Shown here piece by piece: positions 1 through 64,000 of a stretch of 64,000 nucleotides of DNA. Position 1 is the stretch's first letter. The number at the start of each line of letters is the position of its first letter. The stretch is taken from the NCBI RefSeq assembly GCF_001458355.1, contig NZ_CYSA01000026.1:1-64000 (forward strand). The letters are read 5' to 3'. The notes beneath the pieces were generated by a model that ran no database searches, was not told the DNA's origin, and was given only the letters and a program-made list of their open reading frames with translations. The stretch comes from Thalassovita gelatinovora. Lineage in GTDB: Bacteria > Pseudomonadota > Alphaproteobacteria > Rhodobacterales > Rhodobacteraceae. The position numbers and the translations under genes were made by a program.

Positions 1-321
1 GTCGGGTCGGAAGACGATTTCAAGATCATCGAAGCGCTGGCCGACAAGCTCGGCGCCGCTGTCGGGGCGTCGCGCGCCGCGGTCGATTCGGGTTTTGCCC
101 CGAACGATTGGCAGGTCGGGCAGACCGGCAAGGTGGTGGCCCCGGATCTTTACATCGCGGTCGGCATTTCCGGCGCGATCCAGCATCTCGCCGGGATGAA
201 GGATTCCAAGGTGATCGTGGCGATCAACAAGGACGAAGAAGCGCCGATCTTCCAGGTTGCCGATTTCGGCCTCGTGGCCGACCTGTTCCAGGCGGTGCCG
301 GAACTGACCGGGAAGCTCTGA
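1..321 (+). CDS. etfA: Electron transfer flavoprotein subunit alpha, 3' part
   Basis: This is the C-terminal 106 residues of an ETF alpha chain; the start lies before the window. ETF carries electrons from acyl-CoA and other dehydrogenases to ETF-ubiquinone oxidoreductase. The visible part is the FAD-binding domain: a [10 protein letters not shown] segment, then [20 protein letters not shown] and QHLAGM, and an [10 protein letters not shown] stretch near the end, all typical of the family. The reading frame is open from base 1 to the TGA at 319-321. An 8-bp inverted repeat at 350-357/372-379 follows but has no T-tract. Confidence 0.95.
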
Positions 322-474
322 GGCGATCTGTAGCGTTTGGCGCTGCAAATCGCACATATCGCATCAAAAAAATGTGCGAAGGCCCGCCGTTCCTTGCTGC
401 CCGGTTTTGCCTGATTTGCCTGTTCCGGCTATGAAAACTTGACAATCCGGTGGTAGCAGATCAGGAGAGGCCGC

Positions 475-852
475 ATGTTGAACACGGCTTTTCAAGTCGC
501 CCTAGGGGGCGCATTCGGCGCAACGCTGCGCTATCTTTCCGGTGTCGCCATCTTCAAGCTGATGGGGCCCGGTTTTCCTTTGGGTGTGCTTTTCGTCAAT
601 ATCCTCGGATCGGGGATCATGGGCGCGCTGCTGGTCTTTCTTGGCCAGCGCGGAATGAGCCATCTCAACCCGTTCTTGATGACCGGTGTTCTGGGCGGAT
701 TCACCACCTTTTCGGCCTTTTCGCTGGAAGCCTTCACGCTGTATGAACGCGGCGCGGTCGGGCAGGCGGCGCTTTATGTCGGGCTGTCGGTGGGGCTGTC
801 GTTGATGGCGCTGGTGGCCGGGGTAAATCTGATGCGGTGGGCTTTGACATGA
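475..852 (+). CDS. crcB: Fluoride channel CrcB/Fluc
   Basis: 125-residue membrane protein of the CrcB/Fluc family, dual-topology channels that export fluoride. The usual family length is about 125. Four hydrophobic segments are visible, with the family motifs GGAFGATLRY near the N-terminus, FVNILGS around residue 40 and GGFTTFSAFS around residue 75. A good ribosome site (caggagag) sits 7 bases before the ATG. The stop overlaps the next start (ATGA at 849-852), so it is probably co-transcribed with the pseudouridine synthase gene. I looked for a fluoride riboswitch in 322-474 and saw no convincing one. Confidence 0.93.
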   Translation: MLNTAFQVALGGAFGATLRYLSGVAIFKLMGPGFPLGVLFVNILGSGIMGALLVFLGQRGMSHLNPFLMTGVLGGFTTFSAFSLEAFTLYERGAVGQAALYVGLSVGLSLMALVAGVNLMRWALT

Positions 853-1904
853 GTGCTGTACAAACCTTGACCGTGGGGCCGGAAGATGGCGATCAGCGGC
901 TTGATCGTTGGCTGAAACGGCTGTTTCCGCATCTGGCCCAAGGCCGGATCGAAAAGATGTGCCGCAAAGGCGAATTGCGTGTCGATGGCGGCCGCGTCAA
1001 GGCATCGACACGGCTGGAACCCGGGCAACAGGTGCGAATCCCGCCAATTCCGGACCCGGAAGATATGCCGAAGCCGGCGGCCAGACCCAGACCGTCCACG
1101 GTGTCGCCAGAGGACGAAAAACTGATCCAATCCTGTGTGTTGTATCGCGACGACGATATCATCGCGCTGAATAAACCCGCCGGCTTGCCAACCCAGGGCG
1201 GCAGCAAACAGACCCGCCACGTTGACGGTTTGGCCGAAGCGCTGAAATTCGGGATGGAGGAAAAGCCGCGGCTGGTGCATCGGCTGGACAAGGATACTTC
1301 GGGCGTGTTGCTGCTGGCGCGCACCCGGTCGGCGGCGCAGGCATTGACGGCGGCGCTTCGGCACAAGCAGACCCGCAAAATTTACTGGGCCTTGGTGGCC
1401 GGGGTGCCAACCCCCTATCTAGGCGAGGTCAAATACGGGCTGGTCAAGGCGGGGGGGCACGGTGCCAAGGGCGAGGGTGAAAAGATGGTTTGCGTGCATC
1501 CGCACGACATCGACAGAACCCCCGGTGCCAAACGGGCGCATACGCTTTATGCCACGCTTTACCGGGTTGCCGGGCGGGCGTCATGGGTGGCGATGGAGCC
1601 ACTGACGGGGCGGACCCACCAGCTGCGCGCGCATATGGCCGAAATCGGTCATCCGATTATCGGCGACGGCAAATATGGCGGTTCCAGACAGGAAAATATG
1701 GGCGATGGATGGGGCGCGCAACTGGGCGGGGTGATCAGCAAGAAGCTGCATCTGCACGCCCGCAGCATGACTTTCCTTCACCCGGTGACGAAAAAAGCGG
1801 TGACGATCACCGCACCTTTGCCCGAACATATGAAACACAGCTGGGACACCTTCGGCTGGACCGAAGATCTGGCTGCCGACGATCCTTTCGAGACCCTGCA
1901 ATGA
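849..1904 (+). CDS. rluC: RluC/RluD-family 23S rRNA pseudouridine synthase
   Basis: 351-residue enzyme converting uridines of 23S rRNA to pseudouridine. An N-terminal S4 RNA-binding domain covers about residues 15-65. The catalytic domain follows, with the diagnostic HRLDKDTSG motif at 144-152; D147 is the catalytic aspartate. A GRTHQLRAH motif lies further on. I chose the ATG at 849 because it overlaps the crcB stop; a GTG at 837 is also in frame. RluC (positions 955/2504/2580) is the likeliest member from length and the S4 domain, but RluD cannot be excluded by eye. The stop overlaps the next start in the same ATGA manner. Confidence 0.88.
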   Translation: MSAVQTLTVGPEDGDQRLDRWLKRLFPHLAQGRIEKMCRKGELRVDGGRVKASTRLEPGQQVRIPPIPDPEDMPKPAARPRPSTVSPEDEKLIQSCVLYRDDDIIALNKPAGLPTQGGSKQTRHVDGLAEALKFGMEEKPRLVHRLDKDTSGVLLLARTRSAAQALTAALRHKQTRKIYWALVAGVPTPYLGEVKYGLVKAGGHGAKGEGEKMVCVHPHDIDRTPGAKRAHTLYATLYRVAGRASWVAMEPLTGRTHQLRAHMAEIGHPIIGDGKYGGSRQENMGDGWGAQLGGVISKKLHLHARSMTFLHPVTKKAVTITAPLPEHMKHSWDTFGWTEDLAADDPFETLQ

Positions 1905-2587
1905 GCGATGCGCTTCGGTTGATCCTGTTTGATGTCGATGGAACGCTGGTGGACAGTCAGGGCGATATCGTTGCCTCGATGACCAGCGCCTTTGCTTCTG
2001 AAGGGATGGCTGTTCCCAAGCGCGATGCGATTCTTGGCATTGTCGGCCTGTCGCTTGACGTGGCAATACCGAAGCTGGTGCCGGGTCTGGACGCCGCAGT
2101 TTATGCCCGATTGGTCGACGCTTATAAGGCGGCCTATATGGCGCTGCGCGGGGCGCAGGGATCACAGATAAGTTCGCCACTTTACCCGCATATCCGCGCA
2201 GTTCTGGATCAACTGTCGGCGGTTGATCATTATCTATTGGGGGTTGCCACGGGCAAATCCCGGCGCGGGCTGGATGCGCTTTTGGCCGGGCATGGCATGG
2301 AACATTTGTTTCTGACCCAGCAGGTTGCAGATCATCACCCGTCGAAACCGCATCCGGCGATGATTCTGGCGGCCTTGTCTGAAACCGGGGTGGCCGCGCA
2401 AAACGCGGTAATGATCGGAGATACTAGCTTTGATATGGACATGGCGCGGGCAGCCGGGGTCAGGGCACTAGCTGTCGGCTGGGGCTATCATCGGGCCGAA
2501 GATCTGGTGGGGCGGGCCGATGACGTAATCTATGATGCCCGCGCTCTGCCCGGCGCAATCGAACGTATTTGGGAGAGCAAGCAATGA
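1901..2587 (+). CDS. HAD-family hydrolase, phosphoglycolate phosphatase-like
   Basis: 228-residue haloacid dehalogenase-superfamily hydrolase. HAD motif I is DVDGTLVDS at 11-19 (nucleophile D11, acid/base D13); motif II is near VATGKS; motif III is the lysine in HPSKPHP; motif IV is MIGDTSFDMDMA. The cap insertion after motif I fits the Gph/beta-phosphoglucomutase subfamily. The substrate cannot be read from sequence; phosphoglycolate is the usual guess. The start at 1901 overlaps the rluC stop and the TGA overlaps the ATP12 start, so it lies in the crcB-rluC-HAD-ATP12 string. Confidence 0.88.
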   Translation: MSDALRLILFDVDGTLVDSQGDIVASMTSAFASEGMAVPKRDAILGIVGLSLDVAIPKLVPGLDAAVYARLVDAYKAAYMALRGAQGSQISSPLYPHIRAVLDQLSAVDHYLLGVATGKSRRGLDALLAGHGMEHLFLTQQVADHHPSKPHPAMILAALSETGVAAQNAVMIGDTSFDMDMARAAGVRALAVGWGYHRAEDLVGRADDVIYDARALPGAIERIWESKQ

Positions 2588-3297
2588 GCATCCTTAAACC
2601 CAAGCGTTTCTGGAAAGAGGCCACGCCGGAACCGGTCGAAAACGGCTGGCAGGTGGCATTGGACGGACGTCCGGTGCGAACCCCTGCCAAGCGGTTGATG
2701 GTGTTGCCCACGCAGGAATTGGCCCAAGCGGTTGCATCCGAATGGGATGCGCAGGAGGCCGAAATCGACCCATCGGTCATGCCATTTACCCGGATGTCGA
2801 ATTCGGCGCTGGACAAAGTGGCGGTGCAGCATGATGCGGTTGCCGAAATGCTGGCCGAATATGGCGGTTCGGATTTGCTTTGCTACCGCGCGACCCACCC
2901 GCAAGCACTGATTTCGCGGCAGGCGGACGCCTGGGACCCGGTGTTGGACTGGGCTGCTCAAAATCTGGGCATTCAGTTGCAGGTCGTGTCGGGGGTGATG
3001 CCGGTGGTCCAAAGTCAAGCAGATTTGACCCAGATGCAGCAGTTGGTGCAGCAGCTGGACGATTTCCGCTTGGCGGCATTTCACGACCTTGTGAGTATGT
3101 CCGGATCTCTGATCCTAGCCTTTGCGGCGGTGCGGAACTTCAGTGAAACAGAGTATATTTGGCAGGTCTCGCGGGTGGATGAAACATGGCAGGCCGAACA
3201 ATGGGGCGTCGACGAAGAAGCCGCAGCACAGGCCGAGTATAAGCGGCAGGAATTTCTGCACGCAAAGCGCTTCTTCGATCTCAGCTCGCCTGCATGA
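2584..3297 (+). CDS. ATP12-family F1-ATPase assembly chaperone
   Basis: 237-residue protein of the ATP12 family, which binds unassembled F1 alpha subunit in mitochondria; alphaproteobacterial homologues are common. The opening KRFWKEA, the GWQVALDGRPVRTP segment (about residues 21-34), the EWDAQ motif and the MPFTRMSNSALD stretch are family hallmarks. The start at 2584 is inside an ATGA overlap with the HAD gene; an upstream in-frame codon at 2569 would add five residues and is less likely. It ends the four-gene run; a 221-bp gap separates it from the amino-acid transporter. Confidence 0.92.
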   Translation: MSILKPKRFWKEATPEPVENGWQVALDGRPVRTPAKRLMVLPTQELAQAVASEWDAQEAEIDPSVMPFTRMSNSALDKVAVQHDAVAEMLAEYGGSDLLCYRATHPQALISRQADAWDPVLDWAAQNLGIQLQVVSGVMPVVQSQADLTQMQQLVQQLDDFRLAAFHDLVSMSGSLILAFAAVRNFSETEYIWQVSRVDETWQAEQWGVDEEAAAQAEYKRQEFLHAKRFFDLSSPA

Positions 3298-3518
3298 TCT
3301 GACGCCTTATGAGCTCTGCAATGGGAAAAAATGTGATCTTTCCCTCGCGGAAACCCTTTGTAGCGTTTTCTTTTGGTGAAGTGTTACTTGACCTTTTGAG
3401 ATGAATTCGCCCAAACTTTGGTCACTGACGGGGAAACGACCTGTCATATTCGTCCTCGATTCCGAGTAGGGATCGAAAACCGCTCAACTACAGGGCGGAC
3501 AATCAGGAAGAGGTAAAC

Positions 3519-4535
3519 ATGAAAAAATCCGTATTTCTTGGCGCGCTTACCGTTGCTGGCCTTGCAGCTGGTGTCGCGGCAGCCGGGACACTCGACGATG
3601 TGAAAGCACGCGGCAAACTGAATTGCGGTGTGACCACCGGTCTGGTCGGTTTCGCAGCGCCTGACGCAAACGGCCATTGGGAAGGCTTTGATGTTGGCGT
3701 CTGTCGTGCGGTTGCCGCAGCTGTCCTTGGTGATAAGGACGCCGTCGAATTTGTCCCGACCACCGGGAAAACACGCTTTACTGCGCTCGCCTCGGGTGAA
3801 ATCGACATGCTCGCCCGCAATACGACTTGGACCTTCTCTCGTGATGTCGATTTGAAATTCGATTTCATCGGCGTGAACTACTATGATGGTCAGGGCTTCA
3901 TGGCTCCCAAGGCACTGGGCGTGTCGTCGGCCAAGGAACTGGACGGGGCAACCGTCTGTATCCAGACCGGCACCACCACCGAGCTGAACTTGGCGGATTT
4001 CTTCCGTTCCAACAACATCAGCTACGAGCCGGTTCCGATCGAAACCAACGCCGAAGGTCAGCAGCAATTCCTCGCTGGTGCCTGTGACGTTTACACCACC
4101 GACGCCTCCGGCTTGGCCGCGACGCGCGCAACTTTCGAAAACCCGGGCGACTATGTCGTTCTGCCGGAAATCATTTCGAAAGAACCGCTAGGTCCGCTGG
4201 TCCGTCACGGTGATAATGAATGGGGCGACGTTGTGCGCTGGTCGCTGAACGCGCTGGTTGCCGCTGAAGAGCTGGGCATCACTTCGGCCAATATTGCTGA
4301 ACTGTCGGCTGGTACCAATAACCCGGAAATCAACCGTATCTTGGGCACCGAAGGCACCTTGGGCGAAATGCTCGGGCTGGATGTCGACTGGGCCAAGCGC
4401 GCCATCATGGCGGGCGGCAACTATGGTGAACTGTTCGAAAAGAACATCGGTGAAAGCACCCCAATCGGTCTGGCGCGTGGTCTGAACGCACAGTGGACCG
4501 AAGGTGGTCTGCTCTACGCTCCGCCGTTCCGGTAA
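3519..4535 (+). CDS. aapJ: General L-amino-acid ABC transporter, periplasmic binding protein
   Basis: 338-residue solute-binding protein of the AapJ/BztA type, which captures a broad range of L-amino acids in the periplasm. A Sec signal peptide is visible (MKK, hydrophobic core, cleavage near residue 22 after AAA). The mature part starts TLDDVKARGKLNCGVTTG and contains the family segments GFDVGVCRAVAAAVLG and TTGKTRFTALASGEIDML. A strong ribosome site (ggaagagg) precedes the ATG. It is followed by a hairpin with a U-run, then the two permeases and the ATPase on the same strand. bztA is the Rhodobacter name for the same gene. Confidence 0.94.
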   Translation: MKKSVFLGALTVAGLAAGVAAAGTLDDVKARGKLNCGVTTGLVGFAAPDANGHWEGFDVGVCRAVAAAVLGDKDAVEFVPTTGKTRFTALASGEIDMLARNTTWTFSRDVDLKFDFIGVNYYDGQGFMAPKALGVSSAKELDGATVCIQTGTTTELNLADFFRSNNISYEPVPIETNAEGQQQFLAGACDVYTTDASGLAATRATFENPGDYVVLPEIISKEPLGPLVRHGDNEWGDVVRWSLNALVAAEELGITSANIAELSAGTNNPEINRILGTEGTLGEMLGLDVDWAKRAIMAGGNYGELFEKNIGESTPIGLARGLNAQWTEGGLLYAPPFR

Positions 4536-4550
4536 TATTATAAAACTGAA

Positions 4551-4577
4551 GGGCGCGGCATAGGTCGCGCCCTTTTT
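4551..4577 (+). terminator. Attenuator hairpin between aapJ and aapQ
   Basis: 7-bp GC stem (gggcgcg/cgcgccc) with an 8-base loop followed by five T residues. It lies 16 bases after the binding-protein stop and 83 before the first permease. Such partial terminators usually make the binding protein more abundant than the membrane subunits. Confidence 0.8.
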
Positions 4578-4659
4578 CCAACTATCAGTCTGACAAGATC
4601 GACCATCGGCCCTTGAGGCCATTGAAAACAATAAGGTCGAATGACGGGGAACATCCCAA

Positions 4660-5907
4660 ATGACAACACTTACCGACCCTCCCAAGGAGTCGTTTCGGCT
4701 ATCTATGCTGATTTACGACACCCGGTATCGATCGATGACCATTCAGGTCGTCGCCCTGATCGGATTCATGCTGCTGATCGGCTGGCTGGTCAACAATACC
4801 GCTCAAAACCTGCTGGATCTCGGAAAAGAACCGAGTTTTAGCTTTCTCGGAGAAGCTGCCGGCTATGATATCAACCAGCGCCTAGTCGATTATGACAATC
4901 AAAACAGCCATCTGCGTGCCTCGTTTGTAGGTCTGCTGAACACCCTGTTGGTGGCAGTAATGGGCTGTATCACGGCGACAATTCTAGGCGTGATCATCGG
5001 CGTTCTGCGGCTGTCCAAGAATTGGCTGATTTCCAAGCTTATGACGGTTTATGTGGAAACTTTCCGCAATGTGCCGGTGCTTTTGTGGATCGTGTTCACC
5101 ATGGCGATCCTGATCGAAACGCTGCCGGTGCCAAGATCCTTCAAGGGGGTCGACGTCGGTGCCGTTGTGGTCACCAACCGTGGCATTTATGTTCCCGAGC
5201 CACTGTTTTCCCGCAGCTTGGGCGATATCCACCTGTTCGGGGCGTCCAGTTTTCGGTTCGACATTTCGTTGGACCTGATTGCTTTCCTGATCGCATTGGC
5301 GTTGGGCCTATTTGTCCGCCATAAGATCAACCAGCGGGCGCATCGCATACAAGAAGAAACCGGCATCCGACCGACCACTTGGTACTTGAGCTTGGCCGCT
5401 GTGGCGGTGCCGGTTCTTGTCGTGCTGGTGACGCTGGGGTTCTATCTCGGATATCCCGAATTCAAGGGGTTCAATTTCAGGGGTGGGACCCATATGCGCA
5501 ATTCGCTGATTGCGCTGTGGCTGGCTTTGTCGCTCTACACGGCCGCTTTCATTGCGGAAAACGTACGTGCGGGCATTTTGGCCATTTCCAAGGGCCAAAC
5601 CGAAGCCGCCGCTGCATTGGGTCTGCGGTCCAATCGAATCATGAGTCTGGTGATCCTGCCGCAAGCGTTGCGGGTGATCATCCCGCCGCTGATTTCGCAG
5701 TATCTGAACCTAACCAAGAATTCATCGCTGGCGATCGCCGTGGGTTATATGGACCTGACCGGTACATTGATGGGCATCACTCTGAATCAGACCGGCCGAG
5801 AGCTGGAAACTCTTTTGCTGGGCATGCTGATCTATCTGTTGATCAGTCTGAGCATTTCGTTGGTGATGAACTGGTACAACAACCGTGTCAAACTGGTGGA
5901 GAGATAA
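4660..5907 (+). CDS. aapQ: General L-amino-acid ABC transporter permease AapQ/BztB
   Basis: 415-residue inner-membrane permease. An N-terminal transmembrane segment (about residues 25-47) is followed by a second near residue 85, a long soluble/periplasmic insertion, and the core permease domain in the C-terminal 140 residues. The binding-protein-dependent permease EAA loop is visible as EAAAALGLRSNRIMSLVILPQ. The length of about 400 with an insertion distinguishes Aap/Bzt permeases from ordinary polar amino-acid permeases of about 230. The ATG follows a gacgggga ribosome site; the next permease gene begins one base after this stop. Confidence 0.93.
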   Translation: MTTLTDPPKESFRLSMLIYDTRYRSMTIQVVALIGFMLLIGWLVNNTAQNLLDLGKEPSFSFLGEAAGYDINQRLVDYDNQNSHLRASFVGLLNTLLVAVMGCITATILGVIIGVLRLSKNWLISKLMTVYVETFRNVPVLLWIVFTMAILIETLPVPRSFKGVDVGAVVVTNRGIYVPEPLFSRSLGDIHLFGASSFRFDISLDLIAFLIALALGLFVRHKINQRAHRIQEETGIRPTTWYLSLAAVAVPVLVVLVTLGFYLGYPEFKGFNFRGGTHMRNSLIALWLALSLYTAAFIAENVRAGILAISKGQTEAAAALGLRSNRIMSLVILPQALRVIIPPLISQYLNLTKNSSLAIAVGYMDLTGTLMGITLNQTGRELETLLLGMLIYLLISLSISLVMNWYNNRVKLVER

Positions 5908-5908
5908 T

Positions 5909-7198
5909 ATGAGCGACGTATTTTTTGTCCGCACCGAAATGTTGCAGCAGCAGGCACCGCCGTCCACGTCGGTCGGGATCGTCGGTTGGATGCGGGAAAA
6001 TCTGTTCTCGGGATGGCTGAATTCAATTCTGACCGTGGTGTCGGCTTTGTTCATCTTCTTTGTGGCGGGGGGGTTCCTGAGCTGGGCCGTATCGCCGACA
6101 TGGGGGGCGACGTCTTTGACCGAATGCCGCGAAATCCTGGCTGGCCACGAAGGGGCCTGCTGGGGGGTGATCCGGGATCGATGGGTGCAGTTGCTGTTCG
6201 GGTTCTATCCGTCTGAACTGTACTGGCGCCCGATATTGACCTTTGTGTTGCTTGCGGTTGCTTTGGCCCCGGTTCTGTTTGCGGAAAAGGTTCCGGCCAA
6301 GCTGGTCTATTTTACTGCCGCGTTCCCGTTCCTGATGCCTTGGCTTTTGTGGGGTGGATCAATCTGGGGCCCGTTGGCTGCGGCTGCTGGCTTTGTGATC
6401 GGTTATTTTGTCTATGGCGCGGTGGTCAAAGCCGCCGGGAGCCTCGCCGGGTTGATCGTGGGGGTTGCTGCGGCGTTGATTTGGTGGCTGTTTCTTGCAC
6501 CGGTCGTGGTGGATTTGCTAAGCGGTACCGTGTCGATCGGTCTGGAAGCCGTGGAAAGCCGGAAATTCGGTGGCATGATGTTGTCGATTACCATCGGTAT
6601 TGTCGCCATCGCCTGTTCGCTGCCGATTGGCATCGTTCTGGCTTTGGGCCGTCAGTCCGATTTGATGATCCTGAAATCGCTTTGCGTGGGATTTATCGAA
6701 TTCATCCGCGGGGTGCCGCTGATCACGCTTCTGTTCGTGGCGTCGACCTTGTTGAATATCTTCATGCCGCCGGGAACCAATTTCGACATCATCATGCGGG
6801 TCATCATCATGGCGACCCTGTTTGCATCCGCCTATATGGCCGAAGTGATCCGGGGTGGTCTGGCCGCTTTGCCGAAGGGTCAGTATGAGGGGGCCGATTC
6901 TCTGGGCCTTAATTACTGGCAGGCGCAGCGGCTGATCATCATGCCGCAGGCGTTGAAGATCTCGATCCCTGGTATCGTGTCCACCTTTATCGGCCTGTTC
7001 AAGGATACAACGCTGGTATCCGTGATCGGGTTGCTGGACCCGCTGGGTCTGTCGAACGCTATCCGCGCGGATACGGATTGGAACGGGGTTGTTTGGGAAT
7101 TGTATGGCTTTATCGCTTTGCTGTTCTTCATCTTCTGTTTCTCCATGTCCCGTTATTCCATGTATCTCGAGCGCAAGCTCAGAACCGACCATCAGTAA
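5909..7198 (+). CDS. aapM: General L-amino-acid ABC transporter permease AapM/BztC
   Basis: 429-residue second permease subunit, partner of AapQ. It has several hydrophobic segments in the N-terminal half and the core permease domain at about 215-425. The EAA loop reads [35 protein letters not shown] is the conserved segment before it. I chose the ATG at 5909, preceded by gtggagaga, rather than the in-frame codon at 5885 inside aapQ. The ATPase gene follows 11 bases later with its own aaggag site. Confidence 0.93.
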
Positions 7199-7209
7199 GG
7201 AGATCGCAT

Positions 7210-8001
7210 ATGTCTGATCTTGCAACCGACCGTAAAATCGACCGTTCCAAGATGCAGGTCTCGGATGAGGTCGCCATCGAAATCAATGGAATGAACAAAT
7301 GGTACGGGGCATTCCACGTGCTGCGTGACATCAACCTGACGGTTAATCAGGGTGAACGGATCGTGATCGCCGGCCCTTCGGGATCGGGGAAATCGACCCT
7401 GATCCGCTGCATCAACCGGCTGGAAGAACACCAGCAGGGACGTATCGTGGTGGACGGAACCGAACTGACCTCGGATCTGAAGAATATCGACAAGATCCGA
7501 TCGGAAGTGGGGATGTGTTTCCAGCACTTCAACCTGTTCCCGCATCTGACGATTCTGGAAAACTGTACGCTGGCACCGATATGGGTGCGCAAGACGCCCC
7601 GCAAAGAGGCGATCGAAACAGCGATGCATTTCCTGGAAAAGGTCAAGATCCCCGAACAGGCTGATAAATATCCCGGCCAATTGTCGGGCGGTCAGCAGCA
7701 GCGGGTGGCGATTGCCCGAAGCCTGTGCATGAAGCCGCGGATCATGCTGTTCGACGAACCGACTTCGGCGCTGGACCCCGAGATGATCAAGGAAGTGCTC
7801 GACACCATGATCGAGCTGGCCGAGGAAGGCATGACCATGCTTTGCGTGACCCACGAAATGGGTTTCGCGCGGCAGGTCGCCAACCGGGTGATCTTCATGG
7901 ACCAGGGCCAGATCGTGGAACAGAACGAACCGGAAGAGTTCTTCAACAACCCGCAAAGCGAGCGGACCAAGCTGTTCCTGAGCCAGATCCTTGGGCACTG
8001 A
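7210..8001 (+). CDS. aapP: General L-amino-acid ABC transporter ATP-binding protein
   Basis: 263-residue ATPase of the polar amino-acid uptake class. Walker [10 protein letters not shown] is near residue 57, the Q-loop at [12 protein letters not shown], the ABC signature LSGGQQQR near 160, Walker [13 protein letters not shown], and the H-loop in [10 protein letters not shown]. It energises import by AapQM. The ATG at 7210 has aaggag upstream; an in-frame upstream codon at 7078 lies in aapM and is rejected. A strong terminator after the stop marks the operon end. Confidence 0.95.
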
Positions 8002-8040
8002 AGTCTAGCGAGATCGGGGGGCGTTCGTCGCTTCCCACCG

Positions 8041-8068
8041 GGCGCGCCCTACAAGGCGCGCCTTTTTT
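8041..8068 (+). terminator. Rho-independent terminator of the aap operon
   Basis: Perfect 8-bp stem ggcgcgcc/ggcgcgcc with a six-base loop and a run of six T residues, 39 bases after the aapP stop. Confidence 0.92.
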
Positions 8069-8114
8069 ATTTGTGCATGGGCCGGTTCGACCCCCGAAGG
8101 GCTTTTGCGGGTGA

Positions 8115-8609
8115 TTACCCCTCAGGGGCTTCGAAGGCAGCAAGCCATTTGGCCAATAGCCGGTCGAGTTGTTCCTGTTCTTCAGGATTCAGCGCAGCAG
8201 CCAGACGATTCTGATTTGCGACATGCTTGGTAACGCTGTCATTGATCAGGTCCAAACCCTGCGGGGTCAGCTGCACCACCACGCTGCGGGCATCCTGATC
8301 CGATTTCTTGCGGTCGATCAGCCCCTGCGCTTGTAGCCGGTCCAACCGGTTGGTCATCGTTCCCGAAGTGACCATGGTCCAATCCATCAATTGCGAAGGT
8401 GTCAACGCATAAGGCGCGCCGGAACGGCGTAGGGTGGCCAGAACGTCGAAGCTGGCCGCGTTTAGGCCATAAGCGGAAAAAACCTGATCCAGCCCTTGTG
8501 TCAGATGAGTCGTCAATCGGCTCATCCGCCCCAACACCCCCATGGCGCGTAATTTGAATTCCGGGTGTTCGACCCTCCATTGGGCCAGAATTTTATCGAC
8601 ATGATCCAT
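8115..8609 (-). CDS. MarR-family transcriptional regulator
   Basis: 164-residue MarR-type repressor. The winged-helix region is visible: SFDVLATLRRSGAPYALTP, then a recognition helix with TSGTMTNRLDRL and a wing with SDQDARSVVVQLT. The start at 8609 (ATG) is preferred over an in-frame TTG at 8645, which would lie inside an operator palindrome. It is divergent from the EamA transporter, and two palindromes lie between them, so it probably represses itself and the exporter until a ligand binds. The ligand is unknown. Confidence 0.9.
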   Translation of the reverse strand: MDHVDKILAQWRVEHPEFKLRAMGVLGRMSRLTTHLTQGLDQVFSAYGLNAASFDVLATLRRSGAPYALTPSQLMDWTMVTSGTMTNRLDRLQAQGLIDRKKSDQDARSVVVQLTPQGLDLINDSVTKHVANQNRLAAALNPEEQEQLDRLLAKWLAAFEAPEG

Positions 8610-8634
8610 GGTTAGCAGTTTTTCCGAATTATAT

Positions 8635-8675
8635 CTTGACGTCAAGGTTTTTCAATATATCTTGACGTCGAGATA
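8635..8675. promoter_or_regulatory. Twin palindromic operator of the MarR regulator
   Basis: Two near-identical palindromes share the core CTTGACGTC. Site 1 is CTTGACGTCAAG at 8635-8646 (perfect 12-mer); site 2 is TATCTTGACGTCGAGATA at 8658-8675 (one mismatched pair). Their centres are 26 bp apart. They occupy the divergent promoter between the regulator and the EamA gene, as expected for MarR dimers. Confidence 0.8.
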
Positions 8676-8695
8676 AAATGGACTGGATGTTTGAT

Positions 8696-9574
8696 ATGTC
8701 ACGACACACCGATCTGGCCTTGACCGGCCTGGCTCCGTTGATCTGGGGCAGCAGTTATATCGTCATCACCGAATTGATGCCTGATGGCTTTCCGCTGACC
8801 ATCGCGATGTTGCGCGCCCTGCTGGCGGGGTTGATCCTTTTGGCGCTGGTACGGCAATTGCCGGGGCGTGACTGGATTGGTCGCCTGCTGCTGCTGGGGG
8901 CGCTTAACTTTTCGATCTTCTGGGCGGCTCTTTTCGTGGCGGCCTACCTGCTGCCCGGCGGCGTCGCGGCGACTTTGGGGGCCGTACAGCCTTTGATCGT
9001 GCTGGGTCTGGCGCATCTGTTGCTGGGCAACCGGGTAACTGCGATGGGCGTGGGGTCGGCACTGACTGGCATGATTGGTGTTGCCTTGCTGATCCTTGGG
9101 CCTGATGCGCGGCTGGATGCGTTCGGCGTGATCGCCGCATTGATCGGGGCGGCTTCGATGGCGACGGGAGTGGTGCTGAGCCGCAAATGGCAGCCGCCGG
9201 TTGCGCCGGTCACCTTTGCGGCGTGGCAATTGACCGCCGGAGGGTTGATCTTGCTGCCTGTCGCGATCGTGCTGGAGCCCGGTTTCCCTCGACCCGATTT
9301 TGATGTTGCCATCGGTCTTGCCTGGCTGAGCGTTATCGGGGCGGCTGCGACCTATTACCTATGGTTTCGTGGCATTGCCCGGCTGGGACCGGCGGCGATT
9401 ACCGGATTGGGCTTTCTTAGCCCGCTGAGCGCGGTTTTGCTGGGTTGGCTGGTGCTGGGGCAGGGATTGTCAGCGTTGCAGATCGCAGGCGTTGCCATCG
9501 TTCTGGTCAGCATCTGGGCCGGTCAGCGGGCACAGCGCCCCGGCGTGGTGCGGTTTGGGCTGGCCAAGGCCTAG
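8696..9574 (+). CDS. EamA/DMT-family transporter
   Basis: 292-residue drug/metabolite-superfamily exporter with about ten hydrophobic segments arranged as two EamA repeats. APLIWGSSYIVITELMP near the N-terminus is typical of the first repeat; WLSVIGAAATYYLWFRGIARLGPA falls in the second. In-frame ATG codons lie at 8678, 8687 and 8696; I chose 8696 because ggactgg lies at suitable spacing and the protein then opens like relatives, but 8678, three bases from the operator, is possible. Control by the divergent MarR protein is likely. Substrate unknown. Confidence 0.87.
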   Translation: MSRHTDLALTGLAPLIWGSSYIVITELMPDGFPLTIAMLRALLAGLILLALVRQLPGRDWIGRLLLLGALNFSIFWAALFVAAYLLPGGVAATLGAVQPLIVLGLAHLLLGNRVTAMGVGSALTGMIGVALLILGPDARLDAFGVIAALIGAASMATGVVLSRKWQPPVAPVTFAAWQLTAGGLILLPVAIVLEPGFPRPDFDVAIGLAWLSVIGAAATYYLWFRGIARLGPAAITGLGFLSPLSAVLLGWLVLGQGLSALQIAGVAIVLVSIWAGQRAQRPGVVRFGLAKA

Positions 9575-10062
9575 ATCAGTTGGCGCGGGATGATGAAATC
9601 AGCAAGACTGCCGTTGCCGGTCTTCGCCCTTTCCCAGTCGGCAATTGGCAGGTCGATCACGCTGGTCGCACCGGTGGGATAGCGACGGAAATCGGTATCC
9701 CCCGGTGCAGCGATCATCGCCGCCGCGAATGCCGCGATACCGGGATTATGAGCGATCATAAGAACGGTGGGCATCTGTTCCGACTGATGTAGGTGCTGCA
9801 ACAAGATGCCAGGCGGAGCGAGATAAAGCGCGGACAGGACCCGGGCTTCGGTTTCTAGGTTCAACCGGTCCAAAGTTTCCCGGGTGCGGACCGCATCCGA
9901 ACACAGCACCAAGTCGGGAAAATAGCCCTCCCGGCGCAGCCAAACCCCCAACGCCGTGGCCGATTGTCGTCCGCGTTTGTTCAGCGGCCGTTCATGGTCG
10001 GACAGGCTGGGGTCATCCCAACCGGATTTAGCATGACGCATCAGGATCAGTCGCAGGGTCAC
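9571..10062 (-). CDS. SixA-like histidine phosphatase
   Basis: 163-residue histidine-phosphatase-superfamily (branch 1) protein. The catalytic motif is LILMRHAKS (RHG-like, histidine at residue 9), with HERPLNKRGR after it and the second histidine in MIAHNPG. Length and motifs resemble SixA, a phosphohistidine phosphatase acting on phosphorelay proteins. Its start overlaps the stop of the ferredoxin-domain gene upstream, so the two are co-translated. The last bases overlap the convergent EamA gene by four. Confidence 0.87.
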   Translation of the reverse strand: MTLRLILMRHAKSGWDDPSLSDHERPLNKRGRQSATALGVWLRREGYFPDLVLCSDAVRTRETLDRLNLETEARVLSALYLAPPGILLQHLHQSEQMPTVLMIAHNPGIAAFAAAMIAAPGDTDFRRYPTGATSVIDLPIADWERAKTGNGSLADFIIPRQLI

Positions 10063-10697
10063 AGGAACGCTTTCATATGGAAGGACGATTGTTCAGGCAG
10101 CCTGCCAGAGCCTTGGCTGATCGGGCAAGCGCGACGAACAAGGCAGCCACCGGTCATGCAATCGATTCCCGCATCCGTATGCAGGAAAGACTTGCAGGCT
10201 GGCACGTCATAGCTTTGCTCTGAAAGGGCTGCGACGGGGCAGGCAGACAGACATGGCTTGTCGGCGCAGCTGTCGCAGGGAGATGCCGCGGAACGAAGGG
10301 ACATCGGCAACCGATCGGCAAAGCCCAATGCGCCCCTGTAGGACACAAAAAGCCCCGCCTTATCATGCACCAGCAGCTGAACCGGGGATTGCCAAGCCTG
10401 GCCACTGTCCAGCGCCCAGCGGTAGAAGGGGCGATGGGGCGGGCCGTCAAAGGGGAAATATGCCGTTGCCCCGAACTCATCCGCCAAGGACCCGATCACT
10501 CGGGTCGACCAGCGGTCCATCGCATGGGACCTGTCATCGCGATACTCAGGGCTTTGGCGAAATTCGGACCAGAAGCCGGGTTCGCGCGGTCCCAGCAGGA
10601 CCAGCGTTGCGATCCCATCCAGATCGGTCGGATGCAACGCCCCGAAAATAGCCAGCGCATGTTCATCGGCGCGGGTTTCCAGCGCGGCCAGCGTCAT
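10059..10697 (-). CDS. 4Fe-4S ferredoxin-domain protein, QueG-like region
   Basis: 212-residue protein with an iron-sulfur region near residues 140-160: CDSCADKPCLSACPV, which matches a 4Fe-4S pattern and resembles the cluster region of epoxyqueuosine reductase. A second cysteine group (CKSF...DCMTGGCLVRRACP) follows at about 168-193. The N-terminal half, with GPREPGFWSEF, has no motif I can assign. It sits between a sterol-desaturase-like gene and a SixA-like gene with four-base overlaps on both sides. Function unknown; electron transfer is a reasonable inference. Confidence 0.75.
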   Translation of the reverse strand: MTLAALETRADEHALAIFGALHPTDLDGIATLVLLGPREPGFWSEFRQSPEYRDDRSHAMDRWSTRVIGSLADEFGATAYFPFDGPPHRPFYRWALDSGQAWQSPVQLLVHDKAGLFVSYRGALGFADRLPMSLRSAASPCDSCADKPCLSACPVAALSEQSYDVPACKSFLHTDAGIDCMTGGCLVRRACPISQGSGRLPEQSSFHMKAFL

Positions 10698-11488
10698 TTG
10701 CGGAAAAACGGCAGGGCCAGCGCCCAGCCAAGTCTGGTGGGTCTGTCATCCTGCCATTGCAGGCCGATAGTCATGCCGTCATGGCCCGCTTGCGGTTGCG
10801 CGATATAAGTGTGGAAAACCCGGTCCCAGATTGACAAGGCAAAGCCATAATTGCTGTCATGTTCCTGCCGGAGTACCGAATGATGCACCCGGTGCATGTC
10901 CGGCGTGACCAGCACCAGCCGCATAATTGCATCCAACCCCAGAGGCAGACGCAGATTGGCGTGGTTGAACAAAGCAGTGCCATTGAGAATGATCTCGAAC
11001 AGGATGATTGTTACAGCAGACGGCCCGATCAGATAAACCAATCCTATTTTCAGCAGCATTGAAAAGGCGATTTCTACCGGATGAAAACGGATCGCGGTGG
11101 TGACATCGATATCGCGGTCGGCATGATGGACCCGGTGAAACCGCCACAGGATCGGTATTTTATGGGTGATCAGGTGTTGAAACCATATTGCAAGATCGAA
11201 AATGAGGATTGCCAGCACGACTTCTGCCCAGACCGGCATCTCGATCCGGTTGAAGACCCCCCAACCATTCTGCCCGGCATCTATCGCCGCACCCACCGCC
11301 AGCAACGGCAACACCAAGGCCAGCGTCTTGAGTGCCACAGCGTCGATGATCTGCATCGCCCAATTGGTCGCCCAGCGTTTCGTCAAAGCCTGTGTGCGCG
11401 TTTTGCGCGGGACGAGCGTTTCGAGAAGGGCAAACAGCACGAACAGACCCAGAAAGGCAGACAGCCGAATGATGGTTTCGTTTTCCAT
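10694..11488 (-). CDS. Sterol desaturase / fatty acid hydroxylase family protein
   Basis: 264-residue integral membrane protein of the fatty-acid-hydroxylase superfamily, whose members use a di-iron centre held by eight histidines. The histidine boxes are visible: HLITH, HRVHH (followed by AD), a central HFHP-like RFHPVE, and HRVHHS near residue 205. Four to five hydrophobic segments surround them. Substrate unknown; candidates are membrane-lipid acyl chains, sterol-like or carotenoid rings. It starts the three-gene run that includes the ferredoxin-domain and SixA-like genes. Confidence 0.87.
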   Translation of the reverse strand: MENETIIRLSAFLGLFVLFALLETLVPRKTRTQALTKRWATNWAMQIIDAVALKTLALVLPLLAVGAAIDAGQNGWGVFNRIEMPVWAEVVLAILIFDLAIWFQHLITHKIPILWRFHRVHHADRDIDVTTAIRFHPVEIAFSMLLKIGLVYLIGPSAVTIILFEIILNGTALFNHANLRLPLGLDAIMRLVLVTPDMHRVHHSVLRQEHDSNYGFALSIWDRVFHTYIAQPQAGHDGMTIGLQWQDDRPTRLGWALALPFFRK

Positions 11489-11548
11489 AGGCCCAATCTA
11501 AGCCCTCTGGAGAGTCTGGCAATAGACATATTCCGGAAAATAAATACC

Positions 11549-12412
11549 TTACCCGCGGATCAACGACCCGGCACCATGTTCAGTATAAAGTTCCAGCAAT
11601 GCGGCGTTGGGCGCTCGCCCGTCCAGAATTACCACCCCGCGCACACCTTTTTCGATCGCATCGAGCGCGGTTTCGGTTTTCGGGATCATCCCACCGGCAA
11701 TGGTGCCGTCAGCAATCAGCGCACGCACCTGTTCCGATGTCATTTCGGTCAGAACCTCGCCATCCTTGTTCTTGACCCCCGGTACGTCGGTCAAAAGCAG
11801 CAGGCGGTCGGCTTGCAATGCTCCGGCTATGGCCCCGGCTGCGGTGTCGCCATTGACGTTGAAGGTTTCGTTGTCGTTCACGCCAGTACCCACCGGCGCA
11901 ATCACAGGGATGATACCGGCGTTGTAAAGGTCACGGATCACTTGCACGTTCATTTCGACCGGCTTGCCGACAAAACCCAGTTCCGGATCGTCCGCTTCAC
12001 AGACCATCAGATCGTCATCCTTGCCGCAGATGCCTACGGCGCGGCCACCTTCGTCGTTGATCGCCTGCACGATTCGTTTGTTGACCAGCCCTGCCAGCAC
12101 CATTTCGACCACTTCGACAGTAGCTTTGTCGGTGACCCGTTTGCCGCGCACGAATTTGCTTTGGATGCCAAGTTTGTCCAGCATGCTATTGATCATCGGA
12201 CCGCCGCCATGCACCACGACCGGGTTGACCCCGACCTGTCGCATCAAAACGATGTCACGGGCGAAATCCGCCATCGCTTCGTCGTCGCCCATCGCGTTGC
12301 CACCGAATTTCACGACAACAATCGCCCCGGTAAAGCGCTGCAAATACGGAAGAGCCTCGGACAGGGTCCGGGCGGTGGCGATCCAGTCGCGATTCATGCT
12401 TTGCTTTCTCAT
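11549..12412 (-). CDS. argB: Acetylglutamate kinase
   Basis: 287-residue enzyme phosphorylating N-acetyl-L-glutamate, the second step of arginine synthesis. Family motifs are clear: [12 protein letters not shown] near residue 35, [10 protein letters not shown] near 68, [15 protein letters not shown] in the middle and [14 protein letters not shown] near 235. Several start codons are in frame (12421, 12412, 12397); 12412 has aggga at a suitable distance. In relatives argB is often found downstream of engB and yidC; here a plus-strand SDR gene lies between, so it is probably its own transcription unit. Confidence 0.95.
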
Positions 12413-12528
12413 GTGATCCATCCCTAGCCGGGTCCCGTGTTACCGGCTTCGTATCGTTAAGCCAAGTGTCCCGTTGCGCTTGGCCATGCGAATGCTAGGG
12501 TCTGCTGGCACAGTTTGAGGCGGCATCA

Positions 12529-13263
12529 ATGGAACAGTATAAGAAAACGCTTTTGTTGACGGGAGCGAGTCGGGGCATCGGCCATGCTACGGTGCGACGG
12601 TTCAACCGCGCCGGTTGGCGGGTCATCACCTGTTCGCGGGCCCCGTTTCCCAAGGAATGCCCTTGGGGCGGAGGTGAAGAAAACCATGTGCAGATTGACC
12701 TGTCTGATCCTTCCGACACGATCAAGAAGGTCGAGGTGATCCGTGACCGACTCGATGGGCGTCTGGACGCGCTGGTCAACAATGCCGGGATTTCACCCAA
12801 AGGCGAAGGCGGTGCGCGGCTGAACACGCTCGACACCGACCTGAAGACCTGGGGTCATGTCTTCCATGTGAATTTCTTTGCCTCGGTGGTGCTGGCACGC
12901 GGTCTGCGCGAAGAATTGGCCGCAGCCAAGGGGGCCGTGGTCAATGTGACATCGATTGCGGGCTACCGGGTGCATCCCTTTGCCGGGGCGGCCTATTCCA
13001 CGTCCAAGGCGGCGCTGGCGGCGCTGACGCGCGAAATGGCCCACGATTTCGGCCCTCTGGGGGTGCGGGTCAACGCGATTGCGCCGGGTGAAATCGAAAC
13101 CGACATCCTGTCGCCCGGCACAGACAAGATGATCGAAGACATTCCGTTGCGCCGGTTGGGCCATACCGACGAGGTGGCCAATACGATCTATTTCCTGTGT
13201 ACCGATGCGTCGTCTTATATCTCGGGCACTGAAATAGAAGTGAACGGTGGTCAACACGTCTGA
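12529..13263 (+). CDS. Short-chain dehydrogenase/reductase
   Basis: 244-residue NAD(P)-dependent oxidoreductase of the classical SDR family. The cofactor motif TGASRGIG is near residue 12, NNAG near 84, the catalytic Ser in NVTSIAG, and YSTSK holds the catalytic Tyr and Lys. PGEIETDI and the C-terminal YISGTEIEVNGGQ complete the fold. The substrate cannot be read. It is divergent from argB and convergent with engB; the 52-base gap to engB holds no clear terminator. Confidence 0.9.
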   Translation: MEQYKKTLLLTGASRGIGHATVRRFNRAGWRVITCSRAPFPKECPWGGGEENHVQIDLSDPSDTIKKVEVIRDRLDGRLDALVNNAGISPKGEGGARLNTLDTDLKTWGHVFHVNFFASVVLARGLREELAAAKGAVVNVTSIAGYRVHPFAGAAYSTSKAALAALTREMAHDFGPLGVRVNAIAPGEIETDILSPGTDKMIEDIPLRRLGHTDEVANTIYFLCTDASSYISGTEIEVNGGQHV

Positions 13264-13315
13264 GCGGCCTGAGCGGAGGCACCGGCAGTCCGGAGCCCCG
13301 TAACAGGTGATCCCA

Positions 13316-13966
13316 TCAGATCAGCGAGGCGATGGTGCTGCGTAGGGTGGCGATGCCGTCGCCTTTTTCGCTCGATGTCAGGATCAGTTCGGGAAATGCT
13401 GCCGGGTGTTTCGCCAATTTTTCACGCACCTGTTTCAGCACCGCGTCGCGATCTTGCGCCTTGATTTTGTCAGCTTTGGTCAGAACGCATTGGAACGTGA
13501 CGGCGGAACTGTCGAGCAATGACATGATTTCTTCGTCCACCGGTTTGATACCGTGGCGCGCGTCCACCAGAACGAAGGCGCGGCGCAGGTTCTGGCGGCC
13601 CGACAGGTATTGTTTCAGCAATTTTTGCCATTTTTCCACCACTGCCAGCGGCGCATTGGCAAAGCCATAGCCGGGCAGGTCGACCAGATAATGGTCGTCA
13701 TTGACGGTGAAGAAGTTGATTTCCTGCGTCCGCCCCGGCGTGTTGGACGCCCGCGCCAGCCCTTTGCGCCCGGTCAGTGCGTTGATCAGGGAAGATTTTC
13801 CGACATTGGAACGCCCGGCGAAACAGACTTCAAGCCGGTCCGAGGGTGGCAGGCCGGACATCGCCACGACCCCTTTCAGGAAATCGGTCTGCCCGGCGAA
13901 AAGCTTGCGGCCTTTTTCGGTGCTGATTTCATCGGGGTCATCGGCAAGGGGGAAGGGCAGTTGCAT
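13316..13966 (-). CDS. engB: YihA/EngB ribosome-biogenesis GTPase
   Basis: 216-residue GTPase needed for 50S ribosomal subunit assembly. The G motifs are G1 GRSNVGKSS near residue 52, G2 TPGRTQ, G3 DLPGYGFA and G4 LTKADK, with the C-terminal LTSSEKGDGI serving as G5. The length is usual. Its ATG overlaps the stop of the MOSC gene by one base, and that gene overlaps yidC, making yidC-MOSC-engB one translationally coupled unit, an arrangement I recognise from Rhodobacteraceae. Confidence 0.95.
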   Translation of the reverse strand: MQLPFPLADDPDEISTEKGRKLFAGQTDFLKGVVAMSGLPPSDRLEVCFAGRSNVGKSSLINALTGRKGLARASNTPGRTQEINFFTVNDDHYLVDLPGYGFANAPLAVVEKWQKLLKQYLSGRQNLRRAFVLVDARHGIKPVDEEIMSLLDSSAVTFQCVLTKADKIKAQDRDAVLKQVREKLAKHPAAFPELILTSSEKGDGIATLRSTIASLI

Positions 13967-14715
13967 TACAGGGTCTCCACCATGTCATTGATCGTTACCG
14001 TGCCCGATTTGACGACCCGGGCATAGACACCAAAATCCTGATGCCCATAGGCGGCGTTCAGCGCGGCCAATGTATCGGCGTCGCAATGGCCTGTTTCGGG
14101 ATTTACGGTGGTCGCTTGGCAGCGGGTGATGCGGGTTTCTACCTTCAGTTCGGCAGCACCGATCCGAATGGTTTTCCCGATCAGGTCGAATTCGGCGAAA
14201 GGGGGCCAGCCTTCGGTCCACAGATTGCCCCGGAAACGGTGAATCGACAGGTCACGCCCCATTCTGTCCCCAAGTGCCTGCAGCGAACCGAGGCTCAGAA
14301 TCGCGACATAGGGGTCGGGGACATCGGTCATTGCCTGATCTTTCAGGCTGATCACTTGGGTCGGGGCCGGTCGATTGTCGGGCCAGAACGGGCGCAGCCA
14401 GTCGATCAGGGCGGGGCCGTCCTCTATCGGTTGTACCGTGATGGTCTCGGCCTCTGGATGGGCCAGGGTCACGGTTGCATTGATTTCGTTCAGGGCTGCT
14501 TTGACTGCCATCAGCGGATGCCCCGCCACACCGCGGATGAAATTGCCTTTGGCCATCCATTCGGTTGGCCGTCCATCGAATCGGGCTGCTTCATGCGCCA
14601 CGGCCCAATGTCGGTCAAAAGGCAGAACGCGCCCCTCTGACAGGGGCGCGCTTTGCAATACCTCGTATCCGACCGACTTGATCGGATGACGGACGATATG
14701 GGCCAGGTGGCTCAT
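13966..14715 (-). CDS. MOSC-domain protein
   Basis: 249-residue protein with an N-terminal beta-barrel (HIVRHPIKSVGYEVL) and a C-terminal MOSC domain. In the MOSC domain the conserved cysteine is visible in TRITRCQATTVNPETG, the residue thought to carry sulfur in molybdenum-cofactor sulfurases and YcbX/mARC-type enzymes. Function in this setting is unknown; reduction of N-hydroxylated compounds is one possibility from the YcbX comparison. It is locked by short overlaps between yidC and engB. Confidence 0.87.
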   Translation of the reverse strand: MSHLAHIVRHPIKSVGYEVLQSAPLSEGRVLPFDRHWAVAHEAARFDGRPTEWMAKGNFIRGVAGHPLMAVKAALNEINATVTLAHPEAETITVQPIEDGPALIDWLRPFWPDNRPAPTQVISLKDQAMTDVPDPYVAILSLGSLQALGDRMGRDLSIHRFRGNLWTEGWPPFAEFDLIGKTIRIGAAELKVETRITRCQATTVNPETGHCDADTLAALNAAYGHQDFGVYARVVKSGTVTINDMVETL

Positions 14716-16523
14716 TTGTCCGCCGGTTTTTTGCGCTTGAAGCTGCTTTTGATGTTACCGAACACGTCCGGTTTGAAGCCGTGGAAGCGCATGATCGAAT
14801 ATTGCTGGATGAAGGTGATCGTATTGTTGGTGATCCAGTACAACACCAAACCGCTGGCAAAGCTGCCCAGCATGAACATGAACACCCAAGGCATCCAGGC
14901 AAAGATCATCTGTTGTGCCGGGTCGGTGGGGGCCGGGTTCAGTTTCTGCTGCAACCACATCGATACGCCCAGCAGGATCGGCAGCACGCCCAGAGAAATG
15001 ATCGCCAGAATCGAGTTCTGATCCGGGGTTGCAAAAGGCAGCAGACCGAACAGGTTCAGGATCGAACTAGGATCGGGCGCCGACAAGTCGCGAATCCAAC
15101 CCAACCAAGGTGCCTGACGCAGTTCCATCGTGACCGAAATCACCTTGTAGAGCGAGAAGAAGATCGGGATCTGGATCAGAAGCGGCAAACAGCCCGAGGC
15201 GGGGTTCACCTTTTCCTTCTTGTACAGTTCCATCATGCCCTGCTGCACCTTCTGGCGGTCGTCGCCAGCGGCTTTTTTCATCTCTTCCATCTTGGGCTGC
15301 AATTCCTTCATCTTCGCCATCGAAGCGTAGGATTTATAGGCCAGAGGGAAGACGATCGCCTTGATCACGATGGTCAGGCCGATGATTGCCCAACCCATAT
15401 TCCCGATCAGCCCGTTGAGCGTGTGTAGCAGCCAGAAGATCGGTTTGGTGAAGAAGAAGAACCAGCCCCAGTCGATCGAATCGATGAAACGGGTGACGTT
15501 ATCTTCGTCTTCGTAGGTACGGATGGTTTCCCATTCCTTGGCCCCTGCGAACAGACGCATATCCGCTTCAATGGTTTCACCGGGGGCCATGGTCAAGGTC
15601 TTGAGCACCGCTTCGGTCTGATAAACATCGCGGGTCTCGTCGTATTTCACCACCGATTTGAAGGCTGTGCCAGCGGCGGGAATCAGGGTCGACATCCAAT
15701 AGTGATCGGTGAACCCAACCCAACCTGCTTCGGTCACTTGGACGACTTCGGCCAGCGATCCTTCGCGTTCGTTGTAATCGAGCTTGGTGATCTTCTTGTA
15801 CTTGGTTTCGTTCAATTCACCATCGGACATCGAGATCGATCCCTTGTGCACGATGGGCGAGCTTTTGTCGCTCTGCGGTTCACCGTGGCGGGCGATCACG
15901 CCGTAAGGTGCCAATGTCACGGTGGCAGAGCCGTTATTCTGCACGCTCTGACGGACCGAGAACATGTAGTTTTCATCTACCGCCATTTCGCGACGGAAGG
16001 TCAGGCCTGCGCCATTGTCCCATGTCAGGGTTACCGGCGTGTCGGTCGACAGCGTGTCGCCGCTTTCCAGCGACCAGATGGTATTGGCACCAGGTACCTG
16101 ATCCAGCCCAACCCCTGCACCCGGGGCCCAGCCCCACAGCGCGTAATAGGGATGGTCGCTTCCCAGCGGTGCCAGCACTTCGACATTGCCGGAATTCGAA
16201 TCCAACGTGTCGCGGTAATCCTTCAGCTGCAATTCATCGATCCGCCCACCCTTGAGCGAAATCGATCCGGCCAGGCGCGCGGTGTCGATGGTCAGCCGCG
16301 GCGCATCAGCACCGGCTTCAGCCACGGCAGTGGTGGCTGTGGTTGCGGTGCCGGCTGGTGCGACCGTCGGCGCGGTGCCGGTGACGGGGGCTTGTTGGGT
16401 TGCCACGGCAGCGTTGGGGTCGGCGGCATCCTGTTCTGGCGGGGGAAACAGAAGGAACCATACCAGGATTACGGCAAAGCTGAGGGCGGTTGCCAAGATG
16501 AGGTTTTTGTTCTGATCGTCCAT
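14712..16523 (-). CDS. yidC: Membrane protein insertase YidC
   Basis: 603-residue insertase that places proteins in the inner membrane alone or with SecYEG. An N-terminal transmembrane anchor (about residues 7-25) precedes a Pro/Ala/Thr-rich linker, the large periplasmic P1 domain, and a C-terminal core of about five segments. IGLTIVIKAIVFPLAYKSY and MKELQPKMEEM mark the core and its cytoplasmic coiled region; the insertion-groove arginine falls in this part. The start is the ATG at 16523; the frame is open to 16583 but the extension is not hydrophobic. Its usual partner genes yidD-rnpA-rpmH lie 4 kb upstream. Confidence 0.95.
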   Translation of the reverse strand: MDDQNKNLILATALSFAVILVWFLLFPPPEQDAADPNAAVATQQAPVTGTAPTVAPAGTATTATTAVAEAGADAPRLTIDTARLAGSISLKGGRIDELQLKDYRDTLDSNSGNVEVLAPLGSDHPYYALWGWAPGAGVGLDQVPGANTIWSLESGDTLSTDTPVTLTWDNGAGLTFRREMAVDENYMFSVRQSVQNNGSATVTLAPYGVIARHGEPQSDKSSPIVHKGSISMSDGELNETKYKKITKLDYNEREGSLAEVVQVTEAGWVGFTDHYWMSTLIPAAGTAFKSVVKYDETRDVYQTEAVLKTLTMAPGETIEADMRLFAGAKEWETIRTYEDEDNVTRFIDSIDWGWFFFFTKPIFWLLHTLNGLIGNMGWAIIGLTIVIKAIVFPLAYKSYASMAKMKELQPKMEEMKKAAGDDRQKVQQGMMELYKKEKVNPASGCLPLLIQIPIFFSLYKVISVTMELRQAPWLGWIRDLSAPDPSSILNLFGLLPFATPDQNSILAIISLGVLPILLGVSMWLQQKLNPAPTDPAQQMIFAWMPWVFMFMLGSFASGLVLYWITNNTITFIQQYSIMRFHGFKPDVFGNIKSSFKRKKPADK

Positions 16524-16635
16524 CGGGGGTGCGTGCCTGTCCTTGGAATTCTTCGGTGCCGGTTCAACAGAGTGCGGCCCCAAAGGTCAAGCGGATTCAC
16601 CCAATACCGCCTCATCTGCGGCGTTTCAACGGGGC

Positions 16636-18177
16636 TCAGCCGGTGCGACGTCCGATCCGGGGGGTATTCTTGCGTTTTATGTCATTGCTGCGAATCCAGT
16701 CCAGGGTCTGGTCGAACGGCATCGGACGGGCAATTCCAAAGCCCTGAACATGGGTGCAGCCAAGCTGCGCCAGCATGGCGTGTTCCCCGGCGGTTTCCAC
16801 CCCTTCGGCGACGGTTTCCAATCCCAGACGGTCCGCCATTGTCAGAATCGCGGCGACCATTTTTTGCTGCTCGGGATCACTGTCGACCTTCATCACGAAG
16901 GATCGGTCGATTTTGATCCGTTTGACATCGAAGCGCCGCACCGATGCGATCGAACTGTGACCGGTGCCGAAATCATCCAGATCGACAATGCAGCCCAGTT
17001 GCGCAAGCGCATTGATATTGCGCGCGATGACATCGTCGGGCGAGGCGGAAACGACGGTTTCCAAGACTTCAACCGACAGACGACCGGGGGCCAGGTCCAA
17101 CCGGTCCAGTTCCCAAGCTACCCGGTCGGAAAGTTTCGGATTGCGCAATTCGGCCGAGGCGAAATTGACCCCGATCCTAGGAACATCGACCCCGGCGGCA
17201 TCCCATTTGGCCAGCGCCAGCAGGGACTGGGTCAGCATCACCTCGCCCAGGTTTTCGATCAATCCGCAGCGCTCCAACAGCGGCAGGAATTCCGACGGCG
17301 GCACCACGCCGCGGCGGGGGTGGATCCAGCGCGCCAGCGCCTCGAACCCGGTGACTTCCCCGGTATCGGTCGAAATCTGGGGTTGGAACCACGGGTGAAA
17401 CTGGCCGTTTTCCAGCGCCCGTTCGATATCTTGGGTCACTTCAACATGGCCGCGATGCACCGTTTTCATACCCGGGGCATAGCTGCGGATTGCCGAGGGA
17501 CCGTTGCTGCGGGCATCGTCTAGCGCCGCTTCGGCAGCATCAAGCAGGTCATCGGAATGCAGCGTGCCGATCTGAGCGTCCAGCACGAACCCAATGGAAC
17601 AAGAAATATAAACGCTGCTGGCGTCGACCGATATCGGGTCCTCGACCGCAGTCTGCAGGCGGCGGGCCAATTGTATCGCGGTTTCCAGATCGATCTGGCG
17701 CACCGGTGCCAGAACAACCGCGTATTCCCCGGCATCACGTTGCAGCACAAAGTCACCTTGTCTCAAAACCGATCCGATCCGGTCGACCATCCGACCGGAA
17801 ATACGATGGGCAACGCTGCGCCCGTGATGGTCGATCAGCCTGTCGAAATCATCCAGCGCCAGCAGGAAACAGCCCAGATGCAGATCCTTGCGCCGGGTCC
17901 GGGCCAGACTGTCACGCAGCAGATCGGGCAATTGCGGCGGGCTGTCATTGATCAGTGCGGGACGCCATTGGCTGAACCCGCCCGCGATGCCAAAAAGCAC
18001 CGGCAATCCCAGCGATACGATCAACAGCCACGTTTCGCCGCCCAACCAGAAGGCTCCCAGCACGACTGCGGGAAGAAAGGCCAGGATATGAGGCCCGGTC
18101 AGCGCACTGCGCAGCTTGCGGCGCAATCCGTCCATCGCCTGCGGGATGTGCTGCATGATAAAGGCCCTTTTTCGCAA
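16636..18177 (-). CDS. Membrane-anchored EAL phosphodiesterase with degenerate GGDEF domain
   Basis: 513-residue c-di-GMP protein. Two transmembrane segments (about 32-48 and 50-67) precede a GGDEF domain at about 90-240 whose signature is RDAGE (147-151), so cyclase activity is unlikely. The EAL domain from about 245 keeps the expected residues: EAL at 279-281, NFAS, a glutamate in EVLET, DDFGTGHSS, KIDRSF, AEGVET and QGFGIARPM. It therefore probably hydrolyses c-di-GMP, with the first domain as a regulatory GTP-binding part. A start at 18156 is also possible. It stands between yidC and ttcA. Confidence 0.9.
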   Translation of the reverse strand: MRKRAFIMQHIPQAMDGLRRKLRSALTGPHILAFLPAVVLGAFWLGGETWLLIVSLGLPVLFGIAGGFSQWRPALINDSPPQLPDLLRDSLARTRRKDLHLGCFLLALDDFDRLIDHHGRSVAHRISGRMVDRIGSVLRQGDFVLQRDAGEYAVVLAPVRQIDLETAIQLARRLQTAVEDPISVDASSVYISCSIGFVLDAQIGTLHSDDLLDAAEAALDDARSNGPSAIRSYAPGMKTVHRGHVEVTQDIERALENGQFHPWFQPQISTDTGEVTGFEALARWIHPRRGVVPPSEFLPLLERCGLIENLGEVMLTQSLLALAKWDAAGVDVPRIGVNFASAELRNPKLSDRVAWELDRLDLAPGRLSVEVLETVVSASPDDVIARNINALAQLGCIVDLDDFGTGHSSIASVRRFDVKRIKIDRSFVMKVDSDPEQQKMVAAILTMADRLGLETVAEGVETAGEHAMLAQLGCTHVQGFGIARPMPFDQTLDWIRSNDIKRKNTPRIGRRTG

Positions 18178-18216
18178 AACGTGCGGAAAGGCTAGGGCGA
18201 GAACCTCAAGAGGGGC

Positions 18217-19086
18217 TTAACGAAGCTTGGGAATAACGTCAGAAATCTGGTCAATTTTACCATTCCCCAACGTCAATCCGGCGAAGTCGAACAATTTCGG
18301 GTCAAGCATATGCGAAGGCCGGATATTCATCAGCGCCCGGAACATCACTTGTCGGCGGCCGGGACTGTTCTTTTCCCACTGATCGAGGATCTGTTTGACC
18401 TGTTGCCGCTGCAACCCGTCCTGCGATCCGCACAGGTCGCAGGGGATGATCGGATAATTCATCGCGCGGGCGAATTTTTCGCAATCGGCTTCGGCGATAT
18501 GGGCCAGCGGGCGATAGACGAACAGATCGCCTTCTTCGTTCACCAGTTTCGGCGGCATGGTGGCAAGCCGTCCGCCATGAAATAGGTTCATGAAAAAGGT
18601 TTCCAGAATGTCGTCGCGGTGATGGCCCAGCACCACCGCGCTGCAGCCTTCTTCGCGCGCGATGCGGTAAAGGTTGCCGCGCCGCAGCCGCGAACACAGC
18701 GCGCAATAGGTCCGCCCTGCCGGCACCTTGTCCATCACGACGCTATAGGTGTCCTGATATTCGATCCGGTGCGGCACCTGCATTTTTTCCAGAAATTCCG
18801 GCAGCACGGTTGCGGGAAATCCCGGCTGGCCCTGATCGAGATTGCAGGCCAGCAATTCGACCGGCAACAGCCCGCGCCATTTCAGTTCGTGCAGCACTGC
18901 CAGCAAGGTATAGCTGTCCTTGCCGCCGGACAAACAGACCAGCCACTTGGCACCCTTTTCCACCATGCCATATTGTTCGACCGCTTCGCGGGTATAACGC
19001 ACGATCCGCTTGCGGAGTTTTTTGAACTCCGTTGTCTGCGGCGCGCTGTGAAACAGCGGGTGAATTTCATCTGCATCGTCAAGCAT
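18217..19086 (-). CDS. ttcA: tRNA 2-thiocytidine synthetase TtcA
   Basis: 289-residue ATP-dependent, iron-sulfur tRNA thiolase that makes 2-thiocytidine at position 32. The PP-loop SGGKDS is near residue 54. The cluster-binding CALCSRLRR is near 130, and the further DLCGSQDGL follows. [19 protein letters not shown] is the conserved adenylation region. The length fits the family. It ends 39 bases before the EAL gene, which reads in the same direction and may be co-transcribed. Confidence 0.94.
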
Positions 19087-19353
19087 GGGCTGGCTTTAGA
19101 AGAAATGGATCAGTCGGGCAAGGGGCCACGCGTGCCTCGCTTCTATGGCCGCATCTGGTTGCAGGGGCAGGGTGATGTCGGGATTTCGACACGAAAGCAG
19201 CCTTTGTTGCAAAGGTTCGGGCGGGGTTTGGCTTGCTCGTTGGCAGGAAACGGCTGGAATGTATCCGGCGCTCTTGCTTCCCTGCTGAATTTTACATATC
19301 AATTTTGGAATGTTTTTGAATGAGTGAAACGCGCGCCAATATAAGGAAAGATA

Positions 19354-20013
19354 ATGGTGAAAGCTAAGTTCCAGTATCAATACGGTAAAGATTTCGGAGG
19401 CGGGGCAGGCAGGTCCAGCAATCAAATCGAGCAAATCGAAGACACGAGTTTGCAAACCGTTTCTGTAATCTATGACAGCGAAACGACAGTTAAATCGCTC
19501 TTTGCCGACAAAAATGCCGGCGCGATGGGGTTCTGGACCGGCGGGACAGACAGGCATACCGTTTCGGCCAGCTATAGCGACGAAGCGATCAGCGAATTGA
19601 TCTTCATGATCGAAGAGGAAAAGCTTGCCGGTGATGTCTATGAGGCCTTCTATGATCTCTACGGGCTAAGCATTTTTTCGAATATCGCGGCATCCGAAGA
19701 TCAGCATTTCAACGCGCTGATCAACCAGGCTGAAAGAATCGGTCTGGACGTGGATGAATTCATCTACGAAGAAAGTGGCACGTTTGCCGACGCAGAGTTG
19801 CAAGACATGTACGACACGCTGATCTTGCAAGGGAGCGAGTCGGTCACAGCCGCGCTCGAAGTCGGCATGGCGATCGAGAAGAAAGACATCGTCGATATCG
19901 CCGACGCGGCTGACGCGGTCGAAGGGACCGCGCTTGCCAATGTTTACGAAAACTTGCTGGCGGGGTCGGCCAATCACCTCGAAGCGTTCCAAGATGCCCT
20001 GTTGCTGGCCTGA
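19354..20013 (+). CDS. DUF2202 ferritin-like protein with an N-terminal extension
   Basis: 219-residue protein whose C-terminal 140 residues match the DUF2202 ferritin-like fold. Likely di-metal ligands are visible in order: EEEK at 87-90, ASEDQH at 113-118, MAIEKKD at 172-178 and ENLLAGSANH at 199-208. The first 75 residues are Gly/Ser/acidic with no signal peptide I can see. It has an aaggaaag ribosome site, stands alone between ttcA (divergent) and an unknown gene, and has its own strong terminator. Metal storage or an oxidative-stress role is a guess from the fold. Confidence 0.75.
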   Translation: MVKAKFQYQYGKDFGGGAGRSSNQIEQIEDTSLQTVSVIYDSETTVKSLFADKNAGAMGFWTGGTDRHTVSASYSDEAISELIFMIEEEKLAGDVYEAFYDLYGLSIFSNIAASEDQHFNALINQAERIGLDVDEFIYEESGTFADAELQDMYDTLILQGSESVTAALEVGMAIEKKDIVDIADAADAVEGTALANVYENLLAGSANHLEAFQDALLLA

Positions 20014-20031
20014 ATCCTAGGGGCCAGAAAC

Positions 20032-20065
20032 AAGAAGGCCGGCCAGCAATGTCGGCCTTCTTTTT
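20032..20065 (+). terminator. Rho-independent terminator after the DUF2202 gene
   Basis: 10-bp perfect stem (aagaaggccg/cggccttctt), 11-base loop, and a tail of five T residues, 18 bases after the stop. Confidence 0.92.
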
Positions 20066-20208
20066 CAGCCGAAACTGAGACGACCACTCGGGCTTCCACT
20101 TCTATTGTCACGGGTTGATTTGGCTCAATCTTTCCGCGCAAAAATTTGGCTAACGTATCCGCATCGGTGCCGTCCTGCGGTTGGGTGGCAATTCATGGGG
20201 GTACGAAA

Positions 20209-20538
20209 ATGGCATCTGTTTCAAGTTTTTCGTTCGATTTGGAGGCGCAAGGCCGCGCGGCCAAGCTGCATATCAAGATCGGGGCCGCACCCGGCATCGA
20301 AGAATGGCGTTGTTATCCCCCCGACTTTCTGGGGGCGACCAATGGGACGGTGGCTTGGCGCAAGAACGAAATCGGGCTGTTTTCGGACTCCGGCAATCTG
20401 GAAGGGGCCTTTACCTACGGGATTCTGATTATCCCCGAAATCGGGCTGGACAACGTCGCGATTGGCACGGTGGGGGACGCTCGGTTCGAAAACTGGGGGG
20501 CAGGCAACTGGATTTTGAAGAACAAGCTGGTGTCCTGA
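20209..20538 (+). CDS. Hypothetical small protein
   Basis: 109-residue protein that I do not recognise. It has alternating hydrophobic/polar stretches suggesting beta strands (FSFDLEAQGRAAKLHIKIG, FTYGILIIPEIGLDNVAIG), no signal peptide, no membrane segment and one cysteine. The ATG at 20209 follows gggggtac; an in-frame start at 20146 would add 21 residues. Base use at third codon positions looks like real coding sequence. It follows a terminator and is convergent with yidD, so it is probably its own unit. Confidence 0.55.
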   Translation: MASVSSFSFDLEAQGRAAKLHIKIGAAPGIEEWRCYPPDFLGATNGTVAWRKNEIGLFSDSGNLEGAFTYGILIIPEIGLDNVAIGTVGDARFENWGAGNWILKNKLVS

Positions 20539-20560
20539 TCCCGGTCGCTTCCACTGCTGG

Positions 20561-20824
20561 TCAGGCCTGATCCTTGTTGTGTTTCGCATCGTGTTCGGGA
20601 TCGCAGCCCGGCACCGGGTCATACCCATCCCCGCCCAAGGGATGACAGCGTCCGATCCGTTTCGCGGCCAGCCAACTGCCCTTGACTGCGCCGTGCTTTT
20701 CCAGTGCCTCCAGCGCATAGGCACTACAGGTGGGTTGATAGCGGCAGTTGAAACCGACCCAAGGGCTGAAGATCAACCGATAGGCCCGCACGGGCAGGGC
20801 GGCGATATAGGCGAGCGGGGTCAT
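20561..20824 (-). CDS. yidD: Membrane protein insertion efficiency factor YidD
   Basis: 87-residue YidD protein, a membrane-associated helper of YidC. The family core [20 protein letters not shown] at about 16-35 carries conserved cysteines, followed by [14 protein letters not shown] and [14 protein letters not shown]. The start overlaps the rnpA stop by four bases, the classical rpmH-rnpA-yidD order. Confidence 0.95.
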
Positions 20825-21240
20825 TTTCGATCCTGATGCAGCTTGTTCAGCGCATAGATAAGATCGCTTTTGAGTTGATCAAAGGGGCGCGACGCTGTGA
20901 CCTCGGCCTTGCCAATCAGCACATAATCCCAGCCCTCAAGGCCCTGATCCGGCAGGATTTGCCGCGCCACTTCGCGCAGCCGCCGTTTGGCGCGGTTGCG
21001 CGCTACTGCATTGCCGACCTTTTTCGAACAGGTAAAGCCGACGCGGATGCCCTGCGTCGGCTCGTCCTTGCTGCGTTCGCGCGCCTGCACCATCATGCCG
21101 CCGGTGCCTTGCCTGCGCGCACGGGCGGCACGCAAGAAATCGGGGCGATTTTGCAAGGTAGACAGGCAAACAGAAACCGCCGAGGGGGTGATCCCGGTGT
21201 CGGCGCTAACGCCATTCACAGGGGCCTCCGGCGGTGTCAT
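20821..21240 (-). CDS. rnpA: Ribonuclease P protein component
   Basis: 139-residue protein subunit of RNase P, which helps the catalytic RNA remove 5' leaders from tRNA precursors. The RNR motif is plain in [20 protein letters not shown] at about 69-88. The N-terminal 35 residues or so are an extension often seen in this order. It sits between rpmH (22 bases upstream) and yidD (overlapping). Confidence 0.94.
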
Positions 21241-21262
21241 CTGTCCATCAAATCGGCTGAGC

Positions 21263-21397
21263 TTAAGCGCTCAGCGACTTGCGGCCATGGGCGCGACGCG
21301 AATTTAGAATTTTGCGGCCTGCTTTGGTGGCCATGCGCGCGCGAAAACCGTGGCGCCGTTTGCGAACCAGGTTCGAGGGTTGGTAGGTGCGTTTCAT
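21263..21397 (-). CDS. rpmH: 50S ribosomal protein L34
   Basis: 44-residue ribosomal protein. The translation opens [20 protein letters not shown] and ends [11 protein letters not shown], a full-length L34. It is the first gene of rpmH-rnpA-yidD; a ggagac ribosome site lies 5' of the ATG on the minus strand. The 288-base gap to the divergent TVP38 gene must hold its promoter. Confidence 0.97.
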
Positions 21398-21685
21398 CGC
21401 TCCGTCTCCAATTCAACTGTGGCTTGGCGAGCGGATTCGCCCGGCCCGATATATCCGAAGCCCGTCCTATAGGGGGGAGTTTCCGACAAGTCAAATACCA
21501 GATCGGGCTTTTGCAACAAAAAACCTGAAGAAACCGGCGCGGCGCCGTCGCAATTGTTACAAAAGCCCGATTCAGCGCGGAATATACACGATTTTCATGC
21601 TGCGGGATCAAGCCGTTGTGAAGTGCCTGTCAAATCGGTGGTGAAACGCGCATCTTGCTCTTCACACAAACAGAGAAGCGCCCCA

Positions 21686-22423
21686 ATGACGATACCCGGT
21701 TCCGAAAAAACGCCCCGCCGCCATGCGGTGCATTACCTTCCAATGATTGCCATTGCCACGGTGGCGGTTCTGGGCGCGGTGTATCTGCGCGACTACCTGT
21801 CTTTTGATGCATTGCAGGAAAACCGCCAGACGCTGCTGAATTTTCGTGACCAGAATTTTGTGCTCAGCGTCTTGCTTTTCATGGCGGCTTATGTGGCGAT
21901 TGTCGCCTTTTCCCTGCCGGGATCGGCGATTTCGACGCTGACGGGCGGGTTCCTGTTCGGCATCTTCCCCGGTGTTTTGTTCAATGTCACGGCTTCGACC
22001 ATCGGCGCGGCCTTGATTTTCTTGGCGGCAAAATGGGGTCTCGGCGACCGGTTGGCCGACCGGATGGAGGCCAGTACCGGCACCGTGAAGCGGATCAAGG
22101 ACGGAATCGACGAAAACCAGTGGTCGATGCTGTTTCTGATCCGGCTGGTTCCGGCGGTGCCGTTCTTTGTCGCTAATCTGGTGCCTGCGTTGGTCGGAGT
22201 GCCGCTATCGCGTTATCTGGTTTCAACCTTTTTCGGCATCATTCCGGCCGGTCTGGTTTTCACCTCGGTCGGTGCCGGTCTGGGCGAGGTGTTCGCGCGC
22301 GGTGAAACCCCTGATCTGGGCGTGTTTTTCGAACCTGCGATTCTGTTGCCGTTGCTGGGGCTATGTGCGCTGGCGTTGCTTCCGGTTATCATCAAGGCCC
22401 TGCGTGGCCGGAAAGGAATTTGA
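21686..22423 (+). CDS. TVP38/TMEM64-family membrane protein
   Basis: 245-residue integral membrane protein of the SNARE-associated/VTT (DedA-related) family. After a first segment at about 14-32 there are four or more hydrophobic helices; FSLPGSAISTLTGGFLFG and FLIRLVPAVPFFVANLVPAL are the two re-entrant-loop hallmarks. The ATG at 21686 is used; the frame is open to 21554 without support. Its stop overlaps the flavoprotein gene by one base, a pairing often seen as TVP38 plus mercuric-reductase-like protein. Function unproven. Confidence 0.87.
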   Translation: MTIPGSEKTPRRHAVHYLPMIAIATVAVLGAVYLRDYLSFDALQENRQTLLNFRDQNFVLSVLLFMAAYVAIVAFSLPGSAISTLTGGFLFGIFPGVLFNVTASTIGAALIFLAAKWGLGDRLADRMEASTGTVKRIKDGIDENQWSMLFLIRLVPAVPFFVANLVPALVGVPLSRYLVSTFFGIIPAGLVFTSVGAGLGEVFARGETPDLGVFFEPAILLPLLGLCALALLPVIIKALRGRKGI

Positions 22424-23838
22424 TGGCACATATCACGACCGACCTTCTGGTCATCGGTGCCGGGTCCGGCGGGTTGTCGGTTGCCGCCGGTGCGGTTCAG
22501 ATGGGGGCCGATGTGACCTTGCTGGAAGGCCACAAGATGGGTGGCGATTGCCTCAATTACGGCTGCGTACCATCCAAGGCGCTGCTGGCGGCTGGACATG
22601 CCGCCCATGCGATGGGGGCAGGGGCCGCGATGGGGATCACGCCAGTTGCGCCAGATATCGACTATGCCGCAGCCAAGGATCACGTGTTGCGCGTGATTGA
22701 GCAGATCGCGCCGGTAGACAGTCAGGAACGGTTCGAAGGTCTTGGCGTTCGGGTGATCCGTGAATATGGCCATTTCACCGGGCCGCGCACGGTCCGGGCG
22801 GGCGATACCGAAATCACCGCCCGGCGCATCGTGATCGCAACCGGGTCGTCGCCTTTGGTACCACCGATTCCCGGTCTGGATCAGGTGCCCTATCTAACTA
22901 ATGAAACCCTGTTCGATCTGCGCGACAAGCCCGATCACCTTCTGATCATCGGCGGCGGTCCCATTGGCATGGAAATGGCGCAGGCGCATCGTCGTCTGGG
23001 CTGTCAGGTTACGGTGATCGAAGGCATGACCGCGCTGGGGAAGGACGATCCCGAACTGGCTGCCATCGCATTGGAAAACCTGCGTGCCGAAGGTATCGAA
23101 ATTGTCGAAGGCGCAGCGGCGCAGCAGATTTCCGGTTGGGACGGAGAGGTTAGCGTTGAAACGCCAAAAGGCACGTTCACCGGGTCGCATCTGTTGGTTG
23201 CGGTGGGACGGAAGCCGAATATCGACACGCTCGATCTGGAAAAGGCTGGGATCGAAACCACACGGGCGGGGATCAAGGTCGATCGCAGTTTGCGCACCAG
23301 CAATCGCAAGGTCTTTGCGATCGGCGACGTGGCGGGTGGGCTGCAATTCACTCATGTCGCGGGATATCATGCCGGGCTGATCATCAAGCAGGCGCTGTTT
23401 GGTCTGCCGGCCAAGGTGTCGACCGCTCATATCCCTTGGGCCACCTATACCGACCCCGAAATCGCCCAGGTCGGTCTGACCGAAGCGCAGGCGCGCGACC
23501 GCTATGGCGACAAGATGGAGGTCGCCCGGTTCGACTACAGCCATAACGACCGCGCCATCGCGCTCCGACAAGACAAGGGGCTGATCAAGGTGATGGTGGT
23601 CAAGGGCCGCCCGGTGGGGGTCTCGATTGTCGGGTATCAAGCGGGCGAATTGATCGCGACATGGTCTTTGGCCATCGCCAATAAAATCAAGATGTCGGGC
23701 ATTTCCGCGATGATTGCGCCATATCCGACCATTGCAGAGCTTAACAAGCGCGTCGCAGGTGCCTATTTCTCTCCAAGATTGTTTGATAACCTAAAGGTCA
23801 AGCGGGTCGTCCGGCTGCTGCAAAAGCTGCTACCGTGA
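22423..23838 (+). CDS. FAD-dependent disulfide reductase, mercuric reductase/lipoamide dehydrogenase-like
   Basis: 471-residue pyridine-nucleotide disulfide oxidoreductase. It has an FAD motif GAGSGGLS near residue 12, the redox-active GGDCLNYGCVPSK near 40-52, an NAD(P) motif IGGGPIGMEMAQ, the second FAD motif FAIGDVAG near 305, and a dimerisation domain at the C-terminus. The C-terminal vicinal cysteines of true mercuric reductase MerA are absent, so Hg(II) reduction is unlikely; the substrate is unknown. It is coupled to the TVP38 gene by a one-base overlap and followed 19 bases later by a sensor kinase. Confidence 0.88.
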   Translation: MAHITTDLLVIGAGSGGLSVAAGAVQMGADVTLLEGHKMGGDCLNYGCVPSKALLAAGHAAHAMGAGAAMGITPVAPDIDYAAAKDHVLRVIEQIAPVDSQERFEGLGVRVIREYGHFTGPRTVRAGDTEITARRIVIATGSSPLVPPIPGLDQVPYLTNETLFDLRDKPDHLLIIGGGPIGMEMAQAHRRLGCQVTVIEGMTALGKDDPELAAIALENLRAEGIEIVEGAAAQQISGWDGEVSVETPKGTFTGSHLLVAVGRKPNIDTLDLEKAGIETTRAGIKVDRSLRTSNRKVFAIGDVAGGLQFTHVAGYHAGLIIKQALFGLPAKVSTAHIPWATYTDPEIAQVGLTEAQARDRYGDKMEVARFDYSHNDRAIALRQDKGLIKVMVVKGRPVGVSIVGYQAGELIATWSLAIANKIKMSGISAMIAPYPTIAELNKRVAGAYFSPRLFDNLKVKRVVRLLQKLLP

Positions 23839-23857
23839 TCCGTGTGACGGAGAATAT

Positions 23858-25276
23858 ATGCTGAACACGCTTTCAGGCCGCTTTCTGGTACTGACCATCA
23901 TCTTCGTGATGCTGGCGGAAGTGTTGATCTTTGTGCCGTCGGTCGCCCGGTTCAGGGAAGATTACTTGCTGTCACGTCTGGAACGGGCGCAGATCGCATC
24001 CTTGGCCTTGCTGGCCGATGACATGATTTCACCCGATCTGGAAGAGGAATTGCTGCGCAATGCCGAAGTGTTCAACGTGGTGCTGCGCCGGGACGAGGCC
24101 CGCCAGCTGATCCTGTCTGCCCCGATGCCGCAATCGATCGGCGCCACGTTCGATCTGCGGGATGCCTCCGCCTTTGCCCTGATCCGGGACGCCATGACCC
24201 GGATTGTCGATCCCGAACCGCAGGTCATCCGCGTCATCGGCGATCCGGTGCGCAAAGCTGGGCTGCTGATCGAAATCACGATGGAAACCAGCGGGCTGCG
24301 CAGGGCGATGATCGATTACGGGCTTCGCATCCTGCTGTTGTCGGCGCTGATTTCGGTGGTGACAGCGATGTTGCTGTTTCTGGCAGTGCAAAGGTTTCTG
24401 GTCCGACCGATCAAAGGCATGGTGCGGCAGGTGCAAACCTATGCCGCCGATCCCGAAGACGCCCGCCGCATCATCCAGCCAAAATCCAGCTTGCGGGAAT
24501 TGCGCCAGGCCGAAGACGCGCTGGCCAAGATGCAAAGCCAATTGACCAGCGCGTTGAAACAGAAAGAACGACTGGCCCAACTGGGCGGGGCCGTGGCCAA
24601 GATCAGCCACGATCTGCGCAACATGCTGACCAGTGCGCAATTGTTCACCGATCGGATCGAGCTGTCCGAAGATCCCGGCGTAAAACGGTTAGCGCCCAAA
24701 CTGGTAAACTCGATCACCCGCGCGGTGCATCTGTGCGAATCCACCCTGGCCTTTGGCCGGGTCGAAGAACCGGCCCCACGGCTGGAACGGGTCTGTCTGG
24801 CCGATCTGGTCAGCGATGTGATCGACAGCGAAAGATTGTCGGTCGGTGATCACGATCTGTCCTTTGCCGAAGACATACCGGCTGATTTCCACCTGCGCGC
24901 AGATTCCGAGCAACTGTACCGGGTGATTTTCAATCTGGTGCGCAATGCCCGTCAGGCGATCATCCGATCAGGGGCACCCGGTGAAATCAGCGTCGCCGCC
25001 AGCGAAGACGAGGAGCAATGGATTGTCCGGGTGTCTGATACCGGTCCGGGTCTGCCGCCGAAAGCGCAGGAATTCCTGTTCACACCGTTTCAAGGGGGCG
25101 TCAGCAAGGGTGGTACCGGTCTGGGGCTGGTCATTTCGCAAGAATTGGTGCGCGGTCATGGTGGACAGTTGCGGCTGCGCCAAACCGGTGCTGACGGCAC
25201 CGTGTTCGAAATCTGCCTGCCCAAAGGCGATCTCAACGCGTTGACGGTCCCCCAACGGGACAAGGCGGCGCCCTGA
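23858..25276 (+). CDS. Membrane sensor histidine kinase (orphan)
   Basis: 472-residue kinase. A transmembrane helix at about 8-28, a periplasmic sensor of about 120 residues, a second helix near 150-172, then HAMP (VRPIKGMVRQVQTY). The H-box is KISHDLRNML with the phosphorylated His near residue 251; the ATPase domain shows LVRNARQAI (N), VSDTGPGLPP (G1) and GGTGLGLVI (G2). No response-regulator gene is adjacent, so its partner lies elsewhere. It may be co-transcribed with the TVP38-flavoprotein pair. The signal is unknown. Confidence 0.9.
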   Translation: MLNTLSGRFLVLTIIFVMLAEVLIFVPSVARFREDYLLSRLERAQIASLALLADDMISPDLEEELLRNAEVFNVVLRRDEARQLILSAPMPQSIGATFDLRDASAFALIRDAMTRIVDPEPQVIRVIGDPVRKAGLLIEITMETSGLRRAMIDYGLRILLLSALISVVTAMLLFLAVQRFLVRPIKGMVRQVQTYAADPEDARRIIQPKSSLRELRQAEDALAKMQSQLTSALKQKERLAQLGGAVAKISHDLRNMLTSAQLFTDRIELSEDPGVKRLAPKLVNSITRAVHLCESTLAFGRVEEPAPRLERVCLADLVSDVIDSERLSVGDHDLSFAEDIPADFHLRADSEQLYRVIFNLVRNARQAIIRSGAPGEISVAASEDEEQWIVRVSDTGPGLPPKAQEFLFTPFQGGVSKGGTGLGLVISQELVRGHGGQLRLRQTGADGTVFEICLPKGDLNALTVPQRDKAAP

Positions 25277-25282
25277 CCTAGG

Positions 25283-25309
25283 GGATTGAAAACGTACGGT
25301 TTCCAATCC
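25283..25309 (+). terminator. Hairpin after the sensor kinase gene
   Basis: 11-position stem (ggattgaaaac/gtttccaatcc, one A-C mismatch) with a five-base loop, seven bases after the stop. There is no T-tract, so it could be a processed 3' end or a factor-dependent terminator. Confidence 0.45.
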
Positions 25310-25383
25310 AGTTCAGCGGGTTGGAAGTTTCTTCACTTTTGCCCTTGCAAAGATACGCGGCAAGGTCTAAACCCCGCCTCCAC

Positions 25384-25460
25384 GGACCGATAGCTCAGCT
25401 GGATAGAGTACCTGACTACGAATCAGGGGGTCGGGGGTTCGAATCCTCCTCGGTCCGCCA
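25384..25460 (+). tRNA. tRNA-Arg (anticodon ACG)
   Basis: 77-base cloverleaf. The acceptor stem GGACCGA pairs with TCGGTCC, with G discriminator and encoded CCA at 25458-25460. The anticodon stem cctga/tcagg holds loop CTACGAA with anticodon ACG at 25418-25420. The T arm contains GGTTCGAATCC. A34 would be edited to inosine to read CGN codons. The accessory region begins just beyond it, and tRNA 3' ends are common integration sites; I found no integrase and no second copy of the 3' end. Confidence 0.96.
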
Positions 25461-25730
25461 CTTCACACTGAAATCATTGTGAAATTTGGCGGCGTTCAGA
25501 TTTTGCCGGCCAAAATGCCCACCATCTGTGTCGCGCTTGGGTGTCCCATAATGCATACGGGGATCGCTGAGTTTAGACACGTTCTCCACTCTGGATGTCT
25601 GAATTGCGGATGACCGCTTAGCGGGCACAATGATCTCCACGGTCAAATCGATGATGCGTGCGGTCATGCTGTTTGGTGTTACAACCGCGTATGTCTTCCT
25701 CGAAACCACGACGTTCCGAGGAGACAGGCA

Positions 25731-26417
25731 ATGACACTCAATGTCTTAGGAGGCATCGCCGCTTTAGCCTGTGCGGCCACTTATCTGGTCGGCTTTGCCT
25801 TTCTGGTCACCGTTCTGGCCCCGCTGGGTTACGGCACCGATGCCATTGATGCCGCTGCGGTTACGGCCTCTATCGCCGAGCAACCTGGCCTTCTGATTGC
25901 TTGGAACACGATCATCTATGTTGTGAATGCGCTAGCGCTCGCCCTGCTTGTGGTTGCCTTTCATCGCCATCTGGCACCGCAAGCGCCAGAGATCGCCTCC
26001 GTCACCCGAACCCTTGGCACAATCTGGGCGACTCTCGTTCTGGGCGCGGGCATGATTGCGAATGTTGCGGTCGAGAGGACCCATGCGCTGGCCGCAGACC
26101 CTGAGGCCGCTGCTGCCCTTTGGGAGGTATTGCATGCGGTAGAACTGGGCTTGGGGGGCGGTAATGAGATCGCGGGCGGCGCCTGGATCTTGTCCGTTAG
26201 CATCGCTGCCTTGGTGGCCCGCGCGCTGTCTCGCTTCACGTTGGGGCTTGGGGCGCTGGCAAGCCTTGCGGGGCTCGCCACGATTGTGCCCGGCCTTGGT
26301 GAGACTGCAGGTGCCGTGTTTGGCCTGGGCGCGATTGCCTGGTTCGTGGCGACAGGCATTGAGCTTCTGCTCGGGCCTGACCCGTCCGCAGTCTTGGTAC
26401 CCAGACAAGCTCGGTGA
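25731..26417 (+). CDS. Hypothetical integral membrane protein (DUF4386-like)
   Basis: 228-residue protein with about six hydrophobic segments (for example LGGIAALACAATYLVGFAFL, IIYVVNALALALLVVAF, WILSVSIAALVARAL). Its layout resembles DUF4386-type membrane proteins, but I cannot assign it firmly. The ATG has a clear cgaggaga ribosome site. It is the first gene after tRNA-Arg and may be co-transcribed with the beta-lactamase-fold gene 91 bases on. No conserved catalytic residues seen. Confidence 0.6.
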   Translation: MTLNVLGGIAALACAATYLVGFAFLVTVLAPLGYGTDAIDAAAVTASIAEQPGLLIAWNTIIYVVNALALALLVVAFHRHLAPQAPEIASVTRTLGTIWATLVLGAGMIANVAVERTHALAADPEAAAALWEVLHAVELGLGGGNEIAGGAWILSVSIAALVARALSRFTLGLGALASLAGLATIVPGLGETAGAVFGLGAIAWFVATGIELLLGPDPSAVLVPRQAR

Positions 26418-26508
26418 TGAGCGACATGGGGGCATCTTATCACTGGTGCTGAAGTGACTCATTGAGGCCGACATTCGAACAACATGCAGCATACGATTGG
26501 AGAGCAGA

Positions 26509-27357
26509 ATGAGTGCGATTGCAAACGACCTGCAAGCATTTTTGGATCAGCAGGCTCTTCGCAAAAATATGCATGGCATCCAGCTTGGGGTGCAATCGGG
26601 CGACGGGAGCATTAACTTTGAAGGGGCGGCTGGCGCGGCCACGGCTGATCAGCCGTTCTTCATGGCCAGTATCACCAAAATGTTCACCGCCACGGTTCTC
26701 ATGCAGTTCGTAGACGAAGGGCTGGTCAGGCTTGACGACAAGGTCGTGTCCCACCTGCCGCACATCGACCTGACAGGCATCCATATGGTGCGCGGGAAGG
26801 ATTGTTCCAATCAGCTTACCCTGCGCCATCTGGTTCATCAGACATCGGGCCTCGCTGACTATTTCGAGGGTGACTTCGTCGAAGAACTCGAGCGGGGAAA
26901 GGACCGCGCCTTTTGTCTCACAGATGTGTTGCAGATGGTGCGCGGAATGGAGGCCCAGGCTGCGACCGACAGCGGCAAGTCCCATTACTCCGACACAAAT
27001 TACCAGCTTTTTGGAGCAGTCATCGAAGCTGTGACCGGAGAGGGGCTCCAGTCCGTTTTCTCTGCGCGGATCTTCGAACCGGTCGGTATGTGCGACACCT
27101 TCATCTTTGACCACACCACAAGCCAGACCCATCCAGCGCCTGTACCGCTCTTTCACAGGTCTCTCCGTCTCGACCTGCCGCTGGCCTTGTCCAACATGGC
27201 GTCAGATGGGGGCGGCGTTTGGACCCTCACTGACGGATTGCGCTTCCTGCGGGCCTACTTCGCGGGTGTTGCCCGACGACTTCGAAATAACATGGCAGAA
27301 CCGGGTCAAGGTAGCCGTCCGAAACCCCAAATCTGGCGCAGATCGTTTCGGATATGA
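26509..27357 (+). CDS. Class C beta-lactamase-fold serine hydrolase with an abnormal C-terminus
   Basis: 282-residue serine hydrolase of the beta-lactamase/penicillin-binding superfamily. The SxxK motif is SITK near residue 51 and the YxN motif YSDTN near 162, with the usual LTLRHLVHQTSGL between them. Up to about residue 250 (DGLRFLRAYFAG) it reads as a normal family member. After that the frame runs through low-similarity Arg/Pro-rich sequence and stops, so the last 100 residues usual in the family are missing. A frameshift or truncation near 27262 is likely. No signal peptide. It is probably damaged or recently recombined. Confidence 0.7.
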   Translation: MSAIANDLQAFLDQQALRKNMHGIQLGVQSGDGSINFEGAAGAATADQPFFMASITKMFTATVLMQFVDEGLVRLDDKVVSHLPHIDLTGIHMVRGKDCSNQLTLRHLVHQTSGLADYFEGDFVEELERGKDRAFCLTDVLQMVRGMEAQAATDSGKSHYSDTNYQLFGAVIEAVTGEGLQSVFSARIFEPVGMCDTFIFDHTTSQTHPAPVPLFHRSLRLDLPLALSNMASDGGGVWTLTDGLRFLRAYFAGVARRLRNNMAEPGQGSRPKPQIWRRSFRI

Positions 27358-27370
27358 CCTTTGCGCAAAC

Positions 27371-27411
27371 ATGAGACTTGGCTCATATTGTTCTTTAACG
27401 GATTGTTCTTT
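27371..27411 (+). promoter_or_regulatory. Repeats upstream of aioX
   Basis: An inverted repeat ATGAG/CTCAT (27371-27375/27381-27385) is followed by two direct copies of ATTGTTCTTT (27387-27396 and 27402-27411), 15 bp apart. They lie 19-59 bases before the aioX start and are candidates for an operator or a recombination scar. Confidence 0.4.
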
Positions 27412-27429
27412 GATGGATAGTGTGCGGAC

Positions 27430-28287
27430 ATGATCGAATTCACCCGGCGAAAATTGCTTGGCTCCAGTACCGCCGCGCTTTTCCTCGAGGCTATTTCATC
27501 GAAAGCGGAAGACGCGTTTCGACTGGGGCTTACGCCCGTATTCCTCGACAATGATGCTGAAGTCATAGATCAGCTGCGCACGGCGCTTGCTGCGGCTTTG
27601 GGTGTCCCGATCGAATTGGAGCAACGCCGCACCTATGAAGAAGTAACCGGGTTGCTGCTTGAAGGGTCGGTGGATGCCGCTTGGCTGTGTGGGTATCCTT
27701 ATCTGCAACACCGGGACGCCTTATCGCTAGTGGCGGTGCCAGTTTGGAACGGCAAGTCTTTGTATCAGTCCTACCTGATCGCAGGCAAAGACGACACCGC
27801 AATGACGCTTGAAGATTTGCGGGGAGGGACGCACGCATTTTCCGATCCCGATTCGAACTCTGGCTATTTGGTAACGGCATCCGATCTTGCGCGGCTTGGT
27901 CTTCGCCCCGAAGGTTTCTTTCGCCGCACGATATTCACCTATGGGCACCGCAACGTGGTGCGGGCCGTGTCTGACGGGTTGGTTCGATCCGGCAGCGTGG
28001 ATGGGTATGTCTGGGAAGCCTTGGCGAAAGCAGAACCAGGCCTGACGGCAGGCACTCGGGTGATCGCGCGTTCGGAATGGTTGGGATTTCCGCCGTTCTG
28101 TGCCCGATCGGATCGGATGAAAGACAACCGGTTGCTGGCCTTGGGCGATGCCCTGCTTGGGCTGGATCAAACGGACGAAGGCCGGGTTGCATTGGGGGTG
28201 CTGCAACTTGACGGGATGACGACGGGCGGTCCCGAACTGTATGACGGCATCGAAAGCCGCATTCGGGACTACGAGAATTTGCGCTGA
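27430..28287 (+). CDS. aioX: Arsenite-binding periplasmic protein AioX
   Basis: 285-residue protein of the PhnD-like phosphate/phosphonate-binding family. In arsenite oxidisers AioX binds As(III) in the periplasm and presents it to AioS. The N-terminus has two arginines (TRRKLLGSS) and a short hydrophobic stretch ending at SKA near residue 26, compatible with export. A cysteine, C87 in DAAWLCGYPYL, sits where a conserved ligand cysteine has been described in AioX. A SDPDSNSGYL segment is typical of the fold. The stop overlaps the aioS start by one base, and aioS-aioR-aioB-aioA follow. Confidence 0.9.
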   Translation: MIEFTRRKLLGSSTAALFLEAISSKAEDAFRLGLTPVFLDNDAEVIDQLRTALAAALGVPIELEQRRTYEEVTGLLLEGSVDAAWLCGYPYLQHRDALSLVAVPVWNGKSLYQSYLIAGKDDTAMTLEDLRGGTHAFSDPDSNSGYLVTASDLARLGLRPEGFFRRTIFTYGHRNVVRAVSDGLVRSGSVDGYVWEALAKAEPGLTAGTRVIARSEWLGFPPFCARSDRMKDNRLLALGDALLGLDQTDEGRVALGVLQLDGMTTGGPELYDGIESRIRDYENLR

Positions 28288-29717
28288 TGGACGGCTTCCG
28301 ACGCATTCCGCTTTCTTTGCGCGTGCCGTTGCTGACGGCAGGTTTGATGGTCCTTTTGGGTGTTGTCGCCTCGCAACAGGTGCTGTCGACGCTGGGCAAA
28401 GTGCAGGATGCCCGCATCCGGGAACTGGCGCAGTTGCAGATCGAAGCTCTTTCTGTGGCGCTTGGTCCGCATGTGTTGCGCGACGATATTTGGGAAATAT
28501 ACGATACGCTGGAACGCGCCGCTGGCGAAACCAAAGGTCGCCGCATGATCTTTACCGTCGTGGCAGACGAGAATGGGCGTGTTATGGCCGCGACCGACCC
28601 TGTTCGCGCACCACTCGATAGCCCGATCAGCGCATTGACCGAAGGCGCACAGACAGCACAGACTCTTTCGGTGACAGGCGACGCAGTGCAGGTCCGTTTG
28701 CTTGCGCCATTGCGGTATCAAGGGCGAACAGTTGGGCAAATCATGACCGAACTGGACGTGGCAGACCTTATTTCCGAACGCTTGCGTGCCGGACAATTGC
28801 TTTTGTTGGGAAATGCTGTGGCAACCGGGGTGCTTTCGATTTTGGGGTATCTGGCAATGCGCAGGATGTTGATGCCGATTGCCAGACTGGTCCGGCGCAT
28901 GCGCGAAACTGCCGATGCCCCCGAACCTATTCCGGAAAGCGATCTGCCACGCGGAGACACCGAAATGACGCGCTTGGTGAAGACCTATAACGCCATGACG
29001 GATGCCGTGGAAGCCAAGGCCGAAACCGAACGCCGTCTGGCGGAGCGTGAACGATTCGTGAGCCTTGGTCGCCTGTCTTCGTCTCTGGCGCATGAGATCA
29101 ACAATCCGCTGGGCGGGTTGTTGAATGCAGCGGATACGATACGCCAATATTCTGACCGTCCTGACGTGGTCAGACAATCGGCTGACATCCTAACGCGCGG
29201 CTTGAACCATTTGCGCGATGTGGCTCAGGCAACGTTGGACCAAAACCGACTGGACCGCTCAAGCGCGCCTTTGACCTTCGAAGACTTCGAAGATCTGCGT
29301 TTGTTGATCGGGCCGGAAGTTTCCCGGCAAGAACAGAAACTGCGGTGGCAAATCGGCGCGTCAGGGGAAGCGTTGTCGACTTTTGCATCTGCCCCAATAC
29401 GCCAGATATTGCTCAATCTTCTCTTGAACGCTTCGGCTGCGGCCGGAGCGAAAGGTGAGGTATCCTTGTTGGTATCGGAAAAGCCCGGTGTTTTGTGTCT
29501 GATTGTTGAGGACAGTGGTGATGGGCTGTCTGATGCGGCGCGCACACGGTTGCTTTCTGACGCACCTGTGCCACCGGGTGGCGGGGTTGGTCTTCGTTTG
29601 GTTCATGATCTGGTTAAAGAACTGAATGGGTGTATCCGCTCTGAGCGAGCCGATCACATAACAATTGTTGATGTCACTGTCCCCTTGCAACAGTCTGGGA
29701 TGCCGCCGCCATGTTGA
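28287..29717 (+). CDS. aioS: Arsenite-responsive sensor histidine kinase AioS
   Basis: 476-residue membrane kinase. One helix near 12-30, a periplasmic sensor to about 168, a second helix near 170-190, a HAMP-like linker, and the H-box SLAHEINNPLGG with H269. The ATP-binding domain shows LLNLLLNASAAA (N), EDSGDGLS (G1) and GGGVGLRLVHDL (G2). In the aio system it senses AioX-bound arsenite and phosphorylates AioR. It overlaps aioX by one base and aioR by seven, so stoichiometric translation is likely. Confidence 0.9.
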   Translation: MDGFRRIPLSLRVPLLTAGLMVLLGVVASQQVLSTLGKVQDARIRELAQLQIEALSVALGPHVLRDDIWEIYDTLERAAGETKGRRMIFTVVADENGRVMAATDPVRAPLDSPISALTEGAQTAQTLSVTGDAVQVRLLAPLRYQGRTVGQIMTELDVADLISERLRAGQLLLLGNAVATGVLSILGYLAMRRMLMPIARLVRRMRETADAPEPIPESDLPRGDTEMTRLVKTYNAMTDAVEAKAETERRLAERERFVSLGRLSSSLAHEINNPLGGLLNAADTIRQYSDRPDVVRQSADILTRGLNHLRDVAQATLDQNRLDRSSAPLTFEDFEDLRLLIGPEVSRQEQKLRWQIGASGEALSTFASAPIRQILLNLLLNASAAAGAKGEVSLLVSEKPGVLCLIVEDSGDGLSDAARTRLLSDAPVPPGGGVGLRLVHDLVKELNGCIRSERADHITIVDVTVPLQQSGMPPPC

Positions 29718-30952
29718 AAGGATACCGGATTGCCTTGGTTGAGGATGACGAGATCATGGGGATGTCTTTGGTTCAGAGGCTGGAGATTGAAGGCGCTGAA
29801 GTGATATGGCTCAAACAGGTCAACCGTGCGATCGGAGCACTTAGAACGCCGCGCGCACCCATCGATGCGGTGATCAGCGACATACGTTTGCCGGACGGAA
29901 CCGGCGAGGAATTGTTTAATACTTTGTGCCGCACCGCGACGCCGCCTCCGTTTTTGTTCATCACCGGACATGGTGGGATCGAACAGGCTGTTCGCCTGAT
30001 GCAGGCCGGGGCTGCGGATTACGTAACAAAGCCATTTGAAATGGCTGTGTTTCTAGAACGACTCGCGATGCTGCTTTCACCGCACACACATAAGGATTTG
30101 CCGCCGTTGCTTGGCGTGTCCCCGGCCGCGCGACGGGTTGACGAATTGGCGCTCAGGGCGGCAGGCGACGATCATCCGGTTCTGATCCGTGGCGGTCCGG
30201 GAACAGGCAAGGGGCTGGTCGCCCGTCGGATACATGAAATGTCCGACCGGCGGTCGGCGCCATTTGTAACGGTCAATATCGCGCGCGAACCGGATGTGGG
30301 GGCCAAGTTGTTCGGACCCACCGGCGCGATCCGGCGGGTCGGTGAAGGTGTGCTGTTTCTGCATGCTCTCAGCCGTCTGCCCGAGACCGAACAGTCGGCT
30401 CTGATAGACGCGCTCGAAAACAGCTTCACGGGACGGGTCATAGCCTCTTGCGGGCATGAAATGACCGAAATCGTTGCCCAAGGCGGGGCATGTGCCGATT
30501 TGTTCTACCGACTGGATATGATGGAAATTCCAGTTCCCCCGCTTGGCGAACGGACGGAAGATGCGGTTTGGCTGATGGGGCAGCTTTTTGACGATCTGAA
30601 TACCCGGCGTGGTACCCGTTTGCTGGGCATCAGCCGGCTTAGCGAAGAGGCGGTTCGTGCGCATGACTGGCCCGGAGGTGGCCGCGAGTTGCGATCGCGG
30701 CTTGTGCGCGGGATCGAAACAGCGAAGGGTGATGTGTTGCAACCGACTGATTTGTTCCCTGAACGGATTACACAAGGGGACCGGATAAAGACACTCGCCG
30801 AAGTCCGTCAAACAGCCGAGAAACAGCAGATTATCGAAGCGTTGGAACGCATGGATGGACAGATCGGCCAGGCCGCAAAAGCTTTGAAAGTATCGCGCAC
30901 TACCCTTTGGGAAAAAATGCAGAAACTGGGTATCGACATCGATTCAGATTGA
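29711..30952 (+). CDS. aioR: Arsenite response regulator AioR with degenerate AAA+ domain
   Basis: 413-residue NtrC-type regulator. The receiver domain (1-120) looks functional: acidic pocket E11-D13, phospho-acceptor D57, K107. The central domain keeps Walker A (GGPGTGKG, 161-168). However, LFG (200-202) is followed directly by PTGAIRRVGEG, so the GAFTGA loop that contacts sigma-54 is missing; the Walker B acids are H218-A219 instead of D-E; and the FRED arginine of the finger is changed (ACADLFYRL). A Fis-type helix-turn-helix (GQAAKALKVSRTTLWEKM) ends the protein. It probably regulates aioBA without acting as a sigma-54 ATPase. Confidence 0.88.
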   Translation: MLKGYRIALVEDDEIMGMSLVQRLEIEGAEVIWLKQVNRAIGALRTPRAPIDAVISDIRLPDGTGEELFNTLCRTATPPPFLFITGHGGIEQAVRLMQAGAADYVTKPFEMAVFLERLAMLLSPHTHKDLPPLLGVSPAARRVDELALRAAGDDHPVLIRGGPGTGKGLVARRIHEMSDRRSAPFVTVNIAREPDVGAKLFGPTGAIRRVGEGVLFLHALSRLPETEQSALIDALENSFTGRVIASCGHEMTEIVAQGGACADLFYRLDMMEIPVPPLGERTEDAVWLMGQLFDDLNTRRGTRLLGISRLSEEAVRAHDWPGGGRELRSRLVRGIETAKGDVLQPTDLFPERITQGDRIKTLAEVRQTAEKQQIIEALERMDGQIGQAAKALKVSRTTLWEKMQKLGIDIDSD

Positions 30953-30976
30953 GAAAGCCGACAGCTTCGTTTCCAC

Positions 30977-31025
30977 GTTCGGATTTCCGAACATTTGAAA
31001 AAAATAGATTATTTACAACTACATA
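30977..31025 (+). promoter_or_regulatory. Candidate AioR site and promoter of aioBA
   Basis: A 7-bp perfect inverted repeat, GTTCGGATTTCCGAAC, lies at 30977-30992. A sigma-70-like -35 (TTGAAA, 30995-31000) abuts it, and a TACATA (31020-31025) follows at 19-bp spacing in an AT-rich stretch. No convincing GG-N10-GC element was found. The arrangement would suit an activator working next to a housekeeping promoter; all of this is inference from sequence. Confidence 0.5.
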
Positions 31026-31111
31026 AATTGCGCTGTCCGGGAGCCGCAAACCGGCTTTCAAATTGGGATGCGTGGTATCCTGTTCGAATAATTGAATGGG
31101 AGGAACCAGCC

Positions 31112-31630
31112 ATGAGATGCAAAAAAATGGTCAACGTGGGGCGGCGTCAGTTCTTGCGTGGCAGTGCGGTTGCCGGCGTCGGAGCCGCAGCCACAATGAT
31201 GACCGGGGTACAGGCGCACGCGGCGACGCCTGGTGCGCAAGTGGATTACCCGTCCACGAAGTTGGGCAACATCTCGGATCTGACAGTCAACGAACCGGTC
31301 GATATTGAATTTCCGGATGCCGATAGTCCCGGCGTCTTGTTGAAAATGGGAGAAGCTGTCGAAGGTGGCGCCGGCCCGGATAGCGACATCGTCGCCTTTT
31401 CGGTGCTGTGTCCGCACAAGGGCTGGTACATGTCCTACAACAGCGAAGATCGTACGCTGAACTGCCCCGGCCATTATTCGCGTTTTGACGCCGAAGCTGG
31501 CGGTCAGCAGGTTTGGGGCCATGCAACACAGAACCTGCCGCAATTCACCCTGCGCATCGACGACAAGGGCGACATCTATGCCGAGGGCGCAAGCGACCTG
31601 ATTTTCGGCCGCCCGTCGAACGTATTGTAA
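31112..31630 (+). CDS. aioB: Arsenite oxidase small (Rieske) subunit
   Basis: 172-residue Rieske subunit. A twin-arginine signal (GRRQFLRGSAV at 10-20, then a hydrophobic stretch to AHA near 37) sends the folded enzyme to the periplasm. The [2Fe-2S] ligands are C100 and H102 (CPHKGW) and C118 and H121 (CPGHYS). It passes electrons from AioA to a c-type cytochrome or azurin-like acceptor. The ATG at 31112 has gggagga 8 bases upstream; a start at 30995 is in frame but unsupported. aioA follows 15 bases later. Confidence 0.95.
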   Translation: MRCKKMVNVGRRQFLRGSAVAGVGAAATMMTGVQAHAATPGAQVDYPSTKLGNISDLTVNEPVDIEFPDADSPGVLLKMGEAVEGGAGPDSDIVAFSVLCPHKGWYMSYNSEDRTLNCPGHYSRFDAEAGGQQVWGHATQNLPQFTLRIDDKGDIYAEGASDLIFGRPSNVL

Positions 31631-31645
31631 GAGGAGGAACAAGAC

Positions 31646-34102
31646 ATGGCTTACAAGAGACAAATTGATCGCCTGCCGATCCCTCCGGCGGATGCCAAGG
31701 TACACAACGTGACCTGTCACTATTGCATCGTGGGATGTGGATACAAAGCCTACACTTGGCCGCGTAACAAGCAGGGAACGACAACCGAAAACGCCTTTGG
31801 GATCGATCTTGGCGAACAGCAGCCGGCTGACGGGACATGGATTGCTCCGTCAATGTACAACATGGTGCAACAGGATGGTCAGGATGTGCATTTGGCCGTT
31901 GTGCCCGATCATGACTGCGTGGTGAATTCCGGCTTGGCGTCGATCCGCGGTGCGCGCATGGCGGAAAACCGTCCCAGCCGCGTGACCGGTACCCAGCAAC
32001 AACGCCTGTCCGACCCGCTGGTCTGGCGTAACGGGGTCTGGCAGCCGACCACGTGGAACGACGCGCTGGATCTGGTGGCGCGGGTCACGGCCCGGATCGT
32101 GACCGAAGGGTCGGAAGACGACCTTGTGGTGTCGATGTTCGACCATGGAGGGTCCGCAGGTGGGTATGAAAACACCTGGGGGACTGGCAAGCTCTATTTC
32201 GACAGCATGAAGATCAAGAACTGTCGGATCCACAATCGACCCGCCTATAACTCCGAAGTTCATTCCAGTCGTGACATGGGTGTGGACGAACTGAATTATT
32301 CCTACAGCGACTACGAAATCACCGACACTATCGTGATGGTCGGGGCCAACCCGCTGGAAACCCAGACCAACGCCTTTCTCAACCACATGGTGCCGGGGAT
32401 GCTCAACGGGGCCCGGTTTATCATGGTCGATCCGCGTCGCTCCGTCACGGTGAACGCTTGTGAAGAAGTTGCCGGTACTGAAAACGTGCTGCATCTGGCG
32501 ATCAAGCCGGGCACCGATATGGCCCTGTTCAACACTCTCCTGACCTATATTGTGGATCAAGGTTGGACGGATGACGCGTTCATCGCCAATAGCACCTTCC
32601 AAGGCGGCGAAGCCGTTGGCGAAGGATCGGGCCAACCTGCCGGGTTGGGTAGTCTCGACTTTGCGATGCAGGACATTCGCACCGCACTTTCGGAAGGTGC
32701 GGAAATCTGTGGCGTGGCAGAGGCGGATATCGTCAAAGCCGCGGAATGGATCGCCAAACCCAAAGACGACGGGTCGCGCCGCAAATGTGTGACCGGTTAT
32801 GAAAAGGGAATCATCTGGGGCAACGACAACTATCGCACCATCGGTGCGGTCGTGAACCTGTCGCTGGCAACGGGCAACATTGGCCGCGAAGGCACCGGGT
32901 GTTGCCGGATGGGGGGGCATCAGGAGGGGTATTATCGCCCGTCTGATGCCCATGTTGGCCGTCCGGCCACTTATGTTGACCAGTTGCTGATCCGCGGCGG
33001 CGGCAAGATCCATCACGTCTGGGCCTGTGATCACTACAAAACGACGTTGAATGCGGCGCAGTTCAAGCGCGTACACAAGCGCCGTTCGGATATGGTGAAG
33101 GATGCCATGGATGCGGCGGCCGGCGGTTCACGCGAACAGTTGGTGGATGCAATCGTTTCGGCAGTCAATGCTGGCGGCCTGTTCGTTGTCGATGTGGATA
33201 TCATCCACAGCCAGATCGGCCAGAACGCGCATGTGGTCCTGCCCGCCTGCGAAGCCAATGAGATGAATCTCACCTCGATGAATGGCGAACGGCGGTTGCG
33301 TCTATCCGAACGGTATATGGATCCGTTCGGCAACTCGAAACCCGATTGCCTGATCGCGGCCGGTGTTGCCCAGCATATGGAATCCGTTCTGCGCGAAATG
33401 GGCAACGACGCATATGCCGACCAGTTCAAAGGCTATGACTGGTCATCCGAAGAAGACGCCTTCATGGATGGCTACAATCAAGGCAACCCGGAGGTGACCT
33501 ATGACCGCTTGCGCGCGATGGGCAACAACGGAGTGCAAGAACCGGTTACCGGTTTCGAAAACGGCGCACTGATCGGCACACCGCGTTTGTATACGGATGG
33601 GGTCTTTACCCGTCACGGGCGCGAGGATGGAAAGGCGTTGTTCCTCGCCGCCGGTTGGCGGGGCTGGCAAGCGCCCGGCAAGGCGCAGGAAGAAGCGAAC
33701 CACGAATTCTGGATCAACAACGTTCGTGCCAATATTTTCTGGCAGAACCAATTCTTGGATCAGGACAACGATTTCGTTCAGGATCGCTTCCCCTATCCGT
33801 TTATCGAAATGAACGGGGATGACATGGCGCGTCTGGGTATCTCGACCGGCGATCTCATTGAAATCTCGAACGGGAACGGCGCGACACAGGGGATGGCCTA
33901 TCCCACCGATACCGCCAAGCCGGGGCAGGTCGCGATGGTGTTCGGCTCTCCTGCCGGTTCACAAGGCAACGTGGTGAACCCCGGTGTCAACGAATTGGTC
34001 TTGCCAGACTACAAACACACTTGGGGCAACATCCGCAAACTCGCGGATGCACCGCCGCAAGCCAAGGCAATTTCCTTCAAGTCGAAGGAATACACAGCCT
34101 GA
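31646..34102 (+). CDS. aioA: Arsenite oxidase large molybdopterin subunit
   Basis: 818-residue catalytic subunit of the DMSO-reductase superfamily, oxidising As(III) to As(V) in the periplasm with a bis-pterin molybdenum centre. The cluster motif CHYCIVGCG has C24, C27 and C31, with a serine about 65-70 residues on in place of the fourth cysteine, as in known [3Fe-4S] AioA proteins. No cysteine or serine ligates Mo at the usual site in this family. The length is normal (about 820-830). It has no signal of its own and would be co-exported with AioB. A strong terminator follows. Confidence 0.96.
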   Translation: MAYKRQIDRLPIPPADAKVHNVTCHYCIVGCGYKAYTWPRNKQGTTTENAFGIDLGEQQPADGTWIAPSMYNMVQQDGQDVHLAVVPDHDCVVNSGLASIRGARMAENRPSRVTGTQQQRLSDPLVWRNGVWQPTTWNDALDLVARVTARIVTEGSEDDLVVSMFDHGGSAGGYENTWGTGKLYFDSMKIKNCRIHNRPAYNSEVHSSRDMGVDELNYSYSDYEITDTIVMVGANPLETQTNAFLNHMVPGMLNGARFIMVDPRRSVTVNACEEVAGTENVLHLAIKPGTDMALFNTLLTYIVDQGWTDDAFIANSTFQGGEAVGEGSGQPAGLGSLDFAMQDIRTALSEGAEICGVAEADIVKAAEWIAKPKDDGSRRKCVTGYEKGIIWGNDNYRTIGAVVNLSLATGNIGREGTGCCRMGGHQEGYYRPSDAHVGRPATYVDQLLIRGGGKIHHVWACDHYKTTLNAAQFKRVHKRRSDMVKDAMDAAAGGSREQLVDAIVSAVNAGGLFVVDVDIIHSQIGQNAHVVLPACEANEMNLTSMNGERRLRLSERYMDPFGNSKPDCLIAAGVAQHMESVLREMGNDAYADQFKGYDWSSEEDAFMDGYNQGNPEVTYDRLRAMGNNGVQEPVTGFENGALIGTPRLYTDGVFTRHGREDGKALFLAAGWRGWQAPGKAQEEANHEFWINNVRANIFWQNQFLDQDNDFVQDRFPYPFIEMNGDDMARLGISTGDLIEISNGNGATQGMAYPTDTAKPGQVAMVFGSPAGSQGNVVNPGVNELVLPDYKHTWGNIRKLADAPPQAKAISFKSKEYTA

Positions 34103-34121
34103 TCATGGTGTATGCACAATT

Positions 34122-34151
34122 AAACGGGCGGCGTTCGTGCCGCCCGTTTTT
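34122..34151 (+). terminator. Rho-independent terminator of the aio operon
   Basis: 11-bp perfect stem (aaacgggcggc/gccgcccgttt) with a six-base loop and five T residues, 19 bases after the aioA stop. The A-run on the other side lets it also serve the convergent OsmC gene. Confidence 0.92.
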
Positions 34152-34164
34152 ATCGGGTATGCCA

Positions 34165-34569
34165 TCAGGATTTACGTTTGATCGTTCCCGAAAGCGTCAG
34201 TGCCGCGTCGAGCGTATTGGAAATGGTCCCATATTTGCGGATGTTCTTGTGCAAAAGCTCGATCCGTTCATCTGTTTCAGAAGTATCAACGACCAACTCG
34301 TAGTCAATCGCCAGCATTTTCGGCGGGCTGTCCTGCCTCTTGCCTTGCAGTGATACTTCAAGGCCGCGCAGATCAAATTTGATCATCGGGGTCACGCGCT
34401 CGGCCCCTTTGATCATGCAGGCCGCCAAAGAAGCCAGAAGCAACTCGGCAGGATTGAAGGCATCCGGTCGCCCGGCCATACCGGTATCAAGGATGATGCA
34501 TGCCCCATCGGCAGCCGCTTCGGACCCGGTGTCATCCAGCCGTTTAGCCTTGATCGAATATTCTAGCAT
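34165..34569 (-). CDS. OsmC-family protein lacking the second cysteine
   Basis: 134-residue OsmC/Ohr-fold protein. Family members reduce peroxides with two cysteines. The first is present (C51 in LLASLAACMIKG); at the usual second site the motif reads KYGTISNTL (112-120) with Gly/Thr in place of Cys, so normal peroxidase chemistry is doubtful. The ATG at 34569 overlaps the stop of the metallo-beta-lactamase-fold gene; a GTG at 34578 is an alternative. It is the last gene of arsR-arsP-Trx-MBL-OsmC. Confidence 0.83.
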   Translation of the reverse strand: MLEYSIKAKRLDDTGSEAAADGACIILDTGMAGRPDAFNPAELLLASLAACMIKGAERVTPMIKFDLRGLEVSLQGKRQDSPPKMLAIDYELVVDTSETDERIELLHKNIRKYGTISNTLDAALTLSGTIKRKS

Positions 34570-35489
34570 TATTCCCACTCCATCTGTTCATAGGTGGTTT
34601 GGGCATTACGACCCGCAAGGCTGTCGAATTGATCCAAATAAGAAAACGCGGACTGGTCGATTTTCGGGGCATCGATGATGTCGCCGCCATCTTCGATCAG
34701 AGCCCCGATCCGGGTACGTAAATTGACAAGGTAGTCATAGGTATCAGCCGTGGCTTTTTCTAATGTCGTGGCATGTCCATGACCTGGAACCACATGGGTG
34801 GGCTTCAAGGCTGCCATCGCCTCGAATGTGGCAATCCAGCTTTTCGCATTCGACTGCCCGCCATTGCCCAGAATGCGTTCGACATAAACGATATCGCCGG
34901 TGAAAACCGTGTCTTTCGCGGCCAGCCAGACAAAGCTGTCGCCCGGCGTGTGGGCCTGTCCCGCATGTGTGATTTCAAATGTGACCCCACCGAGTTCCAG
35001 CATGTAGCTGTCTTCAAACGTCACATTGGCATAGGCGGGGTTGGTGCCGGATAACTGATCTCCCAAGAACTGGGTAAGTGCGCTGAGCTGTTGCGAGCCG
35101 CGCGCCTTGTGGTCTTCGACAGCCGCTTGCGACGCTATGACCGTGGCCCCCTGCGCCTGCCAGTAGCCATTGCCGAGCCAGCGATGGTCTTGCCCCCCGG
35201 TGTCGATCACATAGCGCACCGGTTGGTCAGTGATTTCGCGGATCTGTGCATGGATCGCTTCGGCCCCTTTCCAGCTTCCGCCGGGGTCCATCAGGACGAC
35301 ACCCTCATCGGTGACGACAACGCCAAATGTTGCATTGTTGGCAAGGTTCGCCGCCGACCGTTGTTCCATCGGGCCGACCAAGGCAAAGACTCCATCGGTG
35401 ACATTTTGAACTTCAAGCATGTCAGCCTGTGCTACCGAGGACGCGAAAGCCAGGGCAAACGCCGCCCCGAAAAGCCTGTAAATCTTCAT
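34569..35489 (-). CDS. Exported metallo-beta-lactamase-fold protein missing two metal ligands
   Basis: 306-residue protein with a Sec signal peptide (cleavage near residue 22, AQA). The fold is recognisable, but the HxHxDH motif reads TGGQDH (97-102): both leading histidines are replaced (G98, Q100) while D101 and H102 remain. Later ligand positions appear kept: a histidine in ITHAGQAHTPGD, an aspartate in FTGDIVYVER and a histidine in PGHGHAT. It may bind one metal only or have a new role. An in-frame start at 35501 adds four residues. It overlaps the thioredoxin-like gene by four bases and OsmC by one. Confidence 0.82.
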   Translation of the reverse strand: MKIYRLFGAAFALAFASSVAQADMLEVQNVTDGVFALVGPMEQRSAANLANNATFGVVVTDEGVVLMDPGGSWKGAEAIHAQIREITDQPVRYVIDTGGQDHRWLGNGYWQAQGATVIASQAAVEDHKARGSQQLSALTQFLGDQLSGTNPAYANVTFEDSYMLELGGVTFEITHAGQAHTPGDSFVWLAAKDTVFTGDIVYVERILGNGGQSNAKSWIATFEAMAALKPTHVVPGHGHATTLEKATADTYDYLVNLRTRIGALIEDGGDIIDAPKIDQSAFSYLDQFDSLAGRNAQTTYEQMEWE

Positions 35490-35722
35490 GTTGTCAGCCA
35501 TCCTTCCAATTTGGCCGCATCTGGCAGACCGCCCGCATGGACCAGCTTTCCATCAACACTTATGCCGGGTGTCGACATCACTCCGGCCATCGCAATCGCG
35601 CGCGGGTTCGAAACTTTTTCGACCTCGACCTCAATCCCCAGTTTCACAGCCGCATCGCGGACCATTGTTTCGGTGGTTTCACAGCGTTTGCAGCCGGGGC
35701 CGTAGACTTTGATGTTTTTCAT
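35486..35722 (-). CDS. Small thioredoxin-fold protein (redox-active disulfide type)
   Basis: 78-residue thioredoxin-like protein with the active-site motif GPGCKRC (C11, C14) and the cis-proline segment MSTPGISVDG around residue 50. Size and motif match the redox-active disulfide protein 2 family often found beside ArsP-type permeases. It has no signal peptide and so acts in the cytoplasm. It may relay electrons to, or shuttle thiol-reactive arsenicals toward, the permease; this is inference. It lies 12 bases after arsP. Confidence 0.87.
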   Translation of the reverse strand: MKNIKVYGPGCKRCETTETMVRDAAVKLGIEVEVEKVSNPRAIAMAGVMSTPGISVDGKLVHAGGLPDAAKLEGWLTT

Positions 35723-35734
35723 TTTTTTCTCTCC

Positions 35735-36799
35735 TCAGAAGATCATATTGAACAGGAAGCCAACGGACAGAATGCCGCTGGCGACAACGCCGACGAATAC
35801 CGCGATCAGGCGCATCGTCAGCACCTGACGCAGGATAATCATTTCAGGCAAAGACAGGGCGATCACGCTCATCATAAAGGCAAGCACGGTTCCAAGCGCG
35901 GCCCCTTTGCCCAGCAGGGCTTCGACGATTGGAATGACACCAGCGGCATTGGTGTACATTGGGATGCCCATCACAACTGCAGCCGGTACCGACCACCATG
36001 CATCGGCCCCCATGATTTGCACCATCAGATCTTCGGGGACATAGCCGTGGATCAGCGCCCCCATGCCGATGCCGAGGATGATCCAAATCCAGACCTTCGA
36101 AAAAATTTCCCGTACCGCTTCGATACCCAACCGATAGCGGGCGGAGAAGGTCAGGGATTCATCTTCGGGAACGGCAACATCCGTCGCCCCGGAATGGATG
36201 TCTTGCACCCAATCTTGCAGCCAGCCTTCAAGATGCAGTTTACCAATCACAAACCCCGCAACGATCGCAATTGCCAGACCAAAGAACAGATAGGTCATTG
36301 CGACCTGCCAGCCGACCAGACCCACCAGAAGAACCAGTGCGACTTCGTTCACCATCGGTGCGGCAATCAGAAAGGAAAAGGTGACACCCAAAGGCACCCC
36401 GGCGGAAACAAAGCCTATGAACAACGGTACCGCAGAACAGGAACAAAAGGGTGTCAGGATACCAAGACCGGCAGACATCGCATTCCCGATGCCTTCGCGT
36501 TTTCCAGACAACAGCGCGCGTGTTTTCTCTGGGCTGAAAAAGCTGCGTACGACGCCCATGGCAAAGACAATGAGGGTCAACAGCATCATGACTTTGGGGA
36601 CATCATAGAAGAAAAACGCCAAAGCTTCGCCGGTGTGGCTGTGACGATCCACCGGTAGAAGCGATACAATCCATTCGGAAACCGGGATCAATTGGCTGTA
36701 CATCGCATACCAGACAAGGACAAAGGCAATGACCCCAAGATGCCAGGCCCAGCCGGGCAGGGGACGAGGTGCCCCCGAAATATGCGTTTGGGTGCTCAT
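35735..36799 (-). CDS. arsP: ArsP-type permease (organoarsenical efflux)
   Basis: 354-residue permease of the DUF318 family with about eight to ten hydrophobic segments. The hallmark TPFCSCSAVPLFIGF is near residue 116, carrying the CSC cysteines linked to trivalent organoarsenical binding in ArsP. A second internal repeat (MGIPMYTNAAGVIPI) is also typical. Relatives also include Cu/Zn exporters, so the substrate is inferred from the ars setting. The ATG overlaps the arsR stop by four bases. Confidence 0.88.
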   Translation of the reverse strand: MSTQTHISGAPRPLPGWAWHLGVIAFVLVWYAMYSQLIPVSEWIVSLLPVDRHSHTGEALAFFFYDVPKVMMLLTLIVFAMGVVRSFFSPEKTRALLSGKREGIGNAMSAGLGILTPFCSCSAVPLFIGFVSAGVPLGVTFSFLIAAPMVNEVALVLLVGLVGWQVAMTYLFFGLAIAIVAGFVIGKLHLEGWLQDWVQDIHSGATDVAVPEDESLTFSARYRLGIEAVREIFSKVWIWIILGIGMGALIHGYVPEDLMVQIMGADAWWSVPAAVVMGIPMYTNAAGVIPIVEALLGKGAALGTVLAFMMSVIALSLPEMIILRQVLTMRLIAVFVGVVASGILSVGFLFNMIF

Positions 36800-37083
36800 G
36801 CTACATTCCTTTTGTCATGCTGTTCAGCGTTAAGAACGGCTTCGATGATTGCATTGTATTCGTCCGGCAAATCAGTGTTGCGGCGGTAGCGCACCCATTG
36901 CGCGTCGCGTCGGTCCACCACGATCCCAGCCAGTTTCAAGGCTTTCATGTGTCGGGACATTCGACTTTGGGTCACGCCCAATTTCGCCATCAGTTCACAA
37001 ACGCAATGTTCACCGCCATCCCAAATAATGCTGAGCGCACCCCGACGGACCGGGTCTGCTATGGCTACCAAGAAGTCTTGCAT
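36796..37083 (-). CDS. arsR: ArsR-family metalloregulator
   Basis: 95-residue winged-helix repressor. The As(III)-binding motif is HCVCELM with C27 and C29; the recognition helix is TQSRMSRHMKALKLAGI. In the ArsR family, arsenite binding at this CxC site releases the operator. It begins arsR-arsP-Trx-MBL-OsmC and is divergent from the arsRC fusion; a 20-bp palindrome lies 32 bases upstream of its start. Confidence 0.94.
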   Translation of the reverse strand: MQDFLVAIADPVRRGALSIIWDGGEHCVCELMAKLGVTQSRMSRHMKALKLAGIVVDRRDAQWVRYRRNTDLPDEYNAIIEAVLNAEQHDKRNVA

Positions 37084-37114
37084 CTGTCATTTCCTAGTAA
37101 TTGCGTTTATCCGC

Positions 37115-37134
37115 ATATGCGCTTAAGCGAATAT
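37115..37134. promoter_or_regulatory. Shared palindromic operator of the two ars operons
   Basis: ATATGCGCTTAAGCGAATAT, a 20-bp palindrome with one mismatched pair, centred on CTTAAG. It lies in the 119-base divergent region between arsR and the arsR/arsC fusion gene, so one site could control both operons. Confidence 0.7.
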
Positions 37135-37202
37135 ATGTGCAATGGGCAGAGTGTCGCAGCTAAGGGATTGCTCCGCGATTATATTTCTAATATTCATGAA
37201 AT

Positions 37203-38042
37203 ATGGAAAAAATGATTCTTGATCGCCTGACAACTCTTGGCCATGCGCAAAGGATGGCGGTGTTCCGATTGCTTGTCCGTCGTTTTCCCGACGAGATTCC
37301 GGCGGGCGAGATCGGGGCTGCGCTCAATTTGAAGCCCAGCACATTGTCGGTCTACCTTTCGGCGCTGAACGCGGTGGGGCTTATCGTGCAGCGCCGTCAA
37401 GGCACATCACTGTTGTATCGAGCCAACATGGCCGGTGCAGAAGACTTGATTGAGTATCTTTTTCAGGACTGTTGCAACAATCGACCTCAACTTTGTTTGG
37501 CTTTCGCTGGACCCCCAAAAAACGGACATGGGAACATGAAACCTGAAAAATACAATGCGTTGTTTATCTGTACGGGCAATTCCGCCAGATCGATTTTTGC
37601 CGAAGCCATTCTGAACGAACTGGGCGGCGACAAATTTAACGTCTTTTCAGCCGGCACAAAGCCTGCATCGACATTGAACCCGATCGCCGTGGAAATGCTT
37701 GAAACAAAGGGGCATGATCTGTCCAACCTTCGGGCCAAGCACATTTCCGAATTCCAGACGGAAAATGCCCCGGTAATGGATTTTGTGTTTACGGTTTGTG
37801 ATCAGGCGGCGAACGAAGAATGCCCGGCTTGGGCTGGTCAACCGATCACCGCGCATTGGGGTGTGCCGGACCCTGTAAAGGCCACCGGGACGGATGCTGA
37901 AAAGCATCTGGCTTTTCAACAAGCCTACGGGATCCTGAAAAACCGAATTTCGCTGTTTACAGCGCTGCACCCTGAAAACTTGGAACGTGCGGCCCTGCAG
38001 GCGCGTGTGGACGAAATTTCATTGGAAGGAAAATCCCTATGA
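37203..38042 (+). CDS. arsC: Fusion of an ArsR-type regulator and an arsenate reductase
   Basis: 279-residue protein with two parts. Residues 1-90 form an ArsR-like winged helix ([20 protein letters not shown] as recognition helix) ending in a cysteine cluster [12 protein letters not shown] (88-98). Residues 115-279 are a low-molecular-weight-phosphatase-type arsenate reductase: P-loop CTGNSARS with C123, then a [12 protein letters not shown] pair and HWGVPDP. It may reduce As(V) to As(III) and sense the product. The frame is continuous, with no frameshift. It overlaps the gapdh gene by four bases. Confidence 0.9.
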
Positions 38043-39037
38043 CCGTCTATGCAATCAACGGCCTTGGCCGCATGGGGAAGCTGGCATTGCGGCCGCTGCT
38101 GGAAAAGGGCGTGCAGATTGCGTTCATCAACGACGCCATAGGCGATCCGGAAATGCATGCGCACCTGTTGGAGTTCGACACGGTGCATGGGCGCTGGCAG
38201 GCTGACTTCAAACATGACGAAACCAGCGTGACTATCAATGGCGTACGCATTCCCGTCTTGACTACGCGCAATCTAAGCGACCTGCCGCTTGAAGGGGTGG
38301 ACGTGGTGATCGAATGCACTGGTGCGTTCAAGACATCCGAGAAACTTGCTCCTTATTTTGCTGCCGGAGTAAAAAAGGTCGTTGTTTCTGCGCCAGTAAA
38401 GGAAGATGAAGCGGCCAATATCGTTGTCGGTGTAAACCACGATACCTATGATCCCGAAAAACACCGCATCGTCACGGCTGCCAGTTGCACCACAAACTGT
38501 CTGGCTCCTGTCGTCAAAGTCGTGTTGGAAGAATTCGGGATCAAACACGGTTCGATGACCACGATCCATGACGTGACCAATACCCAGACCATCGTGGATC
38601 GCCCGGCAAAGGACCTGCGCCGCGCCCGTTCGGCGCTCAACAGTCTCATCCCCACCACGACGGGTTCAGCCAAAGCGATCACCCAGATTTTTCCCCAACT
38701 CACCGGCAAACTGAATGGTCACGCCGTCCGTGTGCCGCTTTTGAACGCATCGCTTACCGATATGGTGTTTGAACTTGAACGCGCGACGACGGTCGAAGAG
38801 GTCAATGCCAAATTCAAAGCCGCCGCAGAAGGACCGCTCAAGGGAATTCTCGGCTATGAAGAACGGCCGCTTGTGTCGACCGATTACACAAATGATGACC
38901 GCAGCTCGATCATCGATGCACCGTCGACGATGGTCGTCAACGGGACGCAACTGAAGGTCTATGCCTGGTATGACAACGAATGGGGCTATGCGTACCGATT
39001 GGTGGATGTCGCGCTGATGGTGGGCAATTCGCTATGA
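38039..39037 (+). CDS. Arsenic-associated glyceraldehyde-3-phosphate dehydrogenase
   Basis: 332-residue GAPDH. NAD motif INGLGRMGK at 6-14; catalytic cysteine in ASCTTNC near residue 150; a histidine in [12 protein letters not shown]; the C-terminal [11 protein letters not shown] is universal. Next to arsJ, such a GAPDH is known to make 1-arseno-3-phosphoglycerate from arsenate and glyceraldehyde-3-phosphate for export. The coupling by four-base overlaps to the arsRC fusion and arsJ supports that role rather than glycolysis. Confidence 0.94.
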
Positions 39038-40299
39038 GCAAACCGCAGGGGTTGGCAGCCTACATGGCTGTCACCGCAGCCTATTGGGCCTTTATGCTGA
39101 CGGACGGGGCATTGCGCATGCTGGTCCTGCTGCATTTCCACACGCTTGGCTTTTCGCCTGTTCAATTGGCCTATCTATTCGTCTTGTATGAAATCGCTGG
39201 CATGGTGACCAATCTGTCGGCGGGATGGCTTGCCGCTCGGTTTGGGCTGACTTCGACGCTCTATGCCGGTCTTGGTTTGCAAGTGCTGGCCCTTTTGGCG
39301 CTGGCGCAGCTTGATCCGGCTTGGTCAATCGCGGCGTCTGTCGCCTATGTGATGTTGGTTCAAGGCCTGTCTGGGGTTGCCAAGGACCTTGCCAAGATGA
39401 GTTCCAAAAGCGCCGTGAAGTTGCTGGCACCTTCGGCGCAAGGCGGGTTGTTTCGTTGGGTTGCCATATTGACCGGCTCTAAGAACGCGGTGAAGGGGGC
39501 GGGTTTTCTGTTGGGGGCAATTCTGCTTGCTTCTGTCGGTTTCGTGCCGTCCGTTCTGGCAATGGCTGCGGTCCTTGCCGTGATCCTTGTTGCAACTGTG
39601 CTGGGGATGCCTGCGGGCCTACCTGAGGGGCGAAAGGACGCAAAGTTCCGCGAAGTCTTTTCCAAAAACCACAACGTCAATTGGCTGAGCGCCGCGAGAA
39701 TTTTTCTGTTCGGAGCACGTGACGTTTGGTTCGTCGTCGGTATCCCGATCTATTTCTACGCTGTCTTGTCCGATGGAACAGAGGCGGGAAACCGGGCGGC
39801 CTTTTTCCTGATTGGCAGCTTCATGGCCGTTTGGACCATTCTCTATGGGGCCGTTCAGGGCGCGGCTCCGCGCATTCTGCGCGCCAAGGACCGAACCCAG
39901 CCAGAAATCATTGCGCAGGCGCGCGTTTGGGTTTTGGGGCTTGCGGTCATTCCTGCGTCACTTTCGGCGCTGGTTTGGTTTGCAGTCGAACCTTCGCCTT
40001 TCCTGACGGCTGCCATTGTGGCTGCTTTGCTGATCTTCGGGGGTGTTTTCGCGGTGAATTCCTCCCTTCATTCCTATCTTATCCTGGCGTTTACCAGTTC
40101 TCACCGGGTCACGATGGATGTCGGATTTTACTATATGTCCAACGCGGCCGGGCGATTGATAGGAACGTTGCTTTCAGGTGTGACCTACCAGATTGGTGGG
40201 CTTCCCTTGTGCCTTGGGACTGCGGCGGTGATGATCGGCCTAAGCTGGATCGGCACCACAAAACTGCATGCTGACACGGTACAGGAAGTTCCATCATGA
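39034..40299 (+). CDS. arsJ: ArsJ, 1-arseno-3-phosphoglycerate exporter
   Basis: 421-residue major-facilitator-superfamily transporter with about twelve hydrophobic segments. Opening [20 protein letters not shown] and the cytoplasmic [13 protein letters not shown] segment are typical of ArsJ. ArsJ exports the unstable arseno-phosphoglycerate made by the neighbouring GAPDH, which then falls apart to arsenate outside. It overlaps gapdh and acr3 by four bases each. Confidence 0.92.
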
Positions 40300-41306
40300 G
40301 TGTATTTGAACGCTATTTGTCTGTCTGGATCGCGTTGGCGATGTTGGCCGGTGTTCTGCTGGGCAATATTGCCCCGGGTTTGGTTGGCGCCATCGCAACG
40401 GCCGAGGTTGCCAGCGTCAACCTGGTCGTTGCAGTTCTGATTTGGGCAATGGTCTATCCGATGATGGTCGGTGTGGACCCGGCTTCGCTGAAAGATGTCG
40501 CACGTCAGCCTCGCGGATTACTGATCACCTTGGTCGTGAACTGGATGATCAAGCCGTTTACCATGGCCGCCCTTGCTGTCTTGTTCTTTGAACACATTTT
40601 TGCGCCATGGATTCAGCCCGAGGATGCGTCGCAATACATCGCGGGCTTGATTTTGCTGGGTGCGGCCCCTTGTACGGCGATGGTGTTTGTCTGGTCTCAA
40701 CTCACGCGAGGGGACGAAACCTATACATTGCTCCAGGTATCTGTAAATGACCTGATCATGGTCATTGCTTTCGCGCCGATCGTCGCTTTTCTGTTGGGCG
40801 TTACCGACATCACGGTGCCTTGGGAAACGTTGGTGCTTTCAGTCGTGCTTTTCATTGCGCTGCCGCTGGGCGCGGGGGTGTTGACGCGTCGGCATCTCGG
40901 GTCTGAGACGGAGATCGAGGCTTTTCAGGCAAAAGCAAAACCATTTTCGGTGATTGGCCTGATCGTGACAGTGATGATCCTGTTTGGACTTCAGGGACAG
41001 GTCATCATTTCCCGCCCTTCGGTGATCGCGCTTATTGCTGTCCCAATCGTCCTGCAAAGCTACGGCATTTTTGCAATTGCATATGCCGCCGCTTTCGCTC
41101 TCAAAGTCCCCCACAGGATCGCAGCACCTTGCGCTTTGATCGGAACGTCGAACTTCTTTGAACTGGCAGTGGCTGTCGCGATCAGCCTGTTTGGCCTGAA
41201 TTCCGGCGCAGCCCTTGCAACGGTTGTCGGCGTTTTGGTTGAAGTACCCGTCATGCTGACGCTGGTGGCATTTGCCAACCGAACACGGCGGCGATTTGTC
41301 GAATGA
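40296..41306 (+). CDS. acr3: Acr3-type arsenite efflux permease
   Basis: 336-residue arsenite exporter of the ACR3/BART superfamily with about ten hydrophobic helices. The conserved cysteine segment [16 protein letters not shown] lies near residue 127, and [13 protein letters not shown] and [11 protein letters not shown] are further landmarks. It pumps out As(III) made by the ArsC part of the fusion protein. It is often labelled arsB in annotations. It ends the plus-strand ars operon. Confidence 0.94.
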
Positions 41307-41345
41307 CCTGAAGCGCCCGAGGACCGTTTGAGGTTTGGTTTCTGT

Positions 41346-41412
41346 CCCATTTGACAGATGGGTGGGGGGGCGCAGCCCGCCGAGCGGGCTGCGGCAAACG
41401 CATTGCAATGCG
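41346..41412. repeat. Cluster of inverted repeats between acr3 and hemE
   Basis: Three elements in 67 bases: CCCAT/ATGGG (41346-41350/41358-41362), a 10-bp GC stem cgcagcccgc/gcgggctgcg with three-base loop (41371-41393), and a perfect palindrome CGCATTGCAATGCG (41399-41412). The GC hairpin could terminate either convergent transcript; no T-tract is present. Confidence 0.55.
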
Positions 41413-41439
41413 CGGATTGAACAATACTATGACAGGTAT

Positions 41440-42486
41440 TCAGTCGCCGCGCACCGTATCGACCATCAGTTGTACATTGTCGGGATCGGCATCCGGGGTG
41501 ATGCCATGGCCCAGATTGAAGATATGCGGCCCCTTCGAGAACGCTTTCACGATGCGGCGGGTTTCGTCGATCAGGCCCTGACCACCGGAAACCATGTGGC
41601 GCGACGCCAGATTGCCCTGCACGCAGCCATCGACCTGTACATGTTCGGCGGCCCATTCGGCGGTCACGCTATCGTCGATCGCAACGCAATCGGCACCGGT
41701 TGCCTTGGCAAAACCGATATATTTATCACCTGCTTCACGCGGGAAGGCGATGACCGGGATGCCGGGATGGCGTTTTTTCAATTCGGTGATGATCTTCTTC
41801 GCAGGTTCCAGCGCGTAGCGGTCGAAATCTTCGCCTTTCAGCGACCCGGCCCAGCTGTCGAACAGCTTCACGACCTCGGCCCCGGCGTCGATCTGTTTCG
41901 ACAGATATTCGATGGTACCTTCGGTCAGCAGGTCGATGATACCTTCGAACACGGCGCGGTTTTCCGCCTTCAGCGCATGCGCCGGACCCTGATCTTTGGT
42001 GCCGCGCCCGGCGATCATGTAGGTCGCCACGGTCCACGGTGCGCCGGCGAAGCCGATCAGGGTGGTTTCTTTCGGCAATTCGCTCGTCAGGATGCGCACG
42101 GTCTCATAGACTGGGTTCAAAACCTCGTGGATCGCGTCCTTGTCCTTCAGTGCCTTCAACTGGTCTTCGGTCGTGGTGGTGGACAAGCGCGGCCCTTCGC
42201 CGGTGACGAACCACAGATCTGCGCCCAAAGCCTGCGGCAGCAGCAGGATATCAGCGAACAGGATGGCGGCGTCGAACCCATAGCGGCGGATCGGCTGCAA
42301 GGTCACCTCGGCGGCCAGATCGCTGTTATAGCACAGCGACAGGAAATCCCCGGCTTTTTCCCGGGTGGCGCGGTATTCGGGCAGGTAACGGCCCGCTTGC
42401 CGCATCATCCAGATCGGCGGCGTGGGCAGGGTTTCGCCCGCAAGGGCGCGGAGGATCAGTTTCTGCTCGGATTTCTGCTCGGACAT
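41440..42486 (-). CDS. hemE: Uroporphyrinogen decarboxylase
   Basis: 348-residue enzyme that decarboxylates uroporphyrinogen III to coproporphyrinogen III in heme and chlorophyll synthesis. Landmarks: [16 protein letters not shown] near residue 24, FSD-type region [28 protein letters not shown] near 147, and [13 protein letters not shown] near the C-terminus. The length is normal. It is divergent from hemC with a 131-base shared promoter region, an arrangement known in Rhodobacteraceae. Confidence 0.96.
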
Positions 42487-42617
42487 CGGGTTTCCTTTCG
42501 CTTGCCCGGTTTCGTCCCCTTCCCAAGCGCCGATGTCAAGCTTTGAGGCCGTATCAGGCCCAAAGGCCGCAGCAGAGGGGCTTGTCGCTGGGCAAAACGC
42601 CGTCTAAGCCTTGGCGC

Positions 42618-43574
42618 ATGACACTGACTTTGCCCAGCCCCGCCTCACCGCTGAAAATCGGCACCCGTGGTTCCCCGCTTGCGCTGGCGCAGGCCTATGA
42701 AACGCGCGCGCGGCTCTCTGCCACTTTCGACCTTCCGGAAGACGCGTTCGAAATCGTGGTGATCAAGACCACCGGTGACAATCGCGCATTGATCGCGGCG
42801 GACAAGCCGTTGAAGGATATCGGCGGCAAGGGGTTGTTCACCAAGGAAATTGAAGAGGCGATGCTGTCGGGGGCCATCGACATTGCGGTGCATTCGATGA
42901 AGGACATGCCGGTGGCACAACCCGAGGGTCTTTGCCTGGATTGTTACCTGCCGCGCGAAGACGTGCGCGACGCCTTCGTATCGCTGAAATACGAGACGCT
43001 TCAGGACATGCCCGAAGGCGCGCTGATCGGATCGTCTTCACTGCGCCGCCGGGCGCAACTGCTGCACCGGTTCCCGCATCTCACAGCGGTCGAATTTCGC
43101 GGCAATGTGCAGACCCGGATGCAGAAATTGGGTGATGGCGTCGCCGATGCGACCTTCTTGGCGATGGCGGGGCTGAACCGGCTTGGTATGGCCGACGTGG
43201 CGCGCTCGGGCATGGCTCCTGACGATATGCTGCCAGCAGTGGCACAGGGCGCGATCGGCATTGAACGGCGTTCGGACGACGACCGCGCCGCAGAAATGCT
43301 GGCGGCGATCCATGACGTTGAAACCGCTCAGCGGCTGGCGGCGGAACGGGCATTTCTGGAAGCGCTGGATGGGTCCTGCGAAACCCCGATTGCCGGGCTG
43401 GCGGAACTGTCGGGCGGCACGTTGCGCCTGCGCGGCGAGGTTCTGCGCCCTGACGGGTCCGAGGTGATCGCCGAGGACCGCAGTTGCGCCATCGAGGACG
43501 GAGTGGAACTGGGTCGGGACATGGCCCGCGACATGCTGCAACAGGCGGGGCCGAATTTCTTCAGTTGGCGTTGA
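42618..43574 (+). CDS. hemC: Porphobilinogen deaminase (hydroxymethylbilane synthase)
   Basis: 318-residue enzyme joining four porphobilinogens. Motifs: KIGTRGSPLALAQA at 14-27, GGKGLFTKEIEEAML, AVHSMKDMP near 97, the arginine-rich SSSLRRRAQL, and the dipyrromethane-cofactor cysteine in LDGSCETPIAG near 250. The ATG at 42618 is chosen; the frame is open from 42543 without support. It lies divergent from hemE. Confidence 0.96.
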   Translation: MTLTLPSPASPLKIGTRGSPLALAQAYETRARLSATFDLPEDAFEIVVIKTTGDNRALIAADKPLKDIGGKGLFTKEIEEAMLSGAIDIAVHSMKDMPVAQPEGLCLDCYLPREDVRDAFVSLKYETLQDMPEGALIGSSSLRRRAQLLHRFPHLTAVEFRGNVQTRMQKLGDGVADATFLAMAGLNRLGMADVARSGMAPDDMLPAVAQGAIGIERRSDDDRAAEMLAAIHDVETAQRLAAERAFLEALDGSCETPIAGLAELSGGTLRLRGEVLRPDGSEVIAEDRSCAIEDGVELGRDMARDMLQQAGPNFFSWR

Positions 43575-43668
43575 GGCGCGTCTTGTCCTCATTGCGCCTG
43601 CTATAGCGAGACTTTCTTGCCTCGGGGTGCCAGCGCGCTGGGCTTGAAGTCGCCATCACTCTGCACTT

Positions 43669-44439
43669 TCAGAACTTCATGGCCGCAACGGTGGACAGGA
43701 GTTTCGATTGGTCAACTTCGATGAGTCCACGGCGGGGGCGGTCAAGATCGATGATCAAGAATACCAGAATGACGATCAATATCATCATCGCATAGACCGG
43801 TACGCCGGGTCTGATATTTGAAATCGCAGAGGAATAGCCGACAACCGCGCCGAGCAGAATGAATGTCCCGAATAGAAGAAAAAGGACCAATTCAGGCACA
43901 TGCCGGTTCACGGCGGCATCCCGCGCCGAAAGCGCATCGATCATGTCATTCAAGCTTGATGCGAATCCCATTGTTACAGGATTGCTGATTTCGCGGGCTT
44001 CTGTCGAAGCCAGCCGCCAAAGGCTGTCGAACAGGGCTTCTGCTTTTGCAATAAGTTTGTCCCTTTCGTCATCATTCGCCGCAGAAATCTGCGAGGTTTC
44101 AAGCCGGATCAAACCATATTGATGAAGCAGTGTCTTGGCGTCGTCACGGCGCGCATCCGCGACAAGATCGGTCCGCAACCATGCGGTTCCGATCGCATTC
44201 GCCTCGTTGACCACTTCGATGGATCGTTGATCGTAACGCCCGAGAGACAGTGAAAACGTGAAACCCAGCAACAACGCCAACATGCCAAGTAGAGAGCCTT
44301 GAACCGTGTTCGCCTGATTTTTGCTGTCTTCGGTTTCCCGGGCCTGCCTTCGCTTTCCGACCAGAATACCCAATTGCATCACCACCAACATCAAGCCCAA
44401 AAGAGCAATTGCGATGAAATAAGATGGAAAATCATACAT
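43669..44439 (-). CDS. DUF4239 (bestrophin-like) membrane protein
   Basis: 256-residue membrane protein with two N-terminal helices (about 5-25 and 50-68) and two C-terminal ones (about 180-230), separated by a soluble helical region. QANTVQGSLLGMLALLLGFTF and YDQRSIEVVNEANAIGTAWLR are the signature of DUF4239 proteins. Function unknown; the name refers to distant likeness to bestrophin channels. The ATG at 44439 is preferred to a TTG at 44457. It stands alone between hemC and the flavin monooxygenase. Confidence 0.78.
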   Translation of the reverse strand: MYDFPSYFIAIALLGLMLVVMQLGILVGKRRQARETEDSKNQANTVQGSLLGMLALLLGFTFSLSLGRYDQRSIEVVNEANAIGTAWLRTDLVADARRDDAKTLLHQYGLIRLETSQISAANDDERDKLIAKAEALFDSLWRLASTEAREISNPVTMGFASSLNDMIDALSARDAAVNRHVPELVLFLLFGTFILLGAVVGYSSAISNIRPGVPVYAMMILIVILVFLIIDLDRPRRGLIEVDQSKLLSTVAAMKF

Positions 44440-44561
44440 CAATTCAGGCCTACCCAATGCCAGTGCTCCGAATTCTCAGGTCATAATGTCAGGATATACA
44501 CTGGGGTCGATTGCAGGCAAGCGGGGTTTTTCCGCCGCGCAGACAGCGGCTCCTGTCGGGA

Positions 44562-45857
44562 TCAGTCGAGGACCGCGTCGACCCGCGCTCCTTGCGCAAT
44601 CATCCGGTCGGCCGTGTTCAGCTTCTCGATCGCAAACCCGGCGGCGGATTTGTACTTGGCCATGAACTCAGCGCGTTCCTCAGCTGGGATCACCTCGTCG
44701 ATTTCATCGAATTCGCCGCCGCAACGGTCGTTCACCATGTTCAGCAATCCGAACGGTCCGGCGCCGCGGTTGCGCAGGATCAGTTCCGATACCGGGCCGC
44801 ACAGCTTGTCGTCATAGGCCTGCAACGCCGCCGCCGTCACCCCGTGTTCCAGCATCGCCGCGCCCAGCTCGCGCGCGTCGATCACCGCCTGGCTGGCGCC
44901 GTTCGATCCCGTAGGGTACATCGCATGGGCCGCGTCGCCCATCAGCGCCACCGCGCCGTCGCGCCAGGTCGGCACCGGGTCGCGGTCGATCATCGGGTTC
45001 TCGTATGCCACCTCGGCCCCGCGCAGCAGTTCCGGCACGTTCAGCCAGTCATATTCCCAGCCGTCGAAATGATGCGCGAAATCCGATAGGTCCACCTGCC
45101 GGAACCATCCAGTGGTTTCATGCGCCGACGGATCGTCATAGGTGACCTCGGCGATCCAGTTGACCTGCGCCAGCCCGGTATCGGGATCGGGGTGCGAGAT
45201 GGGATAGATCACCATCCGGTGCTTATGCGTGCCCAAGCCGACGAAGGAAGACCCGGTGCGGATCGGTTTCGCCATCGTGGTGCCGCGCCACATCACCGCG
45301 CCGCCCCAGTGAATCGGGGGCTGGTCGGGATGCATCTGGGCGCGCACCGCCGAATGAATGCCGTCGGCACCGATCAGGATCGTGCCGGTCTCGCGCGTCA
45401 CGGACCCGTCGGCCTGCTCTATGATCGCGGTGACGCTGCCGTCGACGTTGTTTTCATAGCCGGTGACGCGCTGGCCCAGCCGCACCGCGTCTTTGCCCGC
45501 GCGTTCGACGAATTTTGTGTAAAGCAGCATGTGGAACTTGCCGCGATGCACCGCGTATTGCGGCCAGTTGTAACCGGCCAGTTCGCCGCGCGGTTCGGAA
45601 TAGATGTCGTTGCCGTTTAGCCCGACCAGCGCCCATTCCCGCGCCGGAACGCCGACTTGATCCAGATCCCCGGCCCCGATGTCGAGGTCGTAAAGCTCGC
45701 GCACGGCGTTGGGCTGAATGTTGATGCCGACACCCAAGGGGCGCAATTCCTGCACCGCTTCGAACACCAAGCAGGGCACACCGATCTGGTGAAGCGTCAG
45801 CGCCAGCGACAGCCCGCCAATACCGCCACCGGCAATCATTACAAGGGGATGCGACAT
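44562..45857 (-). CDS. FAD-dependent aromatic monooxygenase
   Basis: 431-residue flavoprotein of the PHBH class. The FAD motif GGGIGGLSLAL is near residue 10, the DG motif GADGIHSAVR near 168, and the GD motif ALMGDAAHAMYPTGSNG near 305. It resembles salicylate- and PhzS-like hydroxylases. The neighbouring hpa operon lacks hpaBC, so this enzyme might provide ring hydroxylation of the growth substrate; that is inference. It lies 73 bases after the FAD-linked oxidase gene on the same strand. Confidence 0.86.
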   Translation of the reverse strand: MSHPLVMIAGGGIGGLSLALTLHQIGVPCLVFEAVQELRPLGVGINIQPNAVRELYDLDIGAGDLDQVGVPAREWALVGLNGNDIYSEPRGELAGYNWPQYAVHRGKFHMLLYTKFVERAGKDAVRLGQRVTGYENNVDGSVTAIIEQADGSVTRETGTILIGADGIHSAVRAQMHPDQPPIHWGGAVMWRGTTMAKPIRTGSSFVGLGTHKHRMVIYPISHPDPDTGLAQVNWIAEVTYDDPSAHETTGWFRQVDLSDFAHHFDGWEYDWLNVPELLRGAEVAYENPMIDRDPVPTWRDGAVALMGDAAHAMYPTGSNGASQAVIDARELGAAMLEHGVTAAALQAYDDKLCGPVSELILRNRGAGPFGLLNMVNDRCGGEFDEIDEVIPAEERAEFMAKYKSAAGFAIEKLNTADRMIAQGARVDAVLD

Positions 45858-45930
45858 GGTTTATCTCCCGGTTCCAAACCTGGCGGTTTGTAACAAGACA
45901 TAACTATCTTCGGAAGGCCAAATCCGCCCG

Positions 45931-47331
45931 TCAGGGCAGCATCTTGCCGGGGTTCAGAATGCCGTTGGGATCAAGCGCCGCCTTGATCGCCTGCATCGCT
46001 TGCAACGCCACCGGATTTTTGCGCCGCCGCATTGAAGGCAGCTTCGAGGTGCCGATCCCATGCTCGGCGGAGAAACTGCCACCCATCGCCAGTACTTCGT
46101 CCTCGACCGCTTCCATGATCGCGTCATGCACCTGCGGGTCTTGGCTGGCGGGCCAGACGGTGTAATGCACATTGCCATCGCCCAGATGCGATACGATGAT
46201 CGGTTCGGCGCCAGAATCGACCTTGGGCAGCACCTGTTCCATCCGCTCAAGGAAGGGTGCGACCTTGTCCAGCGGTACCGCGATGTCGTTGACGATGACC
46301 GGGCGGCGCGACATGGCGATCTCGGCGGCGGCTTCGCGGCGTTCCCACATTTCGCGCCGCTGCGCTTCGTTCTGCGCCACCACCGCATCCAGCAGCATGC
46401 CTTGTTCGAACATGCCCGCCAACACCTCTTCCAGATAGGCGGCAATCGGCACCTGCCCATCGGGGCCGGGTGTGCAATCGCGCGGCGCGGAGGCGCCGAC
46501 CTCGACCAGGATATTGATCTCCTGCGGGGCCTCGAAGGGTTCGCGGGCGTCCGGTTTGATCTGGCTATAGACCTCGATATGCTTGCGCGGCATGTATTCA
46601 AAGGCCTCGACCGCGCCGCCGGTTTCCTGTTGCAGCCGGTTCAGCAGCACCAACGCGTCGGGCAGGGAAGGCACGGCCACCATCGCGGTGGCATAGGCGC
46701 GCGGCTTTGGGTGCAGCTTCAAAACGGCGGCGGTGATAATACCCAGCGTCCCCTCGGCCCCGATCAGCAGGTGTTTCAGGTTGTAGCCGGAATTGTCCTT
46801 GTGCAGTTCGCTCATGATTTCCATGATCTCGCCGTTGGGCAAAACCGCCTCGATCCCCAGCACCAGATCGCGGGTATTGCCGTAGCGCAGCACGTTGGAC
46901 CCGCCCGCATTGGTCGACAGGCAACCGCCGATCATCGCCGATCCCTTGGCGCCGAAGGTCAGCGGGAAAATCAGGTCCTCCGCCTCGGCGGCGTCGTGCA
47001 GGTTGGACAGGATAACGCCCGCCTCGACGATGGCGATGCGGGATTCTGGGCGGATTTCGCGGATCTCGTTCATCCGGTCAAGCGACAGCATCATCGCACC
47101 ATCGGCTTTGGTGCCGCCGGACAGTCCGGTATTGCCCGATACCGGTACGATTGCGGTGCCTGTCCGGTTGGCCCATTTGATGATCTGCGCCACCTCGCCG
47201 GTGTTGGCTGGGCGCAGGACGGCAAGCGGATTGAATTGATAGGTTCCGGTCCAGTCCTGCGACCAAGAAGTCAGGTCGGCCCCGGTCAGTACATGGGGTT
47301 CGCCCAAGATTGCGCGCAGTTCTTCGATCAT
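45931..47331 (-). CDS. FAD-linked oxidase, D-2-hydroxyacid dehydrogenase type
   Basis: 466-residue flavoprotein of the GlcD/D-lactate dehydrogenase family. The FAD-binding PCMH domain shows PVSGNTGLSGGT and GGCLSTNAGGSNVLRYGNTR, and the C-terminal domain has VSHLGDGNVHYT and FSAEHGIGTSK (histidines near the flavin). It probably oxidises a D-2-hydroxyacid; with the hpa genes next to it, 4-hydroxyphenyl-lactate or -mandelate are candidates, unproven. A 177-base gap with a weak hairpin separates it from hpaH, so it may be a separate unit. Confidence 0.87.
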   Translation of the reverse strand: MIEELRAILGEPHVLTGADLTSWSQDWTGTYQFNPLAVLRPANTGEVAQIIKWANRTGTAIVPVSGNTGLSGGTKADGAMMLSLDRMNEIREIRPESRIAIVEAGVILSNLHDAAEAEDLIFPLTFGAKGSAMIGGCLSTNAGGSNVLRYGNTRDLVLGIEAVLPNGEIMEIMSELHKDNSGYNLKHLLIGAEGTLGIITAAVLKLHPKPRAYATAMVAVPSLPDALVLLNRLQQETGGAVEAFEYMPRKHIEVYSQIKPDAREPFEAPQEINILVEVGASAPRDCTPGPDGQVPIAAYLEEVLAGMFEQGMLLDAVVAQNEAQRREMWERREAAAEIAMSRRPVIVNDIAVPLDKVAPFLERMEQVLPKVDSGAEPIIVSHLGDGNVHYTVWPASQDPQVHDAIMEAVEDEVLAMGGSFSAEHGIGTSKLPSMRRRKNPVALQAMQAIKAALDPNGILNPGKMLP

Positions 47332-47455
47332 CTTCGTCCTCCCTCAAGGTTCTGCCAAATGACGCAAAACCGCCCATAATGGCAAGGCTTTGACGCCTTG
47401 TTTCCGCTTTCACCGGGCCCAAAATACCCCAGAGGTGAATTAACCGAAAGACAAG

Positions 47456-47471
47456 AGGGGACAGCGCCCCT
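47456..47471 (-). terminator. Weak hairpin after hpaH
   Basis: 5-bp stem (agggg/cccct on the minus strand) with six-base loop followed by cttgtcttt. It could partly end the hpa transcript before the FAD-linked oxidase gene. Confidence 0.35.
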
Positions 47472-47508
47472 TTCTTCCTAGTGCCTAGCCACGGTGCGCC
47501 GGATCTGC

Positions 47509-48309
47509 TCAGGCAAAGCCGACCGACACCTGTCCGAAGGTGTCGAAATCGGCCTCGATCAAGCAACCCGAGGGCGCCTCTAAGGGGCGGATGAAGCTGC
47601 CGGACAGGATCACCTGGCCAGCTTCGATCCGCTGGCCATATTGATCCATCCGCCGCGCCAACCAGACAATGCCTTCGACCGGATCGTTCTGCACGCCCGC
47701 GCCCAGGCCCGTTTCTTCTACCTCACCGTCGCGGCTGACAATGGCGCCGACCCAACGCAGGTCAAAGGCATCGACCGCGTGGCGGGTGCGGCCCAGAACC
47801 AGCCCGGCATTGGCAGCATTGTCGGAAATCGTGTCGGTGATGATCCGCGCTTGCCCGGTCACGGGATCGGCCCGCAAAATGCGGGTGTCGAGGATTTCCA
47901 GCGACGGCATGACATAATCGGTGGCAGCGATCACGTCGTCGCGCGTTACGTTCCCACCGGCCAGGGGAGACTTCATCACGAAAGCGACCTCGGCTTCGAC
48001 GCGGGGCTGGATGAAACGGTCCGCGGGCACCGTGCTGCCGGTTTCGAACAGCATGTCGTCCATCAACACGCCGCTGTCGGGAATGTCGATATTCAACGCC
48101 TGCTGCATCGCTTTTGAGGTCAGCCCGATCTTCCAGCCGATCACGTTCCGCCCTGCGTCCCGTCGGGCCGTGACCAATGCGGCCTGAACGGCATAGGCAT
48201 CGTCCATCGTCATGCCCGGATATTGCAGCGACAACAGCCCGATCTGGCGGCCGCTCTGTTCGGCCTGCCATAAAGCGGCGGCAGCAGCTTCATGCTCTTC
48301 CGGTGTCAC
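47509..48309 (-). CDS. hpaH: 2-oxo-hept-4-ene-1,7-dioate hydratase
   Basis: 266-residue hydratase of the fumarylacetoacetate-hydrolase superfamily (MhpD/HpaH branch). It adds water to the 2-oxo-heptenedioate before aldolase cleavage. Motifs: VIGWKIGLTSKAMQQALN near 56-73, EAEVAFVM near 105, and SLEILDTRI near 135; the metal ligands are in the EAE region. The start is a GTG at 48309 overlapping the hpaG stop by four bases. The HpaI aldolase that should follow is not in the window. Confidence 0.9.
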   Translation of the reverse strand: MTPEEHEAAAAALWQAEQSGRQIGLLSLQYPGMTMDDAYAVQAALVTARRDAGRNVIGWKIGLTSKAMQQALNIDIPDSGVLMDDMLFETGSTVPADRFIQPRVEAEVAFVMKSPLAGGNVTRDDVIAATDYVMPSLEILDTRILRADPVTGQARIITDTISDNAANAGLVLGRTRHAVDAFDLRWVGAIVSRDGEVEETGLGAGVQNDPVEGIVWLARRMDQYGQRIEAGQVILSGSFIRPLEAPSGCLIEADFDTFGQVSVGFA

Positions 48310-49163
48310 GCCTCATCCTCCACCGTGTTGCGCAAGGTTCCGATGCCGGTCGCTTCTACCTCGACCAGGTCGCCCGGTTTCAGATACCGCGGCGGGTCGA
48401 ACCGCGCACCGGCGCCGGTTGGGGTGCCGGTAATGATGATGTCGCCCGGCACCAGCGTGGTGAAGGTGCTGATATAGGCGATTTCCTCGCGGATCGGGAA
48501 CATCATGCGGGACAGTTCATCGTCTTGGCGCAGCTCGCCATTCACCCGCGTCTGGATTCGCGCCTCGTCCAGCTGCGCGGCATCGGTGAAGGGCACCAGC
48601 CACGGCCCGATCGCGCCGGAATTGTCCCAGTTCTTGCCTTGGGTGACGTTGAATTTGGCGTGGCGCACCCAATCGCGGATGGTGCCCTCGTTGCACAGCG
48701 TCAGCGCAGCGATGTGATCATATGCGTTTTCAGATGCGATCCGCCGCCCGGGTTTGCCGATTACCACGGCGACCTCGCCTTCGTAATCCAGCGTGTGGTT
48801 TTCCGGCGGCCGGATCAGCGGGCGATCATGGCCGGTGAAACTGCGCGCGAAACGCGGGAACAGCGACATATGCTTGGGCTGTGCCGTTCCGTCTTTGTAT
48901 TCGGCGTTGCGGTCGGGGAAATTCACCCCGACGCAGATGATCTTTTCCGGGTTCGGCACCGGGATCTCATAGCGGAAAGTCCCATTCGGATGAGACACCG
49001 CGCGGCCCGCCGCCGCTTCGCCCAGTCGGGCTAACCCACCGGCCGCGATCACTTCGCGCAAGCTGGGCCAATCGGGGAAATCGGGCGACAGTGCAATGAA
49101 CCCTTCCGCGACCACCGCGCCGTAAAGCTGCATTCCTTCAGCGTGGACCGTTGCAAACTTCAT
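48306..49163 (-). CDS. hpaG: Fumarylacetoacetate-hydrolase-family protein, HpaG-like isomerase/decarboxylase
   Basis: 285-residue FAH-superfamily enzyme. The core shows CVGVNFPDRNAEY, LDYEGEVAVVIGKPGR (metal-binding glutamates) and GDIIITGTPTGAGARFDPP at the C-terminus. In the hpa pathway this position is filled by the 5-oxopent-3-ene-1,2,5-tricarboxylate decarboxylase/isomerase HpaG, which in enteric bacteria is a duplicated protein; here there is one domain. The ATG at 49163 is used; the frame stays open to 49334 without support. Confidence 0.83.
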   Translation of the reverse strand: MKFATVHAEGMQLYGAVVAEGFIALSPDFPDWPSLREVIAAGGLARLGEAAAGRAVSHPNGTFRYEIPVPNPEKIICVGVNFPDRNAEYKDGTAQPKHMSLFPRFARSFTGHDRPLIRPPENHTLDYEGEVAVVIGKPGRRIASENAYDHIAALTLCNEGTIRDWVRHAKFNVTQGKNWDNSGAIGPWLVPFTDAAQLDEARIQTRVNGELRQDDELSRMMFPIREEIAYISTFTTLVPGDIIITGTPTGAGARFDPPRYLKPGDLVEVEATGIGTLRNTVEDEA

Positions 49164-49228
49164 CCCAGCTATCCTTTCATTGTTCCCGAAATACTCCCGC
49201 CGGAGGCGTGCCGCCCCGGCACCTGCGC

Positions 49229-50209
49229 CTAGGGTGCGATGATCGGCTGCGCCTTCATCTTCGAATCCCGACTGTCGACCCCAGCAAACGCGCTGCCATG
49301 CTCGAACCAGCTTTTGGGCGCTGGCGCGCCCCACAGGGTCTGCCGCTGTGGGTCAGTCAGGTCCCATTTGATCGGTTCCAGATCCGGGTCCACGGTCTGA
49401 TAATCCGAACAGTATATCTCAATCCGGTGCCCGTCCGGGTCGAGGATATAGAGGAAGAAGGCATTGGAAATCCCATGCCGCCCCGGTCCGCGTTCGATAT
49501 TGCTCAGGTACCCGGTGGTGCTCATCAGATCGAGCAGGTCGATGATATTCAACGGTGTCGGCACCCAAAACGCGGTGTGATGCAGTCGCGGGCCACGGCC
49601 ATTGGTGAAGGCGATGTCGTGGATGCCGCCCTTCCGATGCATCCAGGCGGCCCACAGGTTGCCGCTTTCCTCGTCCTCGGTGTATTCGGTGACGCGGAAG
49701 CCCATTTCGTTATAGAAGGCGACGCTTTCGTCCACATCGGGGCTGAAGCAGTTGAAATGGTCGATGCGCAGCGGCTTGACCCCGTGATAAAGCGCGTATT
49801 TCTGATGGATCGGCTGCAACCGGTCCATCTTGAAATAGAACTCCATCGGCGATCCGAACAGGTCTGTGGTGCGCAATGTGCGGCCCTGATAGGGGCGGGT
49901 GACCCACTCCACCGGCAGGCCTTTGGCTGCGAACCAATCCCGGGCCTTGTCCAGATCGTCTTCGGAATAGAGCTTGTAGGACAGGGAATTGACTTCCGGC
50001 GTGCCGCCCTTGCGCAGGATCATGCAGTGATGGCCGCGTTCTTCCATCGCACGCAGATAGATCACTTGATCGTCCTCGTCAGTGACTTGCAGGCCCAGCG
50101 TATCGACATAGAATGCCCGGCTGGCGGCCAGATCGGTGACCATCAGTTCGACATGGCTTAGTCGAACGATATTGAAGGCCGGGTAAAGGTTCGGGGCGGG
50201 AATGGGCAT
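49229..50209 (-). CDS. VOC-family (type I) extradiol dioxygenase, homoprotocatechuate 2,3-dioxygenase-like
   Basis: 326-residue two-domain vicinal-oxygen-chelate dioxygenase. The metal ligands fit H150 (LRIDHFNC), H210 (LHHTAFW) and E263 (HRIEIYCSDY), matching the His-His-Glu set of Brevibacterium/Arthrobacter-type homoprotocatechuate 2,3-dioxygenase. It would cleave 3,4-dihydroxyphenylacetate next to the hydroxyl pair. The next gene encodes an unrelated enzyme for the same reaction. The gap to hpaG is 65 bases. Confidence 0.87.
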   Translation of the reverse strand: MPIPAPNLYPAFNIVRLSHVELMVTDLAASRAFYVDTLGLQVTDEDDQVIYLRAMEERGHHCMILRKGGTPEVNSLSYKLYSEDDLDKARDWFAAKGLPVEWVTRPYQGRTLRTTDLFGSPMEFYFKMDRLQPIHQKYALYHGVKPLRIDHFNCFSPDVDESVAFYNEMGFRVTEYTEDEESGNLWAAWMHRKGGIHDIAFTNGRGPRLHHTAFWVPTPLNIIDLLDLMSTTGYLSNIERGPGRHGISNAFFLYILDPDGHRIEIYCSDYQTVDPDLEPIKWDLTDPQRQTLWGAPAPKSWFEHGSAFAGVDSRDSKMKAQPIIAP

Positions 50210-50234
50210 TGTTGCTTTCCTTCGGGGCCGGTTG

Positions 50235-51086
50235 TCACACCGGGAAGATCACGTTGGTCTGGCCGGTGCCGGAACTGGGGAAATAGTCGGTCACCACCTC
50301 GCATTTACCATCATACTGGTCCCAGCCAAGCGCGCCGTAAAGCATCGCGGTGTCATGCATCGCCCCTTCGCCGCAGCAGAATTGCGCATAATCGCCCAGC
50401 ATCTTCAGAAACGTCGCGTGATCGCCGCGCTGCCACATGTCCAGCACATGCAGGTCCATCTGCCGGTTGAATTCGGAACTGATGGTGAAGGTGCCGTTAT
50501 TGGCGGCATAGTCCTTGTTGGCCCAGATCTTGTGAGACAGGCTGCCGCTGGCGACCAGCAATACCTTGTTGTCGCTGGCTTCGACCGCGGTACGGATGGC
50601 TTCGCCGACGATCCGGCTCTCGTCGTGACCATGCACGGTACACCAGGCGGCGATCGATACCACCTTCATGTCATGTTCACGGCTCATGAAACGCATCGGC
50701 ACCAGCGTACCATATTCCAGTTCCAGACTGTCGAGGTGATGCGACAGGGTAAAGGCCCCCATGTCGCTGGCCGCTTTGGCGATGGCGTCCCCTAATTCGG
50801 GATTGCCATCATAGCCGTAGGGCAAATCCTGAATGAATTGCGGGAATTCGTTCGAGGTGAACACCCCCTCGAACCGGCTGTTGGCGTTGATGTGAAACCC
50901 AGCATTGATCACCCAATGGGTGTCGCAGATCACCACCGTGTCGGCACCAAGCGCCTTGGCGCGCCGCGCGATTTCACGATGGCCGTCGATGGCGGCTTGC
51001 CGCTTGCCTTTGATCGGGCCTTCCTGTTCCGACATCAGCATGGTCGGGACATGGGTCATCTTGGCGGCCAGAACGATTTCTCCCAT
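50235..51086 (-). CDS. hpaD: LigB-family (type III) 3,4-dihydroxyphenylacetate 2,3-dioxygenase
   Basis: 283-residue class III extradiol dioxygenase, the same length as the E. coli HpaD enzyme. N-terminal MTHVPTMLMSEQEGP carries the first histidine ligand; ADTVVICDTHWV and LSHHLDSLELEYG give further conserved residues. It opens the ring of homoprotocatechuate to 5-carboxymethyl-2-hydroxymuconate semialdehyde. It stands between hpaE and the VOC dioxygenase. Confidence 0.9.
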   Translation of the reverse strand: MGEIVLAAKMTHVPTMLMSEQEGPIKGKRQAAIDGHREIARRAKALGADTVVICDTHWVINAGFHINANSRFEGVFTSNEFPQFIQDLPYGYDGNPELGDAIAKAASDMGAFTLSHHLDSLELEYGTLVPMRFMSREHDMKVVSIAAWCTVHGHDESRIVGEAIRTAVEASDNKVLLVASGSLSHKIWANKDYAANNGTFTISSEFNRQMDLHVLDMWQRGDHATFLKMLGDYAQFCCGEGAMHDTAMLYGALGWDQYDGKCEVVTDYFPSSGTGQTNVIFPV

Positions 51087-51133
51087 TTTCTTCTCCTCCT
51101 TGAAGAAACTGTCGCGCGTTACCCCGGTGGGGA

Positions 51134-52645
<1,512 letters not shown>

Positions 52646-52648
52646 GGG

Positions 52649-53032
52649 TCAGCCTTTCAGATGATCGCGGATGGTGCCGGTTTTGGGCGCGAGATCGGGA
52701 TCGATGTCACGCATTTCCAGCGACAACGCGATGGAGCGGGTCGCCATTAACGGGTTCAGGTAGGTTTCGATGGCCGCGAATATTTCGGTCGTGGCGCGTT
52801 TGCGCACCTCCAGCGTGCGGCCCGCACGCAACCGAATGGAAATATCGATATAGCCGTGTTCGGGATTGCCATCGGCGATGCTGACATGATCGGCGCGAAA
52901 GGCCCGGACCCGGACCCCGGCCATGGGAAACACACCGGTGTCAATCGCCGCGCGCCGGATTAAATCGCACAGCACGGGCCAATCCACCGCCTGTTCCAGA
53001 TTGGCGGAATAGTCGATTGCGAAATGTGCCAT
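52649..53032 (-). CDS. hpaF: 5-carboxymethyl-2-hydroxymuconate delta-isomerase
   Basis: 127-residue isomerase of the CHMI/tautomerase-like superfamily. MAHFAIDYSANLE gives the start with the nearly N-terminal residues used in catalysis; GYIDISIRLRAGRT and SLEMRDID are family features. It converts carboxymethyl-hydroxymuconate to the oxo form. It is the first gene of the minus-strand hpa operon, divergent from hpaR, with a gaaggg ribosome site. Confidence 0.92.
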   Translation of the reverse strand: MAHFAIDYSANLEQAVDWPVLCDLIRRAAIDTGVFPMAGVRVRAFRADHVSIADGNPEHGYIDISIRLRAGRTLEVRKRATTEIFAAIETYLNPLMATRSIALSLEMRDIDPDLAPKTGTIRDHLKG

Positions 53033-53053
53033 GCTACCTTCCCTTCAATATAA

Positions 53054-53065
53054 TTAACATGTTAA
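53054..53065. promoter_or_regulatory. Probable HpaR operator
   Basis: TTAACATGTTAA, a perfect 12-bp palindrome in the 99-base hpaF/hpaR divergent region. On the hpaF side it abuts a TATATT that could be the -10 box, so bound HpaR would block the hpa promoter. Confidence 0.7.
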
Positions 53066-53131
53066 ATACAAAGATAAGCCTGCGTCAACCCTCCATCTTG
53101 CCCATTCGCAAAAACGAGGGCAAACAAGGTT

Positions 53132-53587
53132 ATGGGTATGAACCAGCCAAGACCGACCGAAACGAATCGATCCCTGCCGATTGCGCTGCTGCGGGCACGG
53201 GAAAAGGTGATGGGGCCGATCCGGAACATGCTGTCCAATGCTGGTGTCACCGAACAGCAATGGCGCGTGTTACGGGTGTTGGATGAAATGGGGACGCTGG
53301 ACCCGACCGAAATCGCTGACCGGTCCTGCCTGTTGCTGCCATCGCTGACCCGGATCCTGCAGACGCTGGAAGGCAAGAACTTGATTCTGCGCGAACCGCA
53401 TCCGACAGACCGGCGCAAACAGCAGATTTCGATTTCCAAATCCGGACGGCAGCTTATCTTGGACAATATGGAAGAAAGCCAACGTCTGACGGCGTGGCTT
53501 CGGGACGAATTCGGGCAGGATAAGCTGGATGCGCTGCTGGATCTGCTGAACGAGCTGGATCAGCTGGACCGGCACACCCCGTCATAG
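53132..53587 (+). CDS. hpaR: HpaR, MarR-type repressor of the hpa operon
   Basis: 151-residue MarR-family protein. LPIALLRAREKVMGPIRNML at the N-terminus and VTEQQWRVLRVLDEMG with the recognition helix LLLPSLTRILQTLEGK and wing HPTDRRKQQISIS are the hallmarks of HpaR, which is relieved by homoprotocatechuate or 4-hydroxyphenylacetate in E. coli. Starts at 53132 or 53138 are both possible. It is divergent from hpaF over a palindrome. Confidence 0.92.
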   Translation: MGMNQPRPTETNRSLPIALLRAREKVMGPIRNMLSNAGVTEQQWRVLRVLDEMGTLDPTEIADRSCLLLPSLTRILQTLEGKNLILREPHPTDRRKQQISISKSGRQLILDNMEESQRLTAWLRDEFGQDKLDALLDLLNELDQLDRHTPS

Positions 53588-53599
53588 CCGCGGGCCGGA

Positions 53600-53926
53600 T
53601 CAGCCCGCATTTTGTTTTTCGATGTAAGAGCGCAATTCTTCGGCTTCATGCCGTGCTTCGCGCAACCCATCCATCGTGGCCGACAGTTCCGCTTCGGTCT
53701 GGGCCAGCTGATTGGTCAGCTCGGCTTCACGTTGCTGCATGTAGGTGATCGCCTGATCGCGGGTTTCTTCCGCTTCGTGCAGTTCCTGCGCCATGCGTTC
53801 CAATTCGCCGATATCCGCTTTGGACACACGGGTGAATTTGTGGAGCAGCCAATAGGCGAACCAGCCCATGCAGAAGGCCACGAACAAAATGACAGCTGTG
53901 GCAATGATGAACTCGGTTCTATTCAT
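53600..53926 (-). CDS. Small membrane-anchored coiled-coil protein
   Basis: 108-residue protein: an N-terminal transmembrane helix (about 5-27) and then a long helical, Glu/Gln-rich coiled coil (ELERMAQELHEAEETRDQ onwards) to the end. No enzyme motif. Its start overlaps the stop of the OmpA-domain gene by eight bases, so the two may work together at the cell envelope. Function unknown. Confidence 0.75.
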   Translation of the reverse strand: MNRTEFIIATAVILFVAFCMGWFAYWLLHKFTRVSKADIGELERMAQELHEAEETRDQAITYMQQREAELTNQLAQTEAELSATMDGLREARHEAEELRSYIEKQNAG

Positions 53927-55898
53927 TCTGGGTTCCTTCTTCGGCTGCCCCGGCCTCGATGGCGGCTTCATCCTCGGGGGCGTCCGTGGTGGTGTCACCG
54001 GTTTCTTCTTCAACAGCGTTGCCGTCGTTGTTTTCGGCGGCTTCACTGGCGATGATTTCAAGCGTGGTTTCGGTTTCGATCGCTGTCGGTTCGGGGCGGA
54101 TCAGCTTGAATTCGATCCGGCGGTTGGCGTCGCGACCTTCTTCGGTTTCATTGCTGGCCACCGGCATGGATTCGCCATAGCCCCTGGCCGCGAAGGTCGA
54201 AGTCAGAACCCGCCGTTCGCGCAGCGCATTCAGCACGGCTTGCGCCCGTAACTGACTAAGCGCTTCGTTCATGCTTTCGCGGCCCTGACTGTCGGTATGC
54301 CCCCCGACTTCCATGCGGATTTCGCCGCATAGTTTCAGGATTTCGGCAATGTCATTCAACACCCCCTGCGCGTCTGCATCAGGCGTGTCCGAACCAGGTT
54401 CGAAATTGATTTTCCGGGTTTTCAGGATTTCGCTAATCTCGAATTCGCATTCCTCGGGCGTCGGGATCGACGCGACGGGATCAAGCTTTTCCAGATATTC
54501 GACATGGATGTCGAATTGCGTATTTTCGCCCAGCTTGTCGACCAGCAGGCGGGAAATTTCGGCGCTGGCATCAGGTTTGCCGGTCTTGCCGGAAATCGCG
54601 ATCATGTCGGGTGTCACCGTGGCGACGCCGTTGGACAAATGCGACAGGGCTTCCAACCCGGCCAGCACCCGCATCGGCCAACTGCCCGGTAAAGTGTCAT
54701 CCAGCCGCGCGGCGACATAGACTGAATCCGATCCGAACCGCGCCTTGGCATAGCTGTCAGTGGCAGAGCGGGAGAGTTCATCGCTCAGCCGCCCGCGCAA
54801 TTGTACTTGACCTTCGGGCGACAGGGTGGCGGTGAACTCCGGAGTTCCGCCGCTTTCGACCGTTTTGGGTTTGGGCAATGCCGGGTGCAGTGCGAACAGA
54901 TCGGGTAGGGAATTTTCCAATTCCCCAACCACCCGATCAAACAGTGCCTGATTGGTACCTTCCGGCGCGGCAAGGGTGATATCGGCATCCGCAAATGTAA
55001 CAGATCCGCCCCCCAGTTCGGCCACCGCCGCAATTGCTAGTTCAACCGCTTCGGCCCAGCGTGGCGAAGGAACGCCCAGACCAATGGTACAGGTGGCCTC
55101 GCCTTGCAACCCGGCGGTTTGCGCAGCGGCCAGAATACGTTTCTGACCCTTTGCATCCGACGCTGAACAGGCATCAAAGCGGGCGGTTCCGTCTTCTATC
55201 AGGAACCGCAGGGTGAAGGGGGTGATCACCGGACGTGGTGCGGAAATATCCAGCGCCAGTTTCAAGTCGTGACCGGCCGAGCGCGACAGGTCGCGTTCCA
55301 GGCTGCGCTTGGCGTCGGCGCTATCGGTCATGGCGTGCACGGTGATGGCACCGGCTTCGACAGAAATCTTCGAACGTGGCAGCTTCCGCAGTGCCTTGAT
55401 CGCATAATCGACGCTGTCGACCCAACTTTCAGGGGTGTCGTAATCGGCGGTCTGCAACAGGTCCGAAACCGGGGCGCTTCCGGCAATCGACTTGACATTG
55501 GCAACCAGCTTTTCGCGGTCCATTTCCGTCGGGACCAGGCCGATCAGGGAAATGCCGCTGTCATTGCGCAGGATTTCGATGGAAAACCGTGGCGGTTTGA
55601 TCGAGGCGCTGTCGACCACTTTCATTGCGTCGATCACACGCGCTGCGTCGACTACACCGCCGGCGGTGGAAAGCGCTTTGAACCGCTGCGCTTCGGACGG
55701 GGCCATACCGGAAAGGAACACTTGCAGCCCATTGGCGTGAACTTCGGCCCAAACCAGCCCGTGATCATCCAAACTATTGCGTATGGAAAGCTCGGAACTG
55801 TCTTCGATCACGTCGGCCACGCTTTGGGCGACCACCAGTCCTAGAACTGCGGCAATTGCAAACGGCGCGGTGGTAAGAAAAAGCGAAGACAGTCGCAT
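53919..55898 (-). CDS. OmpA-domain envelope protein
   Basis: 659-residue exported protein. A signal peptide or anchor covers residues 5-27. The large middle part has repeated regions that look like BON-type domains (VFLSGMAPSEAQRFKALS; ISLIGLVPTEMDREKLV; VQLRGRLSDELSR). An OmpA/peptidoglycan-binding domain follows at about 500-610 (MEVGGHTDSQG, LRAQAVLNALRERRV, ARGYGESMPVASN, NRRIEFKL). The acidic tail of about 45 residues is Glu/Ala/Thr-rich. It probably ties the outer envelope to peptidoglycan; precise role unknown. Confidence 0.85.
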   Translation of the reverse strand: MRLSSLFLTTAPFAIAAVLGLVVAQSVADVIEDSSELSIRNSLDDHGLVWAEVHANGLQVFLSGMAPSEAQRFKALSTAGGVVDAARVIDAMKVVDSASIKPPRFSIEILRNDSGISLIGLVPTEMDREKLVANVKSIAGSAPVSDLLQTADYDTPESWVDSVDYAIKALRKLPRSKISVEAGAITVHAMTDSADAKRSLERDLSRSAGHDLKLALDISAPRPVITPFTLRFLIEDGTARFDACSASDAKGQKRILAAAQTAGLQGEATCTIGLGVPSPRWAEAVELAIAAVAELGGGSVTFADADITLAAPEGTNQALFDRVVGELENSLPDLFALHPALPKPKTVESGGTPEFTATLSPEGQVQLRGRLSDELSRSATDSYAKARFGSDSVYVAARLDDTLPGSWPMRVLAGLEALSHLSNGVATVTPDMIAISGKTGKPDASAEISRLLVDKLGENTQFDIHVEYLEKLDPVASIPTPEECEFEISEILKTRKINFEPGSDTPDADAQGVLNDIAEILKLCGEIRMEVGGHTDSQGRESMNEALSQLRAQAVLNALRERRVLTSTFAARGYGESMPVASNETEEGRDANRRIEFKLIRPEPTAIETETTLEIIASEAAENNDGNAVEEETGDTTTDAPEDEAAIEAGAAEEGTQNE

Positions 55899-55960
55899 AG
55901 GGCCCCGGCAGGTATGTTAAGCTTGTCCAGTTGTTTAGGCGTGCTGGATACATTGTGCAA

Positions 55961-56932
55961 TCACACGAAGGCGGCACCGGCGAAAAACAGCAAGGGGATC
56001 AATCCGGCATCACGGTTGGCCCGAAAAAGTTTCAGACAAATCGCGTGATCTTCGGTGTTCAGTTGACGCAATTGCCATACCATATGCGCCCCAAACGCCC
56101 AAGGCCCCAGCAGCGCCAACAGCACCGCAAAAGGCGACCCGCTCCGCCCCGCCATCGCCAGCAGAACGGCCACCGTCATAAGGACGACGGCTAGCACCAG
56201 AAAGCGTTTCAACCATTGCGGCGTTTGGTCTGCAAATAGCCGCGCGGTCGATTTCACCCCGATCAGCGCATCGTCTTCCTTGTCCTGATGGGCATAGATG
56301 GTGTCGTAAAACAACGTCCAGGCGATTCCGCAAAGATACAGCACCACGGCGGCCGGGTGCAGTGATCCGGTATGCGCCACCCAAGCCAGCAAAGCCCCCC
56401 AGTTGAACGCAAGGCCCAGAAATACCTGCGGCCACCAAGTGAACCGTTTGGCGAAAGGATAAATCGCCACCGGAATCAGCGCGATGATGCCCATCACGAT
56501 GGCGGCGCGGTTGAAGGTCAGCAGAATCGCAAAGGCGATCAGGGCTTGCAGCGCCATATAGGCGGCAGCCTGTTTCACGCTGACCTGACCGGACGGGATC
56601 GGGCGCGACCGTGTGCGTTCGACGCTGCCGTCGATGTTGCGGTCGGTGATATCGTTCCAAGTGCAGCCCGCGCCGCGCATCAACCAAGCGCCGAAACCGC
56701 AGCCGACGAAGATCCACAGATCCACCAGCCGGGGTTGACCGTCATGCAAGATTGCCAGCCCCAGCCCCCACCAGCAGGGTAGCAGCAACAGCCATGTTCC
56801 GATCGGCCGGTCGGCCCGCGACAGCCGCAGATAGGGACGCGACCAGGCCGGGGCAAGGTGATCCACCCAATTCCCGCGTACAGCGTCGGAAACCTGGCCT
56901 GCGGGCTCTGGCATCTGGGGATTCTGCGGCAT
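55961..56932 (-). CDS. ubiA: 4-hydroxybenzoate polyprenyltransferase
   Basis: 323-residue integral membrane prenyltransferase that joins a polyprenyl chain to 4-hydroxybenzoate in ubiquinone synthesis. The first Asp-rich motif is NDITDRNIDGSVERTRSRP near residue 90-110; the second is YAHQDKEDDALIGVKS near 210-225. About eight hydrophobic helices. The ATG at 56932 is preferred over in-frame upstream codons up to 57064, which would run into rsmE. It is divergent from rsmE with only 18 bases between. Confidence 0.93.
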   Translation of the reverse strand: MPQNPQMPEPAGQVSDAVRGNWVDHLAPAWSRPYLRLSRADRPIGTWLLLLPCWWGLGLAILHDGQPRLVDLWIFVGCGFGAWLMRGAGCTWNDITDRNIDGSVERTRSRPIPSGQVSVKQAAAYMALQALIAFAILLTFNRAAIVMGIIALIPVAIYPFAKRFTWWPQVFLGLAFNWGALLAWVAHTGSLHPAAVVLYLCGIAWTLFYDTIYAHQDKEDDALIGVKSTARLFADQTPQWLKRFLVLAVVLMTVAVLLAMAGRSGSPFAVLLALLGPWAFGAHMVWQLRQLNTEDHAICLKLFRANRDAGLIPLLFFAGAAFV

Positions 56933-56950
56933 ATGAATAGGTCCATGACA

Positions 56951-57664
56951 ATGAAGATCCGCCTCTATGTAGATCATCCGCTGGGGCAGGGGCAAACCAT
57001 TCCCCTGGACCGCGATCAGGCGCACTACCTGTTCGGGGTAATGCGGCAGCAGATCGGCGCACAAATTGCTCTGTTCAACGGGCGCGACGGCGAATGGCGC
57101 GCCGAGGTGACGGAGGCGGGCAAGCGCGGCGGGGCGCTGGCATGTCTTGAGCAGACCAAGCCGTTGCAGATGCCGCCCGACCTGTGGCTGATCTTTGCGC
57201 CGATCAAGAAGGCACGCACCGATTTCATCGTTGAAAAAGCTGCCGAAATGGGCGCCGCCAGGATCATTCCGGTACAGACCGATTTCACCAATTCCGAACG
57301 CATCCGGCAGGACCGGTTACAGGCCCATGCGGTCGAAGCGGCGGAACAATGCGGCGGCACTTTCGTGCCCGAAGTGACCGACTTGCAGAAGCTCGACCGG
57401 CTGCTGACCGACTGGCCGCAAGACCGCCAGTTGATGTTCTGCGACGAGGCCGAGGTTGGTGCGGGCAAGGTGTTGGGTGAAGCTGACAGCGGTCCCTGGG
57501 CCATTCTGATCGGTCCCGAAGGCGGGTTTTCCGAAGCTGAACGCAAGCGGCTGCACGATCTGCCCTTCGCCCATGTGGTCAGCCTCGGCCCGCGCATCCT
57601 GCGCGCCGACACCGCCGCGGTGGCAGCGATGACCGTGTGGCAACAGGCCTTGGGGGATTGGTGA
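56951..57664 (+). CDS. rsmE: 16S rRNA m3U1498 methyltransferase
   Basis: 237-residue SPOUT-class methyltransferase that methylates U1498 of 16S rRNA. The N-terminal PUA-like part begins KIRLYVDHPLGQGQTIPL. The SPOUT knot shows KKARTDFIVEKAAEMGAARI, LIGPEGGFSEAE and LGPRILRADTAAVAA. ATG codons at 56945 and 56951 are both possible; spacing to aggtcc favours 56951. The next gene overlaps by one base. Confidence 0.92.
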   Translation: MKIRLYVDHPLGQGQTIPLDRDQAHYLFGVMRQQIGAQIALFNGRDGEWRAEVTEAGKRGGALACLEQTKPLQMPPDLWLIFAPIKKARTDFIVEKAAEMGAARIIPVQTDFTNSERIRQDRLQAHAVEAAEQCGGTFVPEVTDLQKLDRLLTDWPQDRQLMFCDEAEVGAGKVLGEADSGPWAILIGPEGGFSEAERKRLHDLPFAHVVSLGPRILRADTAAVAAMTVWQQALGDW

Positions 57665-58278
57665 TGGCACAAGAAGCGCAGGTTCGGTTGCATATCTATG
57701 ATGCCGCCGAGGCGCCGGTTTCGGTCATCCTTCGCCAAGGACCCTCAAAGCACACCCGTATGATCTTTTGGGATCGGCGTGACGACAGTTTCATTGATGG
57801 CCAGTGGACCAAACACAAGGTCTACTTGGATCGATGTGACCTATCACCAGATGGGCGGTATTTCATTTATTTTCAGCTCAACAACCGGTGGAAGGACGCC
57901 TCTGCGGGTAGCTATACCGCAATTAGCCGACCGCCGTATTTTACCGCGCTCGCGCTCTATCCGCAGGGCGACACTTGGGGCGGCGGGGGGTATTTCGTTT
58001 CGAACACGGATTATGTGATCAGGACGAGCGATGATAACCGGGACATTATCGGGCGCGCGCCGGAGCTTCGCCGGATTGCCTCGGACACGGTCGACCCTCG
58101 TTCGTTGTGCGCCAGTTTCTATTCACCCCGGCGCTTCGCTGCGAAAGGCGGGCGGCTCTACGAACTGACTGAAGATGCCAATGAGGGACGATTGATCCGC
58201 GACTTCACCAACATGCAGTTCGAAAGAATTCGCGCGCCCTACGATTGGCGCAACAATGAAAAAAAAGGTCTCGCATGA
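57664..58278 (+). CDS. Hypothetical protein
   Basis: 204-residue cytoplasmic protein that I cannot name. It is rich in aromatic residues and arginine (HTRMIFWDRRDDSFIDGQW, GRYFIYFQLNNRWK), without signal peptide or membrane segment, and suggests a beta-rich fold. It is linked to rsmE by a one-base overlap and to the next gene by four, so it is real coding sequence in an operon. No function can be given. Confidence 0.65.
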   Translation: MAQEAQVRLHIYDAAEAPVSVILRQGPSKHTRMIFWDRRDDSFIDGQWTKHKVYLDRCDLSPDGRYFIYFQLNNRWKDASAGSYTAISRPPYFTALALYPQGDTWGGGGYFVSNTDYVIRTSDDNRDIIGRAPELRRIASDTVDPRSLCASFYSPRRFAAKGGRLYELTEDANEGRLIRDFTNMQFERIRAPYDWRNNEKKGLA

Positions 58279-58790
58279 GCTTCCTGCGCCCCGAAGCCGC
58301 AACCCAGTTGAACCGCTGGCGCGAGGCGCTGGTCGCGTTGGCGCTGAGTCTGCTGGGGCTTTACTGGGCGCTGACCTCTTTCGGGCTTCTGCAATGGCTG
58401 GGATATTTCATCGCGGCTCTTGGTGCGTTCTGGGTGTTTTTGGCAGTTCGGCGGGCGCGGTTCCGCGTCGGTATGGGGGGGGCCGGCATCGTCGAGGTGG
58501 ACGAAGGTCGGATCAGCTATTTCGGACCGATGGTCGGCGGCTCGCTGGCGGTACCGGGGTTGGTTGCGGTGCGGTTGATCCGGCGCGATGATGGCGGGTT
58601 GGCGTGGTTTTTGCTGGCGCAGGATACCACGCCGCTTAACATTCCCGTGAACGCCGAGGGGGCAGAGGCGCTTTACGATGTCTTTGCCACCCTGCCGGGC
58701 CTGAATATGCAGGCGCTGCTGAAAGCGCTGAAGCATCCGCCTTCGGAAGATGTGCTGGTCTGGCATTCCGAGATGCGCCGGTTGCATTGA
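58275..58790 (+). CDS. Hypothetical membrane protein
   Basis: 171-residue protein with two hydrophobic helices (about 20-35 and 40-57) and a soluble C-terminal domain (GMGGAGIVEVDEGRISYFGP onwards) with the look of a PH-like beta sandwich. Unrecognised beyond that. It overlaps the preceding unknown gene by four bases and is followed by gshA 60 bases later, so rsmE-unknown-unknown-gshA may be one unit. Confidence 0.7.
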   Translation: MSFLRPEAATQLNRWREALVALALSLLGLYWALTSFGLLQWLGYFIAALGAFWVFLAVRRARFRVGMGGAGIVEVDEGRISYFGPMVGGSLAVPGLVAVRLIRRDDGGLAWFLLAQDTTPLNIPVNAEGAEALYDVFATLPGLNMQALLKALKHPPSEDVLVWHSEMRRLH

Positions 58791-58850
58791 CTTTGCCAGG
58801 AATTGCCCTCAATTCTGCCGGACCTAAGGCAAGAAAGAGCGGAGCCAGAC

Positions 58851-60224
58851 ATGTCTATTCCCCAATCCGGCGGCGGGCCGATCGAACATCGCGACCAGCT
58901 GGCTGAATATCTTGCCGCAGGTTGCAAACCCGATACCGAAGATTGGCGTATCGGGACCGAGCACGAAAAATTTGGATATTGCAAAGACTCGCTGCAACCG
59001 ATCCCCTACGAAGGCAAACGATCGGTTCTGGCCGTGCTTGAAGGGTTGCGTGACAGCCACGGCTGGGCTCCGGTGGAAGAAGCTGGCAAATTGATCGGGC
59101 TGGAAAAGGACGGCGCGAATGTGTCGCTGGAACCGGGCGGACAGCTTGAACTGTCGGGCGCACCGCTTTGCACCATCCACCAGACCTGCGACGAGGTGAA
59201 TACCCACCTGCGCGAAGTCAAGGATATCGCCGACAAGATCGGCGTCGGCTTCATCGGGCTGGGGGCCGCGCCGGTCTGGAACCATGAAGACATGCCGGTG
59301 ATGCCCAAGGGGCGCTACAAGTTGATGACTTCTTATATGGACAAGGTCGGGACCATGGGTAAATCCATGATGTACCGGACCTGCACCGTGCAGGTGAACC
59401 TCGATTTCGGCTCCGAGGCCGACATGGTCCAGAAATTCCGGGTGGCTCTGGCGCTGCAGCCGGTGGCGACCGCCCTGTTTGCCAATTCGCCTTTCTTTGA
59501 GGGCAAAGAAAACGGTCATAAAAGCTGGCGTTCGCGAGTCTGGCGCGATCTTGACGCAGCACGCACCGGCATGCTGCCCTTTGTGTTCGAAGACGGGTTC
59601 GGGTTCGAACGTTACGTCGATTACGCTTTGGACGTGCCGATGTATTTCGTTTACCGCGACGGCAAGTATATCGATGCTCTCGGCCAGTCGTTCCGCGATT
59701 TCCTGAAGGGGGAATTGCCCGCGATGCCGGGGGAAACCCCGACATTCAGCGACTGGGCTGATCACCTGACCACGATTTTCCCCGAAGCGCGGATCAAGCA
59801 GTATATGGAAATGCGTGGCGCCGATGGCGGTCCGTGGCGCCGGATCTGCGCCTTGCCGGCGTTTTGGGTCGGGTTGATGTATGATCAGGCTTCGCTCGAT
59901 GCGGCTTGGGATATGGTGAAACATTGGGATGCGGAAACCCGCGAAGCCTGGCGGGTTGAGGCCAGCGTGCGCGGCTTGCAGGCGATTGTTGGCGGCCGCC
60001 GGATGATCGATCTGGCCGCCGAGGTTCTGGATATTTCACGCGCCGGGCTGAAAGCGCGGGCGCGCCCCGGTTTGGGGGGCATGGTACAGGATGAACGACA
60101 CTTCCTGCACGCGCTGGAAGACAGTATCGAAACCGGCAAAACCCCGGCCGACGAATTGCTGGAACACTATCATGGCGATTGGAACGGCGATCTAAGCCGG
60201 ATCTACAAAGACTACAGCTACTGA
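58851..60224 (+). CDS. gshA: Glutamate-cysteine ligase
   Basis: 457-residue ATP-dependent ligase making gamma-glutamylcysteine for glutathione. It belongs to the class found in alphaproteobacteria and plants: RIGTEHEKFGY near residue 33, SLEPGGQLELSGAP near 90, and MYRTCTVQVNLDF near 175. The ATG at 58851 follows gcggag; a frame open from 58803 is unsupported. A strong two-way terminator lies 80 bases after its stop. Confidence 0.94.
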   Translation: MSIPQSGGGPIEHRDQLAEYLAAGCKPDTEDWRIGTEHEKFGYCKDSLQPIPYEGKRSVLAVLEGLRDSHGWAPVEEAGKLIGLEKDGANVSLEPGGQLELSGAPLCTIHQTCDEVNTHLREVKDIADKIGVGFIGLGAAPVWNHEDMPVMPKGRYKLMTSYMDKVGTMGKSMMYRTCTVQVNLDFGSEADMVQKFRVALALQPVATALFANSPFFEGKENGHKSWRSRVWRDLDAARTGMLPFVFEDGFGFERYVDYALDVPMYFVYRDGKYIDALGQSFRDFLKGELPAMPGETPTFSDWADHLTTIFPEARIKQYMEMRGADGGPWRRICALPAFWVGLMYDQASLDAAWDMVKHWDAETREAWRVEASVRGLQAIVGGRRMIDLAAEVLDISRAGLKARARPGLGGMVQDERHFLHALEDSIETGKTPADELLEHYHGDWNGDLSRIYKDYSY

Positions 60225-60301
60225 ACAGGGGGGGGCGTCCAGCACGCATGGCGATCCCTTCTGGGGGCTGTCCTGCTGGTGCACGAAACGGGTTTGTCGG
60301 C

Positions 60302-60329
60302 AAAAAAAGGGGGGCCATTGGCCCCCCTT
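60302..60329 (-). terminator. Terminator between gshA and phoX
   Basis: 10-bp perfect stem (aaggggggcc/ggcccccctt) with a three-base loop. On the minus strand the stem is followed by a T-run, giving a strong rho-independent end for phoX; on the plus strand the tail is ttcatttatt and weaker. Confidence 0.9.
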
Positions 60330-60350
60330 CATTTATTCTAGGATGATCGA

Positions 60351-61907
60351 TTAACGCTTATAAATCCAGATCGCGTTGTTTTCGTGGTTGCCGGTATCTT
60401 CTCCGATCACCACCGACCCGTCGGCGCGCACCAGAACGTTGTCAGGGTTCGAGATCGAATCGATCGGGCAGGCGTTCGGCTTGTTTTCTTTGTTGTAACC
60501 GTGCCCTGAAACCGCCGGAATCATCTTGCTGATGTTGAAATTCGCGTCCAGCTTCATTTCGTAGACGACGCCACACTTGTTCTCGGCCAGATCGATATCC
60601 CCTTTGCCATCCGACATGGTTTTGTCGATCGACGACATTGCCATGTACATATAGGGCACCGACCCATCGGCTGCGCCGGCATAGTTGATGTTCACGCCTT
60701 CCATCTTGCGGAATTCGCCGGTTGCACCTTTGATCACGGCTGCCCGGCGCGATTCAAAAAAAGCCACTCGGTTGTCAGCCGCGTCACCGGCCGCCCAAGC
60801 AGCCACGTTCGCGTCGGAGATGTAGTTGGTTTCACCAGCCTTGTAATCGTCCAATCCGATGCCGTCATAGTTACGGACCCAGCCAGCGATTTCAGAGTCC
60901 GATCCGTGCGCCAGTTCGATCCAGGAAATTTGTAGCGAAGTGTCGGCGCTTGGTGCGCCGGCTTTGTCCATCTGGGTGGCCTTGGCGGCGTAAAGCGTGC
61001 CCGCGCTCAGGTCGCCCGCAGTGTCTGCCACGAACTTGTAGAAGACGGTGCCGGTGCCGTCGTCGGACATGTAGACGGTCTTGTTGTCAGGCATGACAAC
61101 GGCGTTTTCGTGGCTGAAGCGGCCCATTGCGAAATGCTTGACCGGCTTGGCTTTGCCCGTGGGGTCGGTGATTTCGACGTTGTAGCCGTAGTCATAGGGG
61201 TTCGGATAAGTCCCTTCCAGATACGCGGCCAGGACTTTGATATCGTCGATATACTTGTATTCAGGATTGTTCCAATCGGCGGTATCATCGAAATACAGCT
61301 CTTCCGAGCTCAGCGGGGTGTTCCAGGGCGACATGGTGCCGAAGCAATTTACCCAAGTGCCGTTGACGGCCGAGAAGTCCAGCATGGTGACCCGGTTCTT
61401 ATCGGCCGACCAGTTGCCGTCGTTGCCGCGGGTCAGCAGCGCGCGCGACATGCCGCCGGGACGATTTTCCCAGTTGGTGAACAAATAGCCCTGATTGGCG
61501 CCGGTGGGCAGGAAGCCGTTGAAGTCGGGATCATTGGACGCCAGCAGGTGCTTGCCGCCCTTCGACTTGATCACGCCCACATCGCCTTCCTGCAGCAGGG
61601 CCTGATAGTCGCCCAAGGTAGACAGAACAGTCGATTTGCCGGCTTCATCTGTCGGAACGGCCTGTTCCGTGGCCGCCCAGTTGACGTTCGAGATCACGCC
61701 AACAGTTGCGCGGGAGAACTTGTTGCCAAGGTCCTTCTTGGGGTGCTGAACGTTGAAAAACAGGTCGGGGCCGTGTTCGAACAGGCCAGTGATCTCCGCT
61801 TCCAGCGGCACGGTGGCGACGCGGGTCAGGTTGTTTGCGGCGGCGGTCGAAGCGATGGCGGTGGTGCCGAGAAGGATGATCGCGGCGGCTACGCTACGGG
61901 TATTCAT
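60351..61907 (-). CDS. phoX: PhoX-like (DUF839) phosphatase
   Basis: 518-residue secreted protein with a Sec signal (hydrophobic core at about 7-22, cleavage near AAANN). It belongs to the DUF839/PhoX family of beta-propeller phosphatases using calcium and iron. Family landmarks include FTNWENRPGG, HENAVVMPDNKTVYMSDD near residue 260, ESRRAAVIKG and the C-terminal SISNPDNVLVRADGSVVIGE. It would release phosphate from organic esters. It is alone, with an 18-bp Pho-box-like element 75 bases upstream. Confidence 0.86.
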   Translation of the reverse strand: MNTRSVAAAIILLGTTAIASTAAANNLTRVATVPLEAEITGLFEHGPDLFFNVQHPKKDLGNKFSRATVGVISNVNWAATEQAVPTDEAGKSTVLSTLGDYQALLQEGDVGVIKSKGGKHLLASNDPDFNGFLPTGANQGYLFTNWENRPGGMSRALLTRGNDGNWSADKNRVTMLDFSAVNGTWVNCFGTMSPWNTPLSSEELYFDDTADWNNPEYKYIDDIKVLAAYLEGTYPNPYDYGYNVEITDPTGKAKPVKHFAMGRFSHENAVVMPDNKTVYMSDDGTGTVFYKFVADTAGDLSAGTLYAAKATQMDKAGAPSADTSLQISWIELAHGSDSEIAGWVRNYDGIGLDDYKAGETNYISDANVAAWAAGDAADNRVAFFESRRAAVIKGATGEFRKMEGVNINYAGAADGSVPYMYMAMSSIDKTMSDGKGDIDLAENKCGVVYEMKLDANFNISKMIPAVSGHGYNKENKPNACPIDSISNPDNVLVRADGSVVIGEDTGNHENNAIWIYKR

Positions 61908-61981
61908 GGAGCATCTCCCAAGTGAAGGAATAAGTCTCGGCTGAATGCCAGGACGAAACGCGCCTTGATAAACGTCAGATC

Positions 61982-61999
61982 GTAACGGTGTTGTGACAG
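61982..61999 (-). promoter_or_regulatory. Pho box upstream of phoX
   Basis: On the minus strand, CTGTCACAACACCGTTAC has two 7-base half-sites (CTGTCAC and CCGTTAC) in the 11-bp spacing of PhoB sites. It lies 75 bases before the phoX start, with a TTTATC about 10 bases downstream as possible -10. Confidence 0.72.
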
Positions 62000-62161
62000 A
62001 TATGAAAAAAAGAATACGATTTTTCGATTGAAAATAGAGCATGGTAGAGGGAGGGGCGAGCACCGTTAGGTGCGAGGACACAATAATCACCGTATGTCCG
62101 ACGACGCTTGATCTGCTACGCCCGATGTAGACAGTCCCGGAAAATTTTCAGCAAGAGGATG

Positions 62162-62767
62162 TTATTTTTGGCCGATTTTTGGCTCCGTTCCGGCGCGCAG
62201 CCGGGTGATATTGGTGCGGTGTGTCCAGAAGATAAGTATCGTCAGCACAGCCCCCAAAAGCATCGCGGTGCCTGCTCCCAGTACCAACATCCAGATCGTG
62301 CAGAGTGCGGCAGCCACCAGCGCCGCGAAGGACGAAATTCGAGTGACCCGCGCGGTGACGGCCCATGTGGCACAGGAGGCAAGACCGACCGGCCAAGCCA
62401 GAGCCAGCAGCAGGCCAAGGAACGTGGCGACCCCCTTGCCACCTTTGAATTTGAGCCAGACCGGGAAACAATGGCCGATAAAGGCGGCGAGCCCGGCAAG
62501 TTGCGCCGCGTCTTCGGTGGCAAAAATGCGTGCCAGCCCCACGGCGGCGGCACCTTTGCCACCATCGAGCAGAAGCGTCAGCGCGGCGGCGGGTTTATTA
62601 CCGGTGCGCAGCACATTGGTGGCCCCGATATTGCCAGACCCGATCTGGCGCAGATTGCCCAGACCCATCCCCTTGGCCAACAGCAGGCCAAACGGGATCG
62701 AACCGAGCCCGTAGCCGATCAGCGCCCAGAGCAGCAGCAGCGATGCGGAGGAGGTCAGATCAGGCAT
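62162..62767 (-). CDS. plsY: Acyl-phosphate:glycerol-3-phosphate acyltransferase
   Basis: 201-residue membrane enzyme for the first acylation in phospholipid synthesis. The three family motifs are present: GSIPFGLLLAK near residue 22, GSGNIGATNVLR near 43 and KFKGGKGVATFLG near 106. About five hydrophobic helices. Its ATG overlaps the stop of the dihydroorotase-like gene by one base. Confidence 0.95.
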   Translation of the reverse strand: MPDLTSSASLLLLWALIGYGLGSIPFGLLLAKGMGLGNLRQIGSGNIGATNVLRTGNKPAAALTLLLDGGKGAAAVGLARIFATEDAAQLAGLAAFIGHCFPVWLKFKGGKGVATFLGLLLALAWPVGLASCATWAVTARVTRISSFAALVAAALCTIWMLVLGAGTAMLLGAVLTILIFWTHRTNITRLRAGTEPKIGQK

Positions 62768-64000
62768 CAGTTTCCCCCAAACACCGCAACGCCGCCAACA
62801 TAGGTCGCCAACACCTTGCCCTGCATTCGCTGGCCGTCAAACGGTGTGTTCTTGGATTTCGAGTGCAGCGTGAACCGGTCCAGAATGAACGGCGCGTCTG
62901 GGTCGAACAACACCAGATCGGCCGGGGCGCCATTGCCGAGCCGACCACCAGGCAGACCAAACCGTTTTGCCGGATTGAGCGCCATGGCGCGGAACAGTTG
63001 CGGCAGGGTCAGATCGCCGGAATGATACAGCCGCAACGCAGCGGGTAGCAGGGTTTCCAACCCGACCGCACCGCTGGCGGCTTCCTCATAGGGCAGCCGT
63101 TTGCTTTCTTCGTCTTGCGGGGTGTGAAAGGAACTGATGGTATCGATCAACCCGTGGCGCAGCGCCTCGACGATGGCGATCCGATCATCCTCGGAGCGCA
63201 GCGGTGGCTTGACCTTGAAGAAGGTGCGGTAATCGGCGACGTCGAATTCATTCAGCGTCAGGTGATGGATCGAGGTTCCGGCGGTGACATCCAGTCCGTT
63301 CTTCTTGGCCCGCTCCAGTGCGGGCAGGGCGCGGGCGGTGGTGATCTGGTCGAAATGATATTTCGCCCCGGTCATTTCCAGTAGCGCGATATCGCGGTCG
63401 ATCCCCATCCGTTCGGCCATCGGCGACACCGCCGGAAGCCCGCGTAGCGAGGCGAATTTGCCGCTGGTGACCGCCGCGCCTTCGGACAGGCCCGGATCCT
63501 GCGGATGGCCCATGACCAGGGCATTCAGGCTGCGGGCATAGCTGAGCGCACGCGACAGAACCTTGTTGTCGCTGATGACATGATCGCAATCGGTAAAGGC
63601 GACCGCCCCGGCATCGAGCAGGAAGCCGATTTCGGTCATTTCGCGGCCCTGGCGGCCCTTGGTCAGCGCCGCCATCGGCACCACGTTGACCGGTGCGACT
63701 TCGTTGGCGCGGCGGGTGACGAATTCCAATGTTTCGGGGCTGTCGATGGCCGGTGCGGTATCGGGGCGGGTGACCATCGTGGTGACGCCGCCAGCCGCCG
63801 CCGCCTGACCGGCGGATTTGAAGCTTTCCTTATGGCGTTCGCCCGGTTCGCAGACCTTGACCCCGATATCGACAATGCCGGGGGCAAGATATTTGCCGTG
63901 GCCGTCGATCACCTGAGCATCTTCGGGCACCGACAGTTCGGCACCATGACCGGCAATCACGCCATCTTTGACCAAAAGTGCTCCATGGGTCACGGCACCA
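62767..64000 (-). CDS. pyrC: Dihydroorotase-like protein lacking the HxH metal motif, 5' end outside
   Basis: Amidohydrolase-superfamily protein of the PyrC type; about 410 residues are visible and the N-terminus lies beyond 64000. Where active enzymes have PGxxDxHxH, this reads PGIVDIGVKVCEPG, so both first-strand histidines are lost, and the late ATDHAPH motif reads ISSFHTPQDEE. Other parts of the fold are kept (GGVTTMVTRPDT, MGHPQDPGL, TAGTSIHHL). This is the pattern of non-catalytic PyrC-like partners that assemble with aspartate transcarbamoylase. The adjacent upstream gene, outside, may be pyrB. Confidence 0.87.
   Translation of the reverse strand, partial: GAVTHGALLVKDGVIAGHGAELSVPEDAQVIDGHGKYLAPGIVDIGVKVCEPGERHKESFKSAGQAAAAGGVTTMVTRPDTAPAIDSPETLEFVTRRANEVAPVNVVPMAALTKGRQGREMTEIGFLLDAGAVAFTDCDHVISDNKVLSRALSYARSLNALVMGHPQDPGLSEGAAVTSGKFASLRGLPAVSPMAERMGIDRDIALLEMTGAKYHFDQITTARALPALERAKKNGLDVTAGTSIHHLTLNEFDVADYRTFFKVKPPLRSEDDRIAIVEALRHGLIDTISSFHTPQDEESKRLPYEEAASGAVGLETLLPAALRLYHSGDLTLPQLFRAMALNPAKRFGLPGGRLGNGAPADLVLFDPDAPFILDRFTLHSKSKNTPFDGQRMQGKVLATYVGGVAVFGGN

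Follow-up and report, generated by a model that had tools for sequence, protein, structure and literature searches.

Loss of the GAFTGA loop in AioR is paired with loss of the -24/-12 box at the arsenite oxidase operon of Thalassovita gelatinovora and its relatives

Comparison of arsenite oxidase loci indicates that the AioR of Thalassovita gelatinovora is very probably a phospho-regulated activator that has left sigma-54 and would work with the housekeeping sigma-70 polymerase at aioBA. A first-pass annotation of the window (the whole 64,000-nucleotide stretch of contig NZ_CYSA01000026.1 that was analysed) had suggested that regulation by this AioR takes a route other than sigma-54, perhaps through the housekeeping polymerase. 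Two observations support it: a -24/-12 box stands upstream of aioB in 23/23 loci with a GAFTGA-type AioR, in 0/61 loci with a short AioR and in 0/5 loci with a long GAFTGA-less AioR, and a -10-like hexamer is phased to the AioR operator in all 61 short loci. The promoter has thus changed together with the protein, as a clade-wide paired change and not a local defect.

The aio locus of T. gelatinovora

The cluster lies on the forward strand in the order aioX-S-R-B-A, with aioR between aioS and aioB. The aioX gene (27430..28287) encodes the periplasmic arsenite-binding protein that provides the signal input (Pfam Phosphonate-bd, E 7e-48, and gene order), aioS (28287..29717) a sensor histidine kinase with HisKA and HATPase_c domains (Pfam) whose gene overlaps aioR by 7 bp, and aioR (29711..30952) a short, GAFTGA-less AioR recognised from its translation, Pfam matches, tree position and structure model. 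Downstream of aioR follow a predicted single-copy AioR operator, CGTTCGGATTTCCGAACA (30976..30993), with a 17/18 match to the short-locus palindrome; an extended -10-like element, TGG-TATCCT (31073..31081), assigned from the sequence and from the TAnnnT position in short loci; and a ribosome-binding site, GGGAGGA (31098..31104), 5' of aioB and similar to the GGGAGG of other upstream regions. The Rieske subunit gene aioB (31112..31630) was recognised by Pfam Rieske and TAT signal matches found on 30995-31630, and we set its start at ATG 31112 and not at the TTG 30995 of the ORF list, since the upstream regions of the other loci align on that ATG. The molybdopterin subunit of arsenite oxidase is encoded by aioA (31646..34102; Pfam Rieske_3, Molybdopterin and Molydop_binding), and aioA and aioB are the presumed regulated target of AioR.

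Both rpoN and two GAFTGA activators are kept in the genome, so sigma-54 has not been lost from it, and the presence of rpoN rules out a genome-wide loss of sigma-54 as the cause of the change in AioR. PF00158 has 12 matches in the genome, of which L009, L011 and L012 are weak, with no blast match to any of these three.

The AioR protein

Translation of 29711-30952 gives a single open frame of 413 aa, and this one frame together with 60 other AioRs that look alike rules out a frameshifted or misread aioR. Most of what the first-pass annotation read from the letters holds: the receiver domain is intact, with D57 and K107 in place in the translation, Walker A is present (GGPGTGKG, 161-168), LFG (200-202) continues directly as PTGAIRRVGEG without a GAFTGA, and Walker B reads VLFLHA (214-219) without its acids, H218-A219 occupying the place of the D-E found in 23/23 GAFTGA-type AioRs. 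A GAFTGA equivalent elsewhere in the protein, which the annotation had named as the finding that would speak against it, was absent from the alignments. The missing FRED arginine is borne out for this AioR (C261) but not as a trait of the clade, since 43 of the 61 short AioRs retain the arginine. The annotation had overlooked a second deletion, that of the L2/pre-sensor-I loop, which is the second sigma-54-facing loop; the model of a long AioR has two strands at 254-265 and that of the short AioR has none there. Pfam matches above cut-offs cover the receiver, the Sigma54_activat domain and a Fis-type HTH, and the structure model (mean pLDDT 89.8, pTM 0.58) finds NtrX, NtrC1 and PspF among its Foldseek matches, as well as VpsR. 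By profile and fold the sigma-54 enhancer-binding architecture (AAA+ sigma-54 domain and Fis HTH) is therefore retained; among the functional traits of a sigma-54 activator, Walker A is kept, and L1, the Walker B D/E and L2 are gone.

Distribution of the short form

The counts given here refer to a deduplicated set of 89 loci with AioR and aioB, comprising 61 short, 23 GAFTGA-type and 5 long GAFTGA-less loci, L163 having been re-sorted as short. A first sample consisted of the best 80 of 359 relatives, from which 6 without an AioR match and 6 with too short an AioR were dropped. The second sample took 9/9 non-own matches, L106 being without AioR and L108 (AioR of 303 aa, GAFTGA present, box 10/10) being excluded from the 89. 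In the third, 28 of the 33 non-own genomes with a match were taken, G583 and G657 were then added and G597, G634 and G761 left out; L125 and L144 (short frames), L168 (no AioR) and duplicates of named loci were dropped. Three new matches, added last, are reported apart from the 89. Neither an operator nor a -24/-12 box was found in L106 and L168.

Aligning AioRs across aio loci and mapping the losses on a tree, as the annotation had proposed, revealed that the short form is widespread (61 of 89 loci) and constitutes one clade with a support of 100/100. All 61 short AioRs are without GAFTGA and without the Walker B glutamate (219), and in 59 both Walker B acids are gone, the others carrying D (L090) or E (L167) at 218, so the losses cannot be put down to chance or sequencing error. 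The L2 loop is likewise reduced, in 61/61, to a remnant of 0-2 of its 13 residues. Receiver residues D12, D13, D57, T85 and K107 and P-loop residues G164, G166 and K167 are invariant in all 61, and the HTH residues are intact, the HTH being similar to that of the GAFTGA-type AioRs.

The named members of the clade are mostly Rhodobacteraceae or Rhodobacterales, some being placed just in Alphaproteobacteria, and include Stappia and Roseibium aquae; Roseovarius sp. 217 and Rhodobacter are examples with a short AioR. Within the window's own family, genome L155 carries a GAFTGA-type AioR, so the Rhodobacteraceae are not uniform in this respect. There are three GAFTGA changes on the tree; the five long AioRs lost GAFTGA separately from the short clade, in parallel, and losses of this kind seem to have arisen three times or more, in Rhodobacteraceae with a few relatives and in separate lineages, among them those of Hoeflea alexandrii and of the Aestuariivirga type. 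On a quick tree, 69 AioRs, GAFTGA-type ones included, separate from six paralogues with a support of 100, which speaks against descent of the short AioR from a paralogue in its own genome that lacks GAFTGA, with the caution that the paralogue branches are long. On the AioA tree the short label changes 2 times when only rows with a full AioR are counted. In Jhaorihella (L035), aioR matches as three separate pieces only.

Promoter and operator upstream of aioB

No -24/-12 box was found upstream of aioB in the window. The tree carries three box changes, and 3/3 independent pairs agree with the GAFTGA state, the sign test giving p 0.25 because there are only three such pairs. The pattern TGGCACN5TTGCW is common in the window (54 matches vs 40 expected), so a single match was given weight only in combination with its position and a comparison. 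Sigma-54-like matches away from the usual place occur in short loci L055 (9/10 at -38), L038 and L041 (8/10 at -42) and L167 (8/10 at -16), and the box of L178, a GAFTGA-type locus found later, scores just 7/10.

The operator palindrome is present in 61/61 short loci, and 30976-30993 is the sole site in the T. gelatinovora genome with two or fewer mismatches to it. Its 16-bp core is identical to the AioR footprint of A. tumefaciens GW4, as given in the excerpted text of PMC5335332. Fewer than two operators were found in 4/23 GAFTGA-type loci.

In the window, the hexamer TATCCT (31076-31081) starts exactly 100 bp past the operator start. In 61/61 short loci a TAnnnT is found at a distance of 98-101 bp, counted from where the operator begins, against 4.8 expected for a 96-103 window that was picked after inspecting the data; other 8-bp windows contained it in 0-10 of the 61 from +20 to +91 and in 0 from +108 to +115. 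The spacing of the hexamer varies far less to the operator (sd 0.9 bp) than to the ATG (5.1 bp), and a hexamer at the same operator distance was found in 0 of the 21 GAFTGA-type loci that have an operator, nor do the five long GAFTGA-less loci have one at +98..101 in common. All 43 of 43 diverged representatives fit the position (1.8 expected) with a flank identity of just 30-32%; their mean hexamer identity of 69% is mostly built in, the rows being anchored on T, A and T, and it is the position that we take as evidence. In L035, L180 and L181, which were examined later, the hexamer is at +98 or +99. A motif search nearer the ATG returned TA.cCT; a width-12 search from operator to ATG found a GC-rich element at operator +46/48 and not the -10. 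No -35 element is conserved or recognisable in the short-locus promoters, which leaves the extended -10 as the one element indicating the sigma factor; its TGnTAnnnT fits the sigma-70 consensus.

A proposed mechanism and its alternatives

We propose that arsenite would be bound by AioX and that AioS would phosphorylate D57 of AioR, upon which phospho-AioR would bind its one palindromic operator (30976-30993) and activate aioBA by contacting sigma-70 RNA polymerase at an extended -10 promoter without a recognisable -35, with no ATP-driven remodelling of a sigma-54 polymerase. The promoter sequence suggests that aioBA of the short clade depends on sigma-70, and the short AioR presumably exerts positive control. 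Its contact with the polymerase may be direct, possibly through the alpha-CTD, since ~103 bp separate the operator centre from the expected start downstream. The P-loop G-x-G-K, invariant in 61/61, suggests that nucleotide binding still matters, and ATP binding without hydrolysis may have a role in the short AioR; the "plain DNA-binding activator" of the annotation may accordingly be too simple, while its departure from the sigma-54 route is supported. The change probably ran from the sigma-54 form to the short form: the ancestral AioR would have used sigma-54 in the normal way, from two operators and at a -24/-12 promoter. On the way to the short clade, both loops (L1, with GAFTGA, and L2), Walker B and the -24/-12 box would have been lost, one of the two operators dropped and a -10 hexamer phased to the other acquired.

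The short AioR could instead depend on another activator, a GAFTGA protein working with sigma-54, or on another sigma factor (ECF or RpoH), for which rpoN and the two GAFTGA activators would be at hand and with which the missing canonical -35 would agree; this is very unlikely, given that none of the 61 short loci has a -24/-12 box at the ancestral place and that TGnTAnnnT fits the sigma-70 consensus. AioR might also be a decaying relic, aioBA being constitutive or read through from aioXSR, in view of the loss of several AAA+ motifs, the shared direction of aioR and aioB and the fragmented match in Jhaorihella. We find this scarcely credible for a gene with a pN/pS of 0.18/0.79 (about 0.23) against L018, invariant receiver and P-loop residues throughout the clade, and an operator with phased hexamer at every short locus. 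As for a repressor or anti-activator that would hold aioBA off without arsenite and be released by phosphorylation, an activator without the polymerase-remodelling loop could retain DNA binding only, and the GAFTGA-less NtrC of Caulobacter represses some promoters according to the excerpted PMC10274813. Such a role is nonetheless highly improbable: the operator does not cover the promoter, its centre being upstream of the -10 by ~91 bp, a distance that is fixed in 61/61 loci, the lack of a recognisable -35 suggests the need of an activator, and the GAFTGA-type orthologue in H. arsenicoxydans is an activator according to PMC2848651.

Returning to activation through the housekeeping polymerase, we think it probable on balance that one orthologous regulon passed from sigma-54 to that polymerase on no fewer than three separate occasions, the sigma-54 loop of the activator and the -24/-12 promoter being lost together on each and the operator staying in place. 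As part of this reading, the largest clade would have exchanged the enhancer mechanism for a geometry in which operator and promoter are phase-locked (98-101 bp), together with an AAA+ domain unable to hydrolyse ATP, maybe serving as an ATP-binding switch, and aioA seemingly moved between regulatory types at least once, the protein-promoter match remaining unbroken.

Comparison with known regulators

The GAFTGA-type AioR/AoxR of Herminiimonas, Agrobacterium and Rhizobium NT-26 is the orthologue of the short form and shares with it the aioXSR-BA genes, receiver, HTH type and operator, but keeps GAFTGA and, across our loci, also Walker B, L2, a -24/-12 promoter and in most cases a second operator. 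RpoN is required in H. arsenicoxydans (PMC2848651, in part). Like the short AioR, the NtrC of Rhodobacter capsulatus, and of Rhodobacterales, is an NtrC-type response regulator without GAFTGA, and as told in a section of PMC10274813 the R. capsulatus protein activates sigma-70 polymerase and needs phosphorylation and ATP binding, not hydrolysis. It is another gene answering another signal, AioR has one operator here, L006, which is the NtrC-like protein encoded in this genome, retains the Walker B acids (FDEI) that AioR is without, and all 69 AioRs stand apart from the six paralogues. The NtrC of Caulobacter is a GAFTGA-less alphaproteobacterial regulator at sigma-70 promoters (same excerpt), with an L1 deletion smaller than in R. 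capsulatus and a need for both Walker A and Walker B residues, whereas in AioR both Walker B and L2 are gone. HupR, TyrR and DhaR, sigma-54-type activators in which GAFTGA is lost or changed, are reported or proposed to be sigma-54-independent in the part of PMC3162934 consulted, and VpsR, one of the fold matches of AioR, is grouped with them; these serve other signals and operons, whereas AioR offers orthologous GAFTGA and non-GAFTGA forms on one operon. GAFTGA-less activation has precedents, then; the literature searched contained no case of a repeated, coupled switch within a single orthologous operon.

Implications for arsenite oxidation

AioSR has been assigned to the sigma-54 family in a review (PMC7533571, excerpt), and in a survey of 12 aioXSR operons every one had two palindromes and a -24/-12 box (PMC3834237, excerpt). 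Since 61 of our 89 loci do not fit the Agrobacterium/Herminiimonas model, predictions of how arsenite oxidation is controlled in Rhodobacteraceae may be wrong. With the same operator and target gene in both forms and three separate conversions on the tree, the aio operon provides a natural experiment in which to follow the conversion of a sigma-54 enhancer system driven by ATP into an ordinary activator, and to see which motif goes first.

The short AioR and the sampled loci

The aioR gene of the window (29711-30952, + strand, in the aioX-S-R-B-A cluster) encodes a 413-aa product in which Pfam recognised a receiver, a sigma-54 AAA+ domain and a Fis-type HTH. Translation of the frame bore out the residues read in the first-pass annotation, namely D57, K107, Walker A at 161-168, LFG at 200-202 and VLFLHA. 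Alignment with GAFTGA-type AioR, the ordinary sigma-54 activator form, showed that the L1 loop (GAFTGA) and likewise the L2/pre-sensor-I loop are missing, that the Walker B D-E is replaced by H218-A219 and that the FRED arginine is C261. The AlphaFold model is confident (mean pLDDT 89.8, pTM 0.58), lacks the two L2 strands present in a long-form AioR model (mean pLDDT 80.7), and gave Foldseek matches to NtrX, NtrC1, PspF and VpsR.

AioA served as the query, so that aio loci were recovered regardless of regulator type. Loci from named genomes came from the best 80 of 359 AioA relatives and further loci were added from other genomes; after removal of short entries and duplicates, 89 loci with a full AioR and aioB were retained. 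They comprise 61 with short AioR, lacking GAFTGA (including L163, first sorted as long owing to an untrimmed frame), 23 of GAFTGA type (including the variants GALSGA in L049, GAFSGA in L070 and GAFTSA in L112) and five with a long AioR without GAFTGA (L060, L104, L078, L075 and L087).

D12, D13, D57, T85, K107 and the P-loop residues G164, G166 and K167 are invariant in all 61 short AioRs, as is R281, and the sensor-II arginine R325 is present in 60. The Walker B glutamate is missing from all 61, with an acid at position 218 only in L090 and L167. With these receiver and P-loop residues invariant and the Walker B glutamate gone, short AioR appears still to receive its signal and to bind nucleotide and DNA, and to have given up hydrolysis and sigma-54 contact. 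Between the AioRs of the window and of L018, pN is 0.18 and pS 0.79, the synonymous sites being saturated.

Probable loss of GAFTGA together with the sigma-54 promoter

In a careful AioR tree, built from 89 rows after masking the columns for L1, L2 and Walker B, the short AioRs form a single clade with 100/100 support, and three GAFTGA changes are required: in the short clade, in L060+L104+L078 and in L075+L087, which adjoin the GAFTGA-bearing L085. L078 is a long branch of odd composition and its position is less sure. Given that GAFTGA is the family norm, and from a separate AioR tree rooted with paralogues, we infer losses rather than gains. The short form of Stappia and Roseibium aquae is nested within a clade of Rhodobacteraceae and looks like a transfer.

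A -24/-12 box, defined as at least 8/10 consensus bases with GG and GC in register, located between -80 and -35 relative to the aioB ATG, was found in 23/23 GAFTGA-type loci, 0/61 short loci and 0/5 long GAFTGA-less loci. The tree requires three changes of the box, which run parallel to those of GAFTGA; as there are only three independent pairs, the lowest p value that a sign test can return is 0.25. Outside the 89, the GAFTGA-type loci L177, L179 and L178 score 9/10, 8/10 and 7/10, and no box was found in the short-type L180 and L181 (180-aa open frame) or in L035. Short loci with matches that fell just outside this definition were L055 (9/10 at -38), L038 and L041 (8/10 at -42), L167 (8/10 at -16, where it overlaps the ribosome-binding site) and, within aioR itself, several at 8/10 between -214 and -261. 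In L075 and L087 both GAFTGA and box are gone but the Walker B D-E and the length of L2 are kept; this pattern suggests that loop and promoter are the first to be lost.

The operator and a phased -10-like hexamer

The palindrome TGTTCGGAWWTCCGAACA, the AioR operator, precedes aioB in 61/61 short loci, as a single copy in 60. Two copies, 29-33 bp apart, occur in 19/23 GAFTGA-type loci (one in 2, none in 2) and two also in 5/5 long GAFTGA-less loci; among GAFTGA-type loci outside the 89, L177 and L178 have none and L179 one. Of the two loci with the deepest short-type AioRs in the careful tree, L154 retains a pair of operators spaced 32 bp apart and L145 has one, so loss of the second operator may postdate the protein change. 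The window operator (30976-30993, one mismatch) is the sole site in the genome with up to 2 mismatches; allowing a third mismatch adds 10 operator-like places, versus 3 for a reversed control pattern. A second operator-like site in the window (44738-44755, 3 mismatches) lies within a frame that by eye is flavin-monooxygenase-like. The 16-bp core in the window, GTTCGGATTTCCGAAC, is identical to the footprint of A. tumefaciens GW4 AioR at mcp reported in PMC5335332. The HTH stretch SRTTLWEKM is largely common to short and GAFTGA-type AioR, with exceptions such as L105, L109 and L110.

A hexamer TAnnnT starts 98-101 bp from the operator start in 61/61 short loci (as TAnnCT in 46), against 4.8 expected at +96 to +103 from shuffled sequence, and in 0/21 GAFTGA-type loci with an operator. 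L035, L180 and L181 also fit this phasing. It was not found at +98 to +101 in the five long GAFTGA-less loci, of which L075 and L087 share TAGC(T/A)T at +94. The agreement across the 61 is partly descent, since they form one clade. Among 43 diverged short-locus representatives (<55% identical over 100 bp), the hexamer was present at +98 to +101 in all 43 versus 1.8 expected; flank agreement was 30-32% and hexamer identity 69%, the latter mostly built in by anchoring. That the flanks have diverged so far speaks for selection holding the operator-hexamer spacing. The distance from operator to hexamer has an sd of 0.9 bp in short loci, versus 5.1 from hexamer to ATG.

In the window the element resembles an extended -10 (TATCCT at 31076-31081, TG at 31073-31074), and in 41/61 short loci the second base upstream of the hexamer is G; no conserved -35 was found in these loci. 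A start about 7 nt past the hexamer would put the operator centre about 103 bp upstream, roughly the distance at which CRP and other class I activators are able to work when in phase.

Other features of the aio region

A dyad GCYGC-N3-GCRG lies exactly +48 from the operator start in 28/61 short loci (L043, L082 and L089, for example, and not in the window) and in 0/28 others. It resembles the PhaR site CTGCNNNGCAG, given for R. sphaeroides in the pertinent part of PMC12542648, with an exact match in only 3/28, and a second regulator may act at this dyad. Beside aio, translations read by eye point to a putative second arsenic block (37203-41306): an ArsR-type HTH and arsenate-reductase-like domain fusion (37203-38042), a glyceraldehyde-phosphate-dehydrogenase-like gene (38039-39037), an ArsJ-like MFS transporter (38980-40299) and an Acr3-like exporter (40296-41306).

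History of AioA and AioR

On a quick AioA tree restricted to rows with full AioR, the short label changes 2 times and the GAFTGA label 5-6, compared with 1 and 3-4 on the AioR trees. The AioA of twelve short-type loci (L077, L079, L080, L082-L084, L086, L088-L090, L092 and L093) groups with GAFTGA-type Hyphomicrobiales AioA at support 100, and the two trees also disagree at L020, L022, L023 and L026. Hoeflea/Notoacmeibacter AioA (83-84% identical to that of the window) falls within the group holding most short-type AioAs, where the forks are unsupported. It seems probable from these trees that aioA passed between regulatory types at least once; regulator and promoter stayed matched. In L035 (Jhaorihella thermophila) aioR matches as three overlapping pieces at 8065-9300 with operator and -10 still there, and this aio locus looks broken or misassembled. 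The AioA of genome G492 has two in-frame stops.

GAFTGA-less activators and sigma-70

GAFTGA is kept in L001 and L002 and absent from AioR and L003, L004, L006 and L007, 5/7 clear activators of this kind in the window's genome, three weak PF00158 matches being left out. L003 matches NtrX above the NCBIfam cut-off and L006 has NtrC as its best match, below the cut-off. The response regulators L004 (G000:C28, G000 being the window's genome) and L007 (G000:C25) have altered Walker B motifs (LEDV and IDDI). In the portions of the literature consulted, R. capsulatus NtrC, HupR, TyrR, DhaR, Caulobacter NtrC and VpsR are GAFTGA-less and reported or proposed to be sigma-54-free (PMC10274813, PMC3162934), and H. 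arsenicoxydans AioR is described as sigma-54 dependent (PMC2848651). Searches of the open-licence literature, which excludes most subscription papers, turned up no description of an AioR that works without sigma-54. From the -10-like motif and the precedent of these activators, we infer that short AioR would work with sigma-70.
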